A DNA stretch of 35,724 bases from Crocinitomicaceae bacterium (GTDB taxonomy: Bacteria; Bacteroidota; Bacteroidia; Flavobacteriales_D; Crocinitomicaceae): NCBI GenBank assembly GCA_022448165.1, contig JAKVAS010000021.1, forward strand, positions 1-35,724. The letters run 5' to 3'. This document shows, piece by piece, positions 1-35,724 of the stretch. The translations under genes were made by a program, and so were the position numbers. Below the pieces are notes generated by a model that searched no databases, had not been told where the DNA came from, and saw only the letters and a list, made by a program, of their open reading frames with translations. Each line of letters opens with the position of its first letter. Position 1 is the first letter of the stretch.

Positions 1-909
1 TCTATTGATGAATTTTACTTGGATTTGACTGGAATGGATCGTTTTTTTGGATGTCATAAATTGGCACAAGAAATTCGACATAAGATTATTCGAGAGAGTG
101 GTCTTCCTATTTCGTTTGGGTTGTCAACCAATAAAACGGTTTCGAAAATTGCCACGGGAGAAGCAAAACCGAATAACCAAATTCGAATTGAAAAGGGAAC
201 CGAAAAACCATTCTTAGCTCCCCTTTCAGTTAAGAAGATTCCAATGGTAGGAGATAAAACTTACAGATCGTTATGTAATCTGGGAGTAAAACGAATTCAA
301 ACGGTGCAAGAAATGCCAATTGAAATGATGGAGCGAGTTTTTGGCAAGAATGGAATTGCTATCTGGAAGAAGGCAAATGGAATTGATAACTCGGTAGTAG
401 TTCCTTATCGAGAACGAAAATCGATTTCTACTGAACGAACATTTGATAAAGACACAATTGACGTTAAAAAACTGGAAGGAATTCTCACTGCAATGGCAGA
501 AAACCTGGTGTTTCAATTACGGAGAGGTAATAAATTGACATCTTGTGTTACTTTGAAAATAAGGTATTCAGATTTCCAGACATACACTTTACAGAAGAAA
601 ATACCTTATTGTGCTGCAGATCATATAATTGTTCCACTTGTTTTGGAGCTGTATAAGAAATTATACACGCGGAGGGTACTTGTCCGATTGATAGGTGTTC
701 GTTATAGTCACTTGGTGGAAGGTGCGCATCAGATGACTTTGTTTGAAGATCCTTCTTTGTTAAAACTGTATAGGGCAATGGATCATATTCGAGAACGATA
801 TGGTGATAGAGCAGTAATGAAGGCGTCAGGAATGATGGCAAAAAGTATCAATCGTTGGAACCCGTTTGATGGAGAGCCACCACCGTTGCTAGCCAATCGA
901 AGACGTTAA
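1..909 (+). CDS. dinB: DNA polymerase IV (DinB, Y-family), 5'-truncated by window edge
   Basis: Frame 1 is open from base 1 (SIDEFYLDLTGMDRFFG...), so the listed TTG start at 19 is internal. Y-family SIDE-Y-D-T motif, then GLSTNKTVSKIATGEAKPN and C-terminal NPFDGEPPPLLANRRR. Confidence 0.95.
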   Translation, partial: SIDEFYLDLTGMDRFFGCHKLAQEIRHKIIRESGLPISFGLSTNKTVSKIATGEAKPNNQIRIEKGTEKPFLAPLSVKKIPMVGDKTYRSLCNLGVKRIQTVQEMPIEMMERVFGKNGIAIWKKANGIDNSVVVPYRERKSISTERTFDKDTIDVKKLEGILTAMAENLVFQLRRGNKLTSCVTLKIRYSDFQTYTLQKKIPYCAADHIIVPLVLELYKKLYTRRVLVRLIGVRYSHLVEGAHQMTLFEDPSLLKLYRAMDHIRERYGDRAVMKASGMMAKSINRWNPFDGEPPPLLANRRR

Positions 910-1185
910 TGTAAGTAAGGGAAAATATACCTGTTTTTTCTAATAGGTGTTTTTATGTGGTCCAGTTTTTGGAGGAAGAGCGAACTTGCCATTCGCCGAA
1001 AAGAGCATATGATTTTCAGGGATAACAACCGCTGGATAATTGATTCAATTACCTATTTGAACAGAAAAACGATTTAAACAAAGATTGATAATCTTTTAGA
1101 TACTGCTTTTTCTAATTTCAGGTACCTAGATTCATTCCTAAATTAAGAAGTAGTGACTTTGAAATACATTATGTGTTTTGAAAAG

Positions 1186-1214
1186 AAAAGCTCGACATTT
1201 GTTGAGCTTTTTTG
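1186..1214 (+). terminator. Rho-independent terminator-like hairpin
   Basis: AAAAGCTCGACA-TT-TGTTGAGCTTTTTT inverted repeat followed by T-run. Confidence 0.55.
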
Positions 1215-1245
1215 TTTACTGGTTTAGTGAGAATGAGTCTTTGAT

Positions 1246-1692
1246 TTGATAACAGATGTATCAATAGGAGTGTCTGGGGCAATAGGAATTCCAGGAGAGA
1301 GTGGTAGTTCTCTGATTAAAATTAAAAATGGAATTTCTTATACGGCTTATGGAGCTTTGACTTTTGCTATTGTATACAGCAAAATTAATGATTGGCAATT
1401 TTATGCCTTCAAAAGTATAATTGAGGATGATCTGGTTGAAATATCTCCAGTGTATGAAGATGAATTAGTCAAAATCTATCCGAATCCAGTTGCAGATATA
1501 GTTAATATAGAATCTGGGAATGAAATTGTTGACGTCGAAGTAATAAATCATGTGAGAAAATCAGTACTTTTTATTCAAGGGAATAATTTGACAAATGAGT
1601 TAGATGTTTCTCATTTCATCCAAGGAGCCTACTTTCTTTGACTGCGTACTTCGAAGGTGCGATTTTAGTGAGCTTTATGAAAGACAGATGCG
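1246..1692 (+). pseudogene. Decayed remnant of a T9SS-secreted protein (C-terminal sorting domain)
   Basis: VKIYPNPVADIVNIESGNEIVDVEVINHVRKSVL...LDVSHFIQGAYFL matches the T9SS type-A CTD pattern but stops at TGA (1639-1641). The expected strand continues in another frame as TAYFEGAILVSFMKD. No signal peptide; TTG start with an in-frame stop just upstream. Confidence 0.6.
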
Positions 1693-1748
1693 TAATTCAT
1701 GTCAAATCATTATAACTGCTAATTAGAAAAGAAAGAAGTTCTTTTCTA

Positions 1749-2417
1749 TTAATGTAATTTCGCTTCAGCTTTTAAAATTTCGGGCATTTTTTTCTTAAAA
1801 GCGTTTAACCTTGGAATTGATACTGATTTAACATAACCTTGATTTGGATGATTACGTTCGTAATTTTGGTGATAATCTTCAGCAGAATAAAAAATGTCAA
1901 AAGCAGTAACTTCTGTGGTGATCTTCGAGAATGTTTTCTTCTTTTTTAATGACGTAATCTTCTTGTTGATAGTGTTTTTTTCTTCTTGGTTCTGATAAAA
2001 TGCAATGGATCTATATTGTGGTCCAGTATCAGGTCCTTGTTGGTGAAGGGTTGAGGGGTCATGCGAATTGAAAAAGACATCTACTAGTGTTTCGAAGCTA
2101 ACAATTTTGGGGTTGTAATATACTTGTACGGCTTCGGCGTGTTTTGTTTTTCCCGTGCAAATGAGTTCATAGGATGGGTTGGGGATTGAGCCGCCAGAAT
2201 ATCCAGAAATGGCCTCTTGAACACCTTCTACTGACTCAAAGATTGCTTCAACACACCAAAAGCATCCACTGGCAAAATAAGCTGTTTCTAATGAGTCCAA
2301 CGGGAGGGATGTTGCAATGTTTGTTGATGTATTTGTTGGTGTTGTATCGTGTGTCGTTTGTTGGCCACATGCAAAAAGCGCAAGAGACAATATGCTAAGA
2401 GTGAAAAAACGTTTCAT
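1749..2417 (-). CDS. msrA: Peptide-methionine (S)-S-oxide reductase MsrA, lipoprotein form
   Basis: Catalytic GCFWC; GVQEAISGYSGG, FFNSHDPSTLHQQGPDTGPQYRS, YHQNYERNHPNQGY; N-terminal lipobox LALFACGQQ. Confidence 0.95.
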   Translation of the reverse strand: MKRFFTLSILSLALFACGQQTTHDTTPTNTSTNIATSLPLDSLETAYFASGCFWCVEAIFESVEGVQEAISGYSGGSIPNPSYELICTGKTKHAEAVQVYYNPKIVSFETLVDVFFNSHDPSTLHQQGPDTGPQYRSIAFYQNQEEKNTINKKITSLKKKKTFSKITTEVTAFDIFYSAEDYHQNYERNHPNQGYVKSVSIPRLNAFKKKMPEILKAEAKLH

Positions 2418-2500
2418 AATAATTCTTTTTCGGTTTAGTTCGATACCAAATTCAATTACTTACAGATTGCCTGTGAAGAAATGTTAATAAACAAAAAGGG

Positions 2501-4345
2501 TTAGTTGACCGTTTCTTCTTTTTCAGATAAAGGATCTTTCCGTATTTTCTTGAATCTTTTTCTCGCCTCTGTTACGTACAAACTACCTTTGTGTTCAAAT
2601 AGGATTGTTCGGTAGTATTCGGCCGCTTTCTCGGTGTTCATTAAATGGTTTTCATAAATATCACCAAGTTGAAAAAGAGCATCATCCGCGAGGATATCTT
2701 GACCATGATATTTTAGCAATTCTTCTAAAGTTTTTGTCGCATCGTTCCATTGTCCTCGAAGCTTCATAGAATGCGCTTTCTTTAAAAGAATTTCATCTCC
2801 AAGACTATGTCCCGGATATGTGCTGAGGATACTGTCAAAACACATATAAGCTTGGGTGTATTGATGTTGTTCAATAAGTAAATCTGCATTTGCAAACCAA
2901 CGCATTGCAATGTAATTGCTATCAAGTCCGTAGTTATCTGTAATTAATAAGGAGAGTTTCAAGGCATCATTTGCTATTAATTTTGTCGTCGATTGCTTAA
3001 GAACATCTAATTGCGCTTGTGCATATTCAAATTCAGCATCGTAATAGAAAATACGTGCATTTTTAAATTTTGCTTCATGTCCAATGGCTTCATATTTGAA
3101 ATCTTTGTCAATTTGACTATACAATAAAGCTGCCTCCCAAATGTCGCCGTGCAAAACATGAATGTCTGCCAATTCCATTTTAACTGTTGCTCTCTCAAAA
3201 TCCGTAATGCTTGGAATCTTTAAAGCATTGGATAATAATTCAATTGCTTCCAAGCTATTCTCTCCATAAAAGGCTTGAATATGACTAAGTTCAAGGATTA
3301 GTGGAAGCGTTGATTGCGAATTTCCAGCGCGTTCAATTGTAGCTTTATAGGCGTCAATCGTTTCATTTAGTTCTTCAGTCGTAAAATCTCGAAGGGTTGT
3401 TACTTTCAAAAAACGAACATTGAGTAACGCATTGCGTGATCGAACAGAATAGATTGTAGTTTCTTCTTGTGCAATAACTTCCTTAAAGCACTTTTCAGCG
3501 GTGGAATAATCTTTATTTTCTACGCAAATACCTCCCAGATTATACAGTAAACGACCTTCTCCCTTAGATCGTTTGTCAAGTGCTCGGACCTGTACGAATG
3601 CTGCAGGAAAATTCTCTCGTTGAATAAACATCCATGTCAGCATTTCAGAATAAACATCCTCATTAGGATTTTTCTGTGATTTGGAAAGTAGCGCTTGACG
3701 CAGGAGATCATATGTTTCAGATTCTTCTTCTCGAAAATCAATTTTCGATCCTAGGGTGTTTTGTATACTACTTTTGTAAGATGGACTATGATCGAGTAGA
3801 TTTAAGTACTCATTGATCATGTTTTCGGTTTGCCCCATTCCGCTATAATAATCCGCAAAGTAGTGGTTTAATGGATAGGACTTTTTTAATAATTTCCTTC
3901 CTTTTTGAAGTGTCTCAAAGGCAAGTTCATTTTTTGCCTGTGCTTTGAATGCATTGTATAATTGAATAACATCTCGTGAACTTGGATTGAGATCGTCAAT
4001 TAGATTTCGATATATTTTGTTGGATTTATCCGTTTCCTGCGAAGATTCATAGAATTTAGCGAGCAAGACTTCATATTCGATGTTTCCTTTGTTTTTGGAA
4101 ACTTGTTTTTTGAGGATTTTTTCAGCGGTTTTAAAATCTCCGGTTTGGTTTAAGCACTCTAAGTAACGGGTGAAATTGAATTTTGTTGGACTTTGTTCAA
4201 ATAAACGTTCATAGTAAGTTAAGGCTTTGTCAAACTCTTGATTGGAGTAGTAATATTGGGCCAATTGTTGATCCGAACCTCCATCTTGAGAAAAACTCAA
4301 CTGAGGTATTAAAAGAAAGGATAAAACAATTAATAAATATTTCAT
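2501..4345 (-). CDS. TPR-repeat protein with signal peptide
   Basis: 614 aa; signal peptide MKYLLIVLSFLLIPQLSFSQ; multiple TPR-like helical pairs (YYYSNQEFDKALTYYERLFEQSP, ADDALFQLGDIYENHLMNTEKAAEYYRTIL). Confidence 0.85.
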   Translation of the reverse strand: MKYLLIVLSFLLIPQLSFSQDGGSDQQLAQYYYSNQEFDKALTYYERLFEQSPTKFNFTRYLECLNQTGDFKTAEKILKKQVSKNKGNIEYEVLLAKFYESSQETDKSNKIYRNLIDDLNPSSRDVIQLYNAFKAQAKNELAFETLQKGRKLLKKSYPLNHYFADYYSGMGQTENMINEYLNLLDHSPSYKSSIQNTLGSKIDFREEESETYDLLRQALLSKSQKNPNEDVYSEMLTWMFIQRENFPAAFVQVRALDKRSKGEGRLLYNLGGICVENKDYSTAEKCFKEVIAQEETTIYSVRSRNALLNVRFLKVTTLRDFTTEELNETIDAYKATIERAGNSQSTLPLILELSHIQAFYGENSLEAIELLSNALKIPSITDFERATVKMELADIHVLHGDIWEAALLYSQIDKDFKYEAIGHEAKFKNARIFYYDAEFEYAQAQLDVLKQSTTKLIANDALKLSLLITDNYGLDSNYIAMRWFANADLLIEQHQYTQAYMCFDSILSTYPGHSLGDEILLKKAHSMKLRGQWNDATKTLEELLKYHGQDILADDALFQLGDIYENHLMNTEKAAEYYRTILFEHKGSLYVTEARKRFKKIRKDPLSEKEETVN

Positions 4346-4362
4346 ATTAATCCAAGTTACAA

Positions 4363-4908
4363 TTATTGTTCCCCTTTATCACGAAGTTCTAAAGAAAAAG
4401 TCTCAAGTTCTTCATGTAATTCATCAAATGTTTTTAAACAATACTCACGATTTTCCATGTATTCATTAAGAAGGGAGCGAATTTGGCTTACTTTCTCTTT
4501 TTCAAAATCAATATATTCATTGTACTTATTTCTTTTACCGCTTCCATTTTTAATGTCGGTAGCCAGAGATGTTAACTTGATTCTTTCCTCTTCAATACCT
4601 TTAGTTATGGCCGTTCCTCCTTTACCCATTGGAGTGAATTTTTTACGCATTACTTTATAAGCATCCATTTTACGCCCAAGAGCCATGTTGATGGTGTCAC
4701 ATACATAGTATGTTTTTATTCTGTTTTCAACAGCATACGCTTGTAAAGACATGCTGGAAATTGAGTCTATTTTGAATTCGTTAAATGTTGTTTGGATGCT
4801 ATCGAGTGATGTTTCAAGAGCAGATATCCGCTCAAGTTGTGCTGATTTTTCTAAATCAGCACAAGACGTAAAAACAAGCAATGCAATAATGCCAACAATG
4901 ATTTTCAT
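4363..4908 (-). CDS. Putative lipoprotein, coiled-coil rich, unknown function
   Basis: Lipobox MKIIVGIIALLVFTSCADLEK; coiled-coil-like sequence; same strand and adjacent to the TPR gene. Confidence 0.75.
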   Translation of the reverse strand: MKIIVGIIALLVFTSCADLEKSAQLERISALETSLDSIQTTFNEFKIDSISSMSLQAYAVENRIKTYYVCDTINMALGRKMDAYKVMRKKFTPMGKGGTAITKGIEEERIKLTSLATDIKNGSGKRNKYNEYIDFEKEKVSQIRSLLNEYMENREYCLKTFDELHEELETFSLELRDKGEQ

Positions 4909-4963
4909 GATACTTTTTTAGTAAAAATACGAAAGTATAGAAACGTAAGAGCCGATTTAAGAC

Positions 4964-5812
4964 TTATTGAGTAAAGTGTTTTGAAAAGATAACATCTACT
5001 CGTCGGTTTTTCTGTCTGTCTTCTTTGGTTTTTTCTGGGGTGATGACAGGTAACTTATTGCTGTACCCCTGATAGTCGACTCGTTTCGGAGAGATAGACC
5101 TGTGGACAAGGTAATTGTATACCCGCATAGCTCTGTTATGGGATAAAGGTAGGTTGTTTCCACAGCAAACGTGACCTCTGATGTGAGCGGAAATGTTTGA
5201 ATTGTAATGAAGAAAATTGTATAGCTCTACTAGTTGAGGATCGTTCGGGTGCAGAAATGCGTCTGTGCCAGGTTGAAATAGAATAGAAAGTTGAATCGTA
5301 ACTTCATTCAGAGTAGTGTCTTTTAGAAAATTTATAAAATTCGAAGTCAAGCTATTTTCGTTCTGATTTAATGGTACTTCCGAGGGTTCAGTTTTTTTGA
5401 CTTTTTTGACTTTTTCACTTATTTCATCGGCTTTAGAATAGATAATGTCTACTCTTCTTTTTTCGCTATTAGAATAATTCCGTGTGTGTGCAGGGTGTAC
5501 TTCGCCATTTCCAGACCATTTGATTGATGATTCATTTGTTATTGAAAGGATTTTTAATACAGTTTTTACTCTTTTGTTGCTTAAATATAGATTGTAGGTT
5601 GTCGATCCAAGTGTGTCGCAGTAACCCTTGAGCTCTTTTAAATTTAGGCCTTCATGAATTATCGTTTCTTTAAAAATCGTAAGTTTTTCCGTTGATTCCT
5701 TGGATAAATAAGAGGAGTTGGAAGCGAAATATATGGAGAGTGTGTCATTATCGGTTTGTGCAAATGTTGACACTGTGAGCATGAGAAATAGTTGGATTAA
5801 GATAGTTTTCAT
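4964..5812 (-). CDS. Exported protein with two OmpA-like domains
   Basis: Signal peptide MKTILIQLFLMLTVSTFAQ; two OmpA-C-like halves (YLSNKRVKTVLKIL...SEKRRVDIIYSK and LSHNRAMRVYNYLVHRSISPKRVDYQGYSNKLPV...NRRVDVIFSK). Confidence 0.85.
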   Translation of the reverse strand: MKTILIQLFLMLTVSTFAQTDNDTLSIYFASNSSYLSKESTEKLTIFKETIIHEGLNLKELKGYCDTLGSTTYNLYLSNKRVKTVLKILSITNESSIKWSGNGEVHPAHTRNYSNSEKRRVDIIYSKADEISEKVKKVKKTEPSEVPLNQNENSLTSNFINFLKDTTLNEVTIQLSILFQPGTDAFLHPNDPQLVELYNFLHYNSNISAHIRGHVCCGNNLPLSHNRAMRVYNYLVHRSISPKRVDYQGYSNKLPVITPEKTKEDRQKNRRVDVIFSKHFTQ

Positions 5813-5988
5813 GTTATTGTTTAACGGAAATTGACCTAGATGGTTACGATGATGATGGTTGGGTCTTAGTGTTACTTATGCGATATATATTAGTTTCTGT
5901 TATTCTGTAATGTGTGCTTACGAGCATTAACTTGATGATTTGTTAGTGTGTGTATTGATGCTTTAATTTTAGTTTGGAACAAAAAAAG

Positions 5989-6019
5989 AACAGGGCTTAC
6001 ACTCAGTGTAAGCCCTGTT
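5989..6019 (-). terminator. Terminator downstream of serS
   Basis: Perfect inverted repeat AACAGGGCTTACAC-TCA-GTGTAAGCCCTGTT; on the minus strand it is followed by CTTTTTTTG. Confidence 0.85.
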
Positions 6020-6043
6020 AAAATTGTGAATGGGTATATATAA

Positions 6044-7312
6044 TTAGATCTCTGTAAATCCAGTGTACTTATGTAAAGCTTCAGGAATTTCAATTCCTTT
6101 TTCTGTTTGATAGTTTTCTAGTATACAAGCCACGATTCTTGGTAATGCTAATGCTGAACCATTTAACGTGTGGCATAGTTGTGACTTCTTGTTAGCATTC
6201 TTAAATCGAAGTTTCAATCTTGTTGTTTGAAAAGTATCAAATCTAGAAACAGAACTAACTTCGAGCCATTTCTTTTGGGCTGCAGAATAAACTTCAAAAT
6301 CATAAGTCATGGCAGCTGCAAAACCTGTGTCACCTCCACAAAGTCGAAGAATTCTGTAGTGCAATCCAAGTTTTTCTAATAGGCCCTTTACGTGATTTAC
6401 CATTTCTGTTAAAGCCTTTTCAGAGTTGTTAGGATGCTCAATACGAACAATTTCAACTTTGTCAAATTGGTGAAGACGGTTAAGACCACGAACATGAGCT
6501 CCATAAGAACCAGCTTCGCGACGGAAACAAGGTGTGTGACCTGTTAGTTTTATAGAGAAGTTTTCATCAGGGAGCAAAACATTTCTGTAAATATTCGTCA
6601 ATGGAACTTCTCCGGTAGGAATCAAGTATAAATCATCCGATTCAGAATAATACATCTGTCCTTCTTTGTCGGGTAATTGACCCGTCCCGTATCCTGATGC
6701 TTCATTAACAACATGAGGAACCTGGTGTTCGGTATATCCTGCACTTTCCGCTTCTTCCAAGAAGAAATTAATTAATGCACGTTGTAATTTTGCTCCTTTT
6801 CCTTTGTAAACTGGGAATCCTGCCCCTGTTATTTTTACACCAAGTTCGAAATCAATTAAATCATATTTATCAGCAAGCTCCCAATGAGGATGGGGAGTAA
6901 ACCCATAAACAGGTTCTTTGCCATGTTCTTCAATGATCTCATTGTCTTCTTCATTACGTCCCTGCTTTACTAAGGAGTTTGGGACGTTAGGAAGTTGATA
7001 CATCAATGATGTAATTTTTTCATCTAATTCATCCACTTTTGTTTTTAGGTCGGCTTCAGAACTTTTTAACTCACCAGTTTTTGCTTTAGCAGCATTCGCT
7101 TCTTCTTGTTTTCCTTCTTTAAAAAGAATGCCTATTTGCTTAGATATTTGATTCATCTCAGCAGCAATAGACTCTAGCGAGGCTTTGGATGCTCTCCACT
7201 GTTCATCAAGTGTTAATATTTCATCAATAATAGGACTAGCGTCAAAGTGACGTTTTTGTAATCCTTCAATGATCTCGTCTTTGTTTGTTCGAATGCGTTG
7301 TATTTCGAGCAT
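6044..7312 (-). CDS. serS: Seryl-tRNA synthetase
   Basis: Class II aaRS motifs TGEVPLTNIYRN, TPCFRREAGSYGAHVRGLNRLHQFDKVE, TYDFEVYSAAQKKWLEVSSVSRFDTFQTTRL, LNGSALALPRIVACILENYQ; N-terminal coiled-coil arm. Confidence 0.98.
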   Translation of the reverse strand: MLEIQRIRTNKDEIIEGLQKRHFDASPIIDEILTLDEQWRASKASLESIAAEMNQISKQIGILFKEGKQEEANAAKAKTGELKSSEADLKTKVDELDEKITSLMYQLPNVPNSLVKQGRNEEDNEIIEEHGKEPVYGFTPHPHWELADKYDLIDFELGVKITGAGFPVYKGKGAKLQRALINFFLEEAESAGYTEHQVPHVVNEASGYGTGQLPDKEGQMYYSESDDLYLIPTGEVPLTNIYRNVLLPDENFSIKLTGHTPCFRREAGSYGAHVRGLNRLHQFDKVEIVRIEHPNNSEKALTEMVNHVKGLLEKLGLHYRILRLCGGDTGFAAAMTYDFEVYSAAQKKWLEVSSVSRFDTFQTTRLKLRFKNANKKSQLCHTLNGSALALPRIVACILENYQTEKGIEIPEALHKYTGFTEI

Positions 7313-7382
7313 GATACTGGGTTTGTTTTCTAGGGTACGAATTTAGTTCTTTTGTTGATGGAAATGGATTTCTTAGCAACAA

Positions 7383-7411
7383 AAAAAAGGGACCTCTTTC
7401 GAGACCCCTTT
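7383..7411 (-). terminator. Terminator downstream of rpmA
   Basis: Minus strand AAAGGGGTCTCGAAAGAGGTCCCTTTTTTTT hairpin plus T-run. Confidence 0.75.
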
Positions 7412-7430
7412 CAAATAATTGTGCGTTCAA

Positions 7431-7700
7431 TTATGCTTCAGTAGTCTCAAAAGGAACTATTGATACAAACGAACGATTGTTTTTCTTTTTACGGAATTCT
7501 ACTACTCCATCAGTCAAAGCAAACAAAGTGTGATCTTTTCCGATCCCAACGTTTGTTCCTGGGTGATGTTGAGTTCCTCTTTGACGAACAATAATATTAC
7601 CAGCAATTGCTGCTTGTCCTCCAAAAATTTTAACTCCTAATCGTTTACTTTCTGATTCACGACCGTTTTTAGAACTACCGACTCCTTTTTTATGTGCCAT
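7431..7700 (-). CDS. rpmA: 50S ribosomal protein L27
   Basis: [62 protein letters not shown]. Confidence 0.98.
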
Positions 7701-7741
7701 GGTGTTTTAATTTTCGATTCCATCCAAATGGAGGGAGTCAG

Positions 7742-8053
7742 TTATGCTTTAATATCTTTAATCGTAATCGCTGTAAAGCTCTGACGATGTCCGTTTCTCT
7801 TTTTGTAACCTTTTCTACGCTTCTTTTTGAAAACGATTACCTTGTCACCTTTTAAGTGCTCTTCTACTTGTGCAGTAACTTTTGCACCTTTTATAGCTGG
7901 GGCGCCAAGTGTCACTTTTCCATCGTTGTCTACTAAAAGCACTTTATCGAAGTCAACCTTCTTTCCTGCTTCTGCATCTAAACGGTGAACAAAGATCTTT
8001 TGGTCTTTTTGCACCTTAAACTGCTGCCCTGCTATCTCTACAATTGCGTACAT
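7742..8053 (-). CDS. rplU: 50S ribosomal protein L21
   Basis: [33 protein letters not shown]...[22 protein letters not shown]; adjacent to rpmA. Confidence 0.98.
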
Positions 8054-8095
8054 AATAGCTAAATTCTATTTGTTAATAACCCAAAATTGGGACGA

Positions 8096-8125
8096 CAAAG
8101 ATAGATTTTTTTATTAACAATGCAA
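8096..8125 (-). promoter_or_regulatory. Candidate Bacteroidota-type promoter for rplU-rpmA
   Basis: Minus strand TTG-N19-TATCTTTG fits the Bacteroidota consensus (TTG/TTTG around -33, TAnnTTTG around -7), ~43 nt upstream of the rplU ATG. Confidence 0.6.
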
Positions 8126-8351
8126 TGTGTGGACAGTAAAAAGAAGTTTTTTGGTGTGTTTTTTTTATTAAGCTGGTTCAATGGGTGTTGCAGTAGGTGT
8201 GCTTGTGTGTTTCTGAATTCATTGTTATGTGGATAAAATGCTATGTGAAATCAGTGGAGGTAAGAAAAAGAATTGGGGTATGGAGACGTAGGGGTTGGTT
8301 TTTGGCACGTAAATTGAAATACACTACTCGAAATCTTTAAAACACGGAATT

Positions 8352-8636
8352 ATGAAAAGAATGATTATTACACTGATAGCTTTGGGAGGGTTTGTGTTTG
8401 CTAGTGACGCGCAAGAACGCGAAAAAATACCAACAGAAGCTCCAAGAGTTACGCGTCCGTTTGTTAAAGATGTGAATGCGGCTTTGCGATGGGAAGAAGG
8501 AGGGAGAGAGGTGTTGATGAAAGTGCCGTCTCGTTCTAGTGTTGCTCCTGCAGGAAAGAATCAAGTTAAACCGAGAAAAATGATTAAGACAATAGGTCCA
8601 CGTGAGAAAATTCAGGATCCAGAGAAGCGAAAGTAG
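8352..8636 (+). CDS. Small exported protein, unknown function
   Basis: ATG start; signal-peptide-like MKRMIITLIALGGFVFASDAQ; followed by a terminator-like hairpin. Confidence 0.65.
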   Translation: MKRMIITLIALGGFVFASDAQEREKIPTEAPRVTRPFVKDVNAALRWEEGGREVLMKVPSRSSVAPAGKNQVKPRKMIKTIGPREKIQDPEKRK

Positions 8637-8667
8637 GGTATATATAGTTTATATAATAGATAGAAGA

Positions 8668-8693
8668 AGGGGCTTGTAAGAGTCCCTTTTTTT
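8668..8693 (+). terminator. Terminator-like hairpin
   Basis: AGGGGCTTGTAAGAGTCCCTTTTTTT. Confidence 0.55.
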
Positions 8694-8825
8694 ATTTTAT
8701 ATTTGTTAGTAGAGGAAGTTGTTTTTTAAGCTGGCGCTGATGTTACGGAAGACTAGTGCTAGTTTTAACTTCTTATGGATTTTCCATATACCGTAGCAAT
8801 AGTAAATTTTATAATAAATAATAAT

Positions 8826-9413
8826 ATGGTAAAACGAAGCCTATTGTTTGCTGCGCTTTTGTTTTTAACTGCAGGGTGTCAGAAAACTGGATTTTTAACA
8901 AGGTATGGGATTTTTCATGTAAAAAAAGGGGAGACGAATGTAGCTACTATGGATGGTACTATCGGAGGAAGAACTGAGAAGCATTTTGACCGTTTGATTA
9001 AGGATTATCCAGAATTGGAAGTGATTGTTTTGGGGAATTGCCCTGGGTCTAAAAATGACGATGTTAATTTGAAGGTCTCGAAAAAAATATATGATGCTGG
9101 AATTAACACTTATTTGAATGCTGATTCGGAAATAGCTTCTGGTGCTGTGGATCTTTTTTTGGCAGGGAATAAACGTACAATAGTGAGTGGCGCTAAGATT
9201 GGGGTGCATTCTTGGTCTGGTGATGGAAAAGAGGCTGATCAGCTTGCTGTAGATGATCCAGAACATGATCTTTATATCGAATATTACAAATCTGTTGGAT
9301 TTACAGAGCAAGAAGCTAGAGATTTTTACTTTTTCACAATTAATGCTGCTAGTGCTAGTTCAATACATTGGATGACTCAATCTGAGATTGTTCAGTACGG
9401 CATGGCTAGGTAA
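8826..9413 (+). CDS. Putative lipoprotein with ClpP/crotonase-like fold
   Basis: Start reassigned from 8775 to 8826 because MVKRSLLFAALLFLTAGCQ is a lipoprotein signal. DGTIGGRTEKHFDRLIKDYPELEVIVLGNCPGS...SGAVDLFLAGNKRTIVSGAKIGVHSWSG resembles ClpP-like periplasmic proteins (COG3904-like). Confidence 0.65.
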   Translation: MVKRSLLFAALLFLTAGCQKTGFLTRYGIFHVKKGETNVATMDGTIGGRTEKHFDRLIKDYPELEVIVLGNCPGSKNDDVNLKVSKKIYDAGINTYLNADSEIASGAVDLFLAGNKRTIVSGAKIGVHSWSGDGKEADQLAVDDPEHDLYIEYYKSVGFTEQEARDFYFFTINAASASSIHWMTQSEIVQYGMAR

Positions 9414-9438
9414 GGAATCTTTTCTTTTTTACTGTAGT

Positions 9439-9466
9439 AAAGGGTGTCGTTATGATGCCCTTTTTT
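9439..9466 (+). terminator. Terminator-like hairpin after the 8826-9413 gene
   Basis: AAAGGGTGTCGTTATGATGCCCTTTTTT hairpin plus T-run. Confidence 0.55.
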
Positions 9467-10397
9467 AGTTTGTAGTCTTTTTTCCTAAAACGTTTGCTAT
9501 GAATATTCCGGCTATAACAACTCCCATTGAAATGATTTGTAATGAATTGATCTTTTCTCCGAAATAGATTCCGATGATCATGGCGACAATTGGTATTAAA
9601 TAGGTCACGCTACTTGCAAAAAGCACGGAAGAGATGGCTACAAGTTTATTGAATAAAATGAGTGCAAAAGCTGTTCCGATTACGCTTAGTATGCCGATGT
9701 ATAAAAGGCCTTGGCTTGCGAATGTGTTGTTCGAGATTACGTCAAGGGTTCCTTGTTGTAGTGTGATTATTATGCTTGGGGCGAAAATGATTAAAAAAGA
9801 CAGGCTGGCTATTTCAACACTTTTTAGATGACTTAATGTGTGTTTTATGGTGTTAAGGCTTATTGCGTAGCATAGTGTCGCAATAATGATAGCCATGATG
9901 TGGGTCCAATTTCCTGTCATTTCCAGGTCGGAAGAGTTGCTTCCTGCGAGTACTAGGCAGATAACACCTATTGTTCCTATGGCTACACCGAGGTATTGAA
10001 TTTTTGAAAGTTTATCGTGAAATATAATGACTCCAATAAGTAATGCGAAAATAGGAGTGCAGCTATTGAGCATTCCGGCGTATCCAGATGAGATGCCTGT
10101 TTCAGCATATGTGAATAAAAATGATGGGATGAAGTTCCCGCAGGTTCCGACAATGGTTAGTAAAATAAATTGTCTCCAGCTGTTAAGTTTTCTTGCTGCG
10201 CTAATTGCAAATGGGAGGAGTGATAAGGCTGCAATTGTCATTCTAAGTCCAGCTACTTGTGAGTCGGAAAATATTGGTTGGCCACTACTTGTGAACATTC
10301 CTTTTTTCATTAGAATGAAAGAGCTTCCCCATATGCAGGCAAGAACAATGAGTGTTATCCAGCTTTTCGATTGATTCGACATGCGGTAAAAGTACAC
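9465..10397 (-). CDS. EamA/DMT-family transporter
   Basis: ~10 predicted TM segments; CIWGSSFILMKKG, SGYAGMLNSCTPIFALLIGVIIFHDKLSKIQYLGVAIGTIGVICLV. Start may be the ATG at 10382 (MSNQSKSW). Confidence 0.9.
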   Translation of the reverse strand: MYFYRMSNQSKSWITLIVLACIWGSSFILMKKGMFTSSGQPIFSDSQVAGLRMTIAALSLLPFAISAARKLNSWRQFILLTIVGTCGNFIPSFLFTYAETGISSGYAGMLNSCTPIFALLIGVIIFHDKLSKIQYLGVAIGTIGVICLVLAGSNSSDLEMTGNWTHIMAIIIATLCYAISLNTIKHTLSHLKSVEIASLSFLIIFAPSIIITLQQGTLDVISNNTFASQGLLYIGILSVIGTAFALILFNKLVAISSVLFASSVTYLIPIVAMIIGIYFGEKINSLQIISMGVVIAGIFIANVLGKKTTN

Positions 10398-10447
10398 TAA
10401 AATTCAGAGGTAGAAAACCAATTAGTTTTCCACATTGTGAAAAAATC

Positions 10448-10467
10448 TACCACTTTATACCACTTTT
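10448..10467 (-). promoter_or_regulatory. Pair of AGTGGTA boxes on the minus strand (candidate MraZ operator)
   Basis: Plus strand TACCACTTTATACCACTTTT; minus strand AAAAGTGGTA TAAAGTGGTA, spaced 10 bp. Confidence 0.55.
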
Positions 10468-10558
10468 ACTGTATTCCTTTATTTATAGGCTTTTATATGC
10501 TTATTTGTGTAACTTTTATTTGTTTTGCTCGTTGATACTTATGAACAATGGAAAACTC

Positions 10559-10578
10559 AGTGGTAAAAAGTGGTAAAA
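10559..10578 (+). promoter_or_regulatory. Perfect tandem 10-bp repeat AGTGGTAAAA x2 just upstream of mraZ (candidate MraZ operator)
   Basis: AGTGGTAAAAAGTGGTAAAA; MraZ homologues bind short G-rich direct repeats with ~10-bp spacing upstream of their own gene. Confidence 0.65.
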
Positions 10579-10609
10579 ATGATTTATTTTTACTCATTAT
10601 AAAACCGTT

Positions 10610-11068
10610 ATGGCAGGCTTAGTAGGAGAATATGAAGTGAAATTGGACGCGAAAGGGCGTTTTATGTTTCCTTCCGGTTTACGGAAGCAGCTTCCTCCTG
10701 CGGCACAACGAGATTTCATGTTGAATAAAGGTTTTGAAGATTGTCTTACGCTCTTTCCGCTTGCTGAGTGGGAGAAGTTGAGTGAGAAATTGTCAAAGCT
10801 GAATTTGTTCAAGCCAAAAAACAGGATGTTTTATAGATTGTTTCATCAGGGTGCAAAATTGGTTGCTCTTGATAAGGCAGGTAGAGCATTGATTCCTGTA
10901 GCTCATATGGAGCGTGTTGGTTTAGAGCAGGAGGTGATGTTAATCGCTTACAATGACCGAATTGAAATCTGGGATAAGTCGAAGTACTTCGAAATGATCG
11001 AGGGCTCCATGACGGATTTTGCTGATTTAGCAGATGAAGTAATGGGAGACTTGACAGATGGAGAATAA
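10610..11068 (+). CDS. mraZ: Transcriptional regulator MraZ
   Basis: GEYEVKLDAKGRFMFPSGLRKQLP and second half VALDKAGRALIPVAHMERVGLEQEVMLIAYNDRIEIWDKSKY; first gene of the dcw cluster. Confidence 0.97.
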   Translation: MAGLVGEYEVKLDAKGRFMFPSGLRKQLPPAAQRDFMLNKGFEDCLTLFPLAEWEKLSEKLSKLNLFKPKNRMFYRLFHQGAKLVALDKAGRALIPVAHMERVGLEQEVMLIAYNDRIEIWDKSKYFEMIEGSMTDFADLADEVMGDLTDGE

Positions 11069-11975
11069 TCACGAGTATCATATACCGGTAATGTTGCAGG
11101 AGTGCATGGATGGGTTGAGAATTAACCCTGATGGCGTTTATGTGGATGTCACTTTTGGTGGCGGCGGACATTCAAGGGAGATTTTTTCGAGGCTTAGTTC
11201 TTCGGGGAGGTTGATTTCTTTTGATCAGGATCCTGATGCTTTGGGGAATGTTTGGGAGGCTCCAAATTTTGATTTTGTTCAGGCGAACTTTGCGTTTGTT
11301 TCAAATCATTTAAGACTTCTTGGGGTTGATAGAGTTGATGGGATTCTTGCTGATTTGGGGGTTTCTTCTCATCAGTTTGATGTAGAGGAAAGGGGCTTTT
11401 CTATACGTGGGGAAGCACGCTTGGATATGAGGATGAATCAGAATGGAGAATTGACGGCTGAGATGGTTGTGAATGATTATGATGAGGGTGAGTTGTTACG
11501 AGTGTTTCGTATGTATGGTGAAATTCAGAATGCTAGAAAGTTGGTTGCGGCTATTGTGTCTAGTCGAAGAAATCGAAGAATTAAGACGACTGAGGAGCTG
11601 GTGACTGTTGCTGAAGTATGTGCTCAGAAAAGAAAGGAGAATAAGTACTTGGCGCAGGTTTTTCAAGCGATTCGTATTGAGGTGAATGGTGAGATGGATG
11701 TGTTGGAGCAGTTGCTTGGTCAGTGTGAGAAAGTGTTGAAGCCAGGTGGTCGCTTGGTGGTGATGTCTTATCATTCGCTAGAGGATCGAATGGTTAAAAA
11801 TTATATGAAACGTGGGTCGATAAGTGGTGAAATTGAAAAGGATTTCTTTGGGAATGTTTTGAAGCCGTTCACAGAGGTGATGAGGAAGCCTGTTGCCCCT
11901 ACGGATGAGGAAATAGGTGTCAATAGTAGGGCGCGGAGTGCGAAACTGAGGATAGCGGAGAGAGATGGAGAATGA
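11058..11975 (+). CDS. rsmH: 16S rRNA (cytosine(1402)-N(4))-methyltransferase RsmH
   Basis: HIPVMLQECMDGL, DVTFGGGGHSREI, DGILADLGVSSHQFD, RGFSIRGEARLDMRMNQ, YHSLEDRMVKNYMKR; overlaps mraZ. Confidence 0.98.
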   Translation: MENNHEYHIPVMLQECMDGLRINPDGVYVDVTFGGGGHSREIFSRLSSSGRLISFDQDPDALGNVWEAPNFDFVQANFAFVSNHLRLLGVDRVDGILADLGVSSHQFDVEERGFSIRGEARLDMRMNQNGELTAEMVVNDYDEGELLRVFRMYGEIQNARKLVAAIVSSRRNRRIKTTEELVTVAEVCAQKRKENKYLAQVFQAIRIEVNGEMDVLEQLLGQCEKVLKPGGRLVVMSYHSLEDRMVKNYMKRGSISGEIEKDFFGNVLKPFTEVMRKPVAPTDEEIGVNSRARSAKLRIAERDGE

Positions 11976-12387
11976 GTTTTTGGATAGGGCACAGCTTGAG
12001 GAGAAGAAATCTGTAGCAGATAAGAAGAAGAAGGAGCGTGCTGCACGGTTGAGGAAACGAAAGGAAAGGAAGTCGAGTGCATTCATTCAGATTTTGAATG
12101 GTGACTTCTTTACAAAGGATTTTATGTTAGCTAATCTCCCATTTATCTTTTTCATAATGTTTCTCTTGTTGTTGAGTGTGAGTAAAGGGTATTATGGAAA
12201 GCAACTGACTAAGGATGTGAAGCAAACTCAGGGCGAGCTGGATGAATTGACTTCGGATTATTTCGAGGCAAAAGTAAGATTAGAGGAAGATACACAGAGA
12301 AAGAAGTTGGCAAAGCGATTGGCTTCAAAGGGGTTGAAAGAAACGGTGAACCCAACCAAGGTAATTAGGATTGAGAAGAAAAAATAA
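11965..12387 (+). CDS. FtsL-like division protein
   Basis: Single TM (LPFIFFIMFLLLLSVSKGYYG) followed by coiled coil; located between rsmH and ftsI; overlaps rsmH. Confidence 0.8.
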   Translation: MENEFLDRAQLEEKKSVADKKKKERAARLRKRKERKSSAFIQILNGDFFTKDFMLANLPFIFFIMFLLLLSVSKGYYGKQLTKDVKQTQGELDELTSDYFEAKVRLEEDTQRKKLAKRLASKGLKETVNPTKVIRIEKKK

Positions 12388-14498
12388 TGAGTGAACGCAA
12401 AGACATATTTTGGAGATCGTACCTCGTGTATTTCGGGTTTGCGGTGTTGATGCTTGTTGCGTTGATTAAGACTATCGCCATTCAAATGGATAACGGTGGT
12501 AAGGTGTTTATGTCGTCGGCAAATGGTGAAGAAAGGATGCCTACGCGTGTTGTGTTGAAGAAGCCTCGTTTAGGGCAGATATTGGATGCGAATTATAAGC
12601 CTTTGGTGACATCTGTTTCGTATTACGATATCCATATGGATCCTACTGTTGTGGATGAGGAGTTGTTTAATAGTAAGGTTTCTGATCTGTCTGTGGCATT
12701 GAATGATTTGTTTCCAGATCAAACTGCAAAGGAGTTTTTGGATGTGATGCGTAAAGGGCGTGCTGATAGTAGTCAGTATGTTTTGATTCGTAGGAAGGTG
12801 ACAAATGATCAGCGGAAGAAGATTGGTCAGATGCCAATTTTTGAGAAAGGACGGTTTAAAGGTGGTTTACTTGATAATGAGGAAACGATTGATCGGAAGC
12901 GTCCACATGGGGAGTTGATGAAAAGGACTCTTGGGTATGTTAAGAAGCTTGGGAATGGTGAAGAGTTGAGAGTTGGACTTGAAGGAGCTTATATTGATTA
13001 TTTACGAGGGGTTCCTGGAGAAGAGGTTGAGCAGAAGATTTCTACCGGATGGAAAAAAATTGGGCCTGTTACAAAAGAGCCTGTTGAAGGGGCTAATATT
13101 GTTACTACGATTGATAAAGAGATTCAAGAGGTTGCTCATTCTGAATTGTTGAATCAGTTGGTGGATCAGGGGGCTAGAAATGGTTGTGTCATCGTGATGG
13201 ATGTTAAGACTGGTTATGTTAAGGCAATTGCTAATCTCGTAAAGAATAAAGATGGTAATTATTATGAAGCTTACAATCATGCGATAGGAACAAAGGAGGT
13301 TCCTGGGTCAACGTTTAAGTTGGCGTCTTTGATGGCTTTGTTGGAGGATGGTAAGGTGACGTTGGAGGATGAGGTGAATGCTGTTGGGAAGTACGAATTT
13401 TATGACAGAGCACTTCATGATTCGCGGAAATGGGGGTATGGAAAGATTTCTATACAGTCAGCTTTTGAAAAATCATCAAATGTATTAGCGAAGGTTGTTC
13501 ATGCTGCGTATAAGGATGAACCACAGGCTTTTGTTGATCGTTTAAAGAGTTTTGGGTTGGCTGATCCATTAGGGATTGAGATAAAAGGTGAGCCTATACC
13601 TACGGTTTATGAGCCGGGAATGTCTAATTGGTCTGGTATTTCACTGCCTTGGATGGCAGTTGGTTATGAGGTACAGCAAACGCCGTTGCAGACGTTGGCT
13701 TTTTATAATGCTGTTGCAAATGATGGGAAGTTTCTAAAGCCACAGTTTGTTCGTGAAATTCGAAGAGGGAATCAGGTGGTTGAATCTTTTGATCCAGTGG
13801 TGTTGAAAGAGCGTGTTTGCTCGGATAAAACCGTGAAGGATTTACAAAAATGTTTGAAAGGAGTTGTGCAAAGAGGTACGGGATCGGCGTTGAAATCTGC
13901 GTATTTTGATATAGCTGGAAAGACGGGTACTGCAAGGATTCTTAATGATGATATGCGTTATGGGGAGGTTGGGGAGCAGAAATATTTGGCTTCGTTTGCT
14001 GGATATTTCCCTGCTGATAATCCCATTTACTCGTGTATTGTTGTGATTTCTGCGCCATCTAAAGATATATATGGGGCGGTGGTTTCAGGAACTGTCTTTA
14101 ATGCTATTGCCAATAAGGTGTATGCGTCTAGTTTTCAGTATCACGATCCTGTGAATGTGAAGAAGAATAAGGTTAAGAGTATTCCTAGGGTTCGTGTTGG
14201 TAGTCAGAAGGATTTAGTGGAGCTGTTAGGGGAGTTTGATGTGCCGTTTGTAGTTGATGCGAGCACTGAGTATAGTGTGGTTAGAAAGAAGGATGGTAAG
14301 GCTATTGTAGAGAATCGATTTATAGGAAAGGATACTGTTCCAAATGTGATAGGGATGACGGCAAAAGATGCGGTTTATCTAATTGAGTCGTGCGGAATGG
14401 GGGTGCGTATCGAGGGTGTTGGAAAGGTTGTTTCGCAATCAATCCGGCCAGGTGTGGAGGTTTCAAAAGGAGTGGTAATTAAAATCGGTTTGAAGTAA
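12387..14498 (+). CDS. ftsI: Peptidoglycan D,D-transpeptidase FtsI/PBP3 with C-terminal PASTA domain
   Basis: Transpeptidase motifs STFK (GSTFKLAS), SSN, KTGTA; C-terminal VPNVIGMTAKDAVYLIESCGMGV PASTA. Confidence 0.96.
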   Translation: MSERKDIFWRSYLVYFGFAVLMLVALIKTIAIQMDNGGKVFMSSANGEERMPTRVVLKKPRLGQILDANYKPLVTSVSYYDIHMDPTVVDEELFNSKVSDLSVALNDLFPDQTAKEFLDVMRKGRADSSQYVLIRRKVTNDQRKKIGQMPIFEKGRFKGGLLDNEETIDRKRPHGELMKRTLGYVKKLGNGEELRVGLEGAYIDYLRGVPGEEVEQKISTGWKKIGPVTKEPVEGANIVTTIDKEIQEVAHSELLNQLVDQGARNGCVIVMDVKTGYVKAIANLVKNKDGNYYEAYNHAIGTKEVPGSTFKLASLMALLEDGKVTLEDEVNAVGKYEFYDRALHDSRKWGYGKISIQSAFEKSSNVLAKVVHAAYKDEPQAFVDRLKSFGLADPLGIEIKGEPIPTVYEPGMSNWSGISLPWMAVGYEVQQTPLQTLAFYNAVANDGKFLKPQFVREIRRGNQVVESFDPVVLKERVCSDKTVKDLQKCLKGVVQRGTGSALKSAYFDIAGKTGTARILNDDMRYGEVGEQKYLASFAGYFPADNPIYSCIVVISAPSKDIYGAVVSGTVFNAIANKVYASSFQYHDPVNVKKNKVKSIPRVRVGSQKDLVELLGEFDVPFVVDASTEYSVVRKKDGKAIVENRFIGKDTVPNVIGMTAKDAVYLIESCGMGVRIEGVGKVVSQSIRPGVEVSKGVVIKIGLK

Positions 14499-15958
14499 TG
14501 GCATTGGTCAAAGACATATTGTATGGTGTGAATTTGCTTTCGTTGAAAGGGAGTACAGATATTTCTGTTTCTGATTTGACGTTTGATTCAAGATTGGTAA
14601 CTGTCAATTCGATGTTTTTTGCAATTGTAGGTTCTGTTAGTGATGGCCATGATTATATCGCGCAAGCCATTGATACGGGGTGTAAGGTGATTGTGTCGGA
14701 GAGAGATATTGAAGTTCCTAGTGATGTTAATTTAATTGTAGTTGATAGTACATCGAAAGCGTTAGCGATTGTTGCGAGTAATTTCTTCGGTGAACCATCT
14801 AGGCAGTTGAAGTTGATAGGTGTTACTGGTACGAATGGGAAAACAACTATTGCAACCTTGCTATATAACTTATATTCTGAAATGGGGTATCAGTGTGGAT
14901 TGCTTTCAACAGTTGTGAATAAGATTGGTGATCGTGATGTTCCTTCTACTCATACAACTCCAAATCCAATTGTGTTGAATCAATTGTTGGCTGAGATGGT
15001 GGAGGAAGGGATCTCTCATTGTTTTATGGAGGTTAGTTCACATGCGATTCATCAAAATCGTATTGCAGGGTTGAGTTTTGTTGGTGGAGCGTTTACTAAT
15101 ATTACTCATGACCATCTAGATTATCACAATACATTTAAAGAGTATATCGACGTAAAAAAGGCGTTTTTTGATGTGCTTCCAAATACTGCTTTTGCTTTGA
15201 CAAATGCAGATGACAAAAATGGTGGTGTGATGTTGCAAAATACACGTGCAAGAAAACGCACGTATGCCATGAAAACCGTTGCTGATTATAAGGTGAAGGT
15301 GTTAGAAAATCAGTTTTCAGGACTTGTGTTAAGTATTAATAATACGGAGTTATGGACTAGGTTGATAGGTGACTTTAACGCGTATAACTTATTGTGTGTG
15401 TTTGGTATTAGTCAAGAGCTTGGAGATGATTCAATTGAGGTGCTTACTGTTTTGAGTCAATTGAATTCTGTCGATGGAAGGTTTGAGTATGTTCGCAGTA
15501 CAAGCGGAATTACAGCAATTATTGATTATGCGCATACGCCTGATGCCTTGGATAATGTGTTGAGGACAATTGCAAATATTCGAACGAAAAATGAAACAGT
15601 ATTTACTGTTGTTGGTTGTGGTGGTGATCGTGATAAAACAAAACGACCGGCTATGGCGGCAATTGCTTGCGATAAATCCGATAAAGTAATTCTTACTTCT
15701 GATAATCCACGTTCCGAAGATCCGAATGTGATCATTAATGATATGATGGAAGGGGTCGATGGAGTTAATTTTAAAAAGACACTTTCTATTGTGGATAGGG
15801 CGCAAGCCATTAAAACGGCCGTTTCAATGGCTGAAAAGGATGATATCATCCTCATTGCAGGAAAGGGGCATGAAAAGTATCAGGAGATCAAGGGTGTGCG
15901 CCATGATTTTGATGATATGAAAACGATAAAAGAACTATTTAATAAACTCGAGAAATAA
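14498..15958 (+). CDS. murE: UDP-MurNAc-tripeptide synthetase (MurE)
   Basis: [71 protein letters not shown] motif typical of meso-DAP-adding MurE. Confidence 0.97.
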
Positions 15959-17205
15959 TGCTAACGTATCTATTTAATTATTTGAATGAAATGAATTTTC
16001 CTGGGGCGGGATTGTTCGAGTATATCTCGTTCCGTGCAGGTATGGCGTTGATTCTTTCATTGATTGTTTCTATGGTGTTTGGTAAACGATTGATCGGTTT
16101 ACTTCAGAAACAGCAAGTTGGAGAGACGATACGTGATCTTGGATTGGAAGGGCAGTTGTCGAAGGCTGGAACTCCAACTATGGGAGGTTTGATTATTCTT
16201 GCTGCAATTTTGATTCCCACCCTTTTGTTTGCGCATTTGACAAATATCTATGTCATTACCATGTTGATTGCAACTGTTTGGTTAGGGGCTATTGGATTTA
16301 TTGATGATTACATCAAGGTATTTAAAAAGAATAAAAAAGGGTTGGCTGGTAAGTTCAAAGTGATCGGTCAGGTTGGAGTTGGGATTATCGTTGGGTCTAT
16401 CCTTTACTTTCATCCAGATGTAGTGGTTCATAAAAAGGTGGACGCGTCATATGAATTACAACCAGGAGAGAAGTTTGTTACTAAGATGCATATTGATGAA
16501 GATGCTACTTATGAATCAAAGTGGATTGAGACAGATGATATGACAACGACAATTCCATTTGTTAAAAACAATGAGTTTAATTACAACTGGTTGGTTGGTG
16601 ATTGGATGGGGACTTGGGGTTGGTTGTTATTTATTCCTGTTGTGATTTTTATTGTTGTTTTCATTTCAAATGGAGCGAATTTGACGGATGGTCTAGATGG
16701 TTTGGCTACTGGTACTTCTGCAATTATTGGGATTTCTTTAGCGATTCTCGCTTATGTGTCTACAAATGTTCATTTCGCAGATTATTTGGATGTTATGTAT
16801 ATCCCGGGGGCTGAGGAGATGGTGATATTTATTTCTGCGTTTGTCGGTGCATGTATTGGTTTTTTATGGTACAACTCTTATCCAGCTCAGGTTTTTATGG
16901 GGGATACTGGGAGTTTGGCAATCGGTGGGATAATTGCAGTCTTTGCAATTGCTATTCGTAAGGAATTATTGATTCCAATCTTGTGTGGGGTTTTCATTAT
17001 TGAGAATGTATCCGTGATAATGCAGGTTGGATGGTTCAAGTTTACAAAAAAGAAATATGGGGAAGGACGTAGGGTCTTTTTAATGGCGCCTTTACATCAT
17101 CATTATCAAAAGAAAGGGTTGCATGAAGCGAAGATTGTGTCGCGTTTCTGGATTGTTGCTATTCTGTTTGCGGTAATTGCGATTGTAACGCTGAAGGTAA
17201 GGTAG
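15958..17205 (+). CDS. mraY: Phospho-N-acetylmuramoyl-pentapeptide transferase MraY
   Basis: [68 protein letters not shown]. Confidence 0.97.
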
Positions 17206-17209
17206 AGAA

Positions 17210-18553
17210 GTGAACGGAAAAGGGAAACATATCGTGATTTTGGGCGCTGGAGAAAGCGGTGTTGGAGCGGCAATTCTTGCTAAAAAGGAAGGTTGGAGTG
17301 TGTTTGTTTCTGATTTCGGAAGTGTCAGCGATAAGTATCAGTCTGAATTAAATGAGTTAGGAGTTGAGTGGGAGGAGAAGAAGCATTCGATGGAGCGGAT
17401 TTTGACTGCTGACTTAGTTGTTAAATCTCCGGGTATTCCAGATACGGTTCCTGTGATGAAGGCAATAACAGAAAAAGAAATTCATGTTGTGTCTGAAATT
17501 GAGTTCGCTGGCTATTATTCTACAGCAAAAACGATTTGTATTACAGGTAGTAATGGAAAGACGACCACGGCGATGCTGACATACCACATTCTGAAAAAGG
17601 GTGGTGTTAACGTTGGGTTGGCTGGTAATATCGGTGATAGTTATGCGAAACAGGTGGCTCAAGAATCTTATGACTGGTATGTGTTGGAATTGAGTTCTTT
17701 TCAGTTGGATAATATGTATGAATTTAAGGCGGATATCTCTGTTTTGATGAATATTACACCTGACCACTTGGATAGATATGATTACAAAATGCAGAATTAT
17801 GTGGACTCTAAATTTCGCATCGTTCAGAATCAAATAGAAACGGATTGGTTCATTTATAATTTGGATGACCCGATTATTACGAAAGAATTAGAAAAGAGAA
17901 CAATTCTCGCTCAAAGTGCACCTTTTTCATTGAAGGAAGAGGTGAGTCAAGGAGGATTTTTAAAAAGCAAACAAATAACAATAAACATAAATAATCAACT
18001 CACTATGGGAATTCATGAACTAGCATTAAAGGGTAAACATAATGCCCAAAACTCATTGGCGTCAGGAATCGCCGCAAGAGTTTTAGAAATTAGAAAAGAA
18101 GGTGTACGTGAAAGTCTTACAGACTTTGTGAATGTGGAACATCGTTTGGAATTCGTGGCAAAGGTACACGGGATCGAGTTTATTAATGATTCAAAAGCGA
18201 CAAATGTGAACTCTACTTGGTTTGCGTTGGAGTCAATGGAAACTCCTACTGTTTGGATCGTTGGTGGGGTTGATAAAGGAAATGATTATTCAGAATTGTT
18301 TGAGTTAGTGGATGAGAAGGTTGATGCTATCATTTGCTTAGGTAAGAACAACGAGAAGATAAAGGAAGCGTTTGATGGGATGGTTGAAACAATTGTTGAG
18401 ACTACATCTGCAATGGAAGCGGTTGCTTGGGGGTATAGATTAGCAAAGAAGGATCAAAGCGTTTTGTTGTCCCCTGCATGTGCAAGTTTTGATCTTTTCG
18501 AGAGTTATGAAGAGAGAGGGAATGAGTTTAAAAAGGCGGTAAGAGCACTTTAG
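17210..18553 (+). CDS. murD: UDP-N-acetylmuramoylalanine-D-glutamate ligase MurD
   Basis: GTG start; ITGSNGKTTTAMLTYHIL, LELSSFQLDNM, NITPDHLDRYD, FINDSKATNVNSTWFALESM, LLSPACASFDLFESYEERGNEFKKAV. Confidence 0.97.
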   Translation: MNGKGKHIVILGAGESGVGAAILAKKEGWSVFVSDFGSVSDKYQSELNELGVEWEEKKHSMERILTADLVVKSPGIPDTVPVMKAITEKEIHVVSEIEFAGYYSTAKTICITGSNGKTTTAMLTYHILKKGGVNVGLAGNIGDSYAKQVAQESYDWYVLELSSFQLDNMYEFKADISVLMNITPDHLDRYDYKMQNYVDSKFRIVQNQIETDWFIYNLDDPIITKELEKRTILAQSAPFSLKEEVSQGGFLKSKQITININNQLTMGIHELALKGKHNAQNSLASGIAARVLEIRKEGVRESLTDFVNVEHRLEFVAKVHGIEFINDSKATNVNSTWFALESMETPTVWIVGGVDKGNDYSELFELVDEKVDAIICLGKNNEKIKEAFDGMVETIVETTSAMEAVAWGYRLAKKDQSVLLSPACASFDLFESYEERGNEFKKAVRAL

Positions 18554-18558
18554 AGAAA

Positions 18559-19029
18559 ATGAGTCAAAAATTGAAACATTCGCTTGATGAGCGGCTTTTG
18601 GGCGCGCGTCAGGAAGGTCTGAGAGAAATCCAGAATAATGGGTCTGTCAAAGCACATGGAAAGGTGTTGGGGATGGATACATTTTCTTGGGTGAATCCGG
18701 ATATGGATGGCCTTTCACGTATGATTGGGTCAATGCCGAATGCTTCAGTTTGGGTTACGGAATTTAAGCAGGTTGAATGGTTAGTTCGGAATTATCCTGA
18801 ATTAGTTAAAGGAATCCATGCGGTGGTTATTTTTGATTCTATCGAGGATGGGGCTGCCGATTGGTTAGATGATTTACGTAGCGTGGCTTTTACACAAGGT
18901 GTTAGCGATTCTTTGATGTTCTTAAATGCATTGGAGAGCGAAGGGATGTCATTTTTTTTCACAATTAGTGGTGAGAAATGGCGTGGTCGAAAAGAAGAGT
19001 TTGAATCATATTTATACGGATTGTATTAG
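18559..19029 (+). CDS. Unknown 156-aa protein; possible degenerate MurD C-terminal-domain paralogue
   Basis: ATG 5 nt after murD and 3 nt before ftsW; collinear by eye with the MurD C-terminal domain (SVWVTE / HAVVIFDS / FTQGVSDSLMFLNALESEGMSFFFTISGE...KEEFESYL). Confidence 0.75.
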   Translation: MSQKLKHSLDERLLGARQEGLREIQNNGSVKAHGKVLGMDTFSWVNPDMDGLSRMIGSMPNASVWVTEFKQVEWLVRNYPELVKGIHAVVIFDSIEDGAADWLDDLRSVAFTQGVSDSLMFLNALESEGMSFFFTISGEKWRGRKEEFESYLYGLY

Positions 19030-19032
19030 AGA

Positions 19033-20232
19033 ATGGATAAGATTCTTAAACATTTAAATGGAGATAGAGTGATCTGGGTGATCGCAATGCTCATGATGAT
19101 GCTTTCGTTGGTTACGGTGTACAGTTTTGTGCCCATTCTAGTGAAGGTTGAAGGTGGGACGCCCTTTAAGTATTTGTTTAAGCATCTTGTATATATCGGG
19201 ATTAGTTTAGGTGTGATGTATTGGGTGCATAGGAAGGATCCTAAGTATTTTTCGCAGCTCTCTAAATTTGGGTTTTACCTTGCGGTAGCTTTGATGATTT
19301 TTACTTTCTTTTTTGGTGTAACCGTGAATACGGCAAGTCGCTGGGTGAGGATTCCTTTTGTGGGATTAACTTTTCAGTCGTCGGATTTTGCGCGTTTGGC
19401 ACTTGTAATATATATATCACGATTACTTGTTAAAAAGAAAGATAAGCTAAACGATTGGAAAGAAGGATTTTTGCCTGTTGTTGTCCCTATTATTGTTATT
19501 TGTGGGTTGATTATGAAGGACAACTTTTCTACAGCGGCAATTCTTTTTGGAGTTAGTTTAGTTATTCTGTTTTTAGGAAAGGTTCCTTTTTCTAAGGTTG
19601 CAACCATGATTGTTGGTGGTATCTTGATGCTTTCTACCTTGATTAGTATACAGGAGCTTGCCCCTGAGTCTAATGTGCTTCCTCGTTGGGAAACATGGAA
19701 GAATAGGATTTTTAATCATGTGGATGATGAGCAAAGTGTACAGGACAATGCGCAGGTTTCGAATTCAAAAGATGCGATCTTTAATGGTAGACCTAAGTTT
19801 GAGAATGGGTTTGGTTTTATTGGGGGTAAAGGAGTGGGTAATGGTCAATTGAAAGGGTATTTACCTGAAGCTTATGCTGATTTCTTTTATGCGAGTTTCG
19901 TTGAGGAGTTCGGGCCTATTTGGGCGGGTGTACTTATTCTTTTGTATCTCATTTTGCTTTACCGTATTATGAGGATTGGATTGAACTCAAAGAAGATGTT
20001 TGAGACATATGTTTGTATTGGAATTGGTGTATTGATGTTGAGTCAGGCGACTGTGAATATGTTGGTGTGTACAGGGGTTTTTCCTGTTACGGGTCAAAAT
20101 ATGCCGTTGTTGGCGATGGGGGGATCTGCAATGATTATGACGTGCTTAGGATTGGGAATTGTTCAGTCAATCGCCAGTAGTCAGAATGTGGAGGAGAAAA
20201 AGAAGGGGGATATGATATTAGAGAGTGTTTAA
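19033..20232 (+). CDS. ftsW: Peptidoglycan glycosyltransferase FtsW (SEDS family)
   Basis: SEDS polytopic protein; TASRWVRIPFVGLTFQSSDFARLALVIYISR, FGFIGGKGVGNGQLKGYLPEAYADFFYASFVEEFGPIWAG, GVFPVTGQNMPLLAMGGSAMI. Confidence 0.96.
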   Translation: MDKILKHLNGDRVIWVIAMLMMMLSLVTVYSFVPILVKVEGGTPFKYLFKHLVYIGISLGVMYWVHRKDPKYFSQLSKFGFYLAVALMIFTFFFGVTVNTASRWVRIPFVGLTFQSSDFARLALVIYISRLLVKKKDKLNDWKEGFLPVVVPIIVICGLIMKDNFSTAAILFGVSLVILFLGKVPFSKVATMIVGGILMLSTLISIQELAPESNVLPRWETWKNRIFNHVDDEQSVQDNAQVSNSKDAIFNGRPKFENGFGFIGGKGVGNGQLKGYLPEAYADFFYASFVEEFGPIWAGVLILLYLILLYRIMRIGLNSKKMFETYVCIGIGVLMLSQATVNMLVCTGVFPVTGQNMPLLAMGGSAMIMTCLGLGIVQSIASSQNVEEKKKGDMILESV

Positions 20233-20259
20233 TATAATAGTCAGGTTGAATAAGGGAGC

Positions 20260-21354
20260 ATGATTAAAAAAGTAATTATATCTGGAGGTGGAACAGGGGG
20301 GCATATCTTTCCTGCGATAGCTATTGCGGATGAGATAAAGAGAAGAAATCCCAATGCCGAAATCTTGTTCGTTGGAGCCGAGGGTAAGATGGAAATGGAA
20401 AAAGTTCCTGCGGCAGGATATAAGATTGAAGGATTGCCAATTGTTGGGTTTAAGCGGAAGTTGGCATTGTCTAATTTCCTGTTGCCGTTTAAAATTCTCG
20501 GGAGTATGATTAAAGCTCGGAAATTGGTGAAGGGATTTCAGCCTGAAGTGGCAGTGGGCGTTGGTGGTTATGCCAGTGGTCCTACTTTGAAGGCGGCTAC
20601 CATGTTGAAGGTTCCTTCGATGGTTCAAGAGCAGAATTCTTTCCCAGGAAAAACGAATAAATTACTGGCTAAAAGTGTTAAGAAGATATGTGTTGCTTAT
20701 GACGGTTTGGAGCGTTTTTTCCCAGCGGATAAAATTGTGTTGACTGGAAATCCTACGAGAAAGGAAATGGTGACAATTGAAGGTAAGGAGTCTGAAGGAT
20801 ATTTATTTTACGGATTTGATCCTTCAAAAAAAACGGTGTTGATCATTGGGGGGAGTTTAGGTGCTAGAACCTTGAATGAAAGTGTTGTGGCTAATTTAAA
20901 GGAATTGGAAAATAGTGGAGTTCAGGTATTATGGCAATGTGGTAAGTTGTATCATGATAAGCTGAAGGAGTCTTTAAAGGGGGTGGACTTAGGGAATGTA
21001 AAGATGGTACAGTTCATTACCCGAATGGATTTAGCGTACGCAATAGCGGATGTTGTTATTTCTAGGGCGGGGGCAATTTCTGTTTCTGAATTATGTTTGG
21101 TTAAGAAGCCTACGGTGTTGGTTCCTTCTCCAAATGTTGCCGAAGACCATCAAACGAAAAATGCCATGGCGCTTGTTGAAAAAAACGCTGCGATTTTGGT
21201 GAAGGATGTCGATAGTAAAGATAAGCTTATTTCAGAGGTGCTTCAATTAATGAGTGATTCGGTTCGCTGTGCTGAACTTAGAGAGGGGATAGCTTCTCTA
21301 GGTAAGCCAAACGCCACTGCAGAGATTGTGGATCAATTGGAAAAATTGGTGTAG
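20260..21354 (+). CDS. murG: UDP-GlcNAc:lipid I transferase MurG
   Basis: SGGGTGGHIFPAIAIADEI, VGVGGYASGPTLKAA, QEQNSFPGKTNKLLAK, GGSLGARTLNE, ISRAGAISVSELCL. Confidence 0.98.
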   Translation: MIKKVIISGGGTGGHIFPAIAIADEIKRRNPNAEILFVGAEGKMEMEKVPAAGYKIEGLPIVGFKRKLALSNFLLPFKILGSMIKARKLVKGFQPEVAVGVGGYASGPTLKAATMLKVPSMVQEQNSFPGKTNKLLAKSVKKICVAYDGLERFFPADKIVLTGNPTRKEMVTIEGKESEGYLFYGFDPSKKTVLIIGGSLGARTLNESVVANLKELENSGVQVLWQCGKLYHDKLKESLKGVDLGNVKMVQFITRMDLAYAIADVVISRAGAISVSELCLVKKPTVLVPSPNVAEDHQTKNAMALVEKNAAILVKDVDSKDKLISEVLQLMSDSVRCAELREGIASLGKPNATAEIVDQLEKLV

Positions 21355-21356
21355 AA

Positions 21357-22739
21357 ATGATTGAGAGACCACAAGTAGATATTAAAAGTTTCAATCGTGT
21401 GTATTTCATTGGGATTGGCGGTATTGGTATGTCTGCTTTGGCAAGATATTTTAAAAGACAAGGACTTCCTGTTGCGGGATATGATAAAACGCCTAGTCCG
21501 TTAACGCATGCGTTATCTTTAGAGGGGATTAATGTTCATTTTGAGGATCGCGCGAGTGATGTTATTGGTGTGTATAGATCAAATGAAGATACTTTGGTGG
21601 TTTATACACCTGCGATTCCTGAAGAGATGGGGGAGCTATCGTTTTTCAGGAACAATGGATATGTTGTGCTGAAACGAGCTCAAGTATTAGGTTTGATAAC
21701 AAGAAGTTCGAAGGCGTTGGGTGTTGCTGGTACGCATGGTAAAACAACAACAAGTACAATGTTGGCTCATATAATGAATGAGTCTGAATTGGGCTGTAAT
21801 GCTTTTTTGGGTGGAATTGCAACTAATTTCAATTCTAATTTTGTAAGTCATGAAAGTAGTCCATGGACAGTGATTGAGGCAGATGAATTTGATCGATCCT
21901 TTTTACAATTGACACCGTTCGGAACCATTATTACGTCAACAGATGCTGATCATTTGGATATTTATGGTGATACGGATGTGTTTCTAGAAGGGTTTAAAGA
22001 ATATGTAAAATGCATACGTAAGGATGGTTTTTCGGTTTCGCATATAGATGTTGAGCTTGATATTTCATCGAGTAAGACTTATGCTGTAGGACGAAAAGCG
22101 GATTATCAAGGAGGTAATCTTAGGTTTCAAGATGCTCGTTTTATGTTTGATGTTACTCTTCCAGATGGAGTTGTTTGGGAGGCGGTTGAATTAGGGATTC
22201 CAGGAATTCATAATGCTGAAAATGCGATTGCTTGTATTGCAATGGTTTTAGAGTTGGGGCTTACTGAAGATTTGATTCGTAAGGCATTGAAATCCTTCAA
22301 AGGAGTGAAACGAAGATTTGAGTACCATGTTCGTAAGGAAGATGTAGTGTATATTGATGATTACGCGCATCATCCAACCGAGATTAAAGCGCTTATTGAT
22401 TCGGTTAAATTGTTGTATCCAAATCAAAAGATAATAGGAGTTTTTCAGCCACATTTATATTCAAGAACGAGAGATTTTTTTGATGGTTTCGTTGAGCAAT
22501 TGTCTCGACTGGACGAGTTGATTTTACTTCCGATTTATCCTGCAAGAGAGTTGCCGATCGAAGGTGTGACTAGTGAGAAGTTACTTGATCAGATTGACTT
22601 AAAAGCTAAAACGCTGCTTTCAGGGAATGAAGTGTTGGGTTATTTTGAAGATGGAGTCAATGGGGTTGTGTTGACAATAGGGGCCGGTGATATTGATCGT
22701 ATTGTACGCGGTTTAACCGAAAAATTGACAGCGGAATGA
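21357..22739 (+). CDS. murC: UDP-N-acetylmuramate-L-alanine ligase MurC
   Basis: FIGIGGIGMSALARYF, VAGTHGKTTTSTMLAHI, EADEFDRSFLQLTPFGTIITSTDADHLDIYG, DDYAHHPTEI. Confidence 0.98.
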   Translation: MIERPQVDIKSFNRVYFIGIGGIGMSALARYFKRQGLPVAGYDKTPSPLTHALSLEGINVHFEDRASDVIGVYRSNEDTLVVYTPAIPEEMGELSFFRNNGYVVLKRAQVLGLITRSSKALGVAGTHGKTTTSTMLAHIMNESELGCNAFLGGIATNFNSNFVSHESSPWTVIEADEFDRSFLQLTPFGTIITSTDADHLDIYGDTDVFLEGFKEYVKCIRKDGFSVSHIDVELDISSSKTYAVGRKADYQGGNLRFQDARFMFDVTLPDGVVWEAVELGIPGIHNAENAIACIAMVLELGLTEDLIRKALKSFKGVKRRFEYHVRKEDVVYIDDYAHHPTEIKALIDSVKLLYPNQKIIGVFQPHLYSRTRDFFDGFVEQLSRLDELILLPIYPARELPIEGVTSEKLLDQIDLKAKTLLSGNEVLGYFEDGVNGVVLTIGAGDIDRIVRGLTEKLTAE

Positions 22740-23551
22740 AAAGGTGGTTAATGATTGGTTTTTGGGCATTGTTTGCTGTCAGTACCATTGTGTTAATGGT
22801 GACGGTACAGCGCACGCATGCCGCCGCATTGGTCAGTCCACCTGAAATTGTGATTAATGCAAAAGGAGATGCGTTTGTAACCAAGGTGCAGCTTGCTAAA
22901 ATGCTTCAAGATGAAGGCCTTATTCGAGATTTTCAATCGAAAGAAGAGGTATCGCCTGAGAAGATTGAAGAATTTATTGGAAGTATTTCGCAGGTGAAAT
23001 CAGCAGAAGTTTTTATGAGACTTGGATCAGAATGGAGGATTGAAGTTGAGCTTAAAAAGCCTTTAGCACGAATTTATAATAAATATGATGAGACTTTCTA
23101 TTTAGATGAAGATGGAGATGTAATGTCGACAACACCAGCTCATACTGCTCGTGTTTTGGTAGTAACAGGGGAGATTTATGATCGTCGAAATGGACATTCT
23201 GTAAAGGACATTATCAACAACGATTCCTTGAAAAGTATTCTAAAGTTGGATGAAATCTATCGTATTTCCGGTTATGTTTGTCATGATCCCGTAATGTGTT
23301 CTTTAATAGGACAATTACACGTTGAAAAGAACGGTGATTTGATCCTTGTTCCGCTAGTGGGAGATTTTAAAATAATTTTTGGTTCTGCTGATTCGGAAGA
23401 AGAAGTAAAAGCGAAGTTTGAGAAACTTAGAATCTTCTATAAAGAAGGAATGCCGAATGTAGGCTGGAACAAATACACAGAGATTAGTCTCAAATATCGG
23501 GATCAAATAGTATGTAGAACCAAACCGACCGTGGCAAGCGGAGATATATAG
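22736..23551 (+). CDS. ftsQ: Cell division protein FtsQ
   Basis: N-terminal TM; POTRA/FtsQ-like region VEVFMRLGSEWRIEVELKKPLARIYNKYDETFYLDEDGDV; ATGA overlap with murC; precedes ftsA. Confidence 0.88.
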   Translation: MKRWLMIGFWALFAVSTIVLMVTVQRTHAAALVSPPEIVINAKGDAFVTKVQLAKMLQDEGLIRDFQSKEEVSPEKIEEFIGSISQVKSAEVFMRLGSEWRIEVELKKPLARIYNKYDETFYLDEDGDVMSTTPAHTARVLVVTGEIYDRRNGHSVKDIINNDSLKSILKLDEIYRISGYVCHDPVMCSLIGQLHVEKNGDLILVPLVGDFKIIFGSADSEEEVKAKFEKLRIFYKEGMPNVGWNKYTEISLKYRDQIVCRTKPTVASGDI

Positions 23552-23556
23552 GAATA

Positions 23557-24837
23557 ATGATGGGGAAAGTAATTGTAGGATTAGATATTGGGACCACAAA
23601 AATTGCGTGTTTTGTTGGACGTAGCAATGAACACGGGAAAATTGAGATTCTGTCTATGGGTAAGACTGAGTCTTTGGGTGTGATGCGTGGAATGGTTTCT
23701 AATATTGAAAAGACGATTCAATCCATTAATGGTGCAGTTGCTGAAGCGCAAGACCGTATCGAAGGAGAATTGAAAATCAATACTGTAAATGTTGGAATTG
23801 CTGGTCAACACATTAAGAGCATTCAGCATCGAGGAATTTATACCAGAACTGATTTAGATTCTGAGATCTCACAAAATGATATCAATCGTTTGGTAGATGA
23901 CATGTATAAAATGGCAATGCCTCCAGGTGAACAAATTATTACGGTATTACCACAAGAATATATTATTGATAACGAGCAAGGTATTAAGGATCCAATTGGA
24001 ATGTCCGGAGTACGTTTGGAAGCGAATTTTCATATCATTACGGGGAATGTTGGCGCATCTATGAATATTCATAAATGTGTTGAACGTTCAGGGTTGAAGG
24101 TTAAGGATATTATTTTAGAGCCAATCGCTTCCGCTGATGCTGTGTTAACAGAGGAAGAAAAGGAGGCGGGAATTGTATTGGTTGATATCGGTGGTGGTAC
24201 AACAGATGTAGCGATTTTCCATGAAGGAATTATTCGTCATACTGCTGTGATTCCATTTGGAGGGAATGTGATTTCTGAAGATATTAAGGAAGGATGTACT
24301 ATCATGAAACGTCAAGCAGAGAAATTGAAGCAGAAATTTGGTTCAGCATTGGCAAGTGAGAGTCAGGAGAATGAAGTGGTGGCGATTCCTGGTTTACGAG
24401 GACGTGCTCCAAAGGAGATTACTTTGAGAAACTTGGCGAGTATTATTCAAGCTAGAATGGAAGAGATCATTGATCTTGTACATTATGAAATACGTAATTC
24501 AGGTTACGAGAAAAAACTAATTGGTGGAATTGTAGTTACTGGAGGAGGATCGCAATTGAAACACATCACGCAATTGTTTGAATATGTTACAGGAATGGAT
24601 ACGCGACTTGGATATCCAACTGAGCATTTATCAAACACGAATAATGAAGCAATGATGAGCCCAATGTATGCAACAGGTATTGGCTTGGTGTTGAAAGGGT
24701 TTGAAGATTTAAAGAAAGAAACAACACCAGAAGCTGCTAGTACTGGTGATGTGAAAACACATTCAGAGAAAACACGAGGATCATTTTTTGATACAATCAT
24801 TAAGAAAGGAAAAACGTGGTTTGCTGAGGAGGATTAA
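23557..24837 (+). CDS. ftsA: Cell division protein FtsA
   Basis: VIVGLDIGTTKIACFVG, GIVLVDIGGGTTDVAIFHEG, GGIVVTGGGSQLKHI; C-terminal amphipathic tail. Confidence 0.98.
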   Translation: MMGKVIVGLDIGTTKIACFVGRSNEHGKIEILSMGKTESLGVMRGMVSNIEKTIQSINGAVAEAQDRIEGELKINTVNVGIAGQHIKSIQHRGIYTRTDLDSEISQNDINRLVDDMYKMAMPPGEQIITVLPQEYIIDNEQGIKDPIGMSGVRLEANFHIITGNVGASMNIHKCVERSGLKVKDIILEPIASADAVLTEEEKEAGIVLVDIGGGTTDVAIFHEGIIRHTAVIPFGGNVISEDIKEGCTIMKRQAEKLKQKFGSALASESQENEVVAIPGLRGRAPKEITLRNLASIIQARMEEIIDLVHYEIRNSGYEKKLIGGIVVTGGGSQLKHITQLFEYVTGMDTRLGYPTEHLSNTNNEAMMSPMYATGIGLVLKGFEDLKKETTPEAASTGDVKTHSEKTRGSFFDTIIKKGKTWFAEED

Positions 24838-24862
24838 GTGTTAGCTGAATCCTTAGAATAAT

Positions 24863-24997
24863 GGTCGGGGAGACCAGGTAGGTGAGAAGAAAGCGTAGCT
24901 TTCGATAGCCAAGCGAGAAGCTTGGGATGTTGAAAATGCTGAGCCGTAGCTCTCGATAATCAAGTGAGAACTTGAAAATTTAGGTACTGCGAAAGCA
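24863..24997 (+). ncRNA. Structured intergenic / ftsZ 5' leader element with tandem covarying double hairpins (putative)
   Basis: Six small hairpins in 135 nt: GGTC(GGGGA)GACC; GAAAGC(GTA)GCTTTC; CCAAGC(GAGAA)GCTTGG; GAGC(CGTA)GCTC; TCAAGT(GAGA)ACTTGA; TGC(GAAA)GCA. Copies 1 (24889-24925) and 2 (24941-24975) share loop/linker sequence but differ in stems by compensatory changes. Confidence 0.55.
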
Positions 24998-25036
24998 TGA
25001 TAAATTAAGACAAACAACAACTAATAAATAGAAAGA

Positions 25037-26596
25037 ATGGATTTTGAATTACCCAAAGGAGACAAAAAATCGATCATTAAGGTGATCGGTGTTGGTGGAG
25101 GCGGAGGGAATGCCGTAAACCACATGTATAATATGGGAATCAGAGGGGTTGATTTCGTAGTTTGTAATACAGATATACAAGCTTTACAGATCTCTTCGGT
25201 ACCGCACAAAATTCAACTTGGACCTTCATTGACGGAGGGAAGAGGAGCAGGGTCATTGCCGGAAATTGGAAAAAATGCTGCTGTTGAAAATATTGAAGAA
25301 ATTCGCGAGTACTTAAGTGAAGGGGCGAAAATGGTGTTCGTTACTGCTGGAATGGGTGGTGGAACAGGTACTGGTGCTGCTCCTGTTATTGCTCAAGTTG
25401 CAAAGGAATTAGGAATTTTGACTGTTGGAATTGTTACAGTACCATTTAATTTTGAAGGTCGTAAGCGTAGAATTCAGGCAGAAGAAGGGTTAGAGGCAAT
25501 GCGTCAGAATGTTGATACATTACTTGTGATTAATAACGAACGTTTACGTGAAATTACAGCGAATCTATCAGTAACAAGTGCATTTGCACAGGCGGATAAT
25601 ATTTTAGCTACAGCGGCAAAAGGAATTGCCGAAGTTATTGAAGTTACTGGATCAATAAATGTCGATTTTAACGATGTGAATACAGTAATGCGTGATAGTG
25701 GTGTTGCTATTATGGGTAGTGCAGCTGCTGAAGGAGATAACCGTGCATTGAAAGCAGTAAAAGAAGCATTGGAGTCTCCATTATTGAATGATAATGACAT
25801 TAGCGGTGCAGAATACGTATTGTTAAACATCACATATGGAGATCAAGAAGTCTTAATGGATGAAATCACGGATATCACGGATTACATTCAAGATGCTGCA
25901 GGATCAACTGCTGATGTAATCTTTGGACATGCAAAAGATGATGGATTAGGTGATAAAATTAGTGTAACAGTTATTGCTACTGGATTTCATTCATCTCCAT
26001 TAACGGGTTTTGAGAAAGCGCCTAAGCGCAACGTCACTACTTTAGAAGAAGATAAAGTAAACGAGATCAAAACACCAATGCAATCACCAACGCAACAAAA
26101 TCCTTGGGCGGGAGCCAAGGAGGTTAAAGCAGAGGAGGCACCAATGGATGAGCCATTCTTGAGATCTGAAGAACAAACAATCACAGATGCAAAGAAGGAA
26201 GAGCAAAAGGAAATGCAGTTTGATTGGAATAACCCTACAGCTAAAAAAGTAGAAGTTAAAGCTGATGAAGGTGTTAAGCGCTATGCGCTCGATGATGATT
26301 TTGAGGCAGGTGAAGAGTTAGATGCTACTGCAACAAGAACGGTGTTAACTCCCGAGGAGCAGCAGCGTCGTGCGCAAGAACGTTTGACAAGAATTCAGGA
26401 ATATACAAACAAGCTTAAAAGAGCGGATGGTATTCAAGAATTTGAGAATGAACCAGCATATGTTCGTCGCAAAATTCAATTGGACGAAACAATTCCAAGT
26501 AAAGAAGAAGCAACGGGTCGTTTTAGTATTTCAAAAGACGGAGACGATACGTCATTAAATAGCAATAATTCATTTTTACACGATAACGTAGACTAA
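25037..26596 (+). CDS. ftsZ: Cell division GTPase FtsZ
   Basis: [37 protein letters not shown]-terminal SKDGDD...[10 protein letters not shown] conserved tail. Confidence 0.99.
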
Positions 26597-27045
26597 TGGG
26601 ATTCATGGATCAAATTAATGCTGATATCAAAAAGGCGATGTTAGCAAGAGAAAAAGATAAGTTAGGCGCGTTACGCGATATTAAATCAAAACTGTTGTTA
26701 GAAGCAACTTCAGGAGGAGATGGTGAGGTAACGGATGAGGCAGCAATGAAAATTGTGATGAAGCTATATAAGCAACGTATGGACACATACACATTGTATG
26801 TAGAGCAAGGGCGCGATGATTTAGCTTCCGCTGAAAAATTTGAAGCAGATGTAATTGAAGCGTATATGCCTGAGATGATGTCTGAAGAAGAGATCGCGAA
26901 GGAGGCTGAATCGGCAATTGCAAAATTAGGAGCGTCTGGACCTCAGGATATGGGTAAAGTGATGGGGATGTTATCAGGGAAATTAGCTGGTAAAGCAGAT
27001 GGAAAGATAATTGCAAACACCGTGAAAAGTTTGCTTACAAAATAG
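26596..27045 (+). CDS. GatB/YqeY domain-containing protein
   Basis: INADIKKAMLAREKDKLGALRDIKSKLLLEA...AYMPEMMSEEEI...MGKVMGMLSGKLAGKADGKIIANTVKSLL; TAATG junction with ftsZ. Confidence 0.95.
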   Translation: MGFMDQINADIKKAMLAREKDKLGALRDIKSKLLLEATSGGDGEVTDEAAMKIVMKLYKQRMDTYTLYVEQGRDDLASAEKFEADVIEAYMPEMMSEEEIAKEAESAIAKLGASGPQDMGKVMGMLSGKLAGKADGKIIANTVKSLLTK

Positions 27046-27094
27046 TCATTCTACAAATCCTGTTCGTTTAAGAATAGGGGTTATTAATAAAGTA

Positions 27095-27126
27095 AAAGCT
27101 GCGGAGTACAGGACCGCAGCTTTTTT
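27095..27126 (+). terminator. Terminator closing the dcw/yqeY cluster
   Basis: AAAGCTGCGG-AGTACAGGA-CCGCAGCTTTTTT. Confidence 0.85.
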
Positions 27127-27147
27127 AGTTTACTATCATTGGGGTAT

Positions 27148-27450
27148 ATGCCTTATCTGCTACTTGTATTTGTGTTAATTTATGTCGGTTTGTATTTCCA
27201 AATTGTTTGGAGTTGGCCTATTTTTCTAGTGCCAATTTTAGTTTTTTCCAAGGCATCGTTCTTTTTTCTTTTTCTTGACCATCATCGTAAAGACAATTAT
27301 CATAAAGCAATTTTAGGCTCGATTGTATTGACCATCTTTGGATGTGTAATTTATTTCTGTGTAATGAATGGTTTGGCGATGATATTCGCTGGAATGGTGC
27401 CTTTTTTATTATTTGGAACCTTGTTCTTGAAGAATAAGTATAGCTCTTAA
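27148..27450 (+). CDS. Small multi-pass membrane protein, unknown function
   Basis: Listed ORF starts at TTG 27139; first ATG at 27148 gives MPYLLLVFVLIYVGLYFQIVW...; about 3 hydrophobic segments. Confidence 0.55.
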   Translation: MPYLLLVFVLIYVGLYFQIVWSWPIFLVPILVFSKASFFFLFLDHHRKDNYHKAILGSIVLTIFGCVIYFCVMNGLAMIFAGMVPFLLFGTLFLKNKYSS

Positions 27451-27522
27451 TTTATAATTTACTAGTATTGAGAGATACGAAGTATTATTTGTATTGATAT
27501 CTCGGTGATAACCTTGATTAAA

Positions 27523-28080
27523 ATGAAGACCATAACCTTAATATCGATATTCATAGCGCTTTTACTTTCGAGTTGTTCAAGAGATAAAGACAAGAATACT
27601 CTGGTTGGTATGCCTTCGATAGTTGGTGAAGTGTATTTCTTCACTCAAAATTTTGATTCAATACACTGTTCAGTATTTAGTGCTTGTGATTGCTGCTCAG
27701 GCCATATGATTTTTCTCGAAGATGATGATTTTATGTATGTCGATTATTGCGTAGGTGATATCTCATACCACACAGGAAAATACAGGTTTGAAAAGGATTC
27801 TTTATTTATTAAGTAGGATGATTCATACTTTCTGAAAGAGTATAATTGGGATAAAGAATTGGATACAACAGGAATGATTACTAATGAACATAACACAAAA
27901 CAACTCAGGTCAAAAGGTCTTTCATTAACTCTACGAAGTTTTTATTGTTCTGATAATTTATGCTTTAGTTTAACAGACAATGAATCATCTTATTTTGGAG
28001 TTAAAGACTCTTTATCAGTTACAAGTTTTGAACAGGATCTTCAAATAATGAAACTTGAATTATTAAATCTAAATAAGTAA
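27523..28080 (+). pseudogene. Lipoprotein gene interrupted by a single in-frame TAG codon (27814-27816)
   Basis: ORFs 27505-27816 and 27859-28080 share one frame. From ATG 27523 (MKTITLISIFIALLLSSCSRD) the frame reads ...KDSLFIK*DDSYFLKEYNWDKELDTTGMITNEHNTK... to TAA at 28080. Confidence 0.7.
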
Positions 28081-28283
28081 TTTAACTGACAAAATTCATG
28101 TTGAACAGCTGCTAATTAATGTTCAGGGCTATTTATGAATACTGACAAATTATTGATTTGCGTTTAATAATGAAAAAAGTATAAACAAAACACGGCGGAT
28201 TGGCTTGGAGGGAATCTAAAGGCTAATCTATTTCTATTGTCATAGCTGCGATATAGAAAGTGTTAGTGAAAATAAAAGTGAAT

Positions 28284-29207
28284 ATGAAAGCTAAGATGCA
28301 GTCTTTTTTAATGACATTGTTTTTTGCTTGTCTCTGCTTAAATTCTAATGCACAGTATCATCATTTTATTGAATCAGGAAAGACTTGGCGTGAATTAGTG
28401 GAGTATAGTATAGGGATGTGGTACATAGATGAGTATCAAATTTATGGAGATACTACAATAAATTCTGTTTCATATAAAAAGATAGAAATGGTAACTTCCA
28501 CTGATGGCAGTATTACCTTGCCTCAATATTCAGGGGCGATAAGAGAGGATACCTTGGCTAAGAGGGTTTACATTTATTTTCCTAATGACACAACTGAGAG
28601 ATTGTTGTATGATTTTGATTTGGATGTCGGAGAACAACATACATTCGACTATTGTTATAGTATTTTGTTAGGCGCTGCGCCGGGAACTTTCACTGTTGAT
28701 TCTATTGGTGTTTATACTGATCAAAATGGTCTAGATCGCAAAGTATGGTATTTAAATTATTCACATCTTGGTGTCGTAACAAGAATAGTTGAAGGTATCG
28801 GTAGTAATTCTGGAATGTTCTCGTACTCCTGTGCTTTTGATGTTTGGAGTGATCTTGTATGTGTCCATAAGGACAGTACAGCATTATTTGTTAATGATTT
28901 GCCTTTTGCTAATTATTGTACACCATTCATTTCCGTTGGGTTAGAGGAAAATAATCTATATGACGAAGATTTTTCATTGTATCCTAACCCTTCGAATAGT
29001 ATTGTAAATATTGACTTCGAAAATACGACCGAACTTTCAAAAGTTAAGGTGTTAGCAATTGACCCGCTAGGTAGAGTTATTCCGTTGCAATCTGTAATTA
29101 AATATAATAGGATGATAGTAGATGTTTCTGCACTGAAAAATGGTTTCTATCTCCTTTCTATTCAAACGGAAGAGACGAACTATGTTAAAAGAATTTTAAA
29201 AGAGTAA
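28284..29207 (+). CDS. Secreted protein with T9SS type-A C-terminal sorting domain
   Basis: Start chosen at ATG 28284 (MKAKMQSFLMTLFFACLCLNSNAQ); C-terminus FSLYPNPSNSIVNIDFEN...LKNGFYLLSIQTEETNYVKRILKE. Confidence 0.88.
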   Translation: MKAKMQSFLMTLFFACLCLNSNAQYHHFIESGKTWRELVEYSIGMWYIDEYQIYGDTTINSVSYKKIEMVTSTDGSITLPQYSGAIREDTLAKRVYIYFPNDTTERLLYDFDLDVGEQHTFDYCYSILLGAAPGTFTVDSIGVYTDQNGLDRKVWYLNYSHLGVVTRIVEGIGSNSGMFSYSCAFDVWSDLVCVHKDSTALFVNDLPFANYCTPFISVGLEENNLYDEDFSLYPNPSNSIVNIDFENTTELSKVKVLAIDPLGRVIPLQSVIKYNRMIVDVSALKNGFYLLSIQTEETNYVKRILKE

Positions 29208-29388
29208 CGATAGTTATTATCTTAAACCTATACCCAAGCAGAATAAATAGACTTGTAATCAGTATGAAATATTCAGTCCATACTACTTTTTGTGTTGTTT
29301 GCTCATAATGATGCAGTTACAGTTTGTAGAGCCAATTACTTCTAGTTGAATATTCCTGAAAGTTGAGAGAAATTACAAATAGAGTGTT

Positions 29389-29958
29389 ATGAAAAAATGT
29401 ACTTGGGCAACCAAACACAAATTGGAAGAAGAATATCACGACATAGAATGGGGAGTTCCCATTTATGATGATAGATTATTATTCGAATTTATAATACTTG
29501 AGGGGGCTCAAGCAGGATTGAGTTGGACAACTGTTTTAGTTAAAAGAGAGCATTATCGAAAGGTCTTTGATAATTTTGAAGCAACTAAAATTGTCAAATA
29601 CGATCAAAAGAAAATAGATCAATTATTAAGTGACCCAGGAATTATAAGGAACAAATTAAAAATAAATTCTGTTGTTACTAATGCTAAGGTTTTTCTTGAA
29701 ATTCAGAAAGAGTATGGAAGTTTTGCAAAGTTTATTTGGGGATTTGTAGATGGAAAGCCGATTCAAAATAAATGGAGAAACTTTGCTGATATCCCCAGCA
29801 AAAATGAAATTTCTGATTTGATGAGTAAGAGCCTAAAGAAAAAAGGGTTTAAATTTATTGGAACTACAATTTGTTATGCGTTTATGCAAGCAGTAGGAAT
29901 GGTAAATGACCACACAACAGATTGTTTTAGATATAATGAAATTAAGGATATGAAATGA
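29389..29958 (+). CDS. tag: DNA-3-methyladenine glycosylase I
   Basis: CTWATKHKLEEEYHDIEWGVPIYDDRLLFEFIILEGAQAGLSWTTVLVKREHYRKVFDNF ... FIGTTICYAFMQAVGMVNDHTTDCF. Confidence 0.95.
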   Translation: MKKCTWATKHKLEEEYHDIEWGVPIYDDRLLFEFIILEGAQAGLSWTTVLVKREHYRKVFDNFEATKIVKYDQKKIDQLLSDPGIIRNKLKINSVVTNAKVFLEIQKEYGSFAKFIWGFVDGKPIQNKWRNFADIPSKNEISDLMSKSLKKKGFKFIGTTICYAFMQAVGMVNDHTTDCFRYNEIKDMK

Positions 29959-30027
29959 GTGTTTTACAAATTGTATTGTAAAGCAGAGCCAGTAAGTTTA
30001 AACGAAAAATGATTGATTCGGTATGTC

Positions 30028-31761
30028 TTAGTTGAGTACATAATTCCCCTTGTCATCGTAATTGTAGTTTGTGTATTTGATCGCTTGAACGATTTTTCCG
30101 TGTTCATTAATTAGCCCGAATTTACCATTTAGTTGAACCAAAGCACGATTGTTTCGATAGGCCCGAATTTTTTCGAATTTTGCTGGAATGACGAGTTTAC
30201 CTTTTGTATCAACTAAACCATATTTGCCCGCTTTTATGTAGAATGATAGACCATTAGATTGCGGAATTAGCTTGCCAAAATGGTGTTTGTATTTTCCTCC
30301 TGATCCGACATTATAGATGAAATGTTCATCCTTATCATTTCCATAATGAATCATGGAATCAATCCACTTAATATAGGTGTAATTAGGTTCAATAATGACC
30401 TTACCCGATCTATCTACCAGTCCGCGCCCATTATCTTTGGTTACTTCAATGAAGTTTTGATGCAAACGTCCAATACTATTGTATACAATAGGGCATAGTA
30501 TTTCACCTGATTGATTGATAAAACCCCATTTGTTATTCTTTTTTATGCAGGCAATTTCGTTGCTGAAAATATCTATGTGTGAATATTGGGGAGGTAATAA
30601 TACTTGTCCAGTAGCATTCATCAACCCCGAATACAGCATTTTTCCATTAGGTTCATTAACATATTTAGTGAATACAATGAAGCTATCTCTCCTATAATTG
30701 ATAGTTTCTGCTTCCAGTTCAAAGGGGACAATTTGTCTTCCTTGTAAATTTAAATACCCATTACGCTGTTGACGATCACGTACTATAAACCCATGTTTAA
30801 AGGAGGAAATGGATGAAAATATAGCTGGCGTCAATTCTTTAAGCTGACGAGAAAGAAGCCCTTGAAAGAGTGTGTCATTTTTGTACTCAGTATAAAGGAT
30901 CAAATCACTATAGCGTGTATCGCGAATGGATTGATAGCTATTAGAATGTAAAGGTGTTCCGAATCGATCTATAAAGGATACAGTTCCTAGCGTGATTTCT
31001 GCATATCGATTCTTGCTAATGCGCTTTAAGTGAATACGTGAACCTGGCATGGTTAATTGAAAGGTGCTATCATATATAGCGTATGGCTTGAGTTGGTTTA
31101 CACGCTCTTTGTGAATGTTCTCATTACTAATCGGTCTTATATCCGAATAATTATAAAGGCGTAGATCTCGTTCAACTAAATACTCTCCGTGAGCATAATC
31201 AATAGTATGATGATTCATGGGGATCGCAATGTTTCCAAGAGTATCTAAAATTCCATAGAGCGAGATGGTCATCTCAGGCATTTCGGTACGTTGTTCTGGT
31301 TTGAACAATCTTGAAACTCGATAACCGTAACCATTTAGTTCTTTTACCTCTTGTTCGTAGGGTTGAAATCCTTGATTCCGAACAAAGTTCAAGCGTTCTT
31401 GGTGCGTGATTGTTTTGCAAGAGTTCGGTGAAGTTAATTCGATCTCTTGTAAGTTTGTAACACCATAATTTGCTGTAATTTCCCCTGTTAAATTTCGTAT
31501 AAGATAGCCGTTTGATCGATTAATCATCATAGCGTCGTGAAACGAAGAACCGCCACGGGGATACACTGCATCAAGCAAAGCTCCTTGATTCAAGGACTGG
31601 GAATAGTAGTCTACCTCAATGATTTGAACGTCATTGTAAAACGGAAAATAGTAAACGGGAAGTGATGCCTCATGAATATCAGATAGTAGTTTTGGACCAA
31701 GCGGAAATTCTTGTGTAAGACCACTGAATGACAATAAAATAAAGTAAAAGAGCGTTTTCAT
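30028..31761 (-). CDS. Exported WG-repeat protein
   Basis: Start set to 31761 (MKTLFYFILLSFSGLTQE). WG-type repeats: KKNNKWGFINQSGEILCPIVYNSIG, NGRGLVDRSGKVIIEPNYTYI, KAGKYGLVDTKGKLVIPAKFEKI, NGKFGLINEHGKIVQAIKYT. Confidence 0.88.
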   Translation of the reverse strand: MKTLFYFILLSFSGLTQEFPLGPKLLSDIHEASLPVYYFPFYNDVQIIEVDYYSQSLNQGALLDAVYPRGGSSFHDAMMINRSNGYLIRNLTGEITANYGVTNLQEIELTSPNSCKTITHQERLNFVRNQGFQPYEQEVKELNGYGYRVSRLFKPEQRTEMPEMTISLYGILDTLGNIAIPMNHHTIDYAHGEYLVERDLRLYNYSDIRPISNENIHKERVNQLKPYAIYDSTFQLTMPGSRIHLKRISKNRYAEITLGTVSFIDRFGTPLHSNSYQSIRDTRYSDLILYTEYKNDTLFQGLLSRQLKELTPAIFSSISSFKHGFIVRDRQQRNGYLNLQGRQIVPFELEAETINYRRDSFIVFTKYVNEPNGKMLYSGLMNATGQVLLPPQYSHIDIFSNEIACIKKNNKWGFINQSGEILCPIVYNSIGRLHQNFIEVTKDNGRGLVDRSGKVIIEPNYTYIKWIDSMIHYGNDKDEHFIYNVGSGGKYKHHFGKLIPQSNGLSFYIKAGKYGLVDTKGKLVIPAKFEKIRAYRNNRALVQLNGKFGLINEHGKIVQAIKYTNYNYDDKGNYVLN

Positions 31762-32481
31762 GTCAATTAGTACATTTTTGGAGAAGGTTGGTTCAATACT
31801 TAGAACGTATGTATGAAGGTGGAGCCGCAATAATTGGTCATCAAAGAACTGTTATTTATTTGCGACGGATCTTTTTAGAGTGTCTTTAATATTAGGAGGA
31901 GAGCCTAGGTTGAAATAACGATTGAAGGAAAATCTGCCATCTATGGAAAAAAGATCTCATCCATTTTTTGATTGGCTAAATAAAGTGCATGGTATTATAA
32001 GGTAAGTAAGAAGTATTTTTGCGTAGGGATGAGCTTTATGTTTAAACGTGATATTTAATCCTTTTCTTATATAAAGGGTTGGTTTTAACATTTTAGCACT
32101 ATTATGACAACAATAGTAAACCATTTTTATATCATCAAATTAGGTGTGATTTCGTTTTAGTAGATCTAAATTTTATAGCATTCTTTCAGAGAGTATATAA
32201 AAGTAAATCCTTTTAATAGCTTCTTTTATTCTTTCTTATTTAGTTTTAAATTTAAGTTTTTGTAACCTTAAGATGTGAACAAAGGTGGCGTACAATTATG
32301 GTTGTATTATGATTCAATATTTGAAGAGGAGGGAATCGATTTACATCAATTACTGCCTCTGAAAGTCTTGATTTAGATTTAAAATAATAAACTGCGAATA
32401 GCAATAAATTGATAGACTAAACCGATTACTATGATATATTAGTTGAAAGGTTGTGATACGTCAGATAAACCTAAAATTTAT

Positions 32482-32973
32482 ATGAAAAAACTCATCATAG
32501 TCGGTAGTTCAAGAAATGATGGAGATACTAGAATTCTGGCTAATGAACTTGGTGCGAAATCAAAATGGGATTTAATAGATTTGAATGATTATGATATTGG
32601 GTATTATGATTATGAACATCAAAATATTAATGACGATTATTTGAAATTAATGCGTCAAATAATTAGTAACTATGAAGTTTTGATATTTGTAACTCCCGTA
32701 TATTGGTATTCAATGAGTGGAGTGATGAAAGTCTTTTTTGATAGAATAACGGATCTATTAACGATTGAAAAAGAACTTGGTAGAAAGTTACGCGGTAAAA
32801 GTATGGCAGTAATTAGTTGTTCGAATGGAAGTAATCTAGGTGATGCTTTTTGGCTACCTTTTTCTGAAACAGCGAAATATCTGGGGATGCAATATCTTGG
32901 AGATATGCACACTATTGCTGGAGAAAAAAATGGACTCAATTTAGAGAAGTTTATTAATGATATTGAAAAATAA
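32482..32973 (+). CDS. NAD(P)H-dependent FMN reductase / flavodoxin-like oxidoreductase
   Basis: Start chosen at ATG 32482 (MKKLIIVGSSRNDGDTRILANELG); VTPVYWYSMSGVMKVFFDRITDLL. Confidence 0.88.
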   Translation: MKKLIIVGSSRNDGDTRILANELGAKSKWDLIDLNDYDIGYYDYEHQNINDDYLKLMRQIISNYEVLIFVTPVYWYSMSGVMKVFFDRITDLLTIEKELGRKLRGKSMAVISCSNGSNLGDAFWLPFSETAKYLGMQYLGDMHTIAGEKNGLNLEKFINDIEK

Positions 32974-32985
32974 CTAGGTACTAAA

Positions 32986-33609
32986 ATGAATAGAATACTT
33001 AGATATAAACTGTACTCTCTTCTATTGATAATGGTTGTTGTCAACTTTATATGTGACTTACTTTTATTTCGTGATTTTGCTGGGGCAAATATTGATTTCT
33101 CTATTGATAAATTAAAAGAGACTCCGATTGAAATGATCAAATATGGATCGTTGATTGGTGTATTAGCATTATCGATGTTACTAACACCAGTATACGGGTG
33201 GATTAAAAATAAGGTGTTGAGTTTTTGGATTGTTTTACCATATTTTCTATTTGTTTTGGGGTGTGTCTTGTTTCATGGGATGTTTTATTTCTTAGGTGTT
33301 GCGTTACACAATAATAATCTGATTTTGTTTTCCAAGATCGAATCATTTATTGAAATATTAGGTCCACTAGTTTTTTTATCTGGATTTATTTTAACCGTAA
33401 CATTGGCTATCAATAGATACAGGAGTATAATTTTCTTTCCTTGGTGGGCGTTTTTATTATTTCCTCTATTCTCAATGATATTTTTCGGAGTTATACTTAA
33501 TAGAGTGATTTATATACCAGAACCCGTTGGGGGGTATTATGCGGTTCTGTCAGGAACGATTCCTATTTTTGTGTTTAATATCTCTAAGACAAGTTTCCAT
33601 TCTAAATAA
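32986..33609 (+). CDS. Multi-pass membrane protein, unknown function
   Basis: About 5-6 hydrophobic segments; ATG start 13 nt after the preceding stop. Confidence 0.7.
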   Translation: MNRILRYKLYSLLLIMVVVNFICDLLLFRDFAGANIDFSIDKLKETPIEMIKYGSLIGVLALSMLLTPVYGWIKNKVLSFWIVLPYFLFVLGCVLFHGMFYFLGVALHNNNLILFSKIESFIEILGPLVFLSGFILTVTLAINRYRSIIFFPWWAFLLFPLFSMIFFGVILNRVIYIPEPVGGYYAVLSGTIPIFVFNISKTSFHSK

Positions 33610-33761
33610 TAAAGCGTGAAATGGATAATTTACATGCAGGTTTGTTGTTCGTTTTTATTTTCCTCCAGAATGGTATGCAGTGTTTTTTAGCCTGATTAGG
33701 TTCGAAGGATTTATATTTTGAAGTCCTTTAACGGGAATATAGAAAGTTAGGAAAAGGGCAA

Positions 33762-34703
33762 TTAGATGCCGACTTGACTTAGAGTAGTTGTTATTTGTTT
33801 GGCTATTTTCGTTACAACTGGAATGGCGACAGAATTACCCATTTGGCGATACATTTGAGTTCTTGAAACTGGGAACTTAAAATCCATTGGAAATCCCATG
33901 ATCGCTTTGCATTCATTTTCTGATAATAAACGCAAACCAGTGTTCCCATCATTCACAAAAGTGCCGGTAAGTCTCTGTATTTTATGATACGTAGATACTA
34001 GTGTTTTAACTTGAATATCTGAATTTTTATCTATTATCTGAGGCCTTCCGTCTTGTTTCTTGTATATATATGATTTCTGCAAGTGATTAGAAATTGTATA
34101 TCCTTCGTCGTGTTGTTCAACAAACTGACCTATTCCAACCCTTTTTTTATTCTTTTGGGGCCACTCAAAAATAAAATCATCTGATTTATGGACCTTTTCA
34201 CTAAACCCGACAATGTAAATTCGTTTTCTATGTTGAGGAACGCCATAATCTGCTGAATCTAAAATCTTCGTCTCAACTTTATAGTTCAGTTCTGTCTCAA
34301 GAGTTTTGATTATTTGTTTAAATGTTTTTCCACCATCATGGTTTACCAACCCGGCTACATTTTCCAACAAAAAAGCTTCAGGTTTTTTGGCTTCTAATAT
34401 TCTTACAATATCAAAAAATAGAGTTCCTTGTGTTGGATGCTCAAATCCTTGTCTTTTACCTATTGTGCTAAATGGTTGACAAGGAAAGCCTCCAGTTAAC
34501 ACGTTATGGTTTGGGATGTCCTCCTCAGAAATTTTTGTGATATCACCGTATGGCGTTTCACCAAAATTTGCGAGATAAGTCTTTTGACTATGAATGTCCC
34601 ATTCAGAACTAAAAACACATTTGCAGTTATTTTTTTCAAAGGCGATTCTAATTCCTCCAACCCCAGCAAATAAATCAATAAACTTATACTTCTTACGAGC
34701 CAT
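33762..34703 (-). CDS. DNA (cytosine-5-)-methyltransferase
   Basis: C5-MTase motifs I FIDLFAGVGGIRIAFE, IV GGFPCQPFS, VI LLENVAGL, VIII QHRKRIYIVGF, X QMGNSVAIPV. Confidence 0.97.
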   Translation of the reverse strand: MARKKYKFIDLFAGVGGIRIAFEKNNCKCVFSSEWDIHSQKTYLANFGETPYGDITKISEEDIPNHNVLTGGFPCQPFSTIGKRQGFEHPTQGTLFFDIVRILEAKKPEAFLLENVAGLVNHDGGKTFKQIIKTLETELNYKVETKILDSADYGVPQHRKRIYIVGFSEKVHKSDDFIFEWPQKNKKRVGIGQFVEQHDEGYTISNHLQKSYIYKKQDGRPQIIDKNSDIQVKTLVSTYHKIQRLTGTFVNDGNTGLRLLSENECKAIMGFPMDFKFPVSRTQMYRQMGNSVAIPVVTKIAKQITTTLSQVGI

Positions 34704-34783
34704 TAATTTGATGAAAATTATGAATTTTAAACTTTGGTTGAATCAATTGCAAATCTACATATAAAATTTGCCTTTTCCTGTAA

Positions 34784-35724
34784 TTACATGATTACGGGCA
34801 CTTTTAATTGAATCCTTTTACCTCGTTGTTTTGATGGATATGTCCACCCAAATGGTACTCCAAAAACTTTTTTCGATTTTTTCGTAATCAAGGCAATATA
34901 TTCACTCATTGAATAAAATGATACATCATTTCCCTTTTTGATTAAAAGGTAGTTTGACACTTGCAATTCGGGAACCGTTAAATTCAATTCATCATGCATT
35001 CCGCGTAAAGTCCAATTATTAAAAACGTCTTTTTTCTCATTGAGAAGCTTAGTAAACTCGTCTATGGAATAGCCTTTTGGGAGATGAGTCAAAAGATCTT
35101 TAGCAGAAGGGGTGCTTTGAAAGTAGTTAAAGTAATCTGCTAATTTTGTTTTTTCACATTTTAATATCCGTATAAAATCAAATGCTGTATAATCATGACA
35201 TGAAACGCGAGTTTTATTAGTATTCTTTAATGAAAGAGTTTCTACAATTTTTTTATTATCGAAAGTTTCAATTGTTATTATTATATCAGTTTTGGGTGTT
35301 CCGCCATTCATTAACAATGGAACCGAATTGGATGCATTTATTTTAAGTACATTATTTATACTGATTCCTTTATCCCTTAAGATCTTCTTTAAAACTAGTT
35401 TAAATGTGCTGCTAATTTCTGATGTATGATCTTTAAATTTGATTAGGTTGTTGTAGTCAGATAACATTGAAACCAAATCTTTTTCATAGGAATTACCTCT
35501 TTTGCCATAATAACTACCTTTTTGTTTCATTGTCATTAATGTAAGCGCCTTTTCTTTGCTATCTTTTTCTTCCGTTTTTAGGTGAAGAACATCGTATTTA
35601 TGTCCCTCTAGAAATGAGGTGAATTCTGAAAAGGTTAATAAATGAGTTGCTGGACAATAATACTCTTTAGTTTTAATTTTTTCTCTTGTCTGAATAAAAT
35701 CACTCTTTTTCAATTCTTCGTCTG
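34784..35724 (-). CDS. Putative type II restriction endonuclease, MspI-like; N-terminus truncated by window edge
   Basis: Reading frame stays open to base 35724 (…DEELKKSDF), so the listed TTG start is probably internal. NGGTPKTDIIITIETFDNKKIVETLSLKNTNKTRVSCHDY and C-terminal FGVPFGWTYPSKQRGKRIQLKVPV resemble R.MspI (recalled GGSPKTDATIRFTF...LNIKHSSKKKVSIAEYD and GLNWTYASGSKAKKMQFKG); adjacent to a C5-MTase. Confidence 0.75.
   Translation of the reverse strand, partial: DEELKKSDFIQTREKIKTKEYYCPATHLLTFSEFTSFLEGHKYDVLHLKTEEKDSKEKALTLMTMKQKGSYYGKRGNSYEKDLVSMLSDYNNLIKFKDHTSEISSTFKLVLKKILRDKGISINNVLKINASNSVPLLMNGGTPKTDIIITIETFDNKKIVETLSLKNTNKTRVSCHDYTAFDFIRILKCEKTKLADYFNYFQSTPSAKDLLTHLPKGYSIDEFTKLLNEKKDVFNNWTLRGMHDELNLTVPELQVSNYLLIKKGNDVSFYSMSEYIALITKKSKKVFGVPFGWTYPSKQRGKRIQLKVPVIM

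Follow-up and report, generated by a model that had tools for sequence, protein, structure and literature searches.

A tandem double-hairpin unit between ftsA and ftsZ in a Crocinitomicaceae bacterium: a probable copy of a dispersed, REP-like structured repeat

The window, meaning the whole 35,724-nt stretch of DNA analysed, belongs to an assembly of 3.39 Mb in 306 contigs, 86.5% complete, whose place in Crocinitomicaceae is indicated by relatives of its FtsZ. In it, ftsA and ftsZ are separated by 199 nt (24838–25036, + strand) lying between the FtsA stop codon (24835–24837) and the FtsZ start (25037). The spacer contains, from 5′ to 3′ and all on the + strand, a leading hairpin GGTC(GGGGA)GACC (24863–24875), two copies of a unit of two hairpins, P0 and P2, joined by a linker (24887–24925 and 24938–24975), a small hairpin TGC(GAAA)GCA (24988–24997) and a basal A-rich ftsZ leader beginning ACAACAACTAA (25004–25036), which is common to relatives and unaltered by the insert. 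The doubled composite unit and both flanking hairpins had been named in a preliminary description of the locus and were confirmed by direct reading of the sequence. The loop of the leading hairpin is similar to the RRGAA loops of second hairpins in the repeat family defined below; its membership of that family is uncertain.

In copy 1 (stems and linker at 24889–24925), P0 is formed by GAAAGC (24889–24894), GTA and GCTTTC (24898–24903), followed by the linker GATAG and by P2, formed by CCAAGC (24909–24914), GAGAA and GCTTGG (24920–24925). Copy 2 (24940–24975) lies head-to-tail with copy 1 and comprises GAGC (24941–24944), CGTA and GCTC (24949–24952) as P0, the linker TCGATAA, and TCAAGT (24960–24965), GAGA and ACTTGA (24970–24975) as P2. 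The copies are spaced 51 nt apart, not 52 nt as first described, and the linker of copy 1, originally written with one C too many, reads GCTTTC-GATA; the tandem arrangement and the hairpins themselves stood. The 26-nt cores of the two copies are 85% identical, and the tandem core pattern gave 2 matches in the window vs 0.07 expected. From copy 1 to copy 2, stem B (in P2) has undergone two C-G to U-A swaps and a one-base loop deletion, and stem A (in P0) has kept its pairing through a one-base register shift and one A-U to G-C swap. When copy 1 was randomly mutated with an equal number of changes, the stability of stem A in copy 2 was kept in 0.8% of trials and that of stem B in 7.8%. The statement that stems vary with pairing kept, loops and linker being constant, was thus borne out, except that the register shift leaves stem A without clean column-for-column covariation.

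When 24838–25036 was folded, as had been proposed, the minimum free energy of the spacer (−52.0 kcal/mol) lay below that of all 200 shuffles (−39.9 ± 3.7 kcal/mol; z −3.2). The minimum-free-energy structure contains an alternative helix of copy 1 on the + strand (24900–24935), in which UUUCGAUA (24900–24907) pairs with UGUUGAAA (24928–24935); it encloses P2, excludes P0 and resembles helix P1 of an element found between infA and rpmJ (see below). A possible long-range helix (24898–24996, + strand), GCUUUCG (24898–24904) with CGAAAGC (24990–24996), was read from the alignment of 24887–25007 to a model of that same element. It is followed by AUGAUAAAUUAA, in an arrangement like that of P1 and tail of the infA–rpmJ element, and its 3′ strand is overlapped by the TGC(GAAA)GCA hairpin. 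Hairpins downstream of a stop codon might indicate one or several intrinsic terminators in the ftsA–ftsZ spacer; this is extremely improbable, as no T-run follows any + strand hairpin and a scan gave no + strand terminator-like site, and a + strand terminator was rejected at the sequence level for that lack of T-runs.

Three covariance models were used in searches for further copies. R1 was built from the two ftsZ-spacer copies alone, R2 from infA–rpmJ spacers alone, without any ftsZ sequence, and R3 from 12 sequences, of which the ftsZ and creD rows were admitted via R1, so that this alignment leans somewhat towards the structure. Copy 1 scored 54.6 bits with R1 and 53.2 bits with R3 and also matches the sequence pattern given below; copy 2 scored 35.8 bits with R3. 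Beyond its own two copies, R1 gave only four matches above 30 bits in 34 genomes, the next falling to 22.6 bits. Three of these were infA–rpmJ spacers (genomes G030, G019 and G011), directly after the infA stop codon, and the fourth, in the host genome, precedes a creD-like gene and is divergent from a gene for an ABC-F-type ATPase, both genes being named by eye from translations. In the fetched loci of about a dozen genomes, R1 matched immediately behind the infA stop codon. Reciprocally, the single match of R2 in the window was the ftsZ spacer (24887–25007, 32.5 bits, E 1.3e-4), with the central P3 part of the infA–rpmJ element absent; since the score is near coding-sequence noise across 240 genomes (E 0.012 genome-wide), this match was used only to test a place that had been named beforehand.

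A BLAST search with the spacer detected no further copy in the host genome; the reading of the element as unique to ftsZ, to which this would have led, was overturned by the covariance model, BLAST being too insensitive. The model search, also proposed at the outset, found further copies in the host genome and in relatives. R3 detected additional dispersed sites, with about five or six loci of varying completeness in the host genome; the full two-hairpin form occurs at ftsZ (twice) and at creD, the remaining loci being clear in the first hairpin alone. About 10% of the host genome, read as stretches, held no additional full copy. Over the 12 members of R3, 94% of P0 and P2 cells are paired, 7 pairs have changed on both sides and the covariation score exceeds that of all 500 shuffles, which extends the preservation of pairing claimed for the locus to these family members.

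The family was defined as P0, AAAGC-N3-5-GCTTTYGA, together with a P2 of variable stem; copy 1 fits exactly and copy 2 with variation. The unit is about 40–50 nt long and consists of P0 (AAAGC, a 3–5-nt loop that is usually GNA or GNNA, and GCTTT), YGA and P2, the loop of which is RRGAA in one subtype. The pattern AAAGCN{3,5}GCTTTYGA gave 202 matches in 34 genomes vs about 39 for the reversed control pattern; P0-like palindromes can also arise as terminators, which counts against a common repeat family. About 70 sites were read in context, most of them intergenic and several abutting or overlapping a stop codon. Gene contexts were ++ 18, −− 17, +− 16 and −+ 9, without orientation bias, in counts that exclude pattern matches falling within conserved genes (rplQ, aroC and others, identified by eye) and include some sites with uncertain gene calls. 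An RRGAA-loop hairpin at most 60 nt downstream of the first hairpin was present at 7 of 73 sites vs 0.11 in shuffles (maximum 2), each of the seven having a different stem. Tandem copies about 33–58 nt apart occur in several genomes (e.g. 52 nt in G023), and at a second locus of the host genome the copies are spaced 40 nt apart. The reciprocal model matches, the roughly 200 first-hairpin sites in 34 genomes and the tandem arrays elsewhere uphold the suggestion that the element belongs to a dispersed structured-repeat family.

At locus L277 (G000:C146, around position 1004), the preceding gene takes its stop codon from a repeat copy (AAAAAGCGTTAG), and this copy is itself duplicated in tandem at a spacing of 40 nt. 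Second-hairpin variants like GGGAACGGGAAGTGACC, often tandemly repeated, were seen at L310, L267, L340, L343 and L357; such variants would give tandem G-A mismatches between short stems.

No Rfam family reached its gathering cut-off in the window, and at E up to 10 nothing relevant was returned in 24700–25200 or at the dispersed copies; these searches, which had likewise been proposed, ruled out a known RNA family as the identity of the ftsZ-spacer element. Literature searches yielded no description of the repeat. The S4-Flavobacteria leader (RF03141; PMC7247131) is a structured element of the same Flavobacteriia ribosomal-protein gene cluster and is present in the fetched loci that carry the infA–rpmJ copy, but there it is a distinct hairpin of 33 nt located over 1 kb farther downstream, and it matched neither the ftsZ spacer nor the infA–rpmJ element. 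The Alpha operon ribosome binding site (RF00140) belongs to the same operon region as the infA–rpmJ element, but gave sub-threshold matches only, downstream near rpsM and none at the infA–rpmJ or ftsA–ftsZ elements.

The ftsA–ftsZ spacers of 30 genus genomes and about 60 further relatives were compared. The basal spacer is A-rich and about 20–45 nt long, the shortest spacers measuring 18 nt, and in many species an additional insert, from tens of nucleotides to about 200 nt long, lies between the ftsA stop and the A-rich leader. Inserts of different species could not be aligned with one another, models R1, R2 and R3 found no significant unit in the relatives' spacers, and the window unit was not conserved together with ftsZ among them. 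Because the relatives' inserts are unalignable and lack a significant model score, the unit at ftsA–ftsZ is specific to the host species within this sample. This bears on the proposal that the element is a dedicated structured 5′ leader of ftsZ, selected at this locus, in which RNA folding would tune FtsZ output. The position between ftsA and ftsZ in the orientation of ftsZ, the strong fold with hairpins slightly more stable on the + strand, and the alternative helices P0 and P1 in the spacer fold would suit such a leader; the other genus genomes, with spacers ranging from 18 nt to unrelated inserts, lack the unit, like units stand at other loci of the host genome, and copies elsewhere occur on either strand relative to genes. 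A dedicated leader as the reason for the element is thus rather improbable, and a specific ftsZ-tuning role, judged from sequence, is not favoured.

Other species carry inserts of their own at this site. Tandemly duplicated structured ftsA–ftsZ inserts were seen in G019 (L005/L054, units of about 55 nt) and at L120 (units of about 44 nt), which suggests that the site after ftsA tolerates structured inserts. The G019 insert, similar by eye, was rejected as a family member, being single-copy by BLAST and without R1 or R2 score. Inserts at L004, L015, L017, L024, L066 and L119 contain CTGAGGCTCTCGAAG / GAGCCTGTCGAGG-type sequences and look like another dispersed repeat.

The infA–rpmJ spacer measures about 80–170 nt in most genus genomes and 7–38 nt in the remainder. 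Its fold is built on helix P1, in which GYUUUYGAU pairs with AUYRAARGC; P1 is followed by GATTAAT and has P2 immediately inside it. In P1, 95% of cells are paired and 4 pairs have changed on both sides; in P0, which competes with P1 for a common strand, 88% of cells are paired and covariation is likewise seen. In an alignment of 17 related sequences, column 13 forms pairs both with column 7 (AU:7 GC:7) and with column 127 (CG:9 UA:5 UG:3). R2 finds the element in about 21 genomes, 17 of them its training set; mapped on an FtsA tree, the element is an ancestral feature of the genus that several clades have lost. An R2 scan of 240 genomes found no infA–rpmJ element outside the genus; matches in other genera of the family lay inside coding sequence and were discarded. 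The structured infA–rpmJ RNA of L186, L164, L184, L174, L189 and other loci is about 105 nt long, has two mutually exclusive covarying helices and is not in Rfam; it is a candidate ribosomal-operon regulator in its own right. A spacer of about 250 nt between rpsM and rpsK in G019 (L266, positions about 961–1215) holds several similar hairpins (CTGAACTGAAAGTTCAG, TTAAGCGGAAAGCTTAA).

The ftsZ spacer resembles this element in P0 and P2, in a possible P1 of 7 perfect base pairs and in its 3′ tail. A two-state RNA regulator common to the infA–rpmJ operon, ftsZ and creD might therefore be considered, in which GCUUUYG would pair either with upstream GAAAGC (P0) or with downstream CRAAAGC (P1), the choice being made by a ligand, perhaps a ribosomal protein, and division would be coupled to ribosome synthesis. 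Common columns of P0 and P1 that both covary in infA–rpmJ spacers, the ancestral standing of that element and its resemblances to the ftsZ spacer all speak for it. Both the switch and the common regulator are nevertheless quite unlikely: a single species has the element at ftsZ, P1 and the 3′ tail are missing from most dispersed copies, which stand in either orientation, the covariation comes from 17 related sequences only, and the overlap of P0 and P1 is also explicable by one conserved palindrome plus one helix. It is very doubtful that an undescribed two-state RNA leads the rpmJ operon in the genus and was recruited in tandem before ftsZ (and creD) in the host species, which would place FtsZ synthesis under a ribosomal signal as well.

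Hairpin arrays at 5′ ends are able to protect mRNA. An intercistronic processing or stability element might accordingly decouple a downstream gene from its upstream neighbour (ftsZ over ftsA, the rpmJ operon over infA), and at both of the sites where the element is best preserved it separates a stop codon from a downstream operon gene. As a general account, read from sequence features, this is unlikely, since copies occur in co-directional, convergent and divergent contexts alike.

A closer parallel is offered by REP elements, palindromic repeats whose GTAG and CGTC tags define the described superfamilies, CGTC repeats having been reported from Bacteroidetes (PMC3733652). Like REP elements, the family consists of short stem-loops that are dispersed between genes, genus-restricted and of moderate copy number, found singly and in clusters, with complementary stem changes within families (PMC3733652). 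In contrast, the ftsZ-type unit contains two hairpins, and the family has no constant GTAG or CGTC tag, the stem-adjacent sequences varying among GATAG, GATAA, GATAT, GAAGAC and GATTGG. The dispersal of short intergenic palindromes (202 vs about 39 in the control) is also shared with REP elements that have a RAYT. A Y1 (RAYT-like) transposase gene in the host genome (L149, G000:C101:28875-29084, minus strand) has CAGTAGCAGTTGCACTGCTGCG-type hairpins on both sides, and this locus is a REP-like system distinct from the repeat at ftsZ. A RAYT/REP origin of the ftsZ repeat via this transposase was not supported, its flanks holding no AAAGC..GCTTT. No mobilising enzyme was identified for the repeat; that gene is the sole Y1 transposase found in the incomplete host assembly. 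Type III toxin–antitoxin RNA arrays also consist of short structured RNA units placed head-to-tail; the likeness of layout is a resemblance only, and here ftsA and ftsZ directly flank the array, with no toxin gene adjoining.

Taken together, the ftsA–ftsZ element is probably a copy, lineage-specific and duplicated in tandem, of a dispersed REP-like structured-repeat family of one Crocinitomicaceae genus. A passive REP-like repeat is preferred to a gene-specific cis-regulator because of the even orientation, the species-specific places, the tandem growth and the insertion next to stop codons. Such a repeat would spread passively, its folded single strand being recognised and copied by some factor, and would expand in tandem by slippage. 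The ftsA–ftsZ copy would represent an insertion between the FtsA stop codon and the A-rich leader of ftsZ, the older of the two. The copy is presumably co-transcribed with ftsZ, and its hairpins may incidentally have a modest influence on how the mRNA is processed or on its stability. The infA–rpmJ copy, being ancestral, oriented and covarying, is probably functional as RNA and was probably recruited to serve the ribosomal-protein operon as an RNA element. The interpretation in the preliminary description is, as a whole, partly supported: preservation of pairing, there read as selection on RNA or DNA secondary structure, is real, and at the infA–rpmJ copy an RNA function is likely, but in dispersed copies preserved pairing may stem from selection at the RNA or the DNA level, from selection on the fold as copies are made, or from repair templated by the hairpin.

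A caution follows for similar loci, in that 'covarying' stems of paralogous tandem hairpins at one locus are not proof of a regulator there. The finding at ftsZ opens onto a repeat family with a fixed fold, fixed loops and changing stems, which is relevant to the spread and expansion of small structured repeats in bacteria without classical REPs of such a sort. The conserved, undescribed structured RNA between infA and rpmJ is a concrete candidate for a new regulator of a ribosomal operon.
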